DNA of 64,000 bases from assembly GCF_003387155.1 (NCBI RefSeq), contig NZ_QUMT01000002.1, forward strand, positions 129,694 to 193,693, given 5' to 3'. The translations under genes and the position numbers were made by a program. Origin of the DNA: Roseateles depolymerans (GTDB lineage Bacteria; Pseudomonadota; Gammaproteobacteria; Burkholderiales; Burkholderiaceae_C). Below the pieces are notes generated by a model, which was not told where the DNA came from, did no database searches, and saw only the letters and a list, made by a program, of their open reading frames with translations. Of the stretch, positions 1-64,000 are shown piece after piece. Numbering within the stretch: the first letter of the stretch is position 1; the number at the start of each line of letters is the position of its first letter.

Positions 1-463
1 GCGCCGGCGTGAGCACGATGCCCAGCAGGCTGGACGCGCTGGCATTAAAGATGGCGGCCGGCACATTGCCGCGGGCCAACACCGTCATGGCCACCGAGGA
101 CGAGATGGTCGAGGGCAGGGCGCACAGGTAGGCAAACCCCAGCGCCAGGTCTTGCGGCAGCCAGCGGCTGAACAGCGCCATGAAGGCCCACCAAAGCAGC
201 GGGAAGAGCGCGTAGGTGCTCAGTTGCACCAGCAGATGCACCTGCCACTTCATCGCTCCGTCGCGCAGCGCCGCTGCTGACAGACCAAGCCCCGTCAGGA
301 AGAACACCAGGGCGACGCCCCAGTTGCTGACGACTTCCAGCCGCAGCAGCCCGCCGCTGCGACCCAGGTCCGGCCAGACGCTCGCCAGCGCCACGGCGGC
401 GACCAGCGCGAGAAGAAACCACTCCTTGCGAAGGCGCCCACCCACTTTTGCGATTGAACTCAT
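1..463 (-). CDS. Bile acid:sodium symporter family transporter, N-terminal part (runs off window)
   Basis: The reverse strand from an ATG at 463 is open to the window edge, giving 154 residues of a hydrophobic membrane protein that starts MSSIAKVGGR. Several membrane segments are visible, including the stretches around FLLALVAAVALASVW and GVALVFFLTGLGL. The polar segment with ALPSTISSSVAMTVLARGN is typical of the SBF-like (YfeH-type) branch of the bile acid:Na+ symporter family, which normally has about 330 residues and ten helices. The substrate cannot be inferred. The gene is truncated by the window, not by mutation as far as can be seen. Confidence 0.8.
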   Translation of the reverse strand, partial: MSSIAKVGGRLRKEWFLLALVAAVALASVWPDLGRSGGLLRLEVVSNWGVALVFFLTGLGLSAAALRDGAMKWQVHLLVQLSTYALFPLLWWAFMALFSRWLPQDLALGFAYLCALPSTISSSVAMTVLARGNVPAAIFNASASSLLGIVLTPA

Positions 464-1172
464 GGCCGGAACTCTAGCGGTTCTGCGCCGTGGCACGGTC
501 GCGCCCCGAACGCTGTCATCAAGCGGGCGTTTACCGCGCGCAAAAATGACCACCGCTTTGCGCACAACGCGTGGTTCGGACATACCGCTGACTCTAACGA
601 GGGGTGGGCTGACTTCGAAATGCGTTCAAGCTTGGCCCGTAAAGCCTTGATTTCAAAAGCGTCTCCGACCTATCCACTGAGCCTGTGGATAAATGTGTGG
701 GAAACCTGTCCCGGCGGCCTCTAAACCCTTGATTGATCGTGGGTGGAGGTTGGTTGCCTCATTTTCGAGCGGCCGACTTTCGTCTATATGAATCAACGAC
801 TTAGCGATGCCTGCAACAGCCTGTCACGGCTTTGTCCCCTGCTGGGCGACGAATGTGTCTGGATCTTGCAAGTGGGGATAAGTCAACCCCCTGGGTGCTG
901 ATTTTGAGCTTGACAGAGCCCGACTGACCCCGGAAGTGGCGACCGACGAGCACCAGACTGTCCACCTCCGCTGTGGACAACCATGTGGGCTGTCTGGCGA
1001 TGACACCTGCAAGTGGTTGTCAGGCCATGGCTTTGACTGATTTGCTGCAAGAAGTGGCACTGGGCCGCCACCTCACACGGGGGGTGGGTGACCCCGCCCC
1101 GTGAGGACCCTGAAAGTTCGGGGGGAACGGACCGCTAAAATCCGCCACTTTGTTATCGCATTGACCACCTAC
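464..1172. other. Long intergenic region with DnaA-box-like 9-mers
   Basis: About 700 bases without a credible gene lie between the divergently oriented symporter and minC. The region holds one perfect DnaA box in reverse orientation (TGTGGATAA, 684-692) and two single-mismatch versions (TGGGGATAA, 873-881; TGTGGACAA, 972-980), plus weaker copies near 670 and 958. The base composition looks less GC-rich than the flanking genes. No dnaA or dnaN is in the window, so calling this an origin is unsupported; it may instead be a DnaA-binding regulatory or titration site. A TAAAAT at 1136-1141 could be part of the minC promoter. Confidence 0.5.
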
Positions 1173-2189
1173 ATGGCGCAGGCTTTGGCGGGAACCCCAG
1201 ACACCGCGGCGGCACGATCCGCAACGACCGGCAAGGCGCCGGATCTTTTCGAGCTGAAGAGCGCTTCGCTGAGCCTCCTCTCGCTGGTGCTGAAGACCGC
1301 CGACCTGGCGGCGCTGGAGCAGTCGCTGGTGGCGCGCTTGGGGGAGACGCCCGACGCGTTTCACCATGACCCGCTATTGGTGGACCTCAGTCAGTTGCCG
1401 CTGCCGGGCGGAGATGCGTCCGCGGAGGGCGCTGCACCGGCACAGGCCGTGTCTGCAGACGCGGGGACGGGGGACTCCGAGGCCGTCGATGCACCCCCGA
1501 AGGTGGATGCGAACGGTCAGCTCAGCCTCGATGCCTTGAGCCCAGCAGGCGCCGTGAGTGCCGAGCCGCAGCCCATAGTGCAGGCCACCGTGCAGGTGGG
1601 CCCCGCGGCCGATGCCGCCCGCCTGGACCTGGCCGCCCTGCTGCCGCTGCTGCGCCGTCACCGCCTTCAGCCGGTGGGCGTGGTGGGCGCCAATGCCGCC
1701 GAGCTGTCGCAGGCCGCCGAACTGGGCCTGGCCGAAGCGCCGGAAGCCCCTGCGCCGGTGGCCCGCGCCGAGCCGCGCGTGGAAACCGTGGTCCAGCAGG
1801 TCATCAAGGAAGTGGTGGTCGAGCGCCAGGTCGAAGTGCCGGTGATGAGCGAGGCCCGCACGGTCTTCGTCGACAAGCCGCTGCGCTCCGGTCAGCAGGT
1901 CTATGCCAAGGGCGCCGACCTGGTGGTGCTGGCGCTGGTCAACCATGGCGCCGAAGTCATCGCCGACGGCAACATCCACATCTATGCACCGCTGCGTGGC
2001 AAGGCAATTGCCGGGGCACGCGGCAACACCGACGCCCGCATCTTTGCGCAATGCCTGGAAGCGGAGCTCATCGCCATCGCCGGCATCTACCGCACCACCG
2101 AGAACCCGCTGCCGGACAACGTCCGCGGCAAGGCCGCGATGGTGCGGCTGGACGGTGAAAAGCTGCTGATGGACCCCTTGCCCCAATGA
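1173..2189 (+). CDS. minC: Septum site-determining protein MinC
   Basis: MinC inhibits FtsZ assembly away from midcell and is recruited to the membrane by MinD. The start at 1173 (338 residues) is preferred because the upstream extension is not conserved-looking; no strong Shine-Dalgarno is visible for either start. Residues 24-76 resemble the first half of the FtsZ-binding N domain. Its second half appears at about 150-187 after an Ala/Pro/Asp-rich insertion of about 70 residues. The C-terminal beta-helix domain (about 233-338) carries the conserved RSGQ and [19 protein letters not shown] segments. It is followed by minD and minE, the canonical operon order. The inserted segment makes it about 100 residues longer than E. 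coli MinC. Confidence 0.95.
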
Positions 2190-2282
2190 CGCATGTCGGT
2201 CCGCCAGTCGGCGGGCTGATCATCAACCAACCGAGATCACGCTGAACGATCAGCGACTGAATCACTGAAAGGACTCCGACCC

Positions 2283-3095
2283 ATGACCAAGATCGTTGTG
2301 GTGACTTCCGGCAAAGGTGGCGTGGGCAAGACCACCACCAGCGCCAGCTTTGCCACCGGGCTGGCGATGCGCGGCTACAAGACGGCCGTCATTGACTTCG
2401 ACGTCGGCCTGCGCAATCTGGACCTGATCATGGGCTGCGAGCGACGCGTGGTGTATGACCTCATCAACGTCATCAACGACGAGATCAAGCTGAGCCAGGC
2501 CCTGATCAAGGACAAGCAGCTGGACAAGCTCTACATCCTGGCCGCCAGCCAGACCCGCGACAAGGACGCCCTCAAGCAGGAAGGCGTGGAGCGGGTGCTG
2601 GAAGAGCTCAAGGCGATGGAGTTCGACTACATCATCTGCGACTCGCCGGCCGGCATCGAGACCGGCGCGCTGATGGCCATGCACTATGCGGACGAGGCGC
2701 TGGTGGTGACCAATCCGGAAGTCTCGTCGGTGCGGGATTCGGACCGCATCCTGGGCATGCTCAACAGCAAGACCAAGCGGGCCATCGAGGGCAAGGAGCC
2801 GGTCAAGGAGCATCTCTTGATCACCCGCTACAACCCGAATCGGGTGGAAGGGGGGCAGATGCTGTCGCTGGAAGACATCCATGAGATTTTGCGCACGCCG
2901 CTGATCGGGGTCATTCCGGAGAGCGAGATCGTGCTGCAGGCGTCCAACCAGGGTCTGCCGGCCATCCACATGAAGGGCTCGGACGTGTCCGAGGCCTATG
3001 CCGATGTGGTGGCGCGCTTCCTGGGGGAAGACAAGCCGATGCGTTTTGTGGAGGCGGTCAAACCCGGCTTCTTCAAGCGTCTGTTCAGCCGCTGA
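2283..3095 (+). CDS. minD: Septum site-determining ATPase MinD
   Basis: This is a ParA/MinD-type ATPase that binds the membrane in its ATP form, recruits MinC and is released by MinE. The 270-residue length is standard. The deviant Walker A motif KGGVGKTT lies at residues 11-18, the switch region DFDVGLRNLD at about 40-49 and DSPAGIE at about 120. The C-terminal amphipathic membrane-targeting helix (KPGFFKRLFSR, 260-270) is intact. An AAAGGA ribosome-binding site precedes the ATG. The gene sits 93 bases after minC and 18 bases before minE. Confidence 0.98.
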   Translation: MTKIVVVTSGKGGVGKTTTSASFATGLAMRGYKTAVIDFDVGLRNLDLIMGCERRVVYDLINVINDEIKLSQALIKDKQLDKLYILAASQTRDKDALKQEGVERVLEELKAMEFDYIICDSPAGIETGALMAMHYADEALVVTNPEVSSVRDSDRILGMLNSKTKRAIEGKEPVKEHLLITRYNPNRVEGGQMLSLEDIHEILRTPLIGVIPESEIVLQASNQGLPAIHMKGSDVSEAYADVVARFLGEDKPMRFVEAVKPGFFKRLFSR

Positions 3096-3113
3096 CATCC
3101 ACCAGGAGCCATC

Positions 3114-3371
3114 ATGGGATTCATGTCCTTTTTCCTGGGTGAGAAGAAAAGCACGGCCAGCGTCGCGAAAGAGCGGCTGCAACTGATCCTCGCCCACGAG
3201 CGCAATGGCCGCAGCGCCAGCCCCGATTATTTGCCGCAGCTGCAGCGGGAGCTGCTGGCGGTGATTTCCAAGTACGTGTCCATCAATCCCGATGACATCA
3301 AGGTGCACATGGAGCGCCAGGATGACCTCGAGGTCCTCGAAGTCAAAATCGAACTACCCGAAAAAAGGTAA
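3114..3371 (+). CDS. minE: Cell division topological specificity factor MinE
   Basis: MinE stimulates MinD ATPase and drives pole-to-pole oscillation. It has 85 residues, the usual size. The N-terminal membrane-targeting residues (MGFMSFFLG) are followed by the anti-MinCD helix region ([16 protein letters not shown], about 17-32) and the beta-rich topological specificity domain. AGGAG precedes the start with normal spacing. It closes the minCDE operon and is followed by hairpin-rich DNA. Confidence 0.98.
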
Positions 3372-3372
3372 C

Positions 3373-3440
3373 CCCCCCTACCGCCTGACGGCGGCCCCCC
3401 CAGGGGGGCGAGCTCGATGGCCCGGCAAAGCCGGTTCCAT
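3373..3440. repeat. GC-rich hairpin/REP-like element after minE
   Basis: C/G-rich DNA directly after minE contains an inverted CCCCCC-A-GGGGGG (3396-3408) and a second small dyad CCGGC-AAA-GCCGG (3422-3434). The arrangement resembles the short intergenic repeats common in Burkholderiales, but other copies in this genome cannot be checked. It may help end minCDE transcription. Confidence 0.4.
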
Positions 3441-3458
3441 GAGCTCCGCTTGAGGGGG

Positions 3459-3489
3459 CAGCAAGTGCCGCCTAGGGCGGCACTTGCTG
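3459..3489. terminator. Strong hairpin between convergent minE and 2-hydroxyacid dehydrogenase
   Basis: There is a perfect 14-bp stem: CAGCAAGTGCCGCC (3459-3472), loop TAG, and its complement (3476-3489). It lies between the ends of two convergent genes, so it probably acts as a bidirectional terminator or 3'-end stabiliser. A clear T tract is missing (GGGGCGTTTTG follows on the plus side), so intrinsic termination is plausible, not certain. Confidence 0.6.
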
Positions 3490-3551
3490 CCGGGGCGTTT
3501 TGTACTGCCGACGGCGGTTGGTTTGGCGATGGGTGCCGCGGTGGTGGGCGG

Positions 3552-4559
3552 TCAGCGCAAGACTTTGAGAGCGTCGGGGTTGACGATGTTGCTCGGCGTG
3601 CCGGCGATGTAGTTCAGGACGTTGTCGAAGGCGGCGTCGAAGTACATCTGGTAGCTGTCCAGCTCTACGTAGCCGATGTGGGGCGTGCAGACAGCGTTCT
3701 CCAGGCGCAGCAGGGGGTGGCCCTGCAGGATGGGCTCGCTTTCGAAGACGTCCACGGCCGCCATGCCAGGACGACCACGGTTCAGGCCAGAGACCAGCGC
3801 GCCGTCCGCCACCAGCTCGGCCCTCGAGGTGTTCACGAAGAGGGACGTGGGCTTCATGCGGGCCAGGTCCTCGGCGGTCACGATGCCCAGGGTTGCGTCC
3901 GCCAGTCGCAGATGCAGGCTCAGGACGTCGGATTGCTCGAAGAAGGCCTCGCGGCTGTCTGCCGCTTGGTGGCCGTCTGTTTGCGCGCGCAGTCGGGCAG
4001 CTTCGCTGCCCCAGACCAGCACCTGCATGCCAAAGGCCTTGCCGTAACCGGCCACCATCTGGCCAATCTTGCCGTAGCCCCAGATGCCCAGCGTCTTGCC
4101 CCGCAGCACCATGCCCAGCCCAAAGTTCGGCGGCATGGAGGCCGACTTCAGCCCCGATTGCTGCCACACCCCATGCTTGAGCGTGGAGATGTATTGCGGC
4201 AGCCGCCGCATCGCCGCCATGATCAGCGCCCAGGTCAGCTCCGCCGGCGCAATCGGCGAGCCACCCCCCTCCGCCACGGCAATGCCCAGCCGGGTGCAGG
4301 CCTCCAGGTCAATGTGCTTGCCCACCCGGCCCGTCTGCGAAATCAGCTTCAGCTTGGGCAGCTTCTCCAGCAGTTGACGGGGGAACTGAGTCCGCTCACG
4401 GATGGTCACCAGCACTTCCGCGTCCCGCAAGCGCACGGACAACTGGCCGATTCCCTTGACCGTGTTGGTGAAGACCTTGGCGTTCAGCGCGTCCAGCTTG
4501 GCGGCGCAAGGCAGCTTGCGCACGGCGTCCTGGTAATCGTCGAGGATGATGATGTTCAT
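3552..4559 (-). CDS. D-isomer-specific 2-hydroxyacid dehydrogenase family protein
   Basis: This cytosolic NAD(P)-dependent oxidoreductase family interconverts 2-hydroxyacids and 2-ketoacids. The 335 residues have the split catalytic domain (1-100 and the C-terminus) around a Rossmann domain with GYGKIG (161-166). The catalytic triad is visible: Arg246 in NTSRAELV, Glu275 in VFESEP and His294 in TPHIGY. The substrate is not defined by the sequence; the family includes phosphoglycerate, lactate, formate and glyoxylate/hydroxypyruvate enzymes. It is divergent from the DUF1993 gene. Confidence 0.9.
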   Translation of the reverse strand: MNIIILDDYQDAVRKLPCAAKLDALNAKVFTNTVKGIGQLSVRLRDAEVLVTIRERTQFPRQLLEKLPKLKLISQTGRVGKHIDLEACTRLGIAVAEGGGSPIAPAELTWALIMAAMRRLPQYISTLKHGVWQQSGLKSASMPPNFGLGMVLRGKTLGIWGYGKIGQMVAGYGKAFGMQVLVWGSEAARLRAQTDGHQAADSREAFFEQSDVLSLHLRLADATLGIVTAEDLARMKPTSLFVNTSRAELVADGALVSGLNRGRPGMAAVDVFESEPILQGHPLLRLENAVCTPHIGYVELDSYQMYFDAAFDNVLNYIAGTPSNIVNPDALKVLR

Positions 4560-4722
4560 AGGCGTGCGGTCTCCATCCTAACCGCGTCTGCACATGGTTC
4601 CCAAGGCTGATTCATCGAGGTCAATGCAACAGATGCGAACAGCGGATAGCATCCGCGCCGTTTCGGAGCTTTCGCAGGTGCCGCACCCCGGCAGCACCGC
4701 CGATTCGACAAGGAGATTGCAG

Positions 4723-5226
4723 ATGGACATGTTCACCGCCACCGTGCCGGTGTTTGATCGCATGCTGGGCAGCATGCAGGCCTGGATCGGCATCGCTCGC
4801 GAGCACGCCAAGACCAAAGGCTTCGACGAATCGGTCTACCTGACCCTGCGCCTGGCACCGGACATGCTGCCGTTGCCCCGCCAGGTCCAGATCGCCAGCG
4901 ATGGCGCCAAAGGCGCCGTGGCCCGCCTGTCCGGCCAGGACGTGCCCAGCTGGGCCGACAGCGAAGTCACCCTGGACGACCTGCTGGCCCGCCTGCAGAA
5001 AACCCGCGACTACGTGAACAGCTTCAAGCCGGAGCAACTCAACGGCAGCGAGCAGCGCGAGGTGACCGTGCCCCGTCGCCAGGGCGACCCGTTCAAGTTC
5101 AGCGGCGAGGACTTCCTGCGCTTCTTCGCCACGCCCAACCTCTACTTCCATGCCACCACGCTGTATGCGCTGCTGCGCCACGCCGGCGTGCCGCTGGGCA
5201 AGATGGACTTCCTGGGCAACCGCTGA
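4723..5226 (+). CDS. DUF1993 family protein
   Basis: This is a 167-residue cytosolic protein of unknown function that I recognise as DUF1993 (helical, DinB-like in overall appearance). It begins with the typical MDMFTATVPVFDRMLG and ends with a conserved-looking segment around DFLRFFATPNLYFHATTLYALLRH. The start at 4723 is chosen because AAGGAGA (4710-4716) lies six bases upstream; in-frame codons upstream to 4594 are unlikely to be translated. No partner is evident from the neighbours. Confidence 0.85.
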   Translation: MDMFTATVPVFDRMLGSMQAWIGIAREHAKTKGFDESVYLTLRLAPDMLPLPRQVQIASDGAKGAVARLSGQDVPSWADSEVTLDDLLARLQKTRDYVNSFKPEQLNGSEQREVTVPRRQGDPFKFSGEDFLRFFATPNLYFHATTLYALLRHAGVPLGKMDFLGNR

Positions 5227-5267
5227 TCGGGTGAATTCCCGCTAAAAGCGCACAGCCCTCAGCCTTC

Positions 5268-5323
5268 AGCGCTCATCCTTCGGCGCTCATCCGTAAGCGC
5301 TCATCCATAAGCGCTTGAGCCTC
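5268..5323. repeat. 14-bp tandem repeat between convergent genes
   Basis: Three units of (A/G)GCGCTCATCCNTN (5268-5281, 5282-5295, 5296-5309) are followed by a degenerate fourth (5310-5323). The last unit touches the stop codon of the leftward gene (5322-5324). The array is tail-to-tail between that gene and the DUF1993 gene. Confidence 0.85.
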
Positions 5324-5855
5324 AGCCGCGGCCGCTCCACAACTTGAGCCGGCCGTGGCTCAGATCGAACTGCAGCGTGAGCAGCGCCACGCGGCGCTCC
5401 GCTTCCGTCTGGCTGCGGGCGCGTGCCACCTCGGTGTAGACCGAGGCCCGCAAATGCCACAGATCCTCCGGATGGGTGCTGTGCACGATGTGGCCGAACA
5501 GCGCTTCCAGCCGCAGCTGGCTGCGAACGTCGCCGCCCACCCGGGCTTCCTGCATCAGGTCGGCCAGGACGTCGCGGAAGGCCGACCGCAAGCGCGCCAT
5601 GGTCTGCGCGCTCGCCTCCGGACGACGTCCTTCCCGCGGCCACAGGCGCATCAGGCTCTGGAAGATGGAGTCACTGGCCCGTCGCCGCAGCCCGCCCATG
5701 GCGGTCGGCGCCACGCCCGCAGCGGCCGCGGTGCCCACCCCGCCGGCCGTGCCCGTCACGCCCGGGAGATTCGAGACGGCGTCGAGATCGGTCATCGGCT
5801 CGGACAACCCTCCCGACAGCGGCTCAGATAGCGGCTCAGACAGCGGCTCAGACAT
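5322..5855 (-). CDS. Hypothetical protein with N-terminal SEPL repeats
   Basis: I do not recognise this protein. From the ATG at 5855 it has 177 residues: an N-terminal SEPL-repeat and glycine/alanine-rich segment, then a charged, probably helical domain from about residue 55 to the end, with HSTHPEDLWHLRASVYTEVARA near the C-terminus. The start is uncertain. ATG 5795 has a strong GGGAGGG (5808-5814) but 12-base spacing, ATG 5927 has no ribosome-binding site, and the longest frame (to 6155) would cross the sigma-28 promoter of the opposite gene. It is divergent from the glycosyltransferase-T1SS operon and might be related to it, but nothing proves this. Confidence 0.55.
   Translation of the reverse strand: MSEPLSEPLSEPLSGGLSEPMTDLDAVSNLPGVTGTAGGVGTAAAAGVAPTAMGGLRRRASDSIFQSLMRLWPREGRRPEASAQTMARLRSAFRDVLADLMQEARVGGDVRSQLRLEALFGHIVHSTHPEDLWHLRASVYTEVARARSQTEAERRVALLTLQFDLSHGRLKLWSGRG
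5815..5850. repeat. 12-bp tandem repeat coding SEPL
   Basis: Three in-frame copies of GA(C/T)AGCGGCTCA lie at 5815-5826, 5827-5838 and 5839-5850. On the reverse strand they encode S-E-P-L units at the start of the hypothetical protein. Confidence 0.85.
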
Positions 5856-6450
5856 GCCGCCAGCCACCGCCCATGCCGGACATGCCGCATGGGTTTCCTG
5901 ATCATCCCAACAAGACTTGACCTTCATTTGTTTGACCATCGGCCTGTAGGTGTGTCGCGCGTCCCCGATGTCCCCGGGCCTGGCGATGGGCCCGCTCGCG
6001 CGGCGTCCGGTCCTTGAAGGGCCTGGATCGCGAATGGATTGTGTCGAGCCGAAGCTGCCAACGATTCCGCAAAAAGGCCGCTTCCGGGCCTTCAATTCGT
6101 GCTCAAGTTGGCATCTGGTCGGCCGATAACGGATTGAATCAGCGGTTTGTGACACTCGCGCTGACGGATTCGACCTTCCAGCGATGACCGGGCGAGAGGT
6201 GGCGAGTGTGTGCGATCGGCCTCTTTGAAAGGGCGCAGGCCGCCCCTGTGGAAGGTGAGGGCCCGATCGAGGCGCAGCCCGCAGCGAATCCCCTCAGATG
6301 TGGAAGAAATGGAATTGACCGGTCCGAGCCCGGCATTTGGCCGGTTTCAAACCTGTCACGGACGTTCACAATCCTGACAGGAGGCGGGCCCGGCCTTGGG
6401 CATGCCCGTCCGGGTTCGTCCTCCCGCCACCGTCGTTCATCGAGCCACTC
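5856..6450. other. Divergent intergenic/leader region
   Basis: About 600 bases lie between the hypothetical gene and the glycosyltransferase start. Apart from the sigma-28 promoter at 6103-6129, the region contains an isolated CAGGAGG (6379-6385) that is not placed for the in-frame ATG at 6451. The transcript would have a leader of about 310 bases. No credible gene was found in it. Confidence 0.5.
6103..6129 (+). promoter_or_regulatory. Sigma-28 (FliA) promoter
   Basis: TCAAGTTG (6103-6110), 11 bases, then GCCGATAA (6122-6129). The -10 element matches the flagellar sigma-28 consensus in all eight bases, the -35 matches TAAAGTTT in six of eight, and the spacing is the canonical 11. Transcription would start near 6138 and run into the glycosyltransferase and type I secretion genes. 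Confidence 0.8.
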
Positions 6451-8340
6451 ATGGATTCAGCCGCCAACCGCATGCAGACTCTCAGCGTCCCCGCCGAGCT
6501 GGCCCAGGAATGGGCACTCCTGCTTCAACGCGCCGGTGAAGGCAGCCTGCCGCTGCCGGAGCTGATGGACCGGGCCAACTTCCTGCAGAACCGTCAACTG
6601 GGGCAGGCCGCCGCCGCCTTGTATGAGACGTGGCTGTCGGTGGAGGGCCACCCGCCGGCCAGCCGCCTGGTGGCGCTCTACAACTGGGGCACCGTGCTGG
6701 GCAACATCCAGCAGCACCAGCAGGCCGAGCAGGTCTACCAGCAGGCGCTGGCCATCAGCCCCAGCTTTGCCCAGGCGCGATTGAACCTGGGCCACCAGCT
6801 CGAGCACCAGCAGCGGGTGGACGAGGCGCTGGCCGCCTGGCGCAGCGTCTATGACCATGAAGGCCCGATGGAGGCGCTGGGCGCCGACCTGCTGGGCCTG
6901 CGCACCCATGCGCTGAACAATGCCGCCCGGCTGCTCGAACTGCAGCGCCGGTATGAGGAGTCCGAAGCGCTGATGGTGCGCAGCCTCACCCTCAAGCCGG
7001 ACCAGACCGATGTGATGCAGCACTACGTGCACATCCGTCAGAAGCAGTGCAAGTGGCCGGTCTACCAGCCCTTCGGCGAGGTCACCCACAACGCGCTGCT
7101 GCTGGCCACCTCGCTCTTGGCCACGCTCAGCGCCACCGACGATCCGGCCCTGCAGATGGGCGCCGCCCAGCGCTTCGTCTACGAAAAGGTCACCCGCCCG
7201 AAAGAAGCGCCGCTGTGGCGGCATCCCGCCTCGGTGGCCGCGCGGCAGCAGGGCGGCAAGATCCGCATCGGCTATCTGTCCGGCGACCTGTGCATGCATG
7301 CCGTCGGCCTGCTGACCGCCGAGCTGTACGAGCTGCACGACCGCGAGAAATTCGAAATCCATGCCTTCTGCTGGAGCCGCGAAGACGGCACGCCGCTGCG
7401 CCATCGCCTGCTGAAGTCCTTCGACAAGGTCTGGCGCATCAACGCCATGGACGACACGAACGCTGCCAAACTGATTGCCCAGACCGGCATCGACGTGCTG
7501 GTGGACCTGCAGGGGCTGACCAGCGGCGCCCGTCCCAACATCCTGGCTTACCGGCCGGCGCCGGTGCAGGTGAGCTACCTGGGTTTGCCGGCCACCTCGC
7601 TGCTGCCCGGCGTGGACTGGATCCTGGCCGACCGCTTCACCATGCCGCCGGAGTACCTGCCGTACTGCAGCGAAAAGCCGATCTACCTGCCGCATTGCTA
7701 CCAGGTCAGCGACCGCCAGCGCGAAGTAGGCGCCATGCCCACCCGCGCCCAGTACGAGCTGCCGGAAGACGCTTTTGTCTTCTGCTCGTTCAACAACAAC
7801 CACAAGATGAACGCCGAGATGTTCGGCGCCTGGATGCGCATCCTGCTGGCAGTGCCGGGCAGCGTGCTGTGGTTGCTGGCGGACAACGACTGGGCCAAGG
7901 CCAACCTGCGCCGCGAGGCCGAAGCTGCTGGCGTGGACCCCTCCCGGCTTATCTTTGCGCCGCGGGTGGCGCCGCCGGACTACCTGGCGCGCTTCACCCT
8001 GCCGGACCTGGTGCTGGACACCTTCCCCTACAACGCCGGCACCACCGCCAGCGACTGCCTCTGGATGGGCACGCCCATCCTGACCCGCAGCGGGCGCAGC
8101 TACATCTCCCGCATGTGCGGCAGCCTGCTGACGGCCGTGGGCCTGCCCGACCTGATCACCTTCTCGCTGGCCGAGTATGAGCAGCGGGCCATCCAGATCG
8201 GCCAGAACCCTGGACGGGCCCGTTCCTACAAGCGCTACCTGCGGGATGAAGGCCGCCGCAGCCAACTATTCAACATGCCGCAGATTGTTCGTGACATTGA
8301 GCGCGAATTCGAGCAATTGACACTGGCCCATCGCGCCTGA
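6451..8340 (+). CDS. TPR-containing GT41 (SPINDLY/OGT-type) glycosyltransferase
   Basis: This is a bacterial homologue of O-GlcNAc transferase/SPINDLY, predicted to transfer a sugar from a nucleotide donor to Ser/Thr (or Asn) of a protein in the cytoplasm. From ATG 6451 it has 629 residues. Tetratricopeptide-type helices cover roughly 60-210 (for example YNWGTVLGNIQQHQQAEQVY). The catalytic GT41 region runs from about 268 (KIRIGYLSGD) through QVSYLGLPATS, FCSFNNNHKMN and DTFPYNAGTTASDCLWMGTP. No Shine-Dalgarno sits before 6451; ATG 6472 is an alternative. It is 20 bases upstream of the T1SS ABC gene, which suggests the exported protein, or a flagellar protein given the sigma-28 promoter, could be its acceptor. 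Confidence 0.9.
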   Translation: MDSAANRMQTLSVPAELAQEWALLLQRAGEGSLPLPELMDRANFLQNRQLGQAAAALYETWLSVEGHPPASRLVALYNWGTVLGNIQQHQQAEQVYQQALAISPSFAQARLNLGHQLEHQQRVDEALAAWRSVYDHEGPMEALGADLLGLRTHALNNAARLLELQRRYEESEALMVRSLTLKPDQTDVMQHYVHIRQKQCKWPVYQPFGEVTHNALLLATSLLATLSATDDPALQMGAAQRFVYEKVTRPKEAPLWRHPASVAARQQGGKIRIGYLSGDLCMHAVGLLTAELYELHDREKFEIHAFCWSREDGTPLRHRLLKSFDKVWRINAMDDTNAAKLIAQTGIDVLVDLQGLTSGARPNILAYRPAPVQVSYLGLPATSLLPGVDWILADRFTMPPEYLPYCSEKPIYLPHCYQVSDRQREVGAMPTRAQYELPEDAFVFCSFNNNHKMNAEMFGAWMRILLAVPGSVLWLLADNDWAKANLRREAEAAGVDPSRLIFAPRVAPPDYLARFTLPDLVLDTFPYNAGTTASDCLWMGTPILTRSGRSYISRMCGSLLTAVGLPDLITFSLAEYEQRAIQIGQNPGRARSYKRYLRDEGRRSQLFNMPQIVRDIEREFEQLTLAHRA

Positions 8341-8359
8341 TTGATCCACGATTCCCCCT

Positions 8360-10792
8360 ATGAGCCGGCCGCACGACCCTTTCTTCGACGGTGACCAGCG
8401 CGCACGCCGCCCCGGCCTGCGCCTGGCCGCCGAGGACGGGCAGCGCGCGCCTGGCATGCCGGAGGAACCGCAGGACCCGCTGGCCGGTCTGGCGGACCAG
8501 CCGGCCATCGACCCGCTGCTGCACTGCCTGGCCTGGCTGACCCAGCACCACGGCCGTGCGCGATCGCCGGAATCGCTGCGGGCCGGCGCGCCGATCGAGG
8601 GCCCGCTCAGCCCGGACCAGGGCATCCGCCTCATGCGCGAGGCCGGCTACAACGCCGGGCTGCTGCGCAAGGGCATCGACGAAATCAATGCGCTGCTGCT
8701 GCCCGCGGTGCTGCTGCTCAATGGCGGCGATGCCTGCGTGCTGGTGCGGCGCCTGGACGATGGGCAGTCCGGCGGCGGTGCCCGTTATGAAGTGGTCTTC
8801 CCCGGCCCGGAAGCGGCCAGCTGCGTCGCACCGGCCTCGGAACTGGACCAGGAATACAGCGGCTTCATCCTGGCAGTCACGCCGCAGGAACAGTCGCAGG
8901 CCAAGCCGCTGGCGGGTGAACCGCCGCTGCTGCAGCCGGAAAAACACTGGCTTTGGGGCACGCTGCGCCGCTTCGTGCCGTATTACCGCTCCGCCATGCT
9001 GGCCGCGCTGCTGAGCAACGTGCTGATGCTGGTGTCGGGGCTGGTCACCTCGGTGATCTACGACAAGGTGATCCCGCACCAGGCCTACGTGACGCTGTGG
9101 ACCCTGGCGGTGGGCGCCGGCCTGGCGCTGCTGTTCGACATGTTCTCGCGCCAGCTGCGCAGCCACCTCATCGACCTGGCCGGCCGCAAGACCGACCTGA
9201 TCATCGGCGCCAAGCTGTTCCGCCAGACGCTGGGCGTGCGGATGGAACACAAGCCAGCGTCGGCCGGCTCCTATGCCCACTACCTGGCCCAGGTGGAAGT
9301 GGTGCGGGACTTCTTCACCTCCGCCACCATGTCGGCGCTGACCGACCTGCCGTTCATCGTCCTCTTCGTGGCCATGACCTTCATCGTGGGCGGGCCGCTG
9401 GGCTGGGTGCTGATGGCCGCGATTCCCTTGATGCTGGGCATGAGCCTGGCCATCCAGGGCTACCTGCGCCGCGCGATGCGCACCAACATGGCCGAGGCGG
9501 CCGACCTGCACGGCACGCTGGTGGAAGCGCTGGAGGGCCTGGAAGACCTCAAGACCTCCGGCGCGGAAGGGCGCTTCCTGCGTCGCTACGAGCAGAGCAC
9601 TGCCATCGTGGCCGAGTCCGCGCTGCGGGCCCGCACCATGTCCAGCTGGAGCATGAACATCTCCATGACCATGCAGCAGCTCATCAACCTGGTGATGCTG
9701 GTGTGGGGCGTGTATCTCATCGGCGACGGCACGATCACGGCCGGTGCGCTGATCGGCGCCGTCATGTTTGCCGGCCGGGCCACCATGCCGCTGAACAGCC
9801 TGGTCAGCCTGGCCACGCGGTACCAAGGGGCGCGGGCCGCGATGCTGTCGCTCAACTCGGTGATGAGCGCGCCGACCGAGCGCGAGTCCCAGCGCAACTA
9901 TGTGCCGCTGACCCAGGTCACCGGCCGCATGGGCCTGACCGATGTCGGTTTCAGCTACCCGGCGCAAGGCGATGCCCAGTCGCCCAAGGTGCTGCGCAAT
10001 GTCACGCTGCGCATCAATCCGGGCGAGCGCATTGCGGTGCTGGGCCGCATCGGCAGCGGCAAGTCCACTGTGCTGCGCATGCTCGCGGGGCTCTATCAGC
10101 CGACCGAAGGCATGGTGGAAGTGGACGGCATCGACCTGCGGCAGGTGGACCCCGCCGAATTCCGCAGCAAGGTCGGTTTCGTGTCGCAGGAACCGCGGCT
10201 GTTCCACGGCACCCTGCGCGACAACGTGCTGATGGGCCGTCATGTGGATGCGCAGCGCCTGGTCGAGGTGGCCAAGCTGACCGGCCTGGACCGGGTGGTG
10301 GCCAACCATCCGATGGGCTGGGACCTGCCCGTGGGTGAAATGGGCAGCCTGCTGTCCGGCGGACAGCGGCAACTGGTGGCGCTGGCGCGCAGCCTGGTCA
10401 CCCGCCCGCAGATCCTGCTGATGGACGAGCCCACCAGCTCGATGGACGCCCAGTCCGAAATCGCCTTCCTTCGCCAGTTGCGGGATGCGGCCGGCGACTG
10501 CACGCTGGTCATGGTGACGCACCGCCCGGCGGTGCTGGAGCTGGTCTCCCGCATCCTGGTGGTGGATTCGGGCCGGCTGGTGATGGACGGCCCGCGCGAC
10601 CAGGTGCTGGCGGCGCTGTCGGGCGTGCGCCCGGGCGGCGCGCCGGGCCAGCAGGCACAGGGTGGGGCGCCCAACCCGGCCGCCGCGCAGGCCGCCCAGG
10701 CGGCCCATGCGGCGCAGGCAGCGCAGGTGGCCAACGGCACCGTGCACATGCATCCGGCGGCACAGCCGGTGAACCGTAACGCGGCGGTGTGA
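8360..10792 (+). CDS. Type I secretion ABC transporter/permease (LapB-type)
   Basis: This inner-membrane ATPase of a type I secretion system has 810 residues. In order it has a C39-peptidase-like N-domain (about 45-180), five to six membrane helices (about 205-470) and the nucleotide-binding domain. That domain has Walker A GRIGSGKST at 562-570, signature LSGGQ at 665-669 and Walker B ILLMDE at 685-690. The C39-like domain seems to lack a canonical catalytic Cys/His arrangement, as in LapB/HlyB-class transporters that bind a C-terminal signal and do not cleave a leader. An unusual Ala/Gln/His-rich tail (about 755-810) follows the ATPase. It forms an operon with the glycosyltransferase upstream and HlyD downstream (overlap or direct contact at 10789-10795). 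Confidence 0.92.
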   Translation: MSRPHDPFFDGDQRARRPGLRLAAEDGQRAPGMPEEPQDPLAGLADQPAIDPLLHCLAWLTQHHGRARSPESLRAGAPIEGPLSPDQGIRLMREAGYNAGLLRKGIDEINALLLPAVLLLNGGDACVLVRRLDDGQSGGGARYEVVFPGPEAASCVAPASELDQEYSGFILAVTPQEQSQAKPLAGEPPLLQPEKHWLWGTLRRFVPYYRSAMLAALLSNVLMLVSGLVTSVIYDKVIPHQAYVTLWTLAVGAGLALLFDMFSRQLRSHLIDLAGRKTDLIIGAKLFRQTLGVRMEHKPASAGSYAHYLAQVEVVRDFFTSATMSALTDLPFIVLFVAMTFIVGGPLGWVLMAAIPLMLGMSLAIQGYLRRAMRTNMAEAADLHGTLVEALEGLEDLKTSGAEGRFLRRYEQSTAIVAESALRARTMSSWSMNISMTMQQLINLVMLVWGVYLIGDGTITAGALIGAVMFAGRATMPLNSLVSLATRYQGARAAMLSLNSVMSAPTERESQRNYVPLTQVTGRMGLTDVGFSYPAQGDAQSPKVLRNVTLRINPGERIAVLGRIGSGKSTVLRMLAGLYQPTEGMVEVDGIDLRQVDPAEFRSKVGFVSQEPRLFHGTLRDNVLMGRHVDAQRLVEVAKLTGLDRVVANHPMGWDLPVGEMGSLLSGGQRQLVALARSLVTRPQILLMDEPTSSMDAQSEIAFLRQLRDAAGDCTLVMVTHRPAVLELVSRILVVDSGRLVMDGPRDQVLAALSGVRPGGAPGQQAQGGAPNPAAAQAAQAAHAAQAAQVANGTVHMHPAAQPVNRNAAV

Positions 10793-10794
10793 GC

Positions 10795-12003
10795 ATGTCC
10801 CAGCCCCGAACCCTGTCCCGCGAGGACAACCTCTTCATCAGCAGCGTGCAGTCGGCCATGATCGACGAGCCGCTGCCCAAGACCGTCTGGGTGCTGTATC
10901 TGCTGGCGATCGTACTGGTGGCGGGCATTGCCTGGTCGTCGCTGGCCACTGTCGACGAGGTCACCCGCAGCGACGCCCGCATCGTGCCGGACGGCAAGGA
11001 GCAGATCGTCACCAGCCTGGAGAGCGGCGTGCTGAGCAAGCTGCTGGTGCGTGAGGGCGAGGAAGTCGAGGCCGGGCAGCCGCTGGCCGAGCTGGATCCC
11101 ACCCGCGCCGAGGCCGCCCAGAATGAAAGCCAGGTCAAGCGCCTGGGCCTGATGGCGCAGGTGGCCCGGCTGCGGGCCGAAGCGCTCGGGCTGGCCCTGA
11201 AGTTCCCGCCGGAAGTGCAGCAGGTGCAGCGGCTGGTCGATAGCGAATCCGAAGTCTTCGACACCCGCCGGCGCGTGCTGGACGAAGCAGTGTCCAGCTA
11301 CAACCGCAGCATCGGGCTGCTGGCGTCGGAGCTGAAGATGGCGCAGGACATGTCGGCCAAGGGCCTGATGTCCAACGTCGAGGTGATGCGGCTGAACCGC
11401 CAGGTCAACGAGCTGCAGCAGCAGCGCAACGAGCGCATCAGCCGCTTCCGTCAAGAGGCCAGCACCGATCTGTCGCGGGTGCAGACCGAGCTGGCGCAGA
11501 TCGACGAGCAGATGGTGGTGCGCCGCGATGCGCTGCAGCACACCGTGCTGAAGTCGCCGGTCAAGGGCTTCGTCAAGAACATCAAGATGAACACCGTGGG
11601 CAGCGCGGTGTCGTCCGGCGCGGCCATCATGGAGATCGTGCCGATGGGCGCGCGGGTGCTGGTGGAGGCCCGCATCAAGCCCAAGGACATCGGCTTCCTG
11701 CAGGTGGGCCAGTCCGCAGTGGTGAAGGTCAACGGCTACGACTTCAACGTCAACGGCGGCATGCACGGCAAGATCGAATACATCAGTCCGGATGCGCTGG
11801 GCGAGACCGAGAAGAACGGCGAAGGCACCTACTACCGGGTGATCGTGGCCGCCGAGCGGGTCGACATCAAGCTGCATGGCGAGCCGCTGCCGGTCATCCC
11901 CGGCATGACCGCCTCGCTGGAGATCCGCACCGGGGAGCGCTCGGTGCTGAGTTATCTGCTGCGGCCGATGCTCAAGTCGCGGGAAGCGCTGCGGGAGCGG
12001 TAG
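10795..12003 (+). CDS. HlyD family type I secretion periplasmic adaptor
   Basis: This membrane fusion protein links the ABC transporter to the outer-membrane channel. It has about 402 residues with one N-terminal membrane segment (roughly 25-45), a biotinyl-lipoyl-like half (EQIVTSLESGVLSKLLVREGE), a central coiled coil (about 100-230) and a C-terminal beta domain (VKGFVKNIKMNTVG onward). A GTG at 10789 overlaps the upstream stop (GTGA) and may be the real start, adding two residues; translational coupling is likely either way. Confidence 0.92.
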   Translation: MSQPRTLSREDNLFISSVQSAMIDEPLPKTVWVLYLLAIVLVAGIAWSSLATVDEVTRSDARIVPDGKEQIVTSLESGVLSKLLVREGEEVEAGQPLAELDPTRAEAAQNESQVKRLGLMAQVARLRAEALGLALKFPPEVQQVQRLVDSESEVFDTRRRVLDEAVSSYNRSIGLLASELKMAQDMSAKGLMSNVEVMRLNRQVNELQQQRNERISRFRQEASTDLSRVQTELAQIDEQMVVRRDALQHTVLKSPVKGFVKNIKMNTVGSAVSSGAAIMEIVPMGARVLVEARIKPKDIGFLQVGQSAVVKVNGYDFNVNGGMHGKIEYISPDALGETEKNGEGTYYRVIVAAERVDIKLHGEPLPVIPGMTASLEIRTGERSVLSYLLRPMLKSREALRER

Positions 12004-12305
12004 CCCCACGGGACGGATCTGCGCCGCAAGGACGGGGCAGAAGCCGTGATGTCCTTCATGCAGACAGCCGCCGTGCGCGGCTGTCGTCACGTTTGGACGC
12101 AGCGCTTACCAGGTGCCCGGTTCACAGACGGGCGGCGGTGGCCGGACAGTCCGCTCCAGTGGGTGTCGGCGTGCGCGTGGGTGTGGACGCAGACGGGGCG
12201 CGGGAGCGCGGAGGAGGGCTGGGCTTTGGCTGCTTATCGAGGCTTTGCGCGGAGCCGGACATGGTCCAGTAGAGGCATGGGAAATTGCTTGTAGTCCGCA
12301 TCACC
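12004..12305. other. Intergenic spacer within the T1SS cluster
   Basis: About 300 bases separate the HlyD and TolC genes. The only structure noted is a 9-bp hairpin GACAGCCGC-CGTGC-GCGGCTGTC (12063-12085) without a T tract, possibly an attenuator or RNA-stability element. Open frames here have no credible start or similarity and look spurious. Confidence 0.5.
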
Positions 12306-13703
12306 ATGACTCAACCGACTCTGCGCCGGAGCTTGCGGCGCCTCTCGTTCAGCACCCCCGTGGCCTTCGCATTGGCGGCCACGCTGGTGTCGCCCGCCTG
12401 GGCACAGGACCCGCCGCCCAGCCGCTGCAGCGACGATGGCAGCCTGCCGCCGTCATCCGCCGCGGCGCGGGATGCGACCTTGCTGGAAACCGGCTCGGCC
12501 GACCCGCGCTCGCAACTGCAGGAGCTGGTGCAGAAGGCGCTGGATCGCAGCAAGTCCATCGGTGCCAGCCGATTGCTGGCGCAGGCGGCGGAGGCCGATC
12601 TGGCGGAAGCCAAGGCGCAGCGCCTGCCCACGGTCAACCTGGGCCTGACCGGCTCGCATGTGGGCTCGCAGATTCCGGGCGACGGACCGGCCGGCCGCAG
12701 CTCCGGCCTGCAAGGGCGCGGCACGCTGAGCGTGACGGCGCCGCTGTATGACTCGGGGCGCATCACCAAGCTGACCGAATGGCGGGCGCAACTGGCGGAG
12801 GCTGCGCGCTACAGCCAGAACAGTGCGGAAGAGCAGGTGGCCCTGCAAACCGTGTCGCTGGCGCTGGACCGCGGTCGTTATCAGCTACAGGCGCAGGTCT
12901 ACAGCCAGTACACCCGCAAGATGGCCTGTCTGGTCGAGGCGCTGGAAATCATCACCAAGGCGGACCGCGGTCGCGCCAGTGAACTGGTGCAGGCGCAAAA
13001 GAGCCTGCAGCAGGCGGACCTCTCCTACGAGCAGACGGTCTCGGCCCTGCGCACGACGGAAGTGCGGCTGCGGCGGTATGTGGGCGAGGAATTGCCACGT
13101 CCCGCGGCGATGAGCTCGGTGCTGGCCCGTCTGCCAGATCTGAATGAAGCCATGGCCGATGTGCTGGTGTCGGCGGATGTGTCGCAGGCCTCGGCCACGG
13201 CTCAAGCGCAGCGCAGCTATGCGGAGTCGGTGCGGGCGGGCCAGCAGCCCAGCGTGAGCCTGCTGGTGCAGGGCAGTGCGACGGTGGGTCAGGCCAAGCA
13301 GAACGACTGGATCGGCGGCGTGCAGGTCAACATTCCGATCGTGCAGCCGGGCGCGGATTCAGCGCTGACGTCGGCCAGGCGACGTGCCCAGGCCGCGTCG
13401 ATGCAACGGGACGACACGATCGAGGCCAAGCGCTACCGAGTGCAGGAGATGTTTGAAGCCGCGCAGTCGTCGCTGGACCGGTCGCGTCGCATCGTGGACA
13501 TTCTGCGCAACAGCGACCGGGTGCGGGGCTTTACGCTGCAGCAGTGGCAGCAGCTGGGCAAACGCTCGCTGTTTGATGTGATGGCCGCCGAAGGCGACTA
13601 CTACTCGATGCGGATCGCGCATGTGAATGCGCTGTACGACGCCCAGCAGGTGGTGGCCATCATCTGGTCGCAGGGGCGTGGGGTGGTGACGCCGCTGCGT
13701 TGA
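12306..13703 (+). CDS. TolC family outer-membrane channel protein
   Basis: This is the outer-membrane component of the type I secretion system, 465 residues from ATG 12306. The signal peptide covers about residues 1-35 (hydrophobic PVAFALAATLVSPAWAQ). The two long helical repeats of OEP/TolC proteins are visible, for example SRLLAQAAEADLAEAKAQRL, GSHVGSQIPGDG and the second-half equivalent AQRSYAESVRAGQQPSVSLL. It follows HlyD after 300 bases, so it may have a second promoter. No substrate gene (RTX repeats, giant adhesin) is adjacent. Confidence 0.9.
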   Translation: MTQPTLRRSLRRLSFSTPVAFALAATLVSPAWAQDPPPSRCSDDGSLPPSSAAARDATLLETGSADPRSQLQELVQKALDRSKSIGASRLLAQAAEADLAEAKAQRLPTVNLGLTGSHVGSQIPGDGPAGRSSGLQGRGTLSVTAPLYDSGRITKLTEWRAQLAEAARYSQNSAEEQVALQTVSLALDRGRYQLQAQVYSQYTRKMACLVEALEIITKADRGRASELVQAQKSLQQADLSYEQTVSALRTTEVRLRRYVGEELPRPAAMSSVLARLPDLNEAMADVLVSADVSQASATAQAQRSYAESVRAGQQPSVSLLVQGSATVGQAKQNDWIGGVQVNIPIVQPGADSALTSARRRAQAASMQRDDTIEAKRYRVQEMFEAAQSSLDRSRRIVDILRNSDRVRGFTLQQWQQLGKRSLFDVMAAEGDYYSMRIAHVNALYDAQQVVAIIWSQGRGVVTPLR

Positions 13704-13949
13704 GGGCTGGGCGCGCGGCGCCGGGCATGGCTGCACAAAGCTTCTCCAGTTGCTCCCGGGCCGCGGGCATCAGGCCGGGCCGAGCGAGGCAACGTTGTGC
13801 CAAACGCACGGCGCGATTCAGCGCCTTGCTTTTGTACCAGAGCGAGACCGCACTTACGGCGGTGATGGTGCGTCACGCCGCCGTCACTCACACCCATCCG
13901 CTAGCTCGAACCAGTCAGCCGCCGTCCGGACGCTGCGGGCGCACCCATG

Positions 13950-13973
13950 AAAAAAGCCGCCCGAAGGCGGCTC
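13950..13973 (-). terminator. Rho-independent terminator of the PEP-CTERM gene
   Basis: Read on the minus strand, the stem GAGCCGCC-TTCG-GGCGGC is followed by six T residues (the A run at 13950-13955). It lies about 40 bases after the PEP-CTERM stop codon. The rest of the 13704-14014 interval, including the end of tolC, shows nothing recognisable. Confidence 0.92.
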
Positions 13974-14014
13974 TCCTGCATCCAGCGCGCGGGCCTTGCA
14001 GCCCGCGTCCCTGA

Positions 14015-14971
14015 TTACTTGACGCTGCGGCGACGCTGGGCGAAGCCCAGGCCGGCCAGGGCCAGACCCACCAGCGCCAGGCTGCCAGGTTCCGGCACAT
14101 TCAGCGTCACCGATCCGTCCAGACCCGATTGACGGATCAGGGCAGAACCGGAGTTCCACAGTTGCGACGGAGTCGCCAGCGGGGGATCCACGTTGGTGTC
14201 CAGGATCCAGCTCACCGAGATCGGGTTGTTCAGCCAGTTGCTGTAGAGCGAACCCAGGCCTTCGCCAGAATTGAAGAAGTTCTGGATGAAGGAGTCGCCG
14301 GCCGCGTAGCTGTAGTCCACCACACCCTTGATGTAGAGGTTGGCATCGGTGACTTCCGAGCTTTCCACCACCAGGCGCAGCACTTCCTTGTTGTTGTTGG
14401 GATCGGTCGCCGCGCTTTGATAGTACAGGCTGAAGACGCCGGTGTTGTATTCCACCGTATCGGACACCCCGTCGCCGTCCTTGTCCACCGTCGTGCCGAC
14501 GATCTGGTAGGCATAGGTCAGACCCCACGCGCCGCCCAGGCCGCCAATGGCCCCTGCACCGTACTGCGGGAAGGCCTCGCCGCCGGTAAACCCGTTCAGG
14601 TCGGGCGCCGACGGATTGTTCAGCGTGTCGATGTTGTTCTGCGACGGAATGTTCGGGAAGGAAAAGCTCAGCGGGGTCGAACCGTCAATAGCCGTCTTCG
14701 AGCCCGCGCTGAACCCGTAGAAGCTCATGATCGACGGGATGTTGGTGTCCACCACCGTGGTGCCCGGCGTGGCCGGATTACCCAGGTAGATGGAGGTGGC
14801 CAGCGTGCCGCTGTAGCCCAGCTGGTCGAACACCGCCGTCGTGGTGGAACCGTTGGGTTCGAAATTGAAATCGGAACCCGTGTTGATATACAGGGGCGAC
14901 GCCAGGGCTGGCGCCGCAGCTGCACCCACCACTACCAGGGCGGCCAGGGCGAGCTTCGCTTGCTTGAACAT
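14015..14971 (-). CDS. PEP-CTERM sorting domain-containing protein
   Basis: This secreted protein of 318 residues is a predicted exosortase substrate. It has an N-terminal signal peptide (MFKQAKLALAALVVVGAAAA, cleavage near ALASP) and a long Ser/Thr/Asn/Gly-rich extracellular region. It ends with a PEP-CTERM signal: VPEPGSL, a hydrophobic stretch (ALVGLALAGLGFA) and a terminal QRRRSVK. ATG 14971 is chosen because AAAGGAGA lies just upstream. It is about 1.3 kb from the exosortase A locus that would process it, is followed by an intrinsic terminator and is preceded by a sigma-54-like promoter. The function of the mature region is unknown; related proteins are matrix or floc components. Confidence 0.92.
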   Translation of the reverse strand: MFKQAKLALAALVVVGAAAAPALASPLYINTGSDFNFEPNGSTTTAVFDQLGYSGTLATSIYLGNPATPGTTVVDTNIPSIMSFYGFSAGSKTAIDGSTPLSFSFPNIPSQNNIDTLNNPSAPDLNGFTGGEAFPQYGAGAIGGLGGAWGLTYAYQIVGTTVDKDGDGVSDTVEYNTGVFSLYYQSAATDPNNNKEVLRLVVESSEVTDANLYIKGVVDYSYAAGDSFIQNFFNSGEGLGSLYSNWLNNPISVSWILDTNVDPPLATPSQLWNSGSALIRQSGLDGSVTLNVPEPGSLALVGLALAGLGFAQRRRSVK

Positions 14972-15044
14972 GTGTCTCTCCTTTGAGATGCGTCTTGCCA
15001 GATGCACAGGGAAGCGGGGTTGCCGACTTCTTGCCCGGTTAAAT

Positions 15045-15060
15045 AGCGAGGACTGTGCCA
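15045..15060 (-). promoter_or_regulatory. Sigma-54-type promoter of the PEP-CTERM gene
   Basis: On the minus strand the sequence reads TGGCACAGTCCTCGCT: a perfect -24 TGGCAC, exactly ten bases between GG and GC, and a -12 TCGCT with one mismatch to TTGCT. The predicted start near 15034 leaves a leader of about 60 bases. A dyad CAACCA/TGGTTG (15083-15088 and 15098-15103), upstream of it, could bind an activator. PEP-CTERM genes in floc-forming betaproteobacteria are known to use RpoN with PrsK/PrsR; this site is inferred, not tested. Confidence 0.65.
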
Positions 15061-15237
15061 GCCTCCTTTAACCATTCAAAATCAACCACTTAACGTTTGG
15101 TTGCGTGAATTCTTCGGAGGGACTGTCAAGTTTGTCGACACGGATTCGGGGACATCACCGCGGCCCGCCCCGGCTTTCGCTTGCCAACCGTCACGGCATA
15201 CTTCTGCTACACGACTACAAGCATGAGGGGGTGCCCG

Positions 15238-16143
15238 ATGACAAGCGCCAACCGCGCCCTGCCAAGTGAAGAATCGCCCGCCGGCTACACCTTCAACTAC
15301 GAGCGGGCCTTTTCCCGCAACATCGGCTGGGTGACCCCAGAGGAGCAGCAGCGCCTGCGCAAGGCGCGGGTGGCGATCGCTGGCCTGGGCGGCGTGGGTG
15401 GGGCCCACATCCTGACCTTGTCCCGGCTGGGCGTGGCCAACTTCAACATTGCGGATTTCGACGAATTCGACGTCCACAACATGAATCGCCAGGCCGGCGC
15501 CTTCATGTCCACCATGGGCCATTCCAAACTCAAGGTGATGGAACGCATGGCGCTGGATGTGAATCCGGAAAGCAACATCCGGCTGTTTCCGGAGGGGGTG
15601 CAGGACCACAACCTGGATGATTTTCTGAAGGACGTGGATGTGTATGTGGACAGCCTCGACCTGTTTGTCCTGCCCACCCGCCGAAAGGTGTTCCAGCGGT
15701 GCCGCGAACTCGGCATTCCCGCCATGACGGCCGCGCCGCTGGGCATGGGTTCCGCCTTTTTGTATTTCAGCCCGACCGGCATGAGCTTCGAGGAATACTT
15801 CAAGCTGGAAGGCCGCCCGTCCACCGATCAATACGCCCGCTTCATTGCCGGCGTGTCCCCGGCCATGCTCAACCGCAAATACCTGGTGGTGCCGGAATCG
15901 GTGAATTTCGCCGAACGCCGCGGCCCCTCCACCGGCATGGCCTGCGAGCTGTGCGCCGGCATGATGGGCACTCAGGTGCTCAAGCTGTTGCTGGGCCGCG
16001 GGCCCCTGCGTGCGGCCCCCTGGGGCCTGCATCTGGACGCCTACCGGGGCATCCTCAAGCACACCTGGCGGCCCCTGGGCAATGCCAACCCCATCCAGCG
16101 CCTCTTGATCAGCCTGATCAAACCCCTGCTTCGAGGGGGATGA
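15238..16143 (+). CDS. ThiF/MoeB/HesA (E1-like) family protein
   Basis: This 301-residue cytosolic protein has an E1-like adenylation fold. The nucleotide-binding GLGGVGG is at 49-55, the acidic/Arg segment IADFDEFDVHNMNRQ at 71-85 and Lys residues lie near 97-99. Members adenylate the C-terminal Gly of ubiquitin-like or sulfur-carrier proteins, or a peptide. Only one CXXC (CELC, 236-239) is present instead of the two zinc-binding pairs of ThiF/MoeB, so zinc binding would be incomplete. ATG 15238 has GAGGGGG (15225-15231) upstream. No ThiS/MoaD-like partner is nearby. It stands alone between the PEP-CTERM gene and the XrtA operon, so its role is unknown. Confidence 0.8.
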   Translation: MTSANRALPSEESPAGYTFNYERAFSRNIGWVTPEEQQRLRKARVAIAGLGGVGGAHILTLSRLGVANFNIADFDEFDVHNMNRQAGAFMSTMGHSKLKVMERMALDVNPESNIRLFPEGVQDHNLDDFLKDVDVYVDSLDLFVLPTRRKVFQRCRELGIPAMTAAPLGMGSAFLYFSPTGMSFEEYFKLEGRPSTDQYARFIAGVSPAMLNRKYLVVPESVNFAERRGPSTGMACELCAGMMGTQVLKLLLGRGPLRAAPWGLHLDAYRGILKHTWRPLGNANPIQRLLISLIKPLLRGG

Positions 16144-16212
16144 GCGTCTGAAGCCCCCTACCGCGCCAGCCAGGAATTAGCACGGAATTCGATCACGCCC
16201 CCTGGGGATCGC

Positions 16213-16250
16213 CCTCAGTCCAGGGGGTTCCCTCCGGGGGCGCACTGAGG
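16213..16250. other. Structured leader/terminator region before the EPS operon
   Basis: The inverted arms CCTCAGT (16213-16219) and ACTGAGG (16244-16250) enclose C- and G-runs that can also pair. It may terminate the ThiF transcript or form a leader of the exopolysaccharide operon. No clear sigma-70 or sigma-54 promoter was found in 16144-16281. Confidence 0.4.
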
Positions 16251-16281
16251 TGCAATCCGGCTAGTTTCCAGAGGGGTGGAC

Positions 16282-16929
16282 ATGTTCAAGAAGACTGCAT
16301 CAATGCACTGGACGGGCCGCGGAATTCTGCGGGTGCTGGGAGGGCTGCTGGCGGTGTCGCTGGCGCTGACCGGCTGCTCCACCGCAGGCAAATATCCGCC
16401 CGCGCCGGTGAGCGCCAGCCAGGCTGATTACAGCTATGTGGTGGGCGCCGGCGACAACCTCAACATCATTGTCTGGCGCAACCCGGAGCTGTCCACCACC
16501 GTGCCGGTGCGCCCGGACGGCAAGATTGCCGCGCCGCTGATCGATGAATTGCCGGTGCAGGGCAAGAATTCGGTGCAGATCGCCCGGGACATCGAAAAAA
16601 CCCTCTCCAAATACGTCCGCGATCCGGTGGTCACCGTCATCGTCACCACTTTCGTCGGACCCTACAGCGAGCAGATCCGCGTGGTGGGTGAAGCGGCCAA
16701 GCCGATGTTCCTGCCCTACAAGCAGAACATGACGCTGCTGGACGTGATGATCGCCGTGGGCGGCCTCACCGACTTTGCCGACGGCAACGGCGCCAGCATC
16801 CTGCGCACCGCCGAGGGCAACAAGCAATATTCCGTGCGGCTGAAGGACTTGATCCGCCGCGGGGACGTGTCGGCCAATGTCGAAATGCGCCCCGGCGATA
16901 TCCTCATCATTCCCCAGAGCATTCTTTGA
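16282..16929 (+). CDS. XrtA-associated polysaccharide export lipoprotein (Wza-like)
   Basis: This 215-residue outer-membrane polysaccharide export protein is predicted to form the export pore. It has a signal sequence with lipobox LTGC (about residues 31-34), a Poly_export domain (YSYVVGAGDNLNIIVWRNPELS) and an SLBB-like segment (IRVVGEAAKPMFLPYKQ; NMTLLDVMIAVGGLTDFADG). GAGGGG (16271-16276) precedes ATG 16282; a GTG two codons upstream is an alternative. It is short compared with Wza (about 380), as expected for the XrtA version. It is the first gene of the exopolysaccharide cluster. Confidence 0.93.
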   Translation: MFKKTASMHWTGRGILRVLGGLLAVSLALTGCSTAGKYPPAPVSASQADYSYVVGAGDNLNIIVWRNPELSTTVPVRPDGKIAAPLIDELPVQGKNSVQIARDIEKTLSKYVRDPVVTVIVTTFVGPYSEQIRVVGEAAKPMFLPYKQNMTLLDVMIAVGGLTDFADGNGASILRTAEGNKQYSVRLKDLIRRGDVSANVEMRPGDILIIPQSIL

Positions 16930-17042
16930 TTCCTGACGCCGGCCGCCGCGCAGACGCCCGCCTGGACGCTGCGCGGGGACCGTGTTTTTGCAGTACTGCT
17001 CAGCGTCACGCGCCGAGTACCGCGCCTTAGAGAGATCGCCGC

Positions 17043-18632
17043 ATGGATTCCCTCATCGCCCAGCTGATGGCTGTGTTCAAGCGCATGTGGCGCTACCGCT
17101 GGCCGGGGCTGATCGCCGCCTGGCTGGTGGGCATCGTCGCGGCCGTGGTGGTGTTCGTGGTGCCGGACCGTTTCGAGGCCAGCGCCCGGGTGTATGTGGA
17201 CACACAGTCCATGCTCAAGCCCCTGATGACCAACCTGGCGGTGCTCAACAACACGGAGCAGCAGGTCAGCGTGCTCAGCCGCACGCTCATCAGCCGGCCC
17301 AATGTCGAGAAGCTGGTGCGCATGGCCGACCTGGACCTTCGCGCCACCAGCAAGTCGGACCAGGAAGCACTGATCGACCGCGTCACCCGCAACCTGTCCA
17401 TCCAGTCGGCCGGCGGCACGACCAACAACCTCTACATCCTGAGCTACCGGGATTCGTCGCCGGAAGTCTCCAAGAAGGTGGTGGCGTCGCTGCTCAACAT
17501 CTTCATGGAATCGAGCCTGGGCGCCAGCCGCAAGGACAGCACCACTGCGGCCACCTTCCTGAATGAGCAGATCAAGAACTACGAGGCCAAGCTGGAAGAG
17601 GCCGAGACCCGTCGCAAGGAATTCCGCCTGCGCAACCTGCAGTTGACCGCCCAGGACGGCAAGGACTCCGCCGCCCGCCTGGCCGAGGCCAGCGCGCAGC
17701 TCGACACCGCCCGGCTGCAACTGCGCGAAGCCGTCAGCGCCCGCGACGTGGCCAAGCAGCAGCTGGAGATGGACAACAAGCGCACCACCGGCGGCGGCAG
17801 CCTGCAGAGCCTGATGCAGGAAAGCGCGCAGAAGCTGGCCACGCCGGAGATCGACAGCCGCATCGAAGGCCTCAAGCGCAACCTGGACGCGCTGCAGCAG
17901 CGCTACACCGACCAGCATCCGGACGTGGTGAACACCAAGCGCCTGATCAAGGACCTGGAAGACCAGAAAAAGAAGGAAGTGGCGGAACTGCAGAAGGCCG
18001 CGCTGAACAATCCCTCGGCTGGTGGCCGGGGTGACAGCCTGGTGGCCCAGCAGCTGTCGCTGACGCTGGCCAACAAGGAACAGGAAGTCGCCACGCTGCG
18101 CACCCGGGTCGAAGAGCTGCAGGGCCGCTACACCCAGGCGCAGGCCGCCATCAAGATGGCGCCGCAGCTGGAAGCGGAGTTCTCCCAGCTCAACCGCGAC
18201 TACGACGTCATCAAGAAGAACTACGAGGAAATGGTGGCCCGCCGCGAGTCGGCCAGCCTGTCCACCGACCTGGACAACACCTCCGGCGTGGCGGACTTCC
18301 GCATCATCGATCCGCCGCGCGCCTCGTCCAAGCCGGTCGCGCCCAATCGTCTGATGCTGCTGGCTGCGGGCCTGGTGGTGGCGGTGCTGGCCGGTCTGGT
18401 GACGGCCTTCGGTGCCAGCCAGGTGCGCCCGGTCTTCCACGACCTCAGCGAGCTGCGCCAGCGTCTGGAGATGCCGATCCTGGGCGTGGTGTCGCGCCAG
18501 GAAACGCCGGAGGACCGGCGCCGCGCGAAGGTGGACCTGCTGCGTTTCGGCGCGGCCTCGGGTGGCCTGGCGGGTGTGTATGCGCTGGGATTGATCGGCA
18601 TGGCGATCTGGCTGAGCCGGCAGGTGGGGTGA
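17043..18632 (+). CDS. XrtA-associated chain-length determinant (Wzz/GumC-like)
   Basis: This inner-membrane polysaccharide co-polymerase has 529 residues. A membrane helix near 17-40 (GLIAAWLVGIVAAVVVFVV), a large periplasmic coiled-coil region with repeated Lys/Glu/Gln helices (about 160-400) and a second membrane helix near 437-460 (LMLLAAGLVVAVLAGLV) give the typical PCP topology. A further hydrophobic segment ends the protein (GVYALGLIGMAIWLS). It acts with the tyrosine kinase encoded immediately downstream, which starts only a few bases after its stop. Confidence 0.93.
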   Translation: MDSLIAQLMAVFKRMWRYRWPGLIAAWLVGIVAAVVVFVVPDRFEASARVYVDTQSMLKPLMTNLAVLNNTEQQVSVLSRTLISRPNVEKLVRMADLDLRATSKSDQEALIDRVTRNLSIQSAGGTTNNLYILSYRDSSPEVSKKVVASLLNIFMESSLGASRKDSTTAATFLNEQIKNYEAKLEEAETRRKEFRLRNLQLTAQDGKDSAARLAEASAQLDTARLQLREAVSARDVAKQQLEMDNKRTTGGGSLQSLMQESAQKLATPEIDSRIEGLKRNLDALQQRYTDQHPDVVNTKRLIKDLEDQKKKEVAELQKAALNNPSAGGRGDSLVAQQLSLTLANKEQEVATLRTRVEELQGRYTQAQAAIKMAPQLEAEFSQLNRDYDVIKKNYEEMVARRESASLSTDLDNTSGVADFRIIDPPRASSKPVAPNRLMLLAAGLVVAVLAGLVTAFGASQVRPVFHDLSELRQRLEMPILGVVSRQETPEDRRRAKVDLLRFGAASGGLAGVYALGLIGMAIWLSRQVG

Positions 18633-18636
18633 CGTG

Positions 18637-19719
18637 ATGACAAGCCTGATCGAACAAGCCGCACGCCGGCTGGAGCAACTCAAGCAGGCCGGCGTCGACG
18701 TGGCATCGCCTGCGTCCCCGGCGGGTGAGTCCGCGGCGACCGCCCCCGCGGCACAGGGCGCGCCGGTGGGCATCACGACGCCGGGTGCGGGATCGTCCGC
18801 GACCGCTGCCGCAGCGGCCCCATTCGCAACGCATGGTGCCACCCCGGTCGTCTCGCCCCCTAGCGCCGAGGCTGCCGCGCCCCGCGCTCGTGCGCCGCAA
18901 GACGGCACCTCCAAGCGGGTGGAGCTGGACCTGGAGGCGCTCACCGCCCAGGGCTTCCTCACGCCCAATGCGCCGCGCAGCTACCTGGCCGACCAGTACC
19001 GCAACATCAAGCGTCCGCTGATCCGCAATGCGATGGGCAAGGGGGCCGCGACCCTCAACAATGCCAATCTCATCATGGTCACCAGCGCCTTGCCGGGGGA
19101 GGGCAAGAGCTTCACCTCGCTGAATCTTGCCATGAGCATCGCGGCCGAGTTCGACAACACCGTGATGCTGGTGGATGCCGACGTGGCCCGCCCGTCCATG
19201 CTGCGCATGCTGGGCCTGCCGCCTGGCCCGGGCCTGCTGGACGTGCTGGAGAATTCGGTCGACATGGCAGACGTGCTGATCAAGACCAATGTCGACAAGC
19301 TGACCCTGCTGCCCAGCGGTCGTCCGCACGACCGCGCCACCGAACTGCTGGCCAGCGATGCGATGACCGGCCTGCTGGACCACATGGCCAAGCGTTATTC
19401 CGACCGCATCATCATCTTCGATTCGCCGCCGCTGCTGCTCACCACCGAGTCCCGCGTGCTGGCCACCCACATGGGGCAGATCGTCGTGGTGATCCAGGCC
19501 GAGCGCACACCGCAGAGTGCGGTGATGCAGGCCATCGCCACCATCGAAAGCTGCCCGCTGAAGATGGCGCTGCTGAACCAGGCCTCGGCCAAGGCCGATG
19601 CCGGTTACGGCTATCACTACGGCAGCTATGGCTATGGCCAGGGTTACGGCTACGGCTACCGCCAGGGCGACAGCCCCGACGGGGCCGACGGCGCGCGACC
19701 GGCCACCGGCAAGGCTTGA
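18637..19719 (+). CDS. XrtA-associated tyrosine autokinase (BY-kinase)
   Basis: This CpsD/Wzc-type cytoplasmic kinase partners with the chain-length determinant to control polymer length. It has 360 residues: an Ala/Pro-rich N-terminal region (to about 90), Walker A LPGEGKS (152-158), Walker A' VMLVDADVARPS (about 181-192), Walker B region IIIFDSPP and a Tyr/Gly-rich autophosphorylation tail (about 323-345: YGYHYGSYGYGQGYGYGYR). A GTG one codon earlier is possible. The stop overlaps the region of the next gene's ribosome-binding site. Confidence 0.93.
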   Translation: MTSLIEQAARRLEQLKQAGVDVASPASPAGESAATAPAAQGAPVGITTPGAGSSATAAAAAPFATHGATPVVSPPSAEAAAPRARAPQDGTSKRVELDLEALTAQGFLTPNAPRSYLADQYRNIKRPLIRNAMGKGAATLNNANLIMVTSALPGEGKSFTSLNLAMSIAAEFDNTVMLVDADVARPSMLRMLGLPPGPGLLDVLENSVDMADVLIKTNVDKLTLLPSGRPHDRATELLASDAMTGLLDHMAKRYSDRIIIFDSPPLLLTTESRVLATHMGQIVVVIQAERTPQSAVMQAIATIESCPLKMALLNQASAKADAGYGYHYGSYGYGQGYGYGYRQGDSPDGADGARPATGKA

Positions 19720-19730
19720 GGAGGCAGCGC

Positions 19731-21326
19731 ATGGCAGGTCGTCACCGTCTTTCCCGTCATCCCCGGAATGCCCGGCATCAGGCCGCCTGCCTGCTGGCCT
19801 GCGGGCTGATCGGCATGGCGGCGACGGTGCAGGCCCAGACCGAGGCAGCGAGCGGCGACAGCAGCGGCGGCGACGGCACCAAGCGGCTGGGCCTGACGGT
19901 GGTGCCGCGCATCGGCCTGTCCGAGACCTGGACGGACAACCTCGCGCTGGCCCCGGACGGCCAGCGGGACCGCGCGCTGATCACCAGTGTCTCGCCCGGC
20001 ATTTCCATCACCAACCGCACCGGCTGGCTGCGCGGCGTGCTGGACTACCAGATGGACGGGCTCATCTACCTCAAGAGCGACCGCAGCAGCCGGGTGCAGA
20101 ACCAGCTGCAGGCGCGCGGCAATGCGGAGGTGGTCCCGTCGAAGGTGTTCGTCGACGCGAATGCCAACATCAGCCAGCAGACGATATCGGCCTTCGGCCA
20201 GACCTCGCCGGGCGGTGAACTGGACAACCCCAACCGCACCGAAGTCCGCACCCTGACCGTGTCCCCGTACTGGCGCGGCCTGCTGGGCACGGTGGCCAGT
20301 TTCGAGCTGCGGGCGACCGGCCAGATGCGCGACTCCAGCGATGGCGGCACCGGCGTCAGCTCGGCCAGCGGCGACACCAAGGAAGGCTCGCTGAACCTGA
20401 GCCTGAGTGGGCCGCAGGGCCGTGCGCTGAACTGGGGCCTGCAGGCCTACACGCGCCGCATCCACTACGAGCTCACCGGCCTGGACAACCGCAGCAGCAG
20501 TGCCGTGGCCTCGCTCAGCTGGGTGCCGGATGTGGACTGGGTGCTGGGTGTCACCGGCGGCCGCGAGAAAAGCGACTATCTCGGCAACGAGACCAGCAGC
20601 GTCTATGGGGCCAACATCAAGTGGACCCCGACGCCGCGCACCACCGTCAGCGGCGACTGGCAGCGCCACAGCTATGGCAACAGCCACAACGCCGTGCTGG
20701 AGCACCGCATGACGCAGCTGGTGCTTCGCCTGACCAGCACCCAGGCGGTGAGCACCGGCAGCGACCCCAGCGGCCAGATGACCAATTACCAGCTGCTGGA
20801 CCTTCAGTACAGCAGCCTCGAGCCCGATGCCGCCAAGCGTGACGCCCTGGTGCGTTCGATGCTGGCGGCGCTGGGCCTGAGCCCCAATGCCGTCAGCAGC
20901 ACCGGCTTCCTGGCCAACACGGCGACGCTGCAGCAGCGCAACGAAGCCGCGCTGGCCTGGACCAGCCCGCGCATGACGCTGACCCTGTCCGCCAACGACA
21001 ACAAGAGCCGCGCCCTGGGCACGACGACCAACGCCACGGACGACCTGGCCCTGGCCAGCAACATCCATCAGCGTGGTGTCACCCTCAGCGTGGCCTACCG
21101 CTTCACGCCGCTGAGCACCGGCAACGTCACCTACACCCGCCAGCACAGCAGCGGCGACGGCAGCGGCAATCTCTCCAGCGGCATGTCGTCGCTGACCGCC
21201 ACCACCACCACCCGCCTGGGCCCGCGCACCGATGCGACGCTGGGCCTGCGCCACACCCGTTCCGACGACCAGTCCCTGGGCTACCGCGAGACCGCGGTCT
21301 ATGCCCAGATGACGCAGCGTTTCTAG
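19731..21326 (+). CDS. XrtA/PEP-CTERM-associated outer-membrane beta-barrel protein (TIGR03016 type)
   Basis: This 531-residue exported protein has a signal peptide (hydrophobic LLACGLIGMAATVQAQ, about 22-37) followed by many alternating polar/hydrophobic stretches typical of a beta-barrel, ending in YAQMTQRF with a terminal Phe as in outer-membrane proteins. I recognise it as the conserved hypothetical that sits between the tyrosine kinase and the ATPase in XrtA loci. Its role is unknown; export or anchoring of the polymer is plausible. ATG 19731 has GAGGAGG just upstream and is preferred to an upstream TTG. Confidence 0.88.
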   Translation: MAGRHRLSRHPRNARHQAACLLACGLIGMAATVQAQTEAASGDSSGGDGTKRLGLTVVPRIGLSETWTDNLALAPDGQRDRALITSVSPGISITNRTGWLRGVLDYQMDGLIYLKSDRSSRVQNQLQARGNAEVVPSKVFVDANANISQQTISAFGQTSPGGELDNPNRTEVRTLTVSPYWRGLLGTVASFELRATGQMRDSSDGGTGVSSASGDTKEGSLNLSLSGPQGRALNWGLQAYTRRIHYELTGLDNRSSSAVASLSWVPDVDWVLGVTGGREKSDYLGNETSSVYGANIKWTPTPRTTVSGDWQRHSYGNSHNAVLEHRMTQLVLRLTSTQAVSTGSDPSGQMTNYQLLDLQYSSLEPDAAKRDALVRSMLAALGLSPNAVSSTGFLANTATLQQRNEAALAWTSPRMTLTLSANDNKSRALGTTTNATDDLALASNIHQRGVTLSVAYRFTPLSTGNVTYTRQHSSGDGSGNLSSGMSSLTATTTTRLGPRTDATLGLRHTRSDDQSLGYRETAVYAQMTQRF

Positions 21327-21338
21327 GCAGCCACCGCG

Positions 21339-22427
21339 ATGTATGAGGCCTTCTACGGGCTGAGCAGCAAGCCGTTCCAGCTCAGTCCCGATCCGAGTTT
21401 TTATTTCGGCAGCAAGCAGCACCGCAAGGCCAAGGCCTATCTGGACTACGGGGTGCTGCGCAGCGACGGGTTCATCGTCATCACCGGCGAGATCGGCGCC
21501 GGCAAGACCACGCTGGTGCGCGGTCTGCTGGACAGCCTGAACCGCAGCAATGTCGTGATCGGCAACGTGGTCACCACGCAGCTCGATGCGGAAGACACGC
21601 TCCGGCTGGTCGGCGCGGCCTTTGGGGTGCGGGTCAAGGACCTGCCCAAGAGCGAGGTGCTGATGGCACTGGAGGCGTTCTTCGTCAGCGAAGCCAGCCG
21701 CGGCAAGCGCTGCCTGCTGATCGTGGACGAGGCGCAGAACCTGACCGCGCGGGCGGTGGAGGAACTGCGCATGCTGTCCAACTTCCAGTTTGGCAATCAG
21801 TCCCTGGTGCAGACCTTCCTGGTGGGGCAGCCGGAGTTCCGCGCCATCCTGCAGCGGCCGGAGATGGAGCAGTTCCGCCAGCGCATCGCGGCCAGTTGCC
21901 ACATCGGTCCGCTGGACGAAGAGGACACCCAGCGCTACATCGAGCACCGCCTCAAGTGCGCCGGCGCCGATGGCAAGCCGACCTTCGAGCCCGCCGCCTT
22001 CGGCGCGCTGCACCGGGCCAGCCACGGCATTCCCCGCCGCATCAACACGCTGTGCGACCGGCTGCTGCTGCTGGGCTGCATGGCCGAGCGGGTGCATCTC
22101 ACCGAAGCCGATGTCGACGAGGTGGTGGCGGATCTCTCCCGCGAGTCAGCCTTTGCACCGCCGCCGGTGGTGACCGTGGCGCTGAACGAAGACGGGGAGC
22201 CGGTGGATGCGGCCTCGCTGGGCCTGGGCCTGTCGCGCCTGCGCCTGCAGGCGCGTGAGGCCGGTGCCGACGTCGGCGCACTGGCGCAGGAACTGGCCGG
22301 CCTGGGCCTGGAGGGCCAGGACGCGCGGCTGCAGCGCATCGAGGACAGCCTCATGCGGCTGGAGCGCATCAACCAGCAGACCCTGGCGCTGCTGCAGAAG
22401 CTGGTGGGCGCGGTGAAGGCGCCGTGA
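21339..22427 (+). CDS. XrtA-associated AAA ATPase (ExeA/GspA-like)
   Basis: This 362-residue ATPase opens with MYEAFYGLSSKPFQLSPDP, the conserved ExeA-type start. Walker A GEIGAGKTT is at 50-58 and Walker B LLIVDEAQNL at about 128-137, with an AAA lid region (SHGIPRRINTLCDRLLLLG) around 230-248. A C-terminal helical extension (about 285-362) is likely coiled. It is a constant member of XrtA loci; its function in exopolysaccharide assembly is not defined. Confidence 0.92.
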   Translation: MYEAFYGLSSKPFQLSPDPSFYFGSKQHRKAKAYLDYGVLRSDGFIVITGEIGAGKTTLVRGLLDSLNRSNVVIGNVVTTQLDAEDTLRLVGAAFGVRVKDLPKSEVLMALEAFFVSEASRGKRCLLIVDEAQNLTARAVEELRMLSNFQFGNQSLVQTFLVGQPEFRAILQRPEMEQFRQRIAASCHIGPLDEEDTQRYIEHRLKCAGADGKPTFEPAAFGALHRASHGIPRRINTLCDRLLLLGCMAERVHLTEADVDEVVADLSRESAFAPPPVVTVALNEDGEPVDAASLGLGLSRLRLQAREAGADVGALAQELAGLGLEGQDARLQRIEDSLMRLERINQQTLALLQKLVGAVKAP

Positions 22428-22476
22428 GCGCCCGACACAGGCCCGGCACAGCCCCCATCAGGGAAGGACACACGAC

Positions 22477-23382
22477 ATGACGACTCCCGCCTCGGCAGAG
22501 CGCCCGGCCCGCAGCGCCATGAGCAGCTCCCGCATCCGCAATGCGATGAGCATCGACGTGGAGGACTACTTCCAGGTCAGCGCCTTTGCCCCCTACATCC
22601 AGCGAGGCGACTGGGACCGGCGCGAATGCCGGGTGCAGCGCAATGTCGGCCGCATCCTGGACCTGCTCGACGCGCGCGGCGTGAAGGCCACCTTCTTCAC
22701 GCTGGGCTGGATTGCGCAGCGTTATCCGCAGCTGGTGCGGGACATCGTCGCCCGCGGCCACGAGCTGGCCAGCCACGGCTACGGTCATGAGCGGGCCAGC
22801 GACCTGACGCCGCAGGCCTTCCGGCAGGACATCCTCAGCGCCAAGCAGTTGCTGGAAGACCTGGGCGGCGTGGCGGTGAACGGCTACCGGGCCCCGAGTT
22901 TTTCCATCGGCGAATCCAACCTCTGGGCCTTTGATGTGGTGGCTGACTGCGGCTACCGCTACAGCTCCAGCGTCTATCCGATCGAGCATGACCACTACGG
23001 CATGCCCGACTCGCCGCGGTTTGCCTACGAGGTGCGGCCAGGCCTGATCGAGGTGCCGGTGACGACGCTGCGTTTTCGCGGGCGCAACTACCCGAGCAGC
23101 GGCGGCGGCTGGTTCCGCCTGCTGCCCTACGGCGTGACCCGCTGGATGATCGAGCGATTCAACCGCATCGAAGGCCGCAGCGCGGTGTTCTATTTCCATC
23201 CCTGGGAAATCGATCCGGAGCAGCCGCGCATCGAAGGCATCGACGCCAAGACGCGCTTCCGCCATTACGTGAACATCGGCCGGACCGAAGGCCGCATCGC
23301 CCAACTGCTGGCCGACTTCGAATGGGCCCGCATGGACGAGCTCTTCCTGCCCCCGGCAGCGGACCGGCGGGAGGCGGCATGA
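22477..23382 (+). CDS. XrtA-associated polysaccharide deacetylase
   Basis: This NodB-family deacetylase has 301 residues and is predicted to remove N-acetyl groups from the growing or exported polymer. The metal/catalytic motif SIDVEDYF lies at about 25-32 and the His pair in HELASHGYGHE at about 90-100. The family-specific C-terminal segment FYFHPWEIDPEQPRI is present. ATGA overlap with the next gene (23379-23382) indicates translational coupling. Confidence 0.93.
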   Translation: MTTPASAERPARSAMSSSRIRNAMSIDVEDYFQVSAFAPYIQRGDWDRRECRVQRNVGRILDLLDARGVKATFFTLGWIAQRYPQLVRDIVARGHELASHGYGHERASDLTPQAFRQDILSAKQLLEDLGGVAVNGYRAPSFSIGESNLWAFDVVADCGYRYSSSVYPIEHDHYGMPDSPRFAYEVRPGLIEVPVTTLRFRGRNYPSSGGGWFRLLPYGVTRWMIERFNRIEGRSAVFYFHPWEIDPEQPRIEGIDAKTRFRHYVNIGRTEGRIAQLLADFEWARMDELFLPPAADRREAA

Positions 23383-24413
23383 TCGTCCGACGCCTGGCCC
23401 TGGGCGATGCGGAGACGGCGCGTCGCTGGGACGCGTTTGTGCAGGCCTGTCCCGAGGCCACCTTCTTCCACCTCAGCGCCTGGCAGCGCATCCTGCGGCG
23501 GCAGTTCGGCCATGAAGGCTACTTCCTCTATGCCGAGCGGGACGGCCGCATCGAAGGCGTGCTGCCGCTGGCCGAAAACAAGAGCCGGCTGTTTGGCCAT
23601 GCGCTGGTGAGCCTGCCATTCGCGGTGTATGGCGGCGTGGCCGCCAGCACGCCCGACGCAGCGCAGGCGCTGGAAGCCGAGGCCCAGAAGACGGCGCGTG
23701 AACTCAAGGTGGAACACCTGGAGATGCGCAACCGCATCCGCCGTCATGAAGACTGGCCGCACCAGGACCTCTACGTCACCTTCCGCAAGGAGATCCTGCC
23801 CGACGAGGAGGCCAACATGCTGGCCATTCCGCGCAAGCAGCGGGCCATGGTGCGCAAGGGCATCAAGAACAACCTGCGGGCCGAGATCGACAGCACGGTC
23901 GATCGCTTCTTTGCGCTCTATGCCGACAACGTGCATCGCCACGGCACGCCCGCCATGCCGCGCCGCTACTTCCAGGCGCTGCTCGATGAATTCGGTGATG
24001 CGGCCGAGGTGCTGGTGGTCAGCAGCGAGCAGGGCGAGCCGCTCTCGGCAGTGCTGAGCTTCTACTTCCGCGATGAGGTGCTGCCGTACTATGCCGGCGA
24101 CGCCGTGGCCGCCCGCGACCTGGCCGCCAACGACTTCAAGTACTGGGAGCTGATGCGCCGTGCCTGCGCCCGCGGGCTCAAGGTCTTCGACTACGGCCGC
24201 AGCAAGCAGGACACCGGCTCTTTCGCCTTCAAGAAGAACTGGGGCTTCGAGCCCACGCCGCTGCATTACGAGTACTGCCTCTACCGCCGCGAGGCCGTGC
24301 CGCAGAACAATCCCAGCAATGCCAAGTACCAGCTGATGATCAAGGCCTGGCGCCGCCTGCCCATCGGGGTGGCCAACTGGCTGGGGCCGCACATCGTGCG
24401 CAGCCTGGGCTGA
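23379..24413 (+). CDS. FemAB-like XrtA-associated acyl/aminoacyltransferase
   Basis: This 344-residue GNAT-fold FemAB-related protein is the form found in XrtA loci, where it may add an amino acid or acyl group to the polysaccharide. Recognisable parts are FFHLSAWQRILRRQFG near the start, IPRKQRAMVRKGIKNNL (about 150-166) and FDYGRSKQDTGSFAFKKNWG (about 270-289). ATG 23379 overlaps the deacetylase stop and is preferred to the longer frame. Confidence 0.9.
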   Translation: MIVRRLALGDAETARRWDAFVQACPEATFFHLSAWQRILRRQFGHEGYFLYAERDGRIEGVLPLAENKSRLFGHALVSLPFAVYGGVAASTPDAAQALEAEAQKTARELKVEHLEMRNRIRRHEDWPHQDLYVTFRKEILPDEEANMLAIPRKQRAMVRKGIKNNLRAEIDSTVDRFFALYADNVHRHGTPAMPRRYFQALLDEFGDAAEVLVVSSEQGEPLSAVLSFYFRDEVLPYYAGDAVAARDLAANDFKYWELMRRACARGLKVFDYGRSKQDTGSFAFKKNWGFEPTPLHYEYCLYRREAVPQNNPSNAKYQLMIKAWRRLPIGVANWLGPHIVRSLG

Positions 24414-24424
24414 GGGGAGCATCG

Positions 24425-28610
<4,186 letters not shown>

Positions 28611-28623
28611 CGGGAACAGCACC

Positions 28624-30540
28624 ATGTGCGGAATCAGTGGCATCTTCGACACCCGGGGCCGGCGCGACTTCGACGCCGCCCTGATGCATCGCATCAACGA
28701 CACCCTGCATCACCGCGGGCCGGATGAAGGGTCCATCCACCTGCAGCCGGGCCTGGGCTTCGGCCACCGGCGCCTGTCCATCATCGACATCGCCACCGGG
28801 CAGCAGCCGCTGTTCAATGCGCAGGGCACGGTGGGCATCGTCTTCAACGGCGAGATCTACAACTACCAGTCGCTGATGGCCGAGCTGCAGGCGCTGGGCT
28901 ACGTGTTCCGCACCCGCAGCGACACCGAGGTCATCGTGCATGCCTGGTCCGCCTGGGGCGAGGACTGCGTGCTCAAGCTGCGCGGCATGTTCGCCTTCGC
29001 CTTGTGGGACCAGGCGAGGGATGTGCTGTTCCTGGCCCGCGACCGCATGGGCGTCAAGCCGATGTACTACGGCCTGCTGGACGATGGCGCGCTGGTCTTC
29101 GGCTCCGAGCTCAAGGCGCTGATGGCCCATCCGCAGCTGCGGCGCGACATCGAGCCGCAGGCGGTGGAAGAGTACTTCGCGCTCGGCTACGTGGCCGAGC
29201 CGCGCACCGTCTTCCGCCAGGCGCTGAAGCTGCCGCCGGGCCACACCCTGGTGGTGCGCCGCGGCGAGCCGCTGGGCCAGCCGCGACGCTACTGGGATGT
29301 GAGCTTCACCCTGGACGCCCGCATCGACGAGGTGCAGGCCCAGGAAGAGCTGCTGCGCCGCCTGCGTGAATCGGTGAAGCTGCGCATGATCGCCGAGGTG
29401 CCGCTGGGGGCCTTCCTCTCCGGCGGCGTCGATTCCAGCGCCGTCGTGGCCATGATGGCGGGTGAGAGCAGTGGTCCGGTCAAGACCTGCTCCATCGCCT
29501 TCGACGACCCGGCCTACAACGAATCCGAATTCGCCCGCCAGGTGGCCGAGCGCTATCACACCGACCATCACGTGGAGACGGTGCAGAGCGACGACTTCGA
29601 CCTGATCGACACCCTGGCGCGTCTGTACGACGAGCCCTATGCCGACAGCTCCGCCATCCCCACCTACCGGGTCTGCCAGCTGGCCCGCAAGCATGTGACG
29701 GTGGCCCTGTCCGGGGACGGCGGCGACGAGAGCTTTGGCGGCTATCGCCGCTACCGTCTGCACATGATGGAAGAGCGCATGCGCGCCAGCCTGCCGCTGG
29801 GCCTGCGCCGGCCGCTGTTCGGCACCCTGGGGCGGCTGTACCCGAAAGCGGACTGGGCACCGCGCGTCTTCCGCGCCAAGACGACCTTCCAGGCGCTGGC
29901 CCGCAATTCGGTCGAGGCCTATTTCCACACCATGTCGGTGATCCGGGACAACGAACGCATGCCCCTGTACAGCGCCCGCTTCAAATCGGAGCTGGGCGGC
30001 TACAACGCCCGCGAGCTGTTCCTGCGGCATGCCGAGCGCGCCAATACCGATGATCCGCTGGCGATGATCCAGTACATCGACCTGCACACCTACCTGGTGG
30101 GCGACATCAACACCAAGGTGGACCGCGCCTCGATGGCGCATTCGCTGGAAGTGCGCGAGCCGCTGATGGACCATCCGCTGGTGGAATGGCTGGCCACGCT
30201 GCCGTCCCACCTGAAGCTGCGCGGCGGAGAGGGCAAATACCTCTTCAAGAAGTCGCTGGAGCCGCATCTGCCGCGGGATGTGCTTTACCGGCCCAAGATG
30301 GGCTTTGCCGTGCCGCTGGCCCGCTGGTTCCGCGGGCCGCTGCGCCAGCGGGTGCGCGGGTCGCTGCTGGGCGGGCCGCTGGCCGATTCGGGCTGGTTCG
30401 ACCTCAAGGCCATCGGCCAGTTGGTGGAGCAGCATGAGAATGGCAGCCGGGACCACAGCACGCCGCTGTGGACGCTGCTGATGTATGACGCCTTCCTGCG
30501 CAACGTCATGGGCATGGCGCCGATGCGTCAGGCCGCCTGA
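28624..30540 (+). CDS. XrtA-associated asparagine synthetase-like amidotransferase
   Basis: This 638-residue AsnB-like glutamine amidotransferase is predicted to amidate a carboxylated sugar of the exopolysaccharide. The N-terminal nucleophile is Cys2 (MCGISGIFD), with the glutaminase domain to about 210 (HHRGPDE, NGEIYNY). The synthetase domain has the PP-loop SGGVDSS at 266-272 and SGDGGDESFGGY at about 362-373. The order (second glycosyltransferase, then this) matches XrtA loci. It starts 14 bases after the previous stop. Confidence 0.93.
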   Translation: MCGISGIFDTRGRRDFDAALMHRINDTLHHRGPDEGSIHLQPGLGFGHRRLSIIDIATGQQPLFNAQGTVGIVFNGEIYNYQSLMAELQALGYVFRTRSDTEVIVHAWSAWGEDCVLKLRGMFAFALWDQARDVLFLARDRMGVKPMYYGLLDDGALVFGSELKALMAHPQLRRDIEPQAVEEYFALGYVAEPRTVFRQALKLPPGHTLVVRRGEPLGQPRRYWDVSFTLDARIDEVQAQEELLRRLRESVKLRMIAEVPLGAFLSGGVDSSAVVAMMAGESSGPVKTCSIAFDDPAYNESEFARQVAERYHTDHHVETVQSDDFDLIDTLARLYDEPYADSSAIPTYRVCQLARKHVTVALSGDGGDESFGGYRRYRLHMMEERMRASLPLGLRRPLFGTLGRLYPKADWAPRVFRAKTTFQALARNSVEAYFHTMSVIRDNERMPLYSARFKSELGGYNARELFLRHAERANTDDPLAMIQYIDLHTYLVGDINTKVDRASMAHSLEVREPLMDHPLVEWLATLPSHLKLRGGEGKYLFKKSLEPHLPRDVLYRPKMGFAVPLARWFRGPLRQRVRGSLLGGPLADSGWFDLKAIGQLVEQHENGSRDHSTPLWTLLMYDAFLRNVMGMAPMRQAA

Positions 30541-30567
30541 CCGTCCGCTTTGCGAGATACGCACCGC

Positions 30568-31764
30568 ATGAAGATCCTCTATCACCACCGCACCGCGTCC
30601 AAGGACGGCCAGGCGGTCCATATCGAAGAGATGATCGGCTCGCTGCGTGCCCTGGGGCATGAGGTGCGGGTCGTGGCGCCTGGGGGGGAATCGCCGCCGC
30701 AGGAGAAGGCCCGCATGGGCGACGATGTCGGCTGGGTGCAGCGTCTGCGCGCCCGTCTGCCCAAGTGGGTCTACGAGCTGCTGGAGCTGGGCTATTCGCT
30801 GCTGGCCTATCGCCGCCTGGCCCGCGCTGCGCGGGAGTTCCGGCCGGACGCGATCTACGAACGCTACAACCTCTTCCTGCTGGCCGGTCTGCTGCTCAAG
30901 CGCAGGACCGGTCTGCCGCTGCTGCTGGAGGTGAATGCGCCACTGGCCGACGAGCGGGAGCGGTTTGGCGGGCTGGCGCTGCCGCGTCTGGCGCGCTGGG
31001 CGGAGCGCGTGGTCTGGCGCGGTGCGGACATGGTGCTGCCCGTCACCCGCGTGCTGGGCGACATGGTGGCCGCCCAGGGCGTGCCGCAAGAGCGGCTGAT
31101 GGTGGTGCCCAACGGCATCAACCAGGAACACTTTGCCGAAGCCCCGTCTCCGCAGGCGGCCAAGGCGGCGCTGGGCTGGGCGGATGCGCTGGTGCTGGGC
31201 TTCACCGGCTTCGTGCGGGACTGGCACGGCATGGACCGGGTGATCCGCTGGATGGCCACGCCCGCGGCGCCGGCCAATGCACGGCTGCTGCTGGTGGGGG
31301 ACGGCCCCGCGCGGGCGGACCTGGAAGCGCTGGCGCGTCAGCTGGACCTGGGCGAGCGCGTGCGCTTCACCGGGGTCATCTCGCGCGACGAGGTGCCGCG
31401 TCATGTGGCGGCCTTCGATGTCGCGCTGCAACCGGCGGTGGTGCCCTATGCATCGCCGCTGAAGCTGTTTGAATACCTGGCCCTGGCCAAGGCCATCGTG
31501 GCGCCGCGCCAGCCCAACATCGAAGAGGTGCTGGAAGACGGCCGCAATGCGCTGCTGTTCGACCCTGCTGAGCCTCAGGCGCTGGAGACCCTGCTGGCAC
31601 GCCTGGCCAACGACCCGGGCCTGCGGCAACGCCTGGGGGAGGGCGCCGGGGCCACCATCGGTCGGCTGAACCTGACGTGGCTGGGCAATGCCGAGCGGGT
31701 GGTCGCGCTGGCGCGGTCGCTGCGTGAAGCCCCTGCCTCCACGCTGGGCGATGCCAAGGCATGA
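30568..31764 (+). CDS. GT4 family glycosyltransferase
   Basis: This 398-residue glycosyltransferase starts with MKILYHHRTASKDGQAVHIEEM; the C-terminal half contains PNGINQEHFAE, GFTGFVRDWHGMDRVI and a GT4-type ExxxxxKxxE region (PLKLFEYLALAKAIVAPRQPNIEEVLED). The sugar specificity is unknown. ATG 30568 is preferred to a TTG at 30550. It probably contributes to the repeat unit. Confidence 0.88.
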   Translation: MKILYHHRTASKDGQAVHIEEMIGSLRALGHEVRVVAPGGESPPQEKARMGDDVGWVQRLRARLPKWVYELLELGYSLLAYRRLARAAREFRPDAIYERYNLFLLAGLLLKRRTGLPLLLEVNAPLADERERFGGLALPRLARWAERVVWRGADMVLPVTRVLGDMVAAQGVPQERLMVVPNGINQEHFAEAPSPQAAKAALGWADALVLGFTGFVRDWHGMDRVIRWMATPAAPANARLLLVGDGPARADLEALARQLDLGERVRFTGVISRDEVPRHVAAFDVALQPAVVPYASPLKLFEYLALAKAIVAPRQPNIEEVLEDGRNALLFDPAEPQALETLLARLANDPGLRQRLGEGAGATIGRLNLTWLGNAERVVALARSLREAPASTLGDAKA

Positions 31765-31792
31765 CACCGAGCATGAACCATCGCGTGCTGCC

Positions 31793-32998
31793 ATGCTGAA
31801 GATCCTCACCTTCTCCACGCTCTACCCCAGCCGCGAAATGCCCAGTCACGGCATCTTCGTCGAGACCCGGCTGCGTCACCTGGTCGCCTCCGGGCAGGTG
31901 CAGGCGCGGGTCGTGGCGCCGGTGCCGTGGTTTCCCTTCAAGGGCCCGCGCTTCGGCGAATACGGCCGCTTTGCCGCCACGCCGCACACCGAGCAGCGCC
32001 ATGGCCTGTCGGTGACCCATCCGCGATTCGTGCGCCTGCCCAAGGTCGGCATGAGCAGTGCGCCCTACACGCTGGCCTGGACGGCCCTGCGCGCCGCCCG
32101 TGCGCTTCAGCGGGAGGGTTTTGACTTCGATCTGATCGATGCCCACTACTTCTATCCGGACGGCGTGGCCGCCGCCATGGTGGCCCGGGCGCTGGACAAG
32201 CCGCTGGTGATCACCGCCCGCGGCACCGACATCAACCTGATCCCGGCCTATACCTTTCCGCGCAAGCTGATCCTGCAGGCGGCCCGTCAGGCCGATGCGG
32301 CGATCACCGTCTGCGCGGCGCTCAAGGACGAGCTGGTGCTGCTGGGCGCGGACGCGGACAAGATCCAGGTGCTGCGCAACGGCGTGGACCTCACGCTGTT
32401 CCATCCCGGCGACCGCGACGCCTGCCGCCGCCGGCTGGGTCTGGCGCCGGGGCGTTTCACGCTGGCGTCGGTGGGGCACCTGATCGAGCGCAAGGGCCAT
32501 GAGCTGGTGATCGGCGCGCTCAAGGACCTGACGGACGTGGACCTGCTGATCGCGGGCAGCGGCCCTGAGGAGGCCGCCCTGCGACGCCTGGCGGCCGACC
32601 TGGGCGTGGCCGACCGCGTGCGCTTCCTCGGCGCCTTGCCCCAGGCCGGCCTGCGAGAGGTGTATGCCGGCGTGGATGCGCTGGTGCTGGCATCCAGCCG
32701 CGAAGGCTGGGCCAATGTGCTGCTGGAGGCGATGGCCTGCGGCACGCCGGTGGCCGCGTCCAATGTGTGGGGCACGCCGGAAGTGGTGTCCGGTCCGGAA
32801 GCCGGCGAGCTGATGCCGGAACGCACGGCCGCCGGCGTGGCCGCTGCGGTGCGGCAGCTGCGCGCGGTGCCGCGAGACCGGGCCGTCGTGCGGCGGTATG
32901 CCGAGCAGTTCTCCTGGGACACGACCACCCAGGGCCAGATCGACCTGTTCCAGCGGATCCTCGCCGCTCGGGGTTTGCCGGAGTTCCGACATGCGTGA
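31793..32998 (+). CDS. GT4 family glycosyltransferase
   Basis: This 401-residue glycosyltransferase starts MLKILTFSTLYPSREMPSHG. The donor-binding half has NGVDLTLFHPGDR, SVGHLIERKGHELVI and SSREGWANVLLEAMACGTPV (about 300-320), with the expected ExGxxxxxxE motif. Residues between the previous stop and 31793 are in frame but lack similarity. Its last eight bases overlap the next gene. Confidence 0.88.
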   Translation: MLKILTFSTLYPSREMPSHGIFVETRLRHLVASGQVQARVVAPVPWFPFKGPRFGEYGRFAATPHTEQRHGLSVTHPRFVRLPKVGMSSAPYTLAWTALRAARALQREGFDFDLIDAHYFYPDGVAAAMVARALDKPLVITARGTDINLIPAYTFPRKLILQAARQADAAITVCAALKDELVLLGADADKIQVLRNGVDLTLFHPGDRDACRRRLGLAPGRFTLASVGHLIERKGHELVIGALKDLTDVDLLIAGSGPEEAALRRLAADLGVADRVRFLGALPQAGLREVYAGVDALVLASSREGWANVLLEAMACGTPVAASNVWGTPEVVSGPEAGELMPERTAAGVAAAVRQLRAVPRDRAVVRRYAEQFSWDTTTQGQIDLFQRILAARGLPEFRHA

Positions 32999-34307
32999 CC
33001 TGATCATGCTGGCCCTGTTCTCGCTGCTCATCTGGAAGACGATGAAGGAGCCGATCTGGGGCGTGCTGGGCTGGGTGTGGATGGGGGTGATGAACCCGCA
33101 CCGGCTGGCGTATGGCTGGGCGCACGATGCGCCGTGGTCCATGGTGATTGCGCTGGCGCTGTTCCTGAGCCTGATCGTCCACCGGGACAAGCTCACCCGC
33201 TTTCCGGTCAACGGGGTGACGGTGTTGCTGCTGATCTGGATCTTGTGGATCGGGGTGTCGCCGCTGATCCACTCCTTTTATCCGGAGCGCGAGTTCGCGC
33301 CGTGGTCCCGGGCCTTCAAGGTGGTGCTGATGGTGCTGGTGTCGATGCTGGTGGTGCAGCGCCGGCGCGACCTGGACTGGCTGGCGCTGGTGCTGGTGAT
33401 TTCCATCGGCTACTACGGGCTCAAGGGCGGGCTGTTCACCATCATGACCGGTGGCGCGGCGCGGGTGTGGGGGCCGGAGGGCTCGTTCATCGAGGACAAC
33501 AACTCGCTGGCCCTGGCCACCATCATGACGGTGCCGCTGATCCGCTACCTGCAGCTGCAGGCCACGAAGCGCTGGCAGCGCCACCTGGCGGTGGTGGCGA
33601 TGCTGCTGTGCATGGCCTCGGCGGTGGGGTCGCAGTCGCGCGGGGCCTTCCTGGCGATCCTGGCCATGTCCTTCTTCATGTGGCTCAAGAGCCGCAACAA
33701 GCTGCCGCTGGCGCTGGTGGTGCTGGTGGCGCTGCCGCTGATCTTCGTCTTCATGCCGGACAGCTGGACCGACCGCATGGAGACGATCAAGACCTATGAC
33801 CAGGACGGCTCGGCCATGGGCCGCATCAATGCCTGGCAGACCGCGTGGCGGCTGGCAGTCGACCTGTTCCCGCTGGGCGGGGGCTTCACGGTGCCGGGGC
33901 CAGCGGCCTTCGCCAAATATGCGCCGGACCCGACCATCCCGCTGACGGCGCACAGCATCTACTTCCAGGCGCTGGGCGAGCACGGGTTCATGGGGCTGTT
34001 CCTGTTCCTGGGCATCTTCTTCCTCACCTGGCGGCGGGCCACGAAGTTGATCCGCGCCACGAAGAACGTGCCGGAGCTGCAATGGGCGCGAGACCTGGCG
34101 GCCATGTGTCAGGTGGGTTTGATCGGCTATGCGACCGGCGGCGCCTTCCTGAGCCTGGTCTACTTCGACATGCCCTACTACCTGGTGCTGATGGTGGTGG
34201 CGCTGGATCGCATCGTGGCGCGGGAGATGGAGGCGCGCAGCAAGGCGGCAGTGGCCGCTGGCGCGCGGCCGGTGAATGTGCATTCGCCGTATTGGGGAGG
34301 CACCTGA
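32991..34307 (+). CDS. XrtA-associated O-antigen ligase/polymerase-like protein (TIGR03097 type)
   Basis: This multi-spanning inner-membrane protein of 438 residues has about ten to twelve helices and a large periplasmic loop. It is predicted to ligate or polymerise the glycan (Wzy/WaaL-like). Recognisable parts are GPEGSFIEDNNSLALATIM, SQSRGAFLAILAM and HSIYFQALGEHGFMGLFLFL, the last being the conserved His/Glu loop of O-antigen ligases. The start at 32991 overlaps the preceding gene by eight bases. The stop (TGA at 34305-34307) overlaps the next ATG. Confidence 0.92.
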   Translation: MRDLIMLALFSLLIWKTMKEPIWGVLGWVWMGVMNPHRLAYGWAHDAPWSMVIALALFLSLIVHRDKLTRFPVNGVTVLLLIWILWIGVSPLIHSFYPEREFAPWSRAFKVVLMVLVSMLVVQRRRDLDWLALVLVISIGYYGLKGGLFTIMTGGAARVWGPEGSFIEDNNSLALATIMTVPLIRYLQLQATKRWQRHLAVVAMLLCMASAVGSQSRGAFLAILAMSFFMWLKSRNKLPLALVVLVALPLIFVFMPDSWTDRMETIKTYDQDGSAMGRINAWQTAWRLAVDLFPLGGGFTVPGPAAFAKYAPDPTIPLTAHSIYFQALGEHGFMGLFLFLGIFFLTWRRATKLIRATKNVPELQWARDLAAMCQVGLIGYATGGAFLSLVYFDMPYYLVLMVVALDRIVAREMEARSKAAVAAGARPVNVHSPYWGGT

Positions 34308-35269
34308 TGCTGGCCTCGCTGAGTCTGCTGGGCTGGCCGGGCGGCGCGCCGGCGCTGAGCATCCTGATCTACCACCGGGTGCTGCCGCAGCCCGATCCCT
34401 TGCGACCGGGGGAGATCGACGCGGCGCTGTTTGAGGCGCAGACGCGTTTCCTCTCGAGGCATTTCAGCCTGATGACGGTGTCGGACGCCGCAGCCGCGTT
34501 GAAGGAAGGGCGCCTGCCGCGACGAGCAGCCTGCATCACCTTCGACGACGGGTATGCCGACAACCTGACGGTGGCCCATCCCATCCTGGCGCGTCACCAC
34601 GCGAAAGCCACGCTGTTCGTGGCCACCGGCTATCTCAATGGCGGACGCATGTTCAGCGACACGGTGATCGAGTTCGTGCGCAAGGCGCAGGGACCGGTGC
34701 TGGACCTCTCGGCCGTCGGCATGGGCAGCCATGCGATTGCCACGGTGGAGGAACGGCTCAGAGCGATCACCGCCTTGCAGGTCCAGTTGAAGTATCTGGC
34801 GCCTGCAGAGCGCGACGCCCAGGTGGAGCGCATGCTGGCGGCGCATCCGGTGGGAGCGCTGCCCGGCGACCTGATGCTCACCGATCTGCAACTGCGGCAG
34901 TGGGCCGATGTGGGCCACGAGGTGGGGGGCCACACGGTGGACCACACGGTGCTGACGACGCTGAGCCCGGAGGCCGCGCGCCATCAGGTGCAGACCGGCC
35001 GCGAGCATCTGGAGCGCCTGACCGGGGGACCGGTGCGCAGCTTTGCGTATCCCAACGGCCGGCCGGAGCGGGACTATGACGCCAGCCATGCGGCGCTGCT
35101 GCGGGAGCTGGGTTTCGAAGCGGCGGTGTCGACTGCCGCTGGTGTGGCCCGGCCGGGCGCCGATCTGTTCCAGCTGCCGCGTTACACGCCGTGGGGCCGC
35201 TCCATCACGATGTTTGCGGCGAGGATGATGCGCAATGCGCGCATGGGTGGGCCGGCGGCGGTGGTTTGA
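34307..35269 (+). CDS. Second polysaccharide deacetylase family protein
   Basis: This NodB-fold deacetylase of 320 residues is distinct from the one at 22477. It has the active-site Asp pair in TFDDGYADNL (about 78-87) and a His pair in GHEVGGHTVDHTVL (about 205-218), followed by SFAYPNGRPERDYD. ATG 34307 overlaps the previous stop and GGGGAGG lies upstream. It may be a cytoplasmic-face or periplasmic enzyme; no signal peptide is obvious. It is the last gene of the rightward cluster. Confidence 0.9.
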   Translation: MLASLSLLGWPGGAPALSILIYHRVLPQPDPLRPGEIDAALFEAQTRFLSRHFSLMTVSDAAAALKEGRLPRRAACITFDDGYADNLTVAHPILARHHAKATLFVATGYLNGGRMFSDTVIEFVRKAQGPVLDLSAVGMGSHAIATVEERLRAITALQVQLKYLAPAERDAQVERMLAAHPVGALPGDLMLTDLQLRQWADVGHEVGGHTVDHTVLTTLSPEAARHQVQTGREHLERLTGGPVRSFAYPNGRPERDYDASHAALLRELGFEAAVSTAAGVARPGADLFQLPRYTPWGRSITMFAARMMRNARMGGPAAVV

Positions 35270-36848
35270 TCAGCGCGGAGCAATGACCGGGGGCACGACG
35301 CCCGCCGCACGCATACGGGCGATCTCCTTGTCCATGGCGGCCCGTTCCTCGGCTGCGGCACGCCGCACGGCGATCTCTTCCGGCGTGCACTTCTTGGCAG
35401 GCAGGAGCGGCACCGGCTTGAGATCTCCGGCCGGCAGGATGCGGTTGATCGTCATGACGCAGCGCTTGAGCTGTGGCTCTGCCACCAGGTGTGCTTCGTA
35501 GTCCACGCCGGGCACCGGCATGAAAGCGGCCGACACCCACTGGCAGTTGCCGACGGTGAGCCGCAGGGTGCTCACCTCGGCAGGCGGGAGTTCGTGTTCC
35601 TGGTAGTACCACTGGTTTCCCATGTTCCAGCCACCGGCCTGCACCTGCCGTGAACGCTCCGTCTCGGGCATGCCGATGCTGAGGTTGCTGGCGGTGCCGG
35701 TGAGCGACTTGAAGGAATTGGCCAATCCGCCGCCCACCATCAATTCAGTGTCGTCGCTGTAGCAGGCCGCTCCCTTGTGCAGGAAAGCCGCGCCGCCGTT
35801 GACCGCGAACACGCGCAGGCGTGACGGCCGGGGCTCGCCCTTGTCGTCGAAGACGGTGGGGTCCTGCTGGAGGGCCTTGAGGCGGGCCATCGCGGCTTCT
35901 GCAGCCTGGGCATGGCCCTCGGGTGTCCATGCGGGGGGCGTCGGCCTTCGTAGCGGGGTTTCCGGCTGCGTTTCCGGCTGCGTTACCCGAGGCGGACGCG
36001 GCGGACTCCGGCATCATCGTGGCTTGAAACATCGTGCCGATCTGGATCGCGGTGGCCGGATCCAGCGCCTTGTGCAGTTGCACGGCCAGCACCTTCTGGA
36101 TGTCTTCGATGCGTGCCGCCTGTTCCTTGGCCCGTGCATCAGCCTGCTGCTGTTGCAGCGCGTCGAATTCCTTGCCGCAGGTTTCCTTCACGCGCGCCAT
36201 GTGGTTGGGCGTTGACGTCTGGTAGACGCCGGCGGAGCGGACCCGGTTGTACTCCGCCGACACCGAGCGAGGTTCCCCGGAGGCATCGAGCGTAGGGTAG
36301 TACACCCAGCCCAGTTCCATCACGGTCAAGGGTTGGCAGCGAAGTGCATAACGGGTGGCCGTGGACCGCGGCGCTTGCTGCTGGCCTTCCACGGCTGACT
36401 GCGAGCTGAGCACCCAGAACTCGTTCCACACCTGACCGTCCAGGGCACCCGTCAGGGCGCTGGCGGGCACCGGGTAGTTGGGGCTGATCTGGACCCGCTC
36501 CAGCATTCCGAGTGAATTGACCCAAGGCTCGCCATAGGACGTGAAACCACCCCGGGCCTGGGTCTCCTGCCAGCGCTGCTTGAGGGCCGCTTTCATCCGC
36601 GTGTCGGCGCCCAGGAAGGGCAGGCCGTCGGGAAAGTCCATGCGGGTGAAGATCTCGCTCTCCGGGCTTTGCTTGGCTGCATGGCTGACCAGGGGCAGTC
36701 CGCTCAGGATCAAGGCCACGGCACAGGCGGTCAGGCGCGGCAGGCCCATCGCAGGCGCAGTCAGGGCCCTTGCGGGACGGGTGCTCCCCTGGGCGGGGGC
36801 GGCCGAGAAGAGGGTGGTGAAAGACGGGCGAACTGTGGAAGACGGCAT
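35270..36848 (-). pseudogene. Secreted hypothetical protein gene with a single-base frameshift
   Basis: Two leftward frames form one protein. The 5' part (36848 or 36749 to about 35939) has a signal peptide (MGLPRLTACAVALILSGLP, start 36749) and a Tyr/Trp-containing domain. The 3' part, whose first ATG is at 35890, continues it (MARLKALQQDPTVFDD). They join at a run of six C on the coding strand (plus-strand G at 35933-35938): deleting one C gives DAPAWTPEGHAQAAEAAMARLK through the junction. Either the gene is a fresh pseudogene, a phase-variable gene or a sequencing error. I do not recognise the family; the mature protein would be roughly 500 residues, exported. Confidence 0.75.
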
Positions 36849-37024
36849 GGCGGTGGCAACCCCAGCGCTCTCAAGGCGCCGGTCTTGGCGGACAAAGGGC
36901 GGCAGGTTAAGCGACCCCCCTGTTCAGGGGGATCCCACCAAGAGGGGAACCGTTGCGGTCCTGGCGTCTTTCGTGAAGGAGTGCCGGACGGCGAGCGGCT
37001 CAAGCGCGTCCGGCCATGTCGCCG

Positions 37025-37591
37025 TCAACCTGGAAGCGGTTCCGGTGAGTGGATCGTCAGCCAGGGCCAGCGCGCCTGGTAGGAGGCGGCCTTGCGCTCG
37101 AAGAGGTCCCCGTGAGGCGCCAGGGGATTCATGCGCAGCTCGCCGGCATACAACGAGGCCAGGCCATTGGGCGCGTAGACCTCACCGCCGGGACGCACGC
37201 CCACGCAGGTGCACGGCACCAGGAACCGGTCGATGCCTTCCCGGGACGATGCCAGCGGCGCATAAGGATGACCGAAGTAGTCCTCGTACCAGAGATGCAC
37301 GCGGGCCTGGTTGGTGGCCTCGATCCGCACGCCCAGGTCGCCCAGCAGGCTGTCGACGTGCGCCTGCATGCGGCGCTCGCCGTCGTCGGTGACATCGTCG
37401 GGGTTGAAGTAGAAGAGGTCGTAGTCCTGGATGTCGGCGGTGGGCGGTCGGCCGGTCTTCAGGTTCCAGACCGTCTGGAACAGGCATCCGGCCACCAGCC
37501 AGCCGTCGGGCAGGGCCAGCGCGTCCCAGCGGTCCAGGATGGCGCGGTTGTGGGGGGTGCGAAGGATGTCGGCGTAGAAGCGGTCGTGCAT
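37025..37591 (-). CDS. Nucleotidyltransferase-fold protein (NTP_transf_6/DUF925 type)
   Basis: This 188-residue cytosolic protein resembles the DUF925/NTP_transf_6 family of the nucleotidyltransferase superfamily. The acidic segment DIQDYDLFYFNPDD (53-66) fits a metal-binding Asp pair, and ADIL/RWDALALPDGWLVAGC precedes it. No substrate is known. It is transcribed leftward in the same direction as the efflux operon but with 120 bases between, so co-transcription is uncertain. Confidence 0.75.
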   Translation of the reverse strand: MHDRFYADILRTPHNRAILDRWDALALPDGWLVAGCLFQTVWNLKTGRPPTADIQDYDLFYFNPDDVTDDGERRMQAHVDSLLGDLGVRIEATNQARVHLWYEDYFGHPYAPLASSREGIDRFLVPCTCVGVRPGGEVYAPNGLASLYAGELRMNPLAPHGDLFERKAASYQARWPWLTIHSPEPLPG

Positions 37592-37714
37592 GGACGAGGA
37601 CAGCGGAGCGGATGGGTCGCGGGGACACTTGGCCGCGGAGCGGCACCGTCCAGTATCACTGACCCAGCGGGCTGCGCACGCCCTTTCGCGTGGCCTCGTG
37701 CATGCACTTCCGGT

Positions 37715-39289
37715 TCATCGCTGCGTAGACGCAGGCGTTGTGCCTTTGGCTGACACGGCGGCTGAGACAGAGGCGGACGCCGCGGCATTGCCGGATACCG
37801 CCGACTCCCACCCCAGCCCCAGGCTCTTTTGCAGCGACACGAAGTCCTTGAGCAACGCCGCCTCGCCGTCCAGCGTGCGAAGCGCTGCGGCATCGCGATT
37901 TCGCTGAGCATCGAGCAGGTCCAGTTGACTGGCGGCCCCAGCCTGGCGTCGCTGCCGGGTCAGCGCCAGCGAGCGGTCCGCGGAGGCCTGCTGCGCCTGC
38001 AGATGCACCAGCGCCTGACGCTGCTGCCCAAAGCGCGACAGCGCCGTGTTGGCGTCCTGCAAGGCGCCCAGCACAGCGGCCTGATACAGCGCCAGGGCCT
38101 CATCCCGCCCGGCCTCGGCTTGCCGCACCTCCGCCTGGGTGCGGCCAAAGTCCAGCACATTCCAGCTGAGGTAGGGCACGCCCACCAAGGCCAGGCTCTT
38201 GCTGGTCAGCAGATGACCGAGGTCCGTGCCGGCCAGCCCGATGTCCCCCAGCAGCGTGAGCTTGGGAAAGTAGCCGGCTTCCTTCTGGCCGATCCGGGCC
38301 TGACCGGCGGCCAGTCGTCGCTCGGCGGCACGGATGTCCGGCCGGCGCTGCAACAGGCCTGCCGGGTCGCCCACGGCCACGCGTTGCGGCAATACCGGCA
38401 AGTGCGGCGACGTGGTGGAGAGCTGCGCGTCGAGCGCGCCGGGCGCCTGGCCGGTCAGCAGCGCCAACTGATCGAGCCAGGCGCTGATCTGCGCGGCGAC
38501 ATCGGCCAGCGAGGCCTGCGTGGACTCACCCTGCAGCAGCCGCTGCTCCACGTCCTCGGCCGCCGACACGCCGCGTGATTGACGCTGCCGGGTGAGGTCC
38601 AGCGTCTGTGCATCCGCGTTGGCCGTTGCGCGCAGCAGGGCCTGCCGCTGTTGCTGGGCCCGCAGGCTGGCGTAGGCCTGGGCCACTTCAGCGGCCAGGC
38701 ACACCTGCGCATCCGCAAGATCCGCCTGCACCGCCTGGGCCTGCGCTGCCGCCGCCTCGGTGGCCCGGCGCGTGCCGCCGAAGAGATCGGCTTCCCAGGT
38801 CGCGTCAAACCCGGCGCTGTAGAGATGCAGCGTGGTGTCATCCCGCGTGCCGGGCGCTTGCCAGACGCCGGCGGCCAGGGCCGAGGCTGATCCTTTGGGC
38901 ATCTTCTGCGCTTCCTGCTGGCGCAGCGCCGCGCGGGACTGGCGCAGACGCGCTTGCGCCGCCTGTAGCGTGGGACTGTTGGCCAAGGCCTGTTCGATCA
39001 GCGCGTTGAGCGGCGCGTCGTTCAGCAAGGTCCACCACGCGGCCGTGCCGGGCTGTGCCGGGGGCTCATCGCGGGTGTCGCGGCTATCGCGGGTGCGAGC
39101 CTTGCCACCCGTGTCGCCTGTGTCGCGAATGTCCTGGACGTCGCGTGCAAAGCGCGGCGCCTTCATGGCCTGCTCGGCCACGGCCGGGGCGCCCGCGTAA
39201 TCCGGGCCGACCGTGGTGCAGCCCACCAGTCCGATCAGCACGGACCCGGCCAGCAGCACCGGCTGGATGGAGGAAAGACGTGAAAACAT
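37715..39289 (-). CDS. Efflux outer-membrane factor lipoprotein (NodT/OprM-type)
   Basis: This outer-membrane channel of a drug-efflux system has 524 residues from ATG 39289. It has a signal peptide with lipobox LVGC (about 21-24) and the two OEP repeats (GTAAWWTLLNDAPLNALIEQAL; later LTQQRRQAGAASQLDLL). An acidic/Arg-rich stretch with repeated DT/RD residues (about 50-70) is unusual for the family. It is the last gene of the emrA-emrB-omf operon, starting 15 bases after emrB. Confidence 0.9.
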   Translation of the reverse strand: MFSRLSSIQPVLLAGSVLIGLVGCTTVGPDYAGAPAVAEQAMKAPRFARDVQDIRDTGDTGGKARTRDSRDTRDEPPAQPGTAAWWTLLNDAPLNALIEQALANSPTLQAAQARLRQSRAALRQQEAQKMPKGSASALAAGVWQAPGTRDDTTLHLYSAGFDATWEADLFGGTRRATEAAAAQAQAVQADLADAQVCLAAEVAQAYASLRAQQQRQALLRATANADAQTLDLTRQRQSRGVSAAEDVEQRLLQGESTQASLADVAAQISAWLDQLALLTGQAPGALDAQLSTTSPHLPVLPQRVAVGDPAGLLQRRPDIRAAERRLAAGQARIGQKEAGYFPKLTLLGDIGLAGTDLGHLLTSKSLALVGVPYLSWNVLDFGRTQAEVRQAEAGRDEALALYQAAVLGALQDANTALSRFGQQRQALVHLQAQQASADRSLALTRQRRQAGAASQLDLLDAQRNRDAAALRTLDGEAALLKDFVSLQKSLGLGWESAVSGNAAASASVSAAVSAKGTTPASTQR

Positions 39290-39303
39290 GAAAGAGGTCC
39301 GTA

Positions 39304-40872
39304 TCAATGGGCTTCACTGACCGCGGGCGCCTGTCCCGGGCGCGGCGTCTTCAGGAGCAGGGCCAGGGGGACGCACAGCAGCAGTGCAACCGCCAGGGCA
39401 TAGAAGGTTTCGGAGAAGGTCATGACGCTGGCCTGCTGCTGAATCTGCAGCGCGATCTCCTTGAGCGCCTGCAACTGCGCATGTGCCGCGTCGCCCACCT
39501 GTGCCAGGTGGCTGGCGGTGCTGGCGGCCACCCGTTCCTGCACCAACGGTGAATTGGCGTTCAAGGTCTCATGCAGACGGTCTACGTGCAGCGCGTTGCG
39601 CCGGTCAATGAAGGTGCCGAGCACCGCCAGGCCCACCGAGCCGCCCAGGTTGCGGGCCATGTTGTAGAGGCCGGCCGCGTCGCCGGATTCCTCGCGGCTG
39701 ACCGCCGCCATCGACGCCTGGTTCAGCGGCATCATGCACAGCATCTGGCCCACACCGCGCAGCAACTGGGACATCGTGAAGTCATGGCCCACGCTCTGCG
39801 CGGTGAGGCTGATGTCCAGCAGGCAACTGACGGCAAAGCACAGCAGGCCGGCAATCACCAACACCCGGAAGTCCAGCCGCGTGATGAGCCGCGGCAGGAT
39901 GGGCATCATCAGGAACGCCGGCAGGCCCGCCAGCAGCATGACTGCGCCGGACTGCTGGGCGTTGTAGCCTGAAATCAGCGCGAGGAACTGCGGCACCAGG
40001 TAGGACACGCCGTACAGGCCGGCGCCCACGACAAACACAATGAAGATGACGCTGGCATAGCTTCTGTTGCGCATCAGGCTCAGCCGCAGGATGGGCTTGG
40101 CCGACCAGCGCTGCGACAGCCCCACCAGCGCCAGGCCTGCGGCGGAGGTCACGCTCAGCCAGAGGATCAGGGTCGATTCAAACCAGCGCTCTCGCTGGCC
40201 TTCCTCCAGCACGACGGTCAGCGTGGACAGGCCCACCGCCAGCCCGACGATGCCGAGCCAGTCGGCCCGCAGGAACTGGTCCAGATGCATGCGCTCGCGC
40301 GGCAGTCCCAGCAGCAGCAGAGCCAGCAATGCGGCGCACACTGGCACGTTGATGAAGAAGCACCAATGCCAGCTGACGTTCTCGGTCAGCCAGCCGCCGA
40401 CCACCGGCCCGAGCAGCGGGCCCAGGATGACGATCAGCCCGAACATGGTCATGCCCACCGGCAGTTGATGGCGCGGCAGACGGGTGCGGATGATGGTCTG
40501 CGCAGTCGGGATCATGGCGCCGCCGGTGAAGCCCTGGCCGATACGGGCCAGGATCAGCGTGGCCAGGTTGCCGGAGAAGCCGCACAGTACCGAGAACAGC
40601 GTGAACAAGGTGGCATTGCCCACCAGGAAGTTGCGCAGTCCGAAGACCCGCGTGAGCCAGGCGGCCAGCGGGATCATCACGATCTCCGACATCAGGTAGC
40701 CCGTCGAGATCCAGGTGCCTTCCGTGCCGGTGGCACCCACCGCGCCCTGGATCTGCGGCAGCGCCGAGTTGGTGATCGAGATGTCCAGCGTGGCCATCAG
40801 CGCCCCGAGGGCCCCGGCGGCGACGGCAATCCAGTCGGCGGCCTTGGCATTGGGCTCGGTGGCCTCAGCCAT
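39304..40872 (-). CDS. emrB: DHA2 family multidrug efflux MFS transporter (EmrB-like)
   Basis: This inner-membrane proton-driven exporter of 522 residues should have 14 membrane helices. The family sequences LDISITNSALPQIQGAVG (helix 1), ARIGQGFTGGAMIPTAQTI and the antiporter motif C GPLLGPVVGGWLT are visible. It overlaps the adaptor gene by eight bases (40865-40872). Together with the adaptor and outer-membrane factor it would make a tripartite pump. The substrate is unknown. Confidence 0.92.
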   Translation of the reverse strand: MAEATEPNAKAADWIAVAAGALGALMATLDISITNSALPQIQGAVGATGTEGTWISTGYLMSEIVMIPLAAWLTRVFGLRNFLVGNATLFTLFSVLCGFSGNLATLILARIGQGFTGGAMIPTAQTIIRTRLPRHQLPVGMTMFGLIVILGPLLGPVVGGWLTENVSWHWCFFINVPVCAALLALLLLGLPRERMHLDQFLRADWLGIVGLAVGLSTLTVVLEEGQRERWFESTLILWLSVTSAAGLALVGLSQRWSAKPILRLSLMRNRSYASVIFIVFVVGAGLYGVSYLVPQFLALISGYNAQQSGAVMLLAGLPAFLMMPILPRLITRLDFRVLVIAGLLCFAVSCLLDISLTAQSVGHDFTMSQLLRGVGQMLCMMPLNQASMAAVSREESGDAAGLYNMARNLGGSVGLAVLGTFIDRRNALHVDRLHETLNANSPLVQERVAASTASHLAQVGDAAHAQLQALKEIALQIQQQASVMTFSETFYALAVALLLCVPLALLLKTPRPGQAPAVSEAH

Positions 40873-42043
40873 GTTGGTCTCCGCTCGCGGCCTGATGCGT
40901 GGCGGCGTCCTCGCGGGTGTCTACTTCGGTGGTGACGGACAGGCCGGGCAGCAGCCGCTCGCGCACAGCGGCATCGGCCAGCACCCGAATCCGCACCGGC
41001 ACCCGCTGCACGATTTTGGTGAAGTTGCCGGTCGCGTTTTCGGAGGGCAGCAGCGCGAACTGGGCGCCGGTGCCGGGCGAGAAACTTTCCACGGCCCCGT
41101 GCAAGGTCAGGTCGGGCAGGGCGTCCACATGCAGCGTCACCGGCTGACCTGCACGCATGCGGCCGATCTGCGTTTCTTTGAAATTGGCCACCAGATAAAC
41201 CTCCTGCACCGGCACCAGCGTCATCAGGCGCGTGCCGGGCTGCACCAGTTGACCAACCCGAACGGTGCTGTCGCCCACCCGACCGTCGATGGCGGCTCGC
41301 ACCACCGTGTCATCCACGTCCAGATGGGTCTGGTTGCGGGCAGCGTCCGCCGCCTGCACCTGCGCCTTGGACTGCGCCACCTGAGCTTCGGTGGACTGGA
41401 TCCGGCTGGCCGCCGCGGCTTCGGCGGCTTGATTGGCGGCCAGGGTGGCCTTGGCCTGATCGCGGGTGTTGCGCAACTCGGCCAGGCGTTCTTCGGTGGT
41501 GGCGCCTGTGGCCACCAGCGGCGCAAACCGTTCGAACTCCTGTTGGGCATGGGTCAGCGCCAACGTGGCCGACTGCACCTGCGCCCGGGCCTGCGCCCAC
41601 TGGGCCTTCTGTTGAAGGATGTCCGCCTGCGCTCTCTGGATGTCCGCCTTGCGCGCCTCGATGGTGGCCTGCGCCTGCGCCAGCATGGCTTCGTACTGCC
41701 GGCGGTCCAGGCGCACCAGCGGGTCGCCGCGCTTGACGGCCTGATTGGGCTGGACGAACACCTCGGTCACATAGCCCACCACCTTGGGCGCCACGGTGAC
41801 GCTGTCCGCCTTGAGATAGGCGTCATCGGTGCTTTCGATGAAGCGGCCGACACGCCACCAGTGCGCGCCATAGATCGCGCCGCCCAGCAGGGCCGCGATG
41901 CCCAGCAAAAGAAGGATGGGGCGGCGGCGGCTGGGAGGACTCGGGGGCTGAGGTGGGGCCGGAGGGGAGGCCGAAGGGGAGGCGGTGTGAGGCGTCGAGG
42001 ACGGAATCGGAGCGGGGGAAGAAGACGGCGCGGACATGAACAT
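40865..42043 (-). CDS. emrA: HlyD/EmrA family efflux adaptor
   Basis: This periplasmic membrane fusion protein has 392 residues (390 if the ATG at 42037 is used). A Pro/Ser-rich cytosolic start (about 1-40) is followed by one membrane helix (RPILLLLGIAALLGGAIYG), a lipoyl half with STDDAYLKADSVTVAPKVVGYV, a long coiled coil (about 95-225) and the second lipoyl/beta region. It is the first gene of the efflux operon, divergent from the TetR gene, whose predicted operator overlaps its promoter. Confidence 0.92.
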   Translation of the reverse strand: MFMSAPSSSPAPIPSSTPHTASPSASPPAPPQPPSPPSRRRPILLLLGIAALLGGAIYGAHWWRVGRFIESTDDAYLKADSVTVAPKVVGYVTEVFVQPNQAVKRGDPLVRLDRRQYEAMLAQAQATIEARKADIQRAQADILQQKAQWAQARAQVQSATLALTHAQQEFERFAPLVATGATTEERLAELRNTRDQAKATLAANQAAEAAAASRIQSTEAQVAQSKAQVQAADAARNQTHLDVDDTVVRAAIDGRVGDSTVRVGQLVQPGTRLMTLVPVQEVYLVANFKETQIGRMRAGQPVTLHVDALPDLTLHGAVESFSPGTGAQFALLPSENATGNFTKIVQRVPVRIRVLADAAVRERLLPGLSVTTEVDTREDAATHQAASGDQHG

Positions 42044-42045
42044 CC

Positions 42046-42105
42046 ATCAGTTGAATTTATTCCGGTCGATATCTTTTTCCACCTGGAAGAATTCTGTCAA
42101 CTGAT
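42046..42105. promoter_or_regulatory. Divergent operator/promoter region between emrA and tetR
   Basis: A perfect inverted pair ATCAGTTGA (42046-42054) and TCAACTGAT (42097-42105) flanks the spacer. On the minus strand a consensus -35 TTGACA lies at 42095-42100, inside one arm, so a bound regulator would block emrA transcription. A TATATT at 42105-42110 could be the tetR -10. The TetR family member encoded next door is the obvious ligand. Confidence 0.6.
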
Positions 42106-42168
42106 ATATTTTGAAAACTGTGCACCGCGCCACGTCCTGGCCGCGGCTTTACCCACCCGAAACGACGC

Positions 42169-42882
42169 ATGACCGAACGACCCGCCCGAGCCCCGAGACA
42201 CCGCCCCGAAGCCGGCTATGCCCGGGGCGAGGAAACCCGCCGACGCATCATCGAAGTGGCGCTGCGCCTCTTCGCGGAGCGCGGGTTCGAGGGCGCCTCG
42301 ACACGGGAGATCGCCAAGCAGGCGGGTGTCAATGCGCCGGCCCTTCAGTACTACTTCGACAACAAGGAAGGCGTCTACCAGGCTTGCGCCAAACACATCG
42401 TGGACAGCTCCATCGAGCATTTCCTCCCGGCGGTGGAGCGGGCGGAAGAGGTCCTGGAGCGGCCGGATGCGTCGCGCGACGATCTGTTTGCGGCGTTTGG
42501 GGGACTGCTGGACGCCATCGCGGAACACCAGCTGCTGCCGGACGACGCAGAGCACCGGCGTTTGTTCATGGCGCATGAGCAGGTGGGCCATGGGCCCAAC
42601 CTGATCTTCCAGATGATGGACAAGACGCTGCGCCCCCGCATGGCGCGGGTGACCACGCACCTGGTGTCGCGCTACAGCGGCATGGACCTCAAAGACCCGA
42701 CGCTGAGCATGCGGATCCTGATGATGATGGGCCAGTTGATGGTGTTCTCACTGGGGCGGCGGATGCAACTGGCCAAGTTGGGGTGGGAGCGCTTTGGTCC
42801 CAAGGAAGTGGCCACCATCAAGCAGGCGGCGCGGGAGCAGTGCCGTGTGCTGATGGACCATTGGCGGGAAGCGGCTGAGTAG
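42169..42882 (+). CDS. TetR/AcrR family regulator (CerR/DUF1956-like C-domain)
   Basis: This 237-residue repressor has an N-terminal helix-turn-helix (about 20-66: AERGFEGASTREIAKQAGVNAPALQYYFDNKEGVY) and a C-terminal ligand-binding domain of the CerR type (FMAHEQVGHGPN; MQLAKLGWERF). It is divergent from emrA and most likely autoregulates while repressing the efflux operon. The ribosome-binding site is weak. A bidirectional terminator follows. Confidence 0.9.
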   Translation: MTERPARAPRHRPEAGYARGEETRRRIIEVALRLFAERGFEGASTREIAKQAGVNAPALQYYFDNKEGVYQACAKHIVDSSIEHFLPAVERAEEVLERPDASRDDLFAAFGGLLDAIAEHQLLPDDAEHRRLFMAHEQVGHGPNLIFQMMDKTLRPRMARVTTHLVSRYSGMDLKDPTLSMRILMMMGQLMVFSLGRRMQLAKLGWERFGPKEVATIKQAAREQCRVLMDHWREAAE

Positions 42883-42970
42883 CCTGTGACCCCTTAGCAG
42901 CCGGCCTGGGCTGAATCCGCTCCAAGGGCGTTGCATGGCCTCTTGCGAATGCATGCGGGCCACCACAAAA

Positions 42971-43001
42971 AAAGCGGCGCCGGGTGAGGGCGCCGCTTTT
43001 G
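42971..43001. terminator. Bidirectional intrinsic terminator
   Basis: The stem AAAAGCGGCGCC (42971-42982), loop GGGTGAG and complement GGCGCCGCTTTT (42990-43001) carry A and T runs on both sides. It lies between the convergent tetR and acnA genes and can end both. Confidence 0.92.
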
Positions 43002-43017
43002 GCGGGACTCTCTGGCG

Positions 43018-45738
43018 TCAGGCCGCGAGCAACTGCCGCAGCACGTAGGGCAGGATGCCGCCGTGCCGGTAATACTCCACCTCGATCGGCGTGTCGATGC
43101 GCAGGATCAGCGGCACCTTGCGGGTGGCGCCATCGGCCGTGGTGATGGTCATGAACGCTTCCGACTGAGGCAGGATCTCCGCGCCCAACTGGATGTCGAT
43201 CAGCTCATCGCCCTTGAGCCCCAGGCTTTCCCAGGAATCGCCCGGCCGGAACTGCAGCGGCAGCACGCCCATGCCCACCAGGTTGGAGCGGTGGATGCGC
43301 TCGAAGCTCTTGGCGACCACCGCCTTGATGCCCAGCAACTGCGTGCCCTTGGCCGCCCAGTCGCGGCTGGAGCCGGTGCCGTATTCCTCGCCGGCGAAGA
43401 TGACGGTGGGCACACCGGCTTCGATGTAGCGCATGGCGGCGTCATAGATGAAGAGCTTTTCGCCGCTGGGCTGGAACAGCGTCAGGCCGCCTTCCTCGCG
43501 GGCGCCGTCCGCCTTCGCAGGGATCATCAGATTCTTGATCCGCACGTTGGCAAAGGTGCCGCGCATCATCACTTCATGGTTGCCGCGACGCGAGCCGTAG
43601 CTGTTGAAGTCGGCCTTGATCACGCCCTGTTCCTTCAGGTAGCTCCCTGCGGGCGAGGCTTCCTTGATGGCACCGGCCGGGGAGATGTGGTCGGTGGTGA
43701 TGGAGTCGCCAAACAGCGCCATGATGCGCGCCTGCTTGACGCCCACTTCCTGCGCCTGCGGCACCTGCGTGAAGCCTTCGAAGAACGGCGGCTGCGCGAT
43801 GTAGGTGCTCTTGGGCCATTCGTAGACCTGGCCCTTGCCGCCCTGGATCTTCTCCCACAGCTTGCCAGGCTCGGATTTCACCTTGGCATAGTTGGCGCGG
43901 TAGGCGTCCGGGTTGAGCGCCAGCTTGAGCAGGGCGTAGATCTCGTCGCTGGTGGGCCAGATGTCGCCCAGGTAGACCGGCTTGTTGTCGGTGCCGTAGC
44001 CCACCGGCTCGGTCATCAGGTCGCGGGTGACATTGCCGGCGATGGCGTAGGCCACCACCAGGGGCGGGCTGGCCAGGAAGTTGGCCTTGATGTTGGGGTG
44101 GATGCGCGCCTCGAAATTGCGGTTGCCGGAGAGCACGGCCGCGCAGATGAGGTCGTTGTTGACGATGGTCTCGTTGATCTCGGCCGTCAGGTCACCCGCA
44201 TTGCCGATGCAGGTGGTGCAGCCATAGGCCGCCACGGCAAAGCCCAGCTTTTCCAGGTAGGGCAGCAGACCGGCCTTTTCCAGATATTCGGTGACGATGC
44301 GCGAGCCGGGCGCCAGCGAGGTCTTGATGTGCGGCTGCACCTTCAGGCCGGCATACACCGCCTTCTTGGCCAGCAGACCGGCCGCCAGCAGCACGCTGGG
44401 GTTGGAGGTGTTGGTGCAGGAGGTGATGGCGGCGATCAGCACGTCGCCGTTGGCGATGTCCAGACCCTTGGGGCTGGCGACCGGGAACTTCTTCTTGAGC
44501 TTGTCCGCCGGCTGGTTGAAGCCGTTCTCGGCCACCGGCTTGCTGAACAGGCTGCTGAAGGTCTTGGCCAGGTCGGTGATGACGATCCGGTCCTGCGGAC
44601 GCTTGGGACCGGCCAGGGACGGCGCCACGGTCCCCAGGTCCAGCGACACCACCTGGCTGTATTGGATGTCCCCGGTGCGGGGCACGCCGAACAGGCCCTG
44701 CGCGCGGAAGTAGGCCTCGAAGGCCTCGATTTCGTCCTGGGTGCGGCCGGTTCCCTTGAAATAGTCGATGGTGCGCTCGTCCACCGGGAAGAAGCCCATG
44801 GTGGCGCCATATTCGGGGGCCATGTTGCCGATGGTGGCACGGTCCGGCACGGACAGGCTGGCGGTGCCTTCGCCGAAGAACTCGACGAACTTGCCCACCA
44901 CCTTGGCCTTGCGCAGGATCTCGGTGACGGTGAGCACCAGGTCGGTGGCGGTGACGCCTTCACGCAGACGGCCCGTCAGCTCGAAACCGACCACGTCCGG
45001 GGTCAGGAAGTAAACTGGCTGACCCAGCATGCCGGCTTCCGCCTCGATGCCGCCCACGCCCCAGCCCACCACGCCCACGCCGTTGATCATGGTGGTGTGG
45101 CTGTCCGTGCCCACCAGCGTGTCCGGGTAATAAACGGCATTCGGGCCGGTGCCGGTCTTGTGCACGCCGCGGGCCAGGTATTCCAGATTCACCTGGTGGA
45201 CGATGCCGAAGCCCGGGGGCACCACACCAAAGGTGTCGAAGGCCTGCATGCCCCACTTCATGAATTCATAACGCTCGCGATTGCGCTGGAACTCCAGCTT
45301 CATGTTGAGATCGAGCGCCTTCTTGTCGCCAAAGTAGTCGATCATCACCGAATGGTCGACGACCAGATCCACCGGCACCAGCGGCTCGATGGTCTTGGGA
45401 TTCTTGCCCTGCGCGGCGGCCACGTTGCGCATGGCGGCCAGGTCGGCCAGCAGGGGCACGCCGGTGAAGTCCTGCAGCACCACCCGGGCCACGACGAAGG
45501 GGATTTCCTCGTTGCGGGGCGCATTGGGCTTCCAGTGCGCCAGTTGCTCCACGTGCTCCGCGGTCACCCGCTGGCCGTCACAGTTGCGCAGCACCGATTC
45601 CAGCACCAGACGGATCGACACCGGCAACTTGGCGACGCTGGGGAACTGCTCTGCCAGACGGGGCAGCGAGTAGTACTGGCCTTTGGTGCCGGAGGCGGTC
45701 GTGAAACTGGCGAGGGTGCTGGCAAACGCATGGGGCAT
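43018..45738 (-). CDS. acnA: Aconitate hydratase A
   Basis: Aconitase interconverts citrate and isocitrate in the TCA cycle. The 906 residues match the AcnA/IRP family length. The [4Fe-4S] ligands are Cys441 (SCTNTSNP) and Cys507/Cys510 (GCTTCIG). Other recognised segments are [36 protein letters not shown] and [27 protein letters not shown] precedes the start. It appears monocistronic. Confidence 0.98.
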
Positions 45739-46139
45739 GGCTCACTCCTTGGCTGATCTTGGCTGTTTGGGTGCCTGGTTTTACGGGAATGTCGATCCCG
45801 GCGAGCGGGAAAGGGATTCGTGGCTGCTGACCTGACTGCTGACTCGGCAGCGATGACGGAATACGAAGCCGTCCTCGCCTGATTGTGGCGCTGTTCTCCA
45901 GCGCTGTGATGACTCTGTTGGGTGATGTGCAATGGGCAGGGGCCAGAGGGCCTCTGAGGGCAAGACGCAGACCCGGGCACAAGGATTGCATGCAGATCGC
46001 CCGGGATCGGCGCGAAGCTCGCCCAATCCCCTGACGGGACTCAGGGGCTGTGCGCCGCCGGTCCGGTGCGTTACTCGGTCGGACTAGGATCGAGTGATCA
46101 CGATCTTCGTTCCGAAACAGTGCTTCAACGGGGAATCGC
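45739..46139. other. Divergent intergenic region acnA/cfa
   Basis: About 400 bases hold the promoters of both genes. Visible structures are a 7-bp inverted repeat CCCCTGA/TCAGGGG (46028-46047) and an 18-bp near-palindrome GATCG-AGTGATCA-CGATC (46088-46105), about 35 bases before cfa, a possible operator. No clear sigma-70 hexamers can be assigned with confidence. Confidence 0.5.
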
Positions 46140-47477
46140 ATGGAGCAGGAACTGCTGTCGCCAGCCAGGGGCGACGAAGTCAAGGCCCTCCCACGGCGCG
46201 AAGCCGGGCCGGTCGGTCCGGGGCCCTTGCCGCCGGCGGGACTGATCTGGCTGCAACGGCTTTTCGAAGGCTATCCCGGCAGCCTGGGGCTGCGGGTGGG
46301 CACCTGGAGCACACGGCTGGGGCGAATGGCGCATCTGGCGCCCAGCGCCACGCTGGTGCTGCAGGACCCCGCTGCCTTGCGTCGGCTGCTGCTTGGGCGG
46401 GATCCGCTGCGGTTTGCGCAGGCCTATTTCACCGGCGCGCTGGACGTGGAAGGGGACTTCTTCGAGGCGCTTCAGATCAAGGACCACCTGCCGGCCCTGA
46501 CCCTGTCGTGGCGTGACCGGCTGCGTCTGGCGGTGCGCTTGCTGGCGCCGCCGCCCGGCAGCGCCGACGAGGCCCTGCAGGCGTCCGGCGTGCGACGCCA
46601 TTCCCGCGCAGAAAACAAGGCGGCCATTGCCTTCCATTACGACCTCTCCAATGATTTCTATGCGTTGTGGCTGGACCCGCAAATGGTCTATTCCTGCGCC
46701 TATTACGAGACCGAGCAGACCGAGCTCGCGCAGGCGCAAACGGCCAAGCTGGACCATATCTGCCGCAAGCTGCAACTGCGTCCCGGCGACCGCCTGCTGG
46801 ACATCGGCTGCGGATGGGGCGCCCTGGTGATGCATGCGGCACGCCATTACGGGGTGCAGGCGGTGGGCATCACCTTGTCCGAGCGTCAACTGGCGCTGGC
46901 GCATGAACGGGTCCAGGCGCAGGGGCTGGCGGCGCAGGTGGATCTGCGCCTGTGTGATTACCGGGACATGACGGGTGAGTTCGACAAGGTCGCGAGCGTG
47001 GGCATGTTCGAGCATGTGGGGCTGAAAAACCTGCCGGTGTACTTCGAGACCGTGCAGCGACTGCTCCGGCCCGGTGGCCTGTTCCTGAACCACGGCATCA
47101 CCCATCAGGAGGACGGCTGGGGGGAGGCGCTGAGTTCGCGCTTCATCAACCGCTATGTGTTCCCGGACGGAGAACTGGACCGCGTCAGCAACGTGATGCG
47201 GGAGATGGAGCAGCAGCAGTTCGAGATTCACGATGTGGAGGGACTGCGCATGCACTACGCCAAGACCTTGCGGGCCTGGGTGGCGCGGCTGGAAGCGCGG
47301 CATGACGAGGCGCTGCAATACGTGGATGAAGCCCATTACCGGATCTGGCGGCTCTACATGGCAGCGAGTGCACTAGAGTTCGAAACGGGTGAGCTGGGGC
47401 TCTATCAGATCCTGGCCAGCAAGCGTGATGGTGGGGCGGCGCCGGTGCCCTTGACCAGGCGTTATCTGTACGATTGA
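46140..47477 (+). CDS. cfa: Cyclopropane-fatty-acyl-phospholipid synthase
   Basis: This enzyme methylenates the double bond of unsaturated phospholipid acyl chains using S-adenosylmethionine; it is soluble and acts at the inner membrane. It has 445 residues, longer than E. coli Cfa (382) because of an N-terminal extension. The SAM-binding motif DIGCGWG is at 221-227. FHYDLSNDFYALWLDPQMVYSCAYYE (about 161-186) and ASVGMFEHVG are typical. GGGGAA lies before the ATG. Confidence 0.93.
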   Translation: MEQELLSPARGDEVKALPRREAGPVGPGPLPPAGLIWLQRLFEGYPGSLGLRVGTWSTRLGRMAHLAPSATLVLQDPAALRRLLLGRDPLRFAQAYFTGALDVEGDFFEALQIKDHLPALTLSWRDRLRLAVRLLAPPPGSADEALQASGVRRHSRAENKAAIAFHYDLSNDFYALWLDPQMVYSCAYYETEQTELAQAQTAKLDHICRKLQLRPGDRLLDIGCGWGALVMHAARHYGVQAVGITLSERQLALAHERVQAQGLAAQVDLRLCDYRDMTGEFDKVASVGMFEHVGLKNLPVYFETVQRLLRPGGLFLNHGITHQEDGWGEALSSRFINRYVFPDGELDRVSNVMREMEQQQFEIHDVEGLRMHYAKTLRAWVARLEARHDEALQYVDEAHYRIWRLYMAASALEFETGELGLYQILASKRDGGAAPVPLTRRYLYD

Positions 47478-47498
47478 CTCCGCGCCATCGACCGTCTC

Positions 47499-48281
47499 AT
47501 GGTGTTCGATCGAATGTGCGATCGAATGTGCGACCGAATGTGCGACGGAATGTGCGACCGAAAGATCCCGTTGAAACCGATGCAGTTCAAGACACTGACC
47601 CCCGACGAAGCCTTGCAACTGGCCGGCCTGCCGCTCGATTACGAATGGAGCACCCTGATTGGCAATGGCTTCATTGCGGCCTCCGACGACAGCCACCCCC
47701 AACTGGCTGACGCGCTGGAAGCGCTGAATATCTACGGGGCAGCTGACCTTTATCTGGCAGCGGCCGAACGCATCGTGGCCCGTGTCCAGCATCACATGCC
47801 TGTGGAGGACGGTCTGTTGCGACTGCAGTCGGCCTGGGCCGCCACCGTCGATCCCAGGTACTCGACGCTGGCGGACGCGGACCCCTCCAAGGTGGCCCCC
47901 GACGACGCCTGGACCTTGCCCGAGTGGCGGGTGAGGCGTGCCATTGGCGGCGTGGTGGAAAGCCTGGAAGCGGGAGAGACCTCGATGGTGCGACGGTTCG
48001 CGCTGGGCACCCTCTTGATGGCGGAACATGTCTGCGGACGGGACCCGGCGTTTCGCGCCTGGTGGGCCGGGGCGCCCCAAGCGAAAGCGCAGTCCTCTCC
48101 GCGGCGCGCGGACGATCGGGACTACACCTTCCACGACACCCAGCCCCCGACACCGGCGGAGCTGGTGGCACCAAGCCGGCATGCGCGACTGGAGGGGCTG
48201 AATCCCGCCACCAATCCGTATCTGCGGTCCGCGGCGGACATGGCGGCGTTGGGATTCACCGGTGAGCCGTATACGGTGTGA
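47499..48281 (+). CDS. Hypothetical protein with optional MCDR repeat start
   Basis: I do not recognise this protein. ATG 47580 (MQFKTLTPDEALQLAGLP) gives 233 residues and seems the natural start; the longer frame from 47499 adds 27 residues that consist of RMCDRMCD-type repeats. The sequence is soluble-looking, with a helical segment ARVQHHMPVEDGLLRLQSAW and a Pro/Thr-rich C-terminus (HDTQPPTPAELVAPS). It lies 21 bases downstream of cfa, so it may be co-transcribed. Its 3' end overlaps the opposite beta-lactamase frame. Confidence 0.6.
   Translation: MVFDRMCDRMCDRMCDGMCDRKIPLKPMQFKTLTPDEALQLAGLPLDYEWSTLIGNGFIAASDDSHPQLADALEALNIYGAADLYLAAAERIVARVQHHMPVEDGLLRLQSAWAATVDPRYSTLADADPSKVAPDDAWTLPEWRVRRAIGGVVESLEAGETSMVRRFALGTLLMAEHVCGRDPAFRAWWAGAPQAKAQSSPRRADDRDYTFHDTQPPTPAELVAPSRHARLEGLNPATNPYLRSAADMAALGFTGEPYTV
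47508..47555. repeat. 12-bp tandem repeat GATCGAATGTGC
   Basis: Four units (47508-47519, 47520-47531, 47532-47543, 47544-47555) with one-base variants precede the ATG at 47580. In the plus frame starting at 47499 they read as RMCD repeats. Confidence 0.9.
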
Positions 48282-49516
48282 GCCCAGGGGGTCACAGCAG
48301 CGGCCGTGCTTCCCGATTGACCGTCCAGCGCCTGAAGCAGCTCATAAGCGACCTTGACCCGGTCCGCAATGGGCCACCCGCGATTGGCCAGCAGCACGAT
48401 GCCCAGCCGCCGCTCCGGCACAAAGGCCGCATAGGCCCCAAAGCCACGCGTCGAGCCGGTCTTGTTGAACCAGCGTGGGCCGGAGGGCGCCTGCTTGAGG
48501 GGCATGACGTCGCTCACCACCCGTCCCATTGCATTGCCCGCCTGCAGCGGTTCCAGCGGCATCGGCCAAGGATATTGCTCCCACCCCAGTGACTGGGTCA
48601 TCGGCCCGGTCTGATACACGCCCTGGTGGGTCGCCTCGAGGGCCTGGCGCAGGACCGGGTCGAGTCCCCGCGGGTCGATGTTGGCTTGCACGTAACGCAG
48701 CAGGTCCGCGGCGGTGGTGCGGATGCCATAGGCCTGCGCATCAAACACATCGGGCGTGAAGCGCACCGGCTTGTCACCGTCGTAGCCCCATGCATAGTGG
48801 GGCATCGCCCTCGCGGGCACCTCGATGTGGGTATGGTGCAGGCCAAGCTTGGGCAGCAGGTCCGATTGCACCGCGTCCGCATAACGGGTGCCCAGGGCCG
48901 CAGCGACCGCGCTTCCAAACACGCCGATGCTCACATTGGAATACTGACGCCGCGTGCCCGGCGTGTAGGCAGGTGTCCAGCGCTGCAGGAACTGGTCCAT
49001 GGCCGCATCGCTCTTGATTTTCTCCGGCACCTGGAGCGGCAGTCCGCCTGCGGTGTAGGTGAGCAGTTGCAGGAGCGTGGCCTGGTCGATGGGCCTGCCG
49101 CGCAGGGCCGGCAGGTAACGCCCCGGCGAATCCTGCAGCGACAACTTGCCTTGAACCTGTGCCTGCGCCCCCAGCGTGGCTGCGAAGGTCTTGCTGATGG
49201 AGCCGATCTCGAACAGCGTCTGGTCGTCCACTGGCCTTTTTGTTTGCAATGACGACACGCCGTAATTGAAGACAAAGGCCCGCCCATTCACGGCCACGCC
49301 CACCGCCAGGCCGGGCAATTGATGGCGCGCCATCACGGGGCGGACGGCAGCCTCCACGACCGCACGGACCGAAGCGGCGTCGGGGAAGGGCTGCGCATGT
49401 GCGGGCCACTGAGTCGCCACGGCAACGACCAGCAGGGCCATTTGGGCTATTCGGGCCATTCGGGCCATTCGGGCCATTCGGGCCAGTCGGGCGGTGAAGC
49501 GGGAAAGACGGGTCAT
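48122..49516 (-). CDS. ampC: Class C (AmpC-type) beta-lactamase
   Basis: This periplasmic serine beta-lactamase has 464 residues from ATG 49516, preceded by GAGGAAAC. The signal peptide region has a (Met-Ala-Arg) repeat (about 9-23), a hydrophobic core (QMALLVVAVATQ) and AHAQ cleavage. The catalytic motifs are all present: SxxK Ser106-Lys109 (SISK), YxN Tyr192-Asn194 (YSN) and KTG 352-354. Catalytic-domain similarity ends at about residue 400 (LLQALDG). The last 64 residues have no counterpart and run antisense over the end of the neighbouring plus-strand gene. No AmpR-type regulator is adjacent. Confidence 0.9.
   Translation of the reverse strand: MTRLSRFTARLARMARMARMARIAQMALLVVAVATQWPAHAQPFPDAASVRAVVEAAVRPVMARHQLPGLAVGVAVNGRAFVFNYGVSSLQTKRPVDDQTLFEIGSISKTFAATLGAQAQVQGKLSLQDSPGRYLPALRGRPIDQATLLQLLTYTAGGLPLQVPEKIKSDAAMDQFLQRWTPAYTPGTRRQYSNVSIGVFGSAVAAALGTRYADAVQSDLLPKLGLHHTHIEVPARAMPHYAWGYDGDKPVRFTPDVFDAQAYGIRTTAADLLRYVQANIDPRGLDPVLRQALEATHQGVYQTGPMTQSLGWEQYPWPMPLEPLQAGNAMGRVVSDVMPLKQAPSGPRWFNKTGSTRGFGAYAAFVPERRLGIVLLANRGWPIADRVKVAYELLQALDGQSGSTAAAVTPWAHTVYGSPVNPNAAMSAADRRYGLVAGFSPSSRACRLGATSSAGVGGWVSWKV
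49443..49496. repeat. 9-bp tandem repeat CGGGCCATT
   Basis: Four perfect units (49452-49487) are flanked by degenerate copies (TTGGGCTAT before, CGGGCCAGT after). On the minus strand they encode Met-Ala-Arg units in the n-region of the AmpC signal peptide. Confidence 0.9.
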
Positions 49517-49929
49517 CCTGTTTCCTCTTGCAAGCACGTCGTGCGGACGGCACGACACGCGGCGAACCTTAACGGCAGGCACCGTTCCCGGTGGCGGCAA
49601 GCTGCGTTACATCCGGGCCTGCGTAACGGATTGCGGACGGTTGCGCCGTTGCAGACGGTGCATCCCGCACGCCAATGAAATCAATGCCTGCCATTGCTCG
49701 GCCTGCTCACTCGATCGCAATGACATCCACAAGTCGGAGGATGTCTGTCCAGCATTACAAGGACCGTCGCCGACATACTCCACCACTGCAGGTCAATGCA
49801 GAGCGTGTCATCGCGACCTTCATTGCAAACCTCATTGAGATGCTCATTGCAATGGTCATTGCACATCGCTCGACATCCTTCGCAATCCAGCCTTCGCAAT
49901 CCGCGCATTGATTTCACAGGGAGTCTCGT
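49517..49929. other. Intergenic region ampC/secreted monohaem protein
   Basis: About 410 bases contain the promoters of the divergent genes and a tandem array (49820-49867). Apparent open frames here are short and lack initiation signals or similarity; I see no gene. Confidence 0.5.
49820..49867. repeat. Degenerate 12-bp tandem repeat (TCATTGCA core)
   Basis: Four 12-bp units with the core TCATTG(C/A) (49820-49831, 49832-49843, 49844-49855, 49856-49867) lie 60-110 bases upstream of the secreted monohaem protein. Confidence 0.75.
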
Positions 49930-51702
49930 ATGTTCAAGCTCGGACGTCGTCCCACAATCCTGGCCGCTTGGGCGCTCTCTTCGGCGCTCTCCTTGGCAGT
50001 CTCCACCGCGGCACTCGCCGCCGACCCGGTCTGTGGCAAGCCCCCCAACACAGCAAGCAATGACATCCGCTGGGTCACCTACCTGCTGAGCAAACCGCAG
50101 GATGCCGCGCAGTGCTCCATGGAGGTGGTCAATGGAAAGATCGTGGTGAAAGCACCGACCTCCAATCCGGCGATGACCTGTCCCGACATGTTCTCGTGGA
50201 AGCTGTTTGCCGAAGCGGTGAAAGACGAGTTCTGGAAGAAATGGGCCGCCGACCAGGAGACCTGGCCAGGCGTGAGCTGCGGCCCCGGCGATTCCCCCTG
50301 TCAGTCCCGTCCTCTGCCGATCTGCTCGCCCCAGATCGTTGGCGGCCAGTGTTGCAACCCCTATGCCCAGAACAACCCGGGCTACAACGACCCTCGCAAT
50401 CCAGCCAAGTACTGCCCCTTCTTCCCGGGCGATCATCTCTCCAGTTTCCCGTCCGGCATGCCGGAGCGGCTCGGGGTGGCGCCGTCCAAGGCGCACACCG
50501 TGAGTTTCGCGGCCGACCCGTTCATGCGCACCCGGCTGACGGAGGAAACGCCAGGCCGCAAGATCCGGCAGTCCATGGCCGAGATCGTGTTCCGCAACAA
50601 GCCGATGTTCGACTACGTGTTCCGCAACAACCTCTATACGCAGGAGGGCGTGATCGACGTCTTCCGTCGCAATGCCAGCAACATTGGCAGCGGGTCGTCC
50701 AGCGGCGCGCCTTATCGCGTGGCCAATGGCAACAAGGCCCTCTCCGAGATCGACTTTCCCAGCAGCTCGGTGATGATCAAGAGCGACTGGATTTCCAAGG
50801 AACGGGCCGCGCAGATGGGTCTGAAGGACGATCCGAAGAACCCCTACATCAAGATGAACATCACCTCCGCGGTGACCGACAACAACGGCACCATCCTGGA
50901 GCCCGGGGAGCACTGGCTGGTGGCGGCGCATTTCTCATCGAAGGACATTCCGAACTGGGTGTGGACCACCTTCGAGCATGTGAACAACCCGGGGCGCTGC
51001 GATTACACCGGCTGCAATGATTCCTACGGCTACCGCTCGCCGGACCCGGTTCCCAAGCAGCTGGCCACCAACTACACCAGTCCGAAGCTCAAGTGCGACA
51101 ACCTGCCGCTGCCCTCCTGGGTCTTCGACCTGGGCAAGGCCTACGACGGCGGCACCATCAACGACGATCTGGCGGCGGTGTTCCGCGGCATGGGCATCGG
51201 GCGGGACGACAACCCGACCCTGGTACCCAAGTTCAGCGACCGGGCCTGGTTGTCCTACCGGCTCAAGGGCTCCCAGGTGAATTTCAGTGATTCGATGGGG
51301 CGCCCGGTCCACCTGGGCAATTCGGTGACGGAAGGCGGTTTTGTCACCACGTCGTCCTGCATGACCTGCCATGCGCGCGCAGGCACGTCGGGCACTGGCA
51401 CGGTGCCGCTCGCGCTGGGGGTGTTCGTGAACGGCTTGACCGAGTCCGGTTATCTGCCGGGCAGCCGGGGCCTGCCGCTGCCCGACTGGTTCCACAAAAG
51501 CGGGCAGCCCCCGGCTTTGACGGTCCTGCAGACGGATTTTGTCTGGGGCTTTCTGACCGCCAACTGCTCCACACCGGGCTGCCAGCCGCCCACCCCGGTG
51601 GCATCGACCGGGGCGGACACCATGCCCGTCGGCGCGCCGGCCCCGGCGCCTGCTGCCCCGCCGGCGCTCCCGTCCGCCCGGGAACGTGCCAAGCGGCGAT
51701 GA
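49930..51702 (+). CDS. Secreted protein with a single c-type haem motif
   Basis: This 590-residue exported protein has a signal peptide (hydrophobic WALSSALSLAVSTAALAAD, about 14-32) and many Cys residues in the mature part. One CXXCH haem-binding motif is present (Cys477-His481, SCMTCHA). A segment EHWLVAAHFSSKDIPNWVWTT (about 325-345) looks conserved but I cannot name the family. The C-terminus is a Pro/Ala-rich tail. It is probably periplasmic and redox-active; the partner is unknown. No RBS stronger than AGGGAG is seen. Confidence 0.75.
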   Translation: MFKLGRRPTILAAWALSSALSLAVSTAALAADPVCGKPPNTASNDIRWVTYLLSKPQDAAQCSMEVVNGKIVVKAPTSNPAMTCPDMFSWKLFAEAVKDEFWKKWAADQETWPGVSCGPGDSPCQSRPLPICSPQIVGGQCCNPYAQNNPGYNDPRNPAKYCPFFPGDHLSSFPSGMPERLGVAPSKAHTVSFAADPFMRTRLTEETPGRKIRQSMAEIVFRNKPMFDYVFRNNLYTQEGVIDVFRRNASNIGSGSSSGAPYRVANGNKALSEIDFPSSSVMIKSDWISKERAAQMGLKDDPKNPYIKMNITSAVTDNNGTILEPGEHWLVAAHFSSKDIPNWVWTTFEHVNNPGRCDYTGCNDSYGYRSPDPVPKQLATNYTSPKLKCDNLPLPSWVFDLGKAYDGGTINDDLAAVFRGMGIGRDDNPTLVPKFSDRAWLSYRLKGSQVNFSDSMGRPVHLGNSVTEGGFVTTSSCMTCHARAGTSGTGTVPLALGVFVNGLTESGYLPGSRGLPLPDWFHKSGQPPALTVLQTDFVWGFLTANCSTPGCQPPTPVASTGADTMPVGAPAPAPAAPPALPSARERAKRR

Positions 51703-51721
51703 AGTTTTTTTGCCGCGGCAT

Positions 51722-51748
51722 TTAAGTCCCCGCTCCCCCCAGTCGTCC
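51722..51748 (+). promoter_or_regulatory. Candidate (weak) sigma-28-like promoter of flagellin
   Basis: TTAAGTCC (51722-51729) is followed after about 12 bases by GTCGTCCTAAG. The -35 resembles the element at 6103, but the -10 is a poor match to GCCGATAA. Listed because flagellin genes are normally FliA-dependent; it could equally be something else. Confidence 0.3.
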
Positions 51749-51819
51749 TAAGCAGGTGAGGGCAGTTCAACCCGCCCCTCACCAAACAAGCGCAAGACCA
51801 CTCTTTAGGAGCGAACATC

Positions 51820-52698
51820 ATGTTGAGCCTGCACACCAATGCCGCGGCCCTGTCGACCCAGAACTCGCTGAGCTCGACGCAAAAGAGCCTCTCCACCTCC
51901 ATGACCCGCCTGGGCACCGGCTATCGCGTCAATTCCGCGATGGACGACGCCGCTGGCCTGCAGATCGCCACCCGCCTGGATTCCCAGACCCGCGGCATGG
52001 CCGTCGCCCAGCGCAACACCCAAAACGGCATCTCGATGCTGCAAACCGGTGAAGGCGCCCTGAATGAAGTCAGCAACATCCTGCTGCGCATGAAGGACCT
52101 GGCCACGGAAGCCTTCTCGGCATCGTCCACCGCGACCGACAAGACCGCGATGCAGAACGAGTACGACGCCCTGGGCACCGAACTCACCAACATCGTCAAG
52201 AACACCAGCTTCGGCGGCACCCAGCTGTTCTCCGACGGCACCACCATCGACGGCTCCAACGGCAAGATGAGCGCCGCCATGAGCTTCCAGATCGGCGCCT
52301 CCGCCGGCGAAACCATGTCGGTGGATGTCAGCACCCAGCTGACCGCCCTGGCCACCTCGCTGGGCGCCGTCTCGTCGCAGTACAACGCCACCCCCGCCGC
52401 CGGTACCGAACTGTCGGCCACCGCCAACACGCTGCTGACCACGCTGGGCACCGCCATCGACAAGGTGGGTGAACTGCGCGCGTCCTTCGGTGCCGCGGCC
52501 AACCGTCTGGACCATGTCTACAACAACCTGCAGAACATGAGCACCAACACGACGGCTGCCAAGGGCCGCATCATGGACACCGACTTCGCCGCCGAGTCGT
52601 CCACGATGACCACCAAGCAGATGCTGCTGCAGTCCGGCACCGCCATGCTCAAGCAGAGCAACAGCATGTCCGGTCTGGTGATGTCCCTGCTGGGCTGA
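51820..52698 (+). CDS. fliC: Flagellin
   Basis: This is the filament subunit, exported by the flagellar type III apparatus. The 292 residues consist of conserved D0/D1 termini (LSLHTNAAALSTQNSLSSTQ at the start; AESSTMTTKQMLLQSGTAML near the end) with a short variable middle (about 140-200), so this is a compact flagellin. AGGAGC lies upstream of the ATG at 51820 and an intrinsic terminator follows. The Ser/Thr-rich centre offers possible glycosylation sites. Confidence 0.95.
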   Translation: MLSLHTNAAALSTQNSLSSTQKSLSTSMTRLGTGYRVNSAMDDAAGLQIATRLDSQTRGMAVAQRNTQNGISMLQTGEGALNEVSNILLRMKDLATEAFSASSTATDKTAMQNEYDALGTELTNIVKNTSFGGTQLFSDGTTIDGSNGKMSAAMSFQIGASAGETMSVDVSTQLTALATSLGAVSSQYNATPAAGTELSATANTLLTTLGTAIDKVGELRASFGAAANRLDHVYNNLQNMSTNTTAAKGRIMDTDFAAESSTMTTKQMLLQSGTAMLKQSNSMSGLVMSLLG

Positions 52699-52748
52699 TT
52701 CCCGACTCACACCCCCCTCGGCGGTGCGCCCCCGCACCGCATTTCTCG

Positions 52749-52778
52749 ACAGCCGGGTGTCCCCCGGCTGTTTTTTTT
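52749..52778 (+). terminator. Intrinsic terminator of flagellin
   Basis: The stem ACAGCCGGG (52749-52757), loop and CCCGGCTGT (52763-52771) run into eight T residues. Confidence 0.95.
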
Positions 52779-52807
52779 CGCCTGCATGGGCACGGAGGTA
52801 GGGCGCC

Positions 52808-53830
52808 ATGGCGACAGGATCGACCTCTCCCGTCTCGCCGGTCTCGGCTGCGGTGCGTGTCGCGCCGGCGGGTCGCGACCCCCAGGGCCTGCAGACCGGC
52901 GATCTGCTGCGGCTGCGGCCTGGCGGCGCGTCGTCCAGCGGATGGACGCTGGAATCGCTGGAGGGAAGCCAGGTGCTGTCCCTCATCCAGCCGCCCCTGG
53001 ACGACCTGGCGCCCGGCGACGAGTTGCTGATGCGGGTGGTGAGCGTGTTGCCCCGGTTGGCGCTGGAGGTGGTGGAGCGTCGGGGCGCGGGAGGTGCGGC
53101 TGGCGCAGGTGCAAGTGCAGGCCGCGCCGCCGCGGGTGCATCGCCCGATGCACCGGGCACCGCCGACGTCGATGGCCTTCGCGCCGGAGCCGCCAGCCGC
53201 TCAGGCGCTGCCGAGGATTCCAGACGTGCTGACCACCCGCTCGCCGGTGCGCCGCCGCCCCTGCGCGGGGACAGCACCTGGGCCCAGCTGAGTTCTCTTC
53301 GGGCCGACCTCGCGGGCTGGCGTCGGCAGATGCTGGCCGACCCGGGCATGCCGTCGCGCTCGCTCAATACCGCGCAACTGATGCAGGCCTGGGCCGAGGC
53401 GCTTGCGCAGGGACGTCCGCCCGTCGGCCCTGGCGGGGAACCCTTCTGGCTGCTGCCTCAGCCGTACTGGCTGCGCCATGAACGGGATGCCCAGAATTCC
53501 CAACGACCGCGTTCGCTGGAGCCGGACCTGGACGACGAGCCCGCCCTGAGCCTGCTCTTCAAATGGAAGGACGCCGCCATCGGCATGCAGTTGCAGGGGC
53601 CCCGTCATGCGCTCAAGCTGACGCTGCTGGCAGAAACCGAACAGGTGCTGACGGCCCTGCGCAGTGAGCTGCCGGCCCTGGTGGCCGCGCTGGTGCGAGC
53701 CGGTGTGCGGCTGCAGCGCCTGGGATGGCGTCAGCAGGCGCTGTGGGTGCCGGTGGATCCGTTCCCGGACCTGCGAGCGGATGCGGGCCTGCTCAGTGCC
53801 GCGGCGGAGTTGATGCTGGCGCTGCGCTGA
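52808..53830 (+). CDS. FliK-like protein (flagellar hook-length control type), tentative
   Basis: This 340-residue protein has a low-complexity Ala/Gly/Arg-rich centre (about 95-155) and a C-terminal domain that resembles the FliK (Flg_hook) fold: KLTLLAETEQVLTALRSELPALVAALVRAGVRLQRLGW (about 275-312). GGAGG precedes the ATG. It follows flagellin but after a terminator. Assignment rests on the C-domain pattern and the neighbour; it is not certain. Confidence 0.5.
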   Translation: MATGSTSPVSPVSAAVRVAPAGRDPQGLQTGDLLRLRPGGASSSGWTLESLEGSQVLSLIQPPLDDLAPGDELLMRVVSVLPRLALEVVERRGAGGAAGAGASAGRAAAGASPDAPGTADVDGLRAGAASRSGAAEDSRRADHPLAGAPPPLRGDSTWAQLSSLRADLAGWRRQMLADPGMPSRSLNTAQLMQAWAEALAQGRPPVGPGGEPFWLLPQPYWLRHERDAQNSQRPRSLEPDLDDEPALSLLFKWKDAAIGMQLQGPRHALKLTLLAETEQVLTALRSELPALVAALVRAGVRLQRLGWRQQALWVPVDPFPDLRADAGLLSAAAELMLALR

Positions 53831-53872
53831 GGCGGCGACCCGGCGCGGAGCAGGGCATCACGCCCCGCTTGC

Positions 53873-53911
53873 ATCACTTCAAGCCATCACCTCAAGCCAT
53901 CACTTCAGGCC
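53873..53911. repeat. 13-bp tandem repeat at convergent gene ends
   Basis: Three units ATCAC(T/C)TCA(A/G)GCC (53873-53885, 53886-53898, 53899-53911). The last covers the stop codon and final codons of the aotP-type gene. Confidence 0.85.
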
Positions 53912-54673
53912 ACCACTGAGGAAGGCCTTGAGCCGCTCGCTCTGCGGCGAGGTCAGCACCTCGCGCGGATGCCCCTGTTCTTCCACCCGACCCTGGTGCA
54001 GGAACATGGTGTGCGTTGACACCTCCCGTGCAAAGCCCATCTCATGCGTCACGACGATCATGGTGCGGCCCTCGGCGGCCAGGTCGCGCATGACCTTGAG
54101 CACTTCGCCGACCAGCTCCGGGTCCAGCGCGGACGTGGGTTCGTCAAAGAGCATCACCTCCGGCTCCACCGCCAAAGCGCGGGCAATGGCCACCCGTTGC
54201 TGCTCGCCGCCGGACAGCTGCGCCGGGTAGACGTCCTTGCGATGCGCCACGCCGACACGGGCCAGCAGCGCCTCGGCCTTTTCGATGGCCTGCGCACGCG
54301 GCTGCTTGAGCACATGCACCGGCGCTTCGATGACGTTTTCCAGCACCGTGCGGTGGGCCCACAGATTGAAGTTCTGGAACACCATGGCCAGGCGCGCGCG
54401 CCAGCGCTGCAACTGGGCGGCATCGGCCGCCCGCAGGCTGCCGTCGCGGTCCCGCACCAGCTTCAGTTGCTCCTCGCCCAGGCGCAGCGTGCCCTCGTAG
54501 GGCTGCTCCAGCAGGTTGAGGCAGCGCAGGAAGGTGCTTTTGCCAGAGCCGCTGGAGCCGATCAGCGTGATCACGTCGCCGGGCTTGGCCGACAGCGAGA
54601 CGCCCTTGAGCACCTCCCGCTCGCCATAGCGCTTGTGCAGGTCAAGGACAGAAAGACTGGCGGCGGACATCAA
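53900..54673 (-). CDS. aotP: Basic amino-acid ABC transporter ATP-binding protein (HisP/AotP-like)
   Basis: This cytoplasmic ATPase of a polar amino-acid importer has 257 residues. Walker [10 protein letters not shown] is at 39-47, signature LSGGEQQR near 155-162 and Walker [13 protein letters not shown] close after. [16 protein letters not shown] is the HisP-type Q-loop region. It overlaps the aotO-like gene by four bases (54670-54673). The ligand is likely arginine/ornithine-type by operon layout, not proven. Confidence 0.93.
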
Positions 54674-55791
54674 CGAGCTCCCAACAACTTGCCGGTCCGC
54701 AGCGCTTCGCGGCCAGCGACTTTTGCAACCTTTGCGCCGGCGGTCACGAGACGCAGCGTGTCGCGGGCAAACAGCAGTCCGTCCACCGGACTTTTCAGTT
54801 CGGTCACCGCTGCGCTGATCGGATCAATGACATGGGCCAGCACGTCGCCCTGCGCCACCACGTCACCGACCTCCCGCACGAAGGTCAGCACGCCGGGCAC
54901 CGGACTCTGAATGGGCATGCAACCCGCCAGCGGACGTGCGTCGCCCACAGGGGCCGGGGCCGGGGGCACCGGGCCGCTGATGACCCCGCGGAAGGTCAGG
55001 AAGTCCAGCAGGGCCTGGGCGTCCTTGCTGGCCAGGTCGTGGTGCACATCCTGCTGGCCGCGCAGTTCCACCGTCACCGACAGGCAGGCCTGCGGAATGG
55101 GGAAGCGGCTGCCGAAGTGGTCCTTCCAGCGCCACCAGGGCTGCGAGCAGGCCTCGTCGAAGGGCTGGTCGCCGGAGTCCTGGGCCAGCAGCGTCACCGC
55201 GGCGCCCAGGTAGGCGGCCAGCGGCTCGCAGTCGGGCCAGCAGGGGGTCTCGGTGTAGAGGTGCATCAGCGCCTGGGCGTCGCAGTGCAGGTCCAGCACC
55301 ACGTCGGCATCACAGGCCAGCCGCATCAGCGTCTTGCGCAGGGCCTGGAGCTCGGTGGCGGCGGGGGCCGCGTCGATCTCGTCCAGCAGCGCGCGGCGCA
55401 GCACGGCGACGTTGTGGGCCGCGTCGCTGCCCAGCAGCGGCTCGGCCTTGGCGGCAGCGGCGTCGATGAAGACGGGGTAGTGACGGTTGAAGTTCTCGCC
55501 CGAGAGCGATTCAAAGCGCCCCAGGTGCGACTGCAGCCACCACTGCGACAGGCCGATCGGATTGGCCATCGGCACCAGCACGATCTCGCCCTGGATGCGG
55601 CCGGCGCTTTCCAGCGCATCCAGCTGGCGGCGCAGATGCCAGGCGGTGAGCATGCCGGGCAGTTCGTCCGCATGCAGCGACGCCTGGATGTAGACCTTGG
55701 GACCGCTGCCCGGACGGCCGTAGTGCAGCGAGACGAGTTCGCGCTGGGTGCCCGGCGCGGGGCTGGGCAGGAGGTGTTGTCGAAGTTGCAT
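54670..55791 (-). CDS. aotO: Succinylglutamate desuccinylase/aspartoacylase-like protein (AotO-like)
   Basis: This 373-residue zinc hydrolase-like protein has HADE at about 42-45 (SLHADELPG) and a second His in DLHCD (about 170), with a lipoyl-like C-terminal part ([29 protein letters not shown]). In Pseudomonas an equivalent gene, aotO, sits in the arginine/ornithine uptake operon and its role is unclear; the same position here supports the assignment. It lies between the permease and ATPase genes. Confidence 0.8.
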
Positions 55792-55812
55792 GAAAGAGAG
55801 GGAAAGGGACCG

Positions 55813-56499
55813 TCAGCGCGGCATCAGCGGCTTGAGCCACCGGGCCTCGGCCTTGTGGAACAGGCCCACCAGCACCAGGGTGAAGCTGAAGTAGAACAGA
55901 GCCGCCGTGATGAAGGCTTCGAAGGGAATGTAGTAGGTGGAGTTGATTTCCCGGGCCGCGCCGGTGAGATCCATGATGGTGACGACGCTGGCCAGCGAAG
56001 TGCCGTGCAGCATGAAGATCACCTCGTTGCTGTAGGCGGGCAGCGAGCGGCGCAGGGCCGAGGGCAGCACGATGCGGCGCAGCATCACCCAGCGGGTCAT
56101 GCCCAGCGCCTTGGCCGCCTCGATCTCGCCGTAGGGCAGGGCCCGGATGGAGCCGGCGATGATCTCGGTGGTGTAGGCGCAGGTGTTCAGCACAAAGGTC
56201 AGGCAGGCGCAGAACCAGGCGGAGCTGAACAGCGGCCACAGGGCGCTTTGCTGCATCCATTCGAACTGGCCCAGCCCGTAGTAGATGAGGAAGAGCTGTA
56301 CCAGCATCGGGGTGCCGCGAAACACGTAGGTGTAGACCCAGATCGGGCGGGACAGCCACGGAATGGGCAATGTGCGCAGCACCGCCAACGGAATGGCCAG
56401 GACCAGCCCGATCAGCAGGGAAATGGCCAGCAGCTCGGCAGTGGCCTGGGCCCCTTCCAGGTAGCGGGGAAAGTTCTCGAGGATGGCGTCCAGATTCAT
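55813..56499 (-). CDS. aotM: Basic amino-acid ABC transporter permease (HisM/AotM-like)
   Basis: This inner-membrane permease has 228 residues and about five helices. The EAA loop EIEAAKALGMTRWVMLRRIVLPSALRRSLP is visible at about 124-153. YTYVFRGTPMLVQLFLIYYGLG is characteristic of the amino-acid branch. It pairs with the permease encoded upstream. Confidence 0.93.
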   Translation of the reverse strand: MNLDAILENFPRYLEGAQATAELLAISLLIGLVLAIPLAVLRTLPIPWLSRPIWVYTYVFRGTPMLVQLFLIYYGLGQFEWMQQSALWPLFSSAWFCACLTFVLNTCAYTTEIIAGSIRALPYGEIEAAKALGMTRWVMLRRIVLPSALRRSLPAYSNEVIFMLHGTSLASVVTIMDLTGAAREINSTYYIPFEAFITAALFYFSFTLVLVGLFHKAEARWLKPLMPR

Positions 56500-56539
56500 G
56501 AGCGGCAGCGCAAGGGAAGGCGGTTCGCAGAAAGACAGG

Positions 56540-57232
56540 TCACAGCGACTGGCGCCGGACTCCGATGGACAGGCGCTGGTTCAGATGGCTGAACAGCAGT
56601 TCGGACGCGGTGGTGAACAGCAGGTAGATGACCGCGACCGCGCTGTAGAACACAAACGGTTCGCGGGTGCTGCCGGCCGCCTGCATGCCGCGGGTCATGA
56701 GGTCGTGCAGGCCGATGACCGAGACGATGGCGGTGCTCTTGATCAGCACCAGCCAGTTGTTGGACAGGCCGGGCAGTGCATGGCGGAACATCTGCGGGAA
56801 AGTGATGCGCCACGCCACCTGGCGGGCCGACATGCCGTAGGCCAGGCCCGCTTCCCGTTGCCCCGGCGGCACCGCCAGGAAGGCGCCGCGGAAGGCCTCG
56901 GTGAGGTAGGCGCCGAAGATGAAGCCGATGGTGAGCACACCGGCTACGAAGGGGTTGATGTCGATGTAGTCCTCATGACCCAGCGACAGCGCAATGCTGT
57001 TCACCAGCACCTGGCCGCCGAAGAAGATCAGCAGCATCAGCAGCAGGTCGGGCACGCCGCGGATGACGGTGGTGTAGACAGTGGCCACCAGCCTGGCCGC
57101 CCGCCAGCGCGACAGCTTGGCCAGTGCGCCCAGAAGGCCCAGCAGCATGGCCAGCGCCATTGAACTCAGCGCCACAGCCAGGGTCAGCAAGGAGCCTTCC
57201 AGCAGGCTGGGCAGAAACCCATGCAGATTCAT
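56540..57232 (-). CDS. aotQ: Basic amino-acid ABC transporter permease (HisQ/AotQ-like)
   Basis: This partner permease has 230 residues from ATG 57232, preceded by AAAGAGA. Typical segments are VYTTVIRGVPDLLLMLLIFF (about 54-73) and the EAA loop REAGLAYGMSARQVAWRITFPQMFRHALPGLSNNW. Residues upstream of 57232 in the longer frame are Arg/Pro-rich and read through the intergenic hairpins, so they are rejected. Confidence 0.93.
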   Translation of the reverse strand: MNLHGFLPSLLEGSLLTLAVALSSMALAMLLGLLGALAKLSRWRAARLVATVYTTVIRGVPDLLLMLLIFFGGQVLVNSIALSLGHEDYIDINPFVAGVLTIGFIFGAYLTEAFRGAFLAVPPGQREAGLAYGMSARQVAWRITFPQMFRHALPGLSNNWLVLIKSTAIVSVIGLHDLMTRGMQAAGSTREPFVFYSAVAVIYLLFTTASELLFSHLNQRLSIGVRRQSL

Positions 57233-57304
57233 CAACGTCTCTTTGTCCAGAAAAGGCCGGCGGCCACGAGCGTGGCGGCAGGCCCTGCCCCAGGGAAGCG
57301 ACCG

Positions 57305-57371
57305 GCGCCGAGGGGCCCTCGGCGCGTCACCGGATGGTGAGTGGGGCGAGGCCGGGGCGGGGTGCCCCGGC
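57305..57371. other. Tandem hairpins between aotJ and aotQ
   Basis: A 21-base palindrome GCGCCGAGGG-G-CCCTCGGCGC (57305-57325) and a second stem GCCGGGGC-GGGGT-GCCCCGGC (57351-57371) lie just downstream of the binding-protein gene. Similar elements in amino-acid and sugar importer operons protect the binding-protein mRNA or reduce read-through to the permeases. Confidence 0.7.
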
Positions 57372-57376
57372 ACAGA

Positions 57377-58171
57377 TCACTTCACCGAGATGTCGTACTT
57401 GAAGTACTTGTCGTTCAGCTTCTTGAATTCGCCGCTGGTCTTGAGGGCGGCAATGCCGTCATTGAACTTCTTGGCCAGCGTCTTTTCGTCCTGCTTGCGC
57501 AGGCCGACGCCCACACCGACGCCGAAGTACTTCGGATCGTTGTATTCCGGGCCGACCATTTCATAGCCCTTGCCGGCCGGGGTCTGGATGAAGCCCATGT
57601 CGGTGGCGACCATGTCGGCCAGCGTCAGGTCCACGCGGCCGGACTTCAGGTCCAGGAAGGCCTGGTCCTGGGTGGCGTAGCGCACGATGTCGCTCTGCTT
57701 GAAGGTGGCGTCCACGAACTTCTCATGGATGGTGGCGCGCTGCACACCGATCTTCTTGCCCTTCAGGCCTGCCGGGGTGAAGTCGAACTTGGCACCGGAC
57801 TTGGCCGCAAAGCGGGCCGGGACGCTGTAGTAGGGGTTGGAGAAGGCGATGACCTTCTTGCGCTCGTCGGTGATGGACATCGACGCGATGATGGCGTCCA
57901 CCTTGCGCGATTGCAGGGCGGGGATCAGGCCGTCGAAGTCCTGCTGCACCAGCGTGCACTCGGCCTTCATCTGGGCGCACAGGGCATTGGCCAGGTCGAT
58001 TTCAAAGCCCTTGAGCTTGCCGTCCGCGCCGACTTCCGAGAAGGGCGGGTAGGCGCCTTCCACGCCAATGCGGATCTTCTTCCACTCGGGGGCCTGGGCC
58101 TGGACACCGGCCGCAGCCAGCATGGCAGCCGCCACCAGGGTGGCGCGGGCGATCAGAAAGCGACGTTGCAT
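57377..58171 (-). CDS. aotJ: Basic amino-acid periplasmic binding protein (AotJ/HisJ-like)
   Basis: This type II periplasmic substrate-binding protein has 264 residues: a signal peptide (LIARATLVAAAMLAAAGVQAQA, about 5-26) and the family start KKIRIGVEGAYPPFSEV. DFDGLIPALQSRKVDAIIASMSIT and LKSGRVDLTLADMVATD are recognised ligand-binding regions. AAAGGA precedes the ATG. It is the promoter-proximal gene of the importer, followed by two hairpins. Confidence 0.93.
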   Translation of the reverse strand: MQRRFLIARATLVAAAMLAAAGVQAQAPEWKKIRIGVEGAYPPFSEVGADGKLKGFEIDLANALCAQMKAECTLVQQDFDGLIPALQSRKVDAIIASMSITDERKKVIAFSNPYYSVPARFAAKSGAKFDFTPAGLKGKKIGVQRATIHEKFVDATFKQSDIVRYATQDQAFLDLKSGRVDLTLADMVATDMGFIQTPAGKGYEMVGPEYNDPKYFGVGVGVGLRKQDEKTLAKKFNDGIAALKTSGEFKKLNDKYFKYDISVK

Positions 58172-58239
58172 GAAGTTTCCTTTGTGGGGGATTCAGAAAG
58201 GCCGATGTTGCAATGCGGCATGACTCGCAACCATCAGGG

Positions 58240-59214
58240 TTATAGAGAGTGCAAAAACGTGTAGACCGGCCTGACGGTGGACAACGGGTCCTCCTCCTGG
58301 GGGACATGGCCCAGCGTCGGGAAGATTTCCAGCCGGCTGTTCGGGATCTGCTGCTGGAAGATACGGGCGGCCTCGGGCGGGATCAGCCGGTCCTGCCCAC
58401 CCCAGAGGATCAGCGTTGGCGCCTGGATGCGGGGCAGCAGGTCGGCGAAACGTCCGGGGGTGCGCTGGGCCAGCCGGCGCGCCAGCGCCTCGCGGTTGCC
58501 TTCACGCAACGTCAGCTCGAAATACCGGTCCACCAGGGCTGCCGTGACCTTGGACGGATCCCCATAGACATTCTTCACACTGCGCTCCACCAGCGGCCGG
58601 GGCAGGAAATTACGCGCCAGCGCACGCAGCACGGCGGACTGCGGCACCTGGAAGCCAGCCGGGACCGAGGTGCTGGCCACCGCCAGGTTGCCCGCATCCA
58701 CCAGCACCAGCGCCGCCACCTGCTGCGGATGGCGGGCGGCATAGCCCCAGGCGATGCCACCGCCGAGGGAATTGCCGCCCAGCACCACCCGGTCCAGCTT
58801 CAGGTGGGTCAGGAAGGACTGCAGGAATCGGTCATAGGCCTCGTCGCTGTAATCGCCTAGCACCGAGGGGCCGGTGAGGCCGAAGCCAGGCAGGTCCAGG
58901 GTGATGACCCGGCGCTCGGTCTTGAGCTCGGACACCCAGCCGGCCCAGGTATGCAGGCTGGCGGCCGTGCCGTGCAGCAGCACGATGGGCGCGGCGTCGT
59001 CCCGGGGGCCTTCGTCGCGCAGATGCACCAGCTGCGTCCTGCCGTCGCCCACCGGCAGCTCGATGAAATCGGAGGGCGCCTCGGCCCAGCGGCTGAGCAG
59101 GCTCTCCAGCGGCCGGTCGGGCGCATGGAAGGCCATGGCCAGCAGCGCGGTGGCCAGCACCAGCATGCCCAGCAGCTTCATCAGCCTGGCAAGGACGGTG
59201 GGACGTTCGGTCAT
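58240..59214 (-). CDS. Membrane-anchored alpha/beta hydrolase
   Basis: This 324-residue hydrolase has one N-terminal membrane helix (LMKLLGMLVLATALLAMAF, about 11-29) and an alpha/beta core. Oxyanion-hole LLHG is at 79-82, the nucleophile elbow GNSLGG has Ser149, and the acid and base are Asp275 (GGQDRLIPP) and His303 (LGHVPQEEDP). The substrate is unknown. It starts five bases after the trhO stop region and precedes the importer operon by 68 bases. Confidence 0.88.
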   Translation of the reverse strand: MTERPTVLARLMKLLGMLVLATALLAMAFHAPDRPLESLLSRWAEAPSDFIELPVGDGRTQLVHLRDEGPRDDAAPIVLLHGTAASLHTWAGWVSELKTERRVITLDLPGFGLTGPSVLGDYSDEAYDRFLQSFLTHLKLDRVVLGGNSLGGGIAWGYAARHPQQVAALVLVDAGNLAVASTSVPAGFQVPQSAVLRALARNFLPRPLVERSVKNVYGDPSKVTAALVDRYFELTLREGNREALARRLAQRTPGRFADLLPRIQAPTLILWGGQDRLIPPEAARIFQQQIPNSRLEIFPTLGHVPQEEDPLSTVRPVYTFLHSL

Positions 59215-59219
59215 GCCGC

Positions 59220-60047
59220 TCAGTGGCGATCCAGGGCTGGGTTGTGCGGTGAAGGGGCCAATTCAGGATCGACCGCCCGTCGCTCGTCAAACACGAAGCA
59301 GTCGCCGTGATAGTGGGCGCTGCCGACTTCCTCGAAATACTTGAGGATGCCGCCCTCGAGCTGATAGATGGGGGCGCCCAGGTTCTGCTCGGCCAGGTAG
59401 AGGGCGGCCTTTTCGCAGCGGATGCCGCCGGTGCAGTAGCTCACCACCGTCTTGCCTTCCAGCTCGGCGCGGTGGGCCTTGACCGCCTCCGGGAATTCGC
59501 TGAACTTGGTGATGCGCCAGTCGATGGCGCCGTCGAAGGCGCCTACGTCCACTTCGAAGCCGTTGCGGGTGTCCAGCGTGACCACCGGGCGACCGTCATC
59601 ATCATGACCCTGGTCCAGCCAGCGCTTGAGCGTGGCGGCGGGCAGGGCCGGGGCGCGGGGGCTGAGGTCCGGCCGGATGGTGGGATGGTTCATCCGGATG
59701 ATCTCCGGCTTGACCTTCACCAGCAGCTTGCGGAAGGGGACGGCATCGCTCCAGCTTTCCTTGGGGGCCAGCGGCGCGAAGCGTTCGTCGGCCCGCAGCG
59801 CGTCCACCCAGGCCCGCACATCGGCGGCCGGACCGGCCAGGAACAGGTTGATGCCCTCTTCGGCGATCAGCACCGTGCCCTTGAGGCCCAACTGCGAGGC
59901 GTGCGCATGCAACTGGTCGCGCAGCGCATGCGGGTCGGCGATGCCAACGAACAGGTAGCAGGAGATGTTGAGGATGGTCAGGCCGGAAAGATTTACGTCG
60001 GGGTTCACGTCGGCAAACCGGGCACAGGGCCCGTGGCTACGGTGCAA
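59220..60047 (-). CDS. trhO: tRNA uridine(34) hydroxylase, rhodanese family (TrhO/YceA)
   Basis: This enzyme performs oxygen-dependent 5-hydroxylation of wobble uridine in tRNA. The 275 residues have an N-terminal acylphosphatase-like domain (about 24-110) and a rhodanese domain with [16 protein letters not shown] and the active Cys205 in [11 protein letters not shown]. About 20 N-terminal residues may lie upstream of the true start. Confidence 0.88.
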
Positions 60048-60101
60048 AACCGCCGATTGTAGGGGGTGGGAAATCGGTCAGCGACAGGGGCCGCGGCCGT
60101 G

Positions 60102-61370
60102 TCAGCGGCTGGTCTCCCGCGGTGGGGTGCGGTCCAGTTTGACATCGGTCGGACGGGTGCGCACCGGCGCATTGGCGGTGCAGATCTCGGTGTGCTCCGG
60201 GCTGTGCACGAACCAGCCGCCGCGGTGGCGCCGGGCATTGAGCAGGGCCTGCCAGGTGGGCGTGTCGGTGCGCAGCACCTGCAGCGCAGGACGCTGGTCC
60301 GGCGGCAGTGCGGCGGCCAGGGTCACGCGGGTGATCGGCTGGTGCTGTTCGGCCTTTTCGTAGAAGCCCAGGCGGCCGGTGCCGCGCGGCAGCGAGGACA
60401 GCACGTCCATGCCTTTGAGCACGCGGCCGACCACGGTGATGTTCAGGTCCAGCCCGCGCGGCGCATGGCCGATGACCACGTACAGCTCGGCGCCGGTGCT
60501 GGAGTCGACCGCGTTGCCGCGGCCCGCACCGACCGTGCCGTAGCAGTGCGCCATCCAGGCGCGTCCGCGGGCCGGGTCGGCGGCGACCGGGAATCCGTCC
60601 ACATGGCCGGCGCGCGGCGCCCAGCCGTCCACATCCGGCAGCACGGTCAGGGGCAGGCCCTTGAGCGGCACGTCGAATTCCGCCGGCAGATGGGCGGCTG
60701 CGCCCGCCGGGAAGGGCCGGCCCTGGCCTTTCATGCCGGTGTCTTCGTCGTCGGCCTTCGGGTCGCCCCACTGCGTCACGTAGTTGTCCTGCACCCGCAG
60801 GATGGCCAGCCCGTCCCAGTAGCCGCCGCGGGCCAGGGCGCGGATGTTGTCCACATGGCGCGGGGCAAAACGAGGCGCCAGCTCGATGTAGGCCTCGCCT
60901 TGCGGCAGGGTCATGATGAGCAGGTTGTCCGGGTCCACGTCGCGCCAGGCGGCGGGAGGCGCGGTGGCGATGATGTCGGCGCTGGTGGGCAGGTCCCGAG
61001 CCGCGCCGGATGCCGATGAGGCCGGCGCCAGTGCGGCGCCTGGGGCCGTCTTGTCGCGTGGCGCAGAAGCGCCCGTCGTTGCCGCCTTCCGAACGGCGCC
61101 GGTCCGGGCGGCCTCCGGCGCGGGCGCCGCGCTCTTCGCCGGGGTGTTGTTTGCCGCGCCATCAGCCGTGCTGTTGGCCTTGGCGTTCACCGCGGGGTTC
61201 CCTGCGCTTCCCGTCGCGGTCGCGGCCCCACTGCTGGCCCCACCGTCCGCCGCCAGAACCGGCCCCGGCCCCGCCAGACACATTGCCGCCAGGACGCTGC
61301 ACATGGCGCCGCTCAGCGGCTGCCAGGTGGATTTCGGGGCGGACACAGGCACGGGGGAGAAGTCAGGCAT
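60102..61370 (-). CDS. Cyclophilin-type peptidyl-prolyl isomerase, exported
   Basis: This protein of 422 residues from ATG 61370 has a signal peptide ([22 protein letters not shown]), a long Ala/Ser/Thr/Gly-rich low-complexity linker (about 45-125) and a cyclophilin domain (about 140-330). That domain contains [46 protein letters not shown] and [15 protein letters not shown]. Key catalytic Arg and Phe positions of classical cyclophilins are only partly conserved, so activity is uncertain. A longer frame to 61418 exists. Confidence 0.85.
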
Positions 61371-61480
61371 CTTCCAGGCGCTCCGGCAAGGAGGGACAAC
61401 AAAGGGTGGGGTGAGCATAGCGCCCGGGAAGGGGATGCCAGACGCCCGGAGGGTGGTCCGGCCTCCCTACAATCCCGGAT

Positions 61481-64000
61481 ATGGCTTTTGTTCACCTCCG
61501 CATTCATACCGAGTTTTCCGTGGTCGACGGCACCCTGCGCGTCGACGATGCCGCCAAGGCTGCCGCCAAGGACGGCCAGGTGGCCCTGGGCCTGACCGAC
61601 CTGGCCAACATGTTCGGCGGGGTGAAGTTCTACAACGCCTGCCGCAAGAAGGGCGTCAAGCCGATCCTCGGCGCCGAGGTCTGGCTGGAGGCGGACAGCC
61701 TGGACAAACCGCCCAGCCGCGTGCTGCTGTTGGTGCAGAACTACCAGGGCTACCTGAACCTGAGCGAGCTGCTGTCGCGGGCCTGGATCCAGAACGTGCA
61801 GCGCAACCAGGCGCTGCTGAAGCTGGAATGGATGCAGGAGCTCAACGAGGGTCTGATCTGCCTGGGCGGCATGCAGTTCGGCCCGATCGGGCAGGCGCTC
61901 ATCGCGGGCGACGCCAACCGCGCTCTGGACTGGGCCCGGCGCCTGGCGGCCATCTATCCCAACCGCTTCTATGTCGAGCTGCAGCGCGCCGGCCTGCCGG
62001 GCCAGGAGGCGCTGGTGCGCCAGTTGGTGCCGCTGGCCGCCCAGGCCGGTTTGCCGGTCGTCGCCACCCATCCCATCCAGTTCCTGGAAGAGGACGATTT
62101 CGAGGCCCACGAGGCGCGGGTCTGCGTGGCCGAGGGCGAGACGCTGTCCAACCCCAAGCGCATCAAGCGTTTCCTGCCCAGCCAGCATTTCAAGAAGCAG
62201 GCCGAGATGGAGGCGCTGTTCGCCGACATCCCCAGCGCCATCACCAACACGGTGGAAATCGCCCGGCGCTGCAGCCTGACTTTGGTGCTGGGCAAGCCGC
62301 AACTGCCCAACTTCCCCACCCCCATCCGCGCCGACGGCACGCCCATGCCGATGGAGCAGTACTTCCGCCAGCTCTCGTATGAAGGACTGGAAGACCGCCT
62401 GAACCTGCTCTACCCGGACCCCGCCAAACGCGAGGAAGTGCGCCCGCGCTATGTGGAGCGGCTGGAGTTCGAGCTCAACACCATCATCAAGATGGGCTTC
62501 CCCGGCTACTTCCTCATCGTGGGGGACTTCATCCGCTGGGCGAAGAACAACGGCTGCCCGGTGGGCCCGGGACGGGGCTCCGGCGCCGGCTCGCTGGTGG
62601 CCTATGTGCTGCTGATCACCGACCTGGACCCGCTGCAGTACAACCTGCTGTTCGAACGTTTCCTGAACCCCGAGCGGGTCTCGATGCCTGACTTCGACAT
62701 CGACTTCTGCCAGGGCAACCGGGACCGGGTGATCGAATATGTGAAGGACAAGTACGGCCGCCCCGCCGTGAGCCAGATTGCCACCTTCGGCACCATGGCC
62801 GCCAAGGGCGCGCTGCGAGACATCGGCCGGGTGCTGGGCATGGGCTTCGGCCATGTGGACTCCATCGCCAAGCTGGTGCCCGCGCCGCCGGGCAAGACGG
62901 TGACGCTGGCGAAGCTGCCGCCCGACTTCGACCCCGACAAGGCCAAGATGGTCTATGCGCGGCACGAGTCCCCCGAGATCGAGGAACGCGAGAAGCAGGA
63001 CGAGGAAGTGGCCGGCCTGCTGGAGATGGCTGCGCGGGTGGAGGGCACGGTGCGATCCATCGGCATGCATGCGGGCGGCGTGCTGATCGCCCCCGGCAAG
63101 ATCACCGACTTCTGCCCGCAGTACCAGCAGCCGGGGTCCACCTCGGCGGTGAGCCAGTACGACAAGGACGACGTCGAGGCCATTGGCCTGGTGAAGTTCG
63201 ACTTTCTGGGGCTGGCCACGCTGACCATCCTGGAGCTGGCCAAGAACTTCATCGTGGCGCAGTACCCGGAGCACAAGGACTTCGCCTTCGAGACCATTCC
63301 GCTGGACGACAAGAAGACCTACAAGCTCTTCTCCGACGGCCTGACCGAGTCGGTGTTCCAGTTTGAATCCAGCGGCATGCAGCGCATGCTCAAGGACGCC
63401 AAGCCGTCCCGCCTGGAAGACCTGATCGCCTTGAACGCGCTGTACCGCCCGGGTCCGATGGACCTGATCCCCAGCTTCGTGGCCCGCAAGCACGGCAAGG
63501 AAGTGGTGGAGTATCCGCATCCGCTGGTCGAGCCCGTGCTGTCCGAGACCTACGGCATCATGGTCTACCAGGAACAGGTGATGCAGACCGCGCAGGTGCT
63601 GGGCGGCTACTCGCTGGGCGGCGCGGACATGCTGCGCCGGGCCATGGGCAAGAAGAAGGCCGAGGAAATGGCCATGCACCGCGAGCTGTTCCGCAAGGGC
63701 GCCGCGGGCAAGGGCATCGACCAGGACAAGGCCGACGAGGTCTTCGACCTGATGGAGAAGTTCGCGGGCTACGGCTTCAACAAGTCGCATGCAGCCGCCT
63801 ACTCGCTGCTGGCCTATCACACCGGCTGGCTGAAGGTGCATTTCACGGCGGAGTTCTTCGCCGCGAACATGACCATCGAATCGGACGACACCGACAAGCT
63901 CAAGGTCCTGATGAAGGACGCCAAGCTGTTTGGCATCGACTTCGAGCCGCCCAACATCAACCTGGGCGTCGGCCGCTTCGAGCCGATGCCGCCCGCCCCG
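61481..64000 (+). CDS. dnaE: DNA polymerase III alpha subunit, N-terminal 840 residues (runs off window)
   Basis: This is the replicative polymerase catalytic subunit. It starts with the PHP domain (MAFVHLRIHTEFSVVDG) and THPIQF at about 190. The polymerase catalytic residues are visible: Asp404 and Asp406 in MPDFDIDFC and Asp574 in KFDFLGL. GPGRGSGAGSLVAY (about 365-380) and NALYRPGPMDLIP are also typical. It is 840 of roughly 1,170 residues and intact up to the edge. A TACAAT (61468-61473) ends only seven bases before the ATG and no ribosome-binding site is visible. Confidence 0.97.
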   Translation, partial: MAFVHLRIHTEFSVVDGTLRVDDAAKAAAKDGQVALGLTDLANMFGGVKFYNACRKKGVKPILGAEVWLEADSLDKPPSRVLLLVQNYQGYLNLSELLSRAWIQNVQRNQALLKLEWMQELNEGLICLGGMQFGPIGQALIAGDANRALDWARRLAAIYPNRFYVELQRAGLPGQEALVRQLVPLAAQAGLPVVATHPIQFLEEDDFEAHEARVCVAEGETLSNPKRIKRFLPSQHFKKQAEMEALFADIPSAITNTVEIARRCSLTLVLGKPQLPNFPTPIRADGTPMPMEQYFRQLSYEGLEDRLNLLYPDPAKREEVRPRYVERLEFELNTIIKMGFPGYFLIVGDFIRWAKNNGCPVGPGRGSGAGSLVAYVLLITDLDPLQYNLLFERFLNPERVSMPDFDIDFCQGNRDRVIEYVKDKYGRPAVSQIATFGTMAAKGALRDIGRVLGMGFGHVDSIAKLVPAPPGKTVTLAKLPPDFDPDKAKMVYARHESPEIEEREKQDEEVAGLLEMAARVEGTVRSIGMHAGGVLIAPGKITDFCPQYQQPGSTSAVSQYDKDDVEAIGLVKFDFLGLATLTILELAKNFIVAQYPEHKDFAFETIPLDDKKTYKLFSDGLTESVFQFESSGMQRMLKDAKPSRLEDLIALNALYRPGPMDLIPSFVARKHGKEVVEYPHPLVEPVLSETYGIMVYQEQVMQTAQVLGGYSLGGADMLRRAMGKKKAEEMAMHRELFRKGAAGKGIDQDKADEVFDLMEKFAGYGFNKSHAAAYSLLAYHTGWLKVHFTAEFFAANMTIESDDTDKLKVLMKDAKLFGIDFEPPNINLGVGRFEPMPPAP

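Follow-up and report, generated by a model that had tools for sequence, protein, structure and literature searches.

Floc formation in sludge bacteria is under the control of PEP-CTERM proteins, which presumably also make up biofilm matrix. The closest described promoter class for their genes was predicted in 2006, the available text of Haft et al. (PMC1569441) describing a 17-nt motif 1 that ends in TTTACA, a spacer with a mean length of 62.8 nt (SD 10.6; range 32-92) and a sigma-54 motif, together with the prediction that PrsR binds there. In the available parts of later reports, the pepA gene of Aquincola tertiaricarbonis RN12 requires RpoN1 and starts at a mapped position below TGGCAC/CTGCTT (PMC9850573), a PEP-CTERM gene of Zoogloea resiniphila depends on RpoN and PrsK-PrsR (as summarised in PMC9012009), and the PrsR-type regulator DVUA0057 of Desulfovibrio vulgaris shows DAP-chip enrichment upstream of all five of its predicted PEP-CTERM targets (PMC3333781). 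In sigma-54 promoters assisted by IHF, the IHF site lies between enhancer and promoter, the usual distance being 100-140 bp (PMC7962754).

A sigma-54-type promoter and its PEP-CTERM gene

The locus lies in a window of 64,000 nt of Roseateles depolymerans (the whole stretch of DNA analysed, G000:C2:129694-193693) and comprises the following features:

14015 to 14971, minus strand: gene for a PEP-CTERM sorting-domain protein of 318 aa (TIGR02595, 21.4 bits; cut-off 16)
14978 to 14983, minus strand: Shine-Dalgarno sequence AAGGAG ahead of the ATG, read from the sequence
15034, minus strand: predicted transcription start, giving a 63-nt leader, placed by standard -12 numbering
15045 to 15060, minus strand: sigma-54 -24/-12 promoter TGGCACAGTCCTCGCT, with exact GG-N10-GC spacing, its TGGCAC-N5-TCGCT kept in all four orthologues
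15080 to 15092, minus strand: IHF-type site TAAGTGGTTGATT, matching the reverse complement of WATCAANNNNTTR at 13/13 positions, and at 13/13 in three and 12/13 in one of the four orthologues
15083 to 15103, no strand: CAACCA-N9-TGGTTG dyad, exact, judged not functional as a dyad
15124 to 15140, minus strand: likely enhancer TGTCGACAAACTTGACA (motif 1 of Haft et al.; predicted to bind PrsR), a 17-nt near-palindrome 63 nt upstream of the sigma-54 site

The encoded protein starts at an ATG at 14971 and has a signal-peptide-like N-terminus and NVPEPGSLALVGLALAGLGFAQRRRSVK at its C-terminus. An earlier note on this DNA had placed a sigma-54 promoter about 60 bases before this start. The site is exactly where that note put it, with TGGCACAGTCCTCGCT reading from 15060 to 15045 on the minus strand and the GG-N10-GC spacing intact; the distance holds only loosely, since it is the predicted start at about 15034 that gives a 63-nt leader, the site itself lying 73 nt (from its 3' end) to 89 nt (from its 5' end) before the ATG.

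Taken singly, the elements are within chance for a window of this size. TGGCAC-N5-TYGCW has one match in the window, and the sigma-54 hexamers alone are not significant, because 0.29 matches are expected and at least one occurs in 28 of 100 shuffles; genome-wide the pattern has 14 matches against four for the reversed control, with a PEP-CTERM gene downstream of two of the 14. Similarly, TGTC-N9-GACA occurs twice in the window against 0.57 expected, a count reached in 13 of 100 shuffles and not significant alone. The site is above chance through the combination and geometry of its elements, both of which recur in four orthologues and throughout the family. The sigma-54 site is very probably real, and the whole looks like a genuine, evolutionarily conserved switch of a surface-protein gene.

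Genomic setting and comparison with described systems

The earlier note had remarked that no prsKR lies in the window, and the prsK-prsR tandem is found at C2:646501-650047, some 453 kb beyond the right-hand end of the window. PrsR scores 700.8 bits against a cut-off of 502.6, and PrsK 775.2 bits against one of 300. PrsR, one of 12 places scoring above 160 bits as NtrC-like regulators in the genome, carries GAFTGA. Two rpoN genes are present, at C4:19761-21275 and C2:428251-429618. To the right of the PEP-CTERM gene the window holds an XrtA exosortase/EPS cluster (export protein, chain-length determinant, tyrosine kinase, ATPase, deacetylase, FemAB, glycosyltransferases, exosortase A, amidotransferase and O-ligase). 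Beside the gene and this cluster, on the left, lies a type I secretion system (LssB-type ABC, HlyD and TolC; window 8360-13703), and a divergent gene for a ThiF/MoeB-like adenylyltransferase (window 15238-16143; NF006077, 426.5 bits) has its intergenic region in common with the enhancer.

The locus resembles the class of Haft et al. in its 17-nt motif, its 63-nt spacer (within the range of 32-92), its sigma-54 GG/GC motif 2, its PEP-CTERM gene and the presence of prsK and prsR in the genome, but its motif 1 ends in TTGACA where that of Haft et al. ends in TTTACA (PMC1569441, available text). This ending is a one-letter variant (G for T) within motif 1; among 42 PEP-linked sites of relatives (see below), eight end in GACA and 34 in TACA. 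The window promoter is therefore a new member of the class predicted in 2006. Carriers number three of 20 PEP-CTERM genes here, compared with 99 of 167 proteobacterial genes in Haft et al., and an IHF-type site and helical spacer steps were found here, whereas the available text of that study mentions neither IHF nor stepwise spacing (PMC1569441).

Likewise, the locus shares with pepA of A. tertiaricarbonis RN12 the TGGCAC -24 element, the PEP-CTERM gene, a predicted upstream enhancer and prsK/prsR in the genome, but differs in its -12 element (CTGCTT in Aquincola, TCGCT in the window), and IHF is not mentioned for pepA in the accessible text (PMC9850573). DVUA0057 and the PrsR found here are both PrsR-type regulators with predicted PEP-CTERM targets, although D. 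vulgaris is a distant organism and the accessible text gives no validated binding motif for DVUA0057 (PMC3333781). The IHF-type site lies between enhancer and promoter as in IHF-assisted sigma-54 promoters, in contrast with whose usual form, as described in the accessible text, the spacer here is short (about 63 nt) and the IHF-type site occurs in two mirrored orientations (PMC7962754).

Conservation among orthologues

A whole-protein search of 200 family genomes gave a match in 47, mostly to the C-terminal PEP domain only. A scan of named genomes yielded four orthologues, 74-92% identical to the PEP-CTERM protein of the window (two from Roseateles, one from a Rubrivivax MAG and one from a Burkholderiaceae MAG). 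All four keep the enhancer (with no or one change), the exact 63-nt spacer and TGGCAC-N5-TCGCT. The IHF-type element YAA-N4-TTGATW is matched at 13/13 positions in three of them and at 12/13 in L236, on an alignment read by eye. Between the enhancer and the IHF-type site, a AATTCACG block (window 15104-15111, minus strand) is also conserved in the window and in all four orthologues (L233-L236).

The earlier note had pointed to the CAACCA/TGGTTG dyad upstream of this promoter, implying an activator site. As a sequence it stands: the repeat is an exact 6-bp inverted repeat at 15083-15103, few of which are expected by chance (0.15 in the window at up to one mismatch, with at least one in 13 of 100 shuffles), and its left arm CAACCA is intact in three of the four orthologues. 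As an activator element it does not, since the right arm TGGTTG is altered in all four (to TCATTG, TCGTTG, TAGCTG and TCATTG) with no matching change in the left arm, while the overlapping IHF-like letters persist. This right arm sits within the perfect IHF-consensus match TAAGTGGTTGATT, and among 45 PEP-linked spacers of the family the dyad is found in the window's own only. It was therefore rejected as the enhancer; that it is the binding site of the activator is very improbable, and it is most likely a coincidence overlapping the IHF-type site. The activator site of the window promoter is likely the near-palindrome at 15124-15140, which lies outside the span that the earlier note had covered.

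The architecture in the genome and in the family

To delimit the regulon, we compared the upstream regions of the PEP-CTERM genes of the genome (20 places at E<=1, 19 of them above the TIGR02595 cut-off). Three of the 20 have a strong sigma-54 site not far from their start, and these same three combine it with the 17-nt site; none of the 17 others has TGT-N11-ACA within 450 nt. The enhancers are TGTCGACAAACTTGACA in the window, TGTCGAAGCTTTTTACA with a second copy TGTCAGTTTCTCCGACA at L014, and TGTCAGGAAAATTTACA at L016, and the enhancer-promoter spacers measure 63, 52 and 73 nt, respectively. A weight matrix trained only on the 42 relatives' sites picks out these three from the 20 PEP-CTERM loci and none besides; its sole hit in the entire window is the promoter with the enhancer at 15124-15140, and in the 20 kb around prsKR it has no hit. 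The suggestion that the site could serve to find the rest of the regulon is thus borne out, with three of 20 PEP-CTERM genes carrying the enhancer/sigma-54 architecture. A very loose pattern (TGT-N11-ACA, N48-78, TGG-N10-GC) gave 81 matches in this genome against 24 for the control, an excess that we excluded from the evidence.

A second PEP-CTERM gene of the genome, L014 (G000:C1:1445358 region), carries the enhancer twice, at 188 and 124 nt upstream of its ATG. The three genes with the architecture have a common NVPEP[GA][ST]LAL tail, and PEPxxYA is present in seven of the 17 others, a difference in tails hinting at what may be separate sub-sets of PEP-CTERM genes.

Next, 200 family genomes were scanned with the strict pattern TGTC-N9-KACA, N45-75, TGGCNC-N5-TNGCW and a reversed-pattern control, IHF being absent from all site search patterns. 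The scan gave 58 sites against nine for the control. The only three strict matches in the window's own genome all precede PEP-CTERM genes, and, with these three included, a PEP-CTERM gene lies downstream of 45 of the 58 sites, as identified by a fallible regular expression on the C-terminus, with the 45 PEP-linked tails checked by eye. PrsR scores above its cut-off in 52 of the 200 genomes. PEP-linked strict sites are present in 27 of these 52 and in none of the 148 genomes without PrsR (Fisher 2.4e-19), and are absent from the remaining 25 of the 52; nine further genomes have non-PEP strict matches only, seven of them lacking PrsR. The sigma-54 type and the PrsK/PrsR control proposed in the earlier note are hence supported by the genome's prsK, prsR and pair of rpoN genes, by a complete motif 1 and motif 2, and by the co-occurrence of the architecture with PrsR.

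Spacer lengths and helical phasing

The 45 PEP-linked family spacers fall at 50-52 nt (nine), 56 (one), 61-64 (29), 67 (one) and 73 (five), such that 43 of 45 lie within 50-52, 61-64 or 73 and only those of 56 and 67 are off-phase. The spacers of the 13 non-PEP strict matches are spread over 48-74. Rayleigh R at 10.5 bp is 0.80 for PEP-linked spacers (the maximum in 20,000 uniform draws being 0.46) and 0.42 for non-PEP ones; the clustering is strong and its period approximate, since R is similar at 11-12 bp.

A second set was drawn from a 369-genome sample of the class with a spacer search up to 75 nt, which gave 67 matches against nine for the control. Leaving out four matches from the window's own family yielded 63 sites, 60 of which have spacers of 51-53, 61-65 or 71-75 nt, with the other three at 56, 70 and 70. 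By regular expression, 14 of the 63 precede a PEP-CTERM gene, 40 another ORF and nine no ORF that was found. At least eight of the 40 other ORFs have VPxPA-like sorting tails: at L166, L170, L173, L174, L190, L219, L220 and L221, all outside the family, the architecture stands before genes with VPVPAA/VPLPAA-like tails without PEP, suggesting that PrsR-type control may also cover VPLPA-type exosortase substrates. In two genomes of one genus (L178 and L198), the architecture includes a perfect IHF site, and the gene downstream encodes a small cytosolic-looking protein of 115-116 aa, MSSN-QD-FDFDTWMQLFEE, instead of a sorted one.

Spacers of 76-106 nt were scanned separately in the family, giving 25 matches against eight for the control, few of them real-looking. 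The PEP-linked ones by regular expression have spacers of 76, 82, 83, 84, 85, 94, 98 and 98 nt. Long spacers of 82-85 and 94-95 fall as predicted, and those of 76 and 98 are off-phase. Seven of these eight PEP-linked sites are in genomes with PrsR; the eighth, L242, with a spacer of 82 nt, belongs to G163, a genome that is 70% complete and gave no PrsR match. L244 (spacer 103) was dropped from the PEP-linked sites because its protein resembles an ABC-transporter subunit, a case showing that the regular expression can err. For two long-spacer sites with perfect IHF matches, at spacers of 94 and 95, no PEP gene was found.

An IHF-type site in the spacer

The nifH promoter is an example of an IHF-assisted sigma-54 promoter. 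The corresponding elements are present here, with a 13/13 consensus match between enhancer and promoter and an ihfB gene in the genome (123.7 bits; cut-off 119.95). Sites were scored with WATCAANNNNTTR, which is stricter than the published IHF consensus WATCARNNNNTTR. Matches at 13/13 positions occur in 19 of the 45 PEP-linked spacers (0.19 in shuffles, maximum 2) and matches at 12/13 or better in 32 of 45 (3.7 in shuffles, maximum 9), compared with none in the 60-nt flanks upstream of these sites and one in those downstream. For the relatives only, the counts are 17 and 30 of 42 (shuffles 0.25 and 3.7). In the remaining 13 of the 45 spacers no match reaches 12/13; L016 of the window's own genome is among them, its element CAAGTGCTTGTCA matching at 11/13, and L014 carries AATCAAGCACTTA at 13/13. 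In the class set 13/13 matches occur in 11 of 63 spacers and matches of at least 12/13 in 29 (shuffles 0.43 and 7.95); here only position and 13/13 matches discriminate, because matches of 12/13 or better likewise occur in 13 of 63 of the AT-rich flanks that precede the enhancer (13/13 in one), the downstream flank giving two and none.

Position is the strongest point for the IHF-type site. Measured upstream of the T of the -24 element, the centres of family sites lie at 12.5-13.5 nt in the forward and 23.5-25.5 nt in the reverse orientation (two outliers aside), so that the W end falls at the same distance whichever way the site faces: of the 32 family matches that score 12/13 or better, in both orientations, 30 have the W base 18-20 nt from this T, and in the class set the W end is 18-22 nt from it in 23 of 29. 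The window's site is at this standard place relative to the -24 element. Such mirrored placement about one centre would fit a symmetric bend. Among the 25 long-spacer sites, seven with spacers of 83-98 nt have their match (12/13 or better) centred at a distance of 35.5-36.5 nt, roughly a helical turn more. Strong IHF sites carry A-tracts on the W side, according to the available text of PMC9519438, and here the flank on that side exceeds the other in AT content in 24 of 28 informative cases of the family (Wilcoxon p 0.0003) and in 20 of 27 class cases (p 0.003), the forward family sites alone giving eight of ten (p 0.2).

Proposed mechanism and competing explanations

We consider it very likely that PrsR at the enhancer, a bend made by IHF and the sigma-54 polymerase constitute a three-part promoter of this PEP-CTERM surface protein. 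PrsK would phosphorylate PrsR, an NtrC-type activator, which would bind the 17-nt near-palindrome at 15124-15140; IHF would bend the DNA at 15080-15092 such that PrsR meets the sigma-54 RNA polymerase at 15045-15060, and ATP hydrolysis by PrsR would then open the promoter. This reading draws on observed sequence elements that are conserved, spaced in fixed steps and found together with PrsR, and on rpoN, prsK, prsR and ihfB in the genome; that IHF itself is the binder, and that the DNA loops in this strain, we infer from the sequence. With somewhat less assurance, the PrsR regulon of the Pseudomonadota probably places enhancer and sigma-54 site integral helical turns apart (about 52, 63, 73, 84 and 94 nt), with an IHF bend centred a fixed distance upstream of -24, or one turn further, and facing either way.

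It is unlikely that a factor other than IHF occupies the fixed YAANNNNTTGATW element, such as HU, a further regulator, or PrsR through a second contact. The 13 of 45 PEP-linked sites without a match of at least 12/13 speak for such a binder, but the letters of YAANNNNTTGATW agree with the published consensus WATCARNNNNTTR, and to our knowledge HU has no such consensus. Moreover, the two orientations mirror each other about one centre, as expected for a bend and unlike an oriented contact, and in most family and class cases the AT-rich arm lies towards the W end, the forward family sites alone remaining at p 0.2. In the accessible text of PMC7962754, the Geobacter PEP-motif gene GSU1943 is about threefold up, not down, in ihf mutants, which counts against an activating role of IHF.

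A real sigma-54 promoter driven by another NtrC-type activator of the genome appears decidedly improbable. Such regulators exist (the 12 places above 160 bits include PrsR), and L242 is PEP-linked in an incomplete genome where no PrsR was found; against this, the enhancer agrees with Haft motif 1, strict PEP-linked sites are confined to genomes with PrsR (27 of 52 against 0 of 148), and the D. vulgaris PrsR-type regulator shows enrichment in front of the five PEP-CTERM targets predicted for it (PMC3333781). That the resemblance is due to chance and another promoter serves the gene is hardly credible: the -24/-12 and TGTC-N9-GACA elements are singly within chance for the window (0.29 and 0.57 expected), but three aligned elements recur at exact spacing in four of four orthologues, and all strict matches in this genome, three in number, lie before PEP-CTERM genes.

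Implications

In the open-licence literature searched, we found no link between IHF and PEP-CTERM promoters (in the PEP-CTERM papers that name it, IHF appears in reference titles only; subscription papers may report one), and neither a fixed IHF-like position in either orientation nor spacer steps of about one turn. The fixed placement of an IHF-type site and the stepwise spacing are thus apparently undescribed details of a known kind of promoter; together with the position of the enhancer, they correct and extend the earlier note.

With a three-part promoter definition, the regulon can be listed genome by genome, and PEP-CTERM genes with the PrsR architecture (three of 20 here) can be set apart from the others. 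This definition also predicts IHF as a factor and a face-of-the-helix requirement. If the helical steps and the IHF bend hold for the PrsR regulon of the Pseudomonadota at large, IHF would be a general third component in the control of PEP-CTERM genes, and of some VPLPA-type genes, and the surface proteins of flocs and biofilms would be tied to growth phase.
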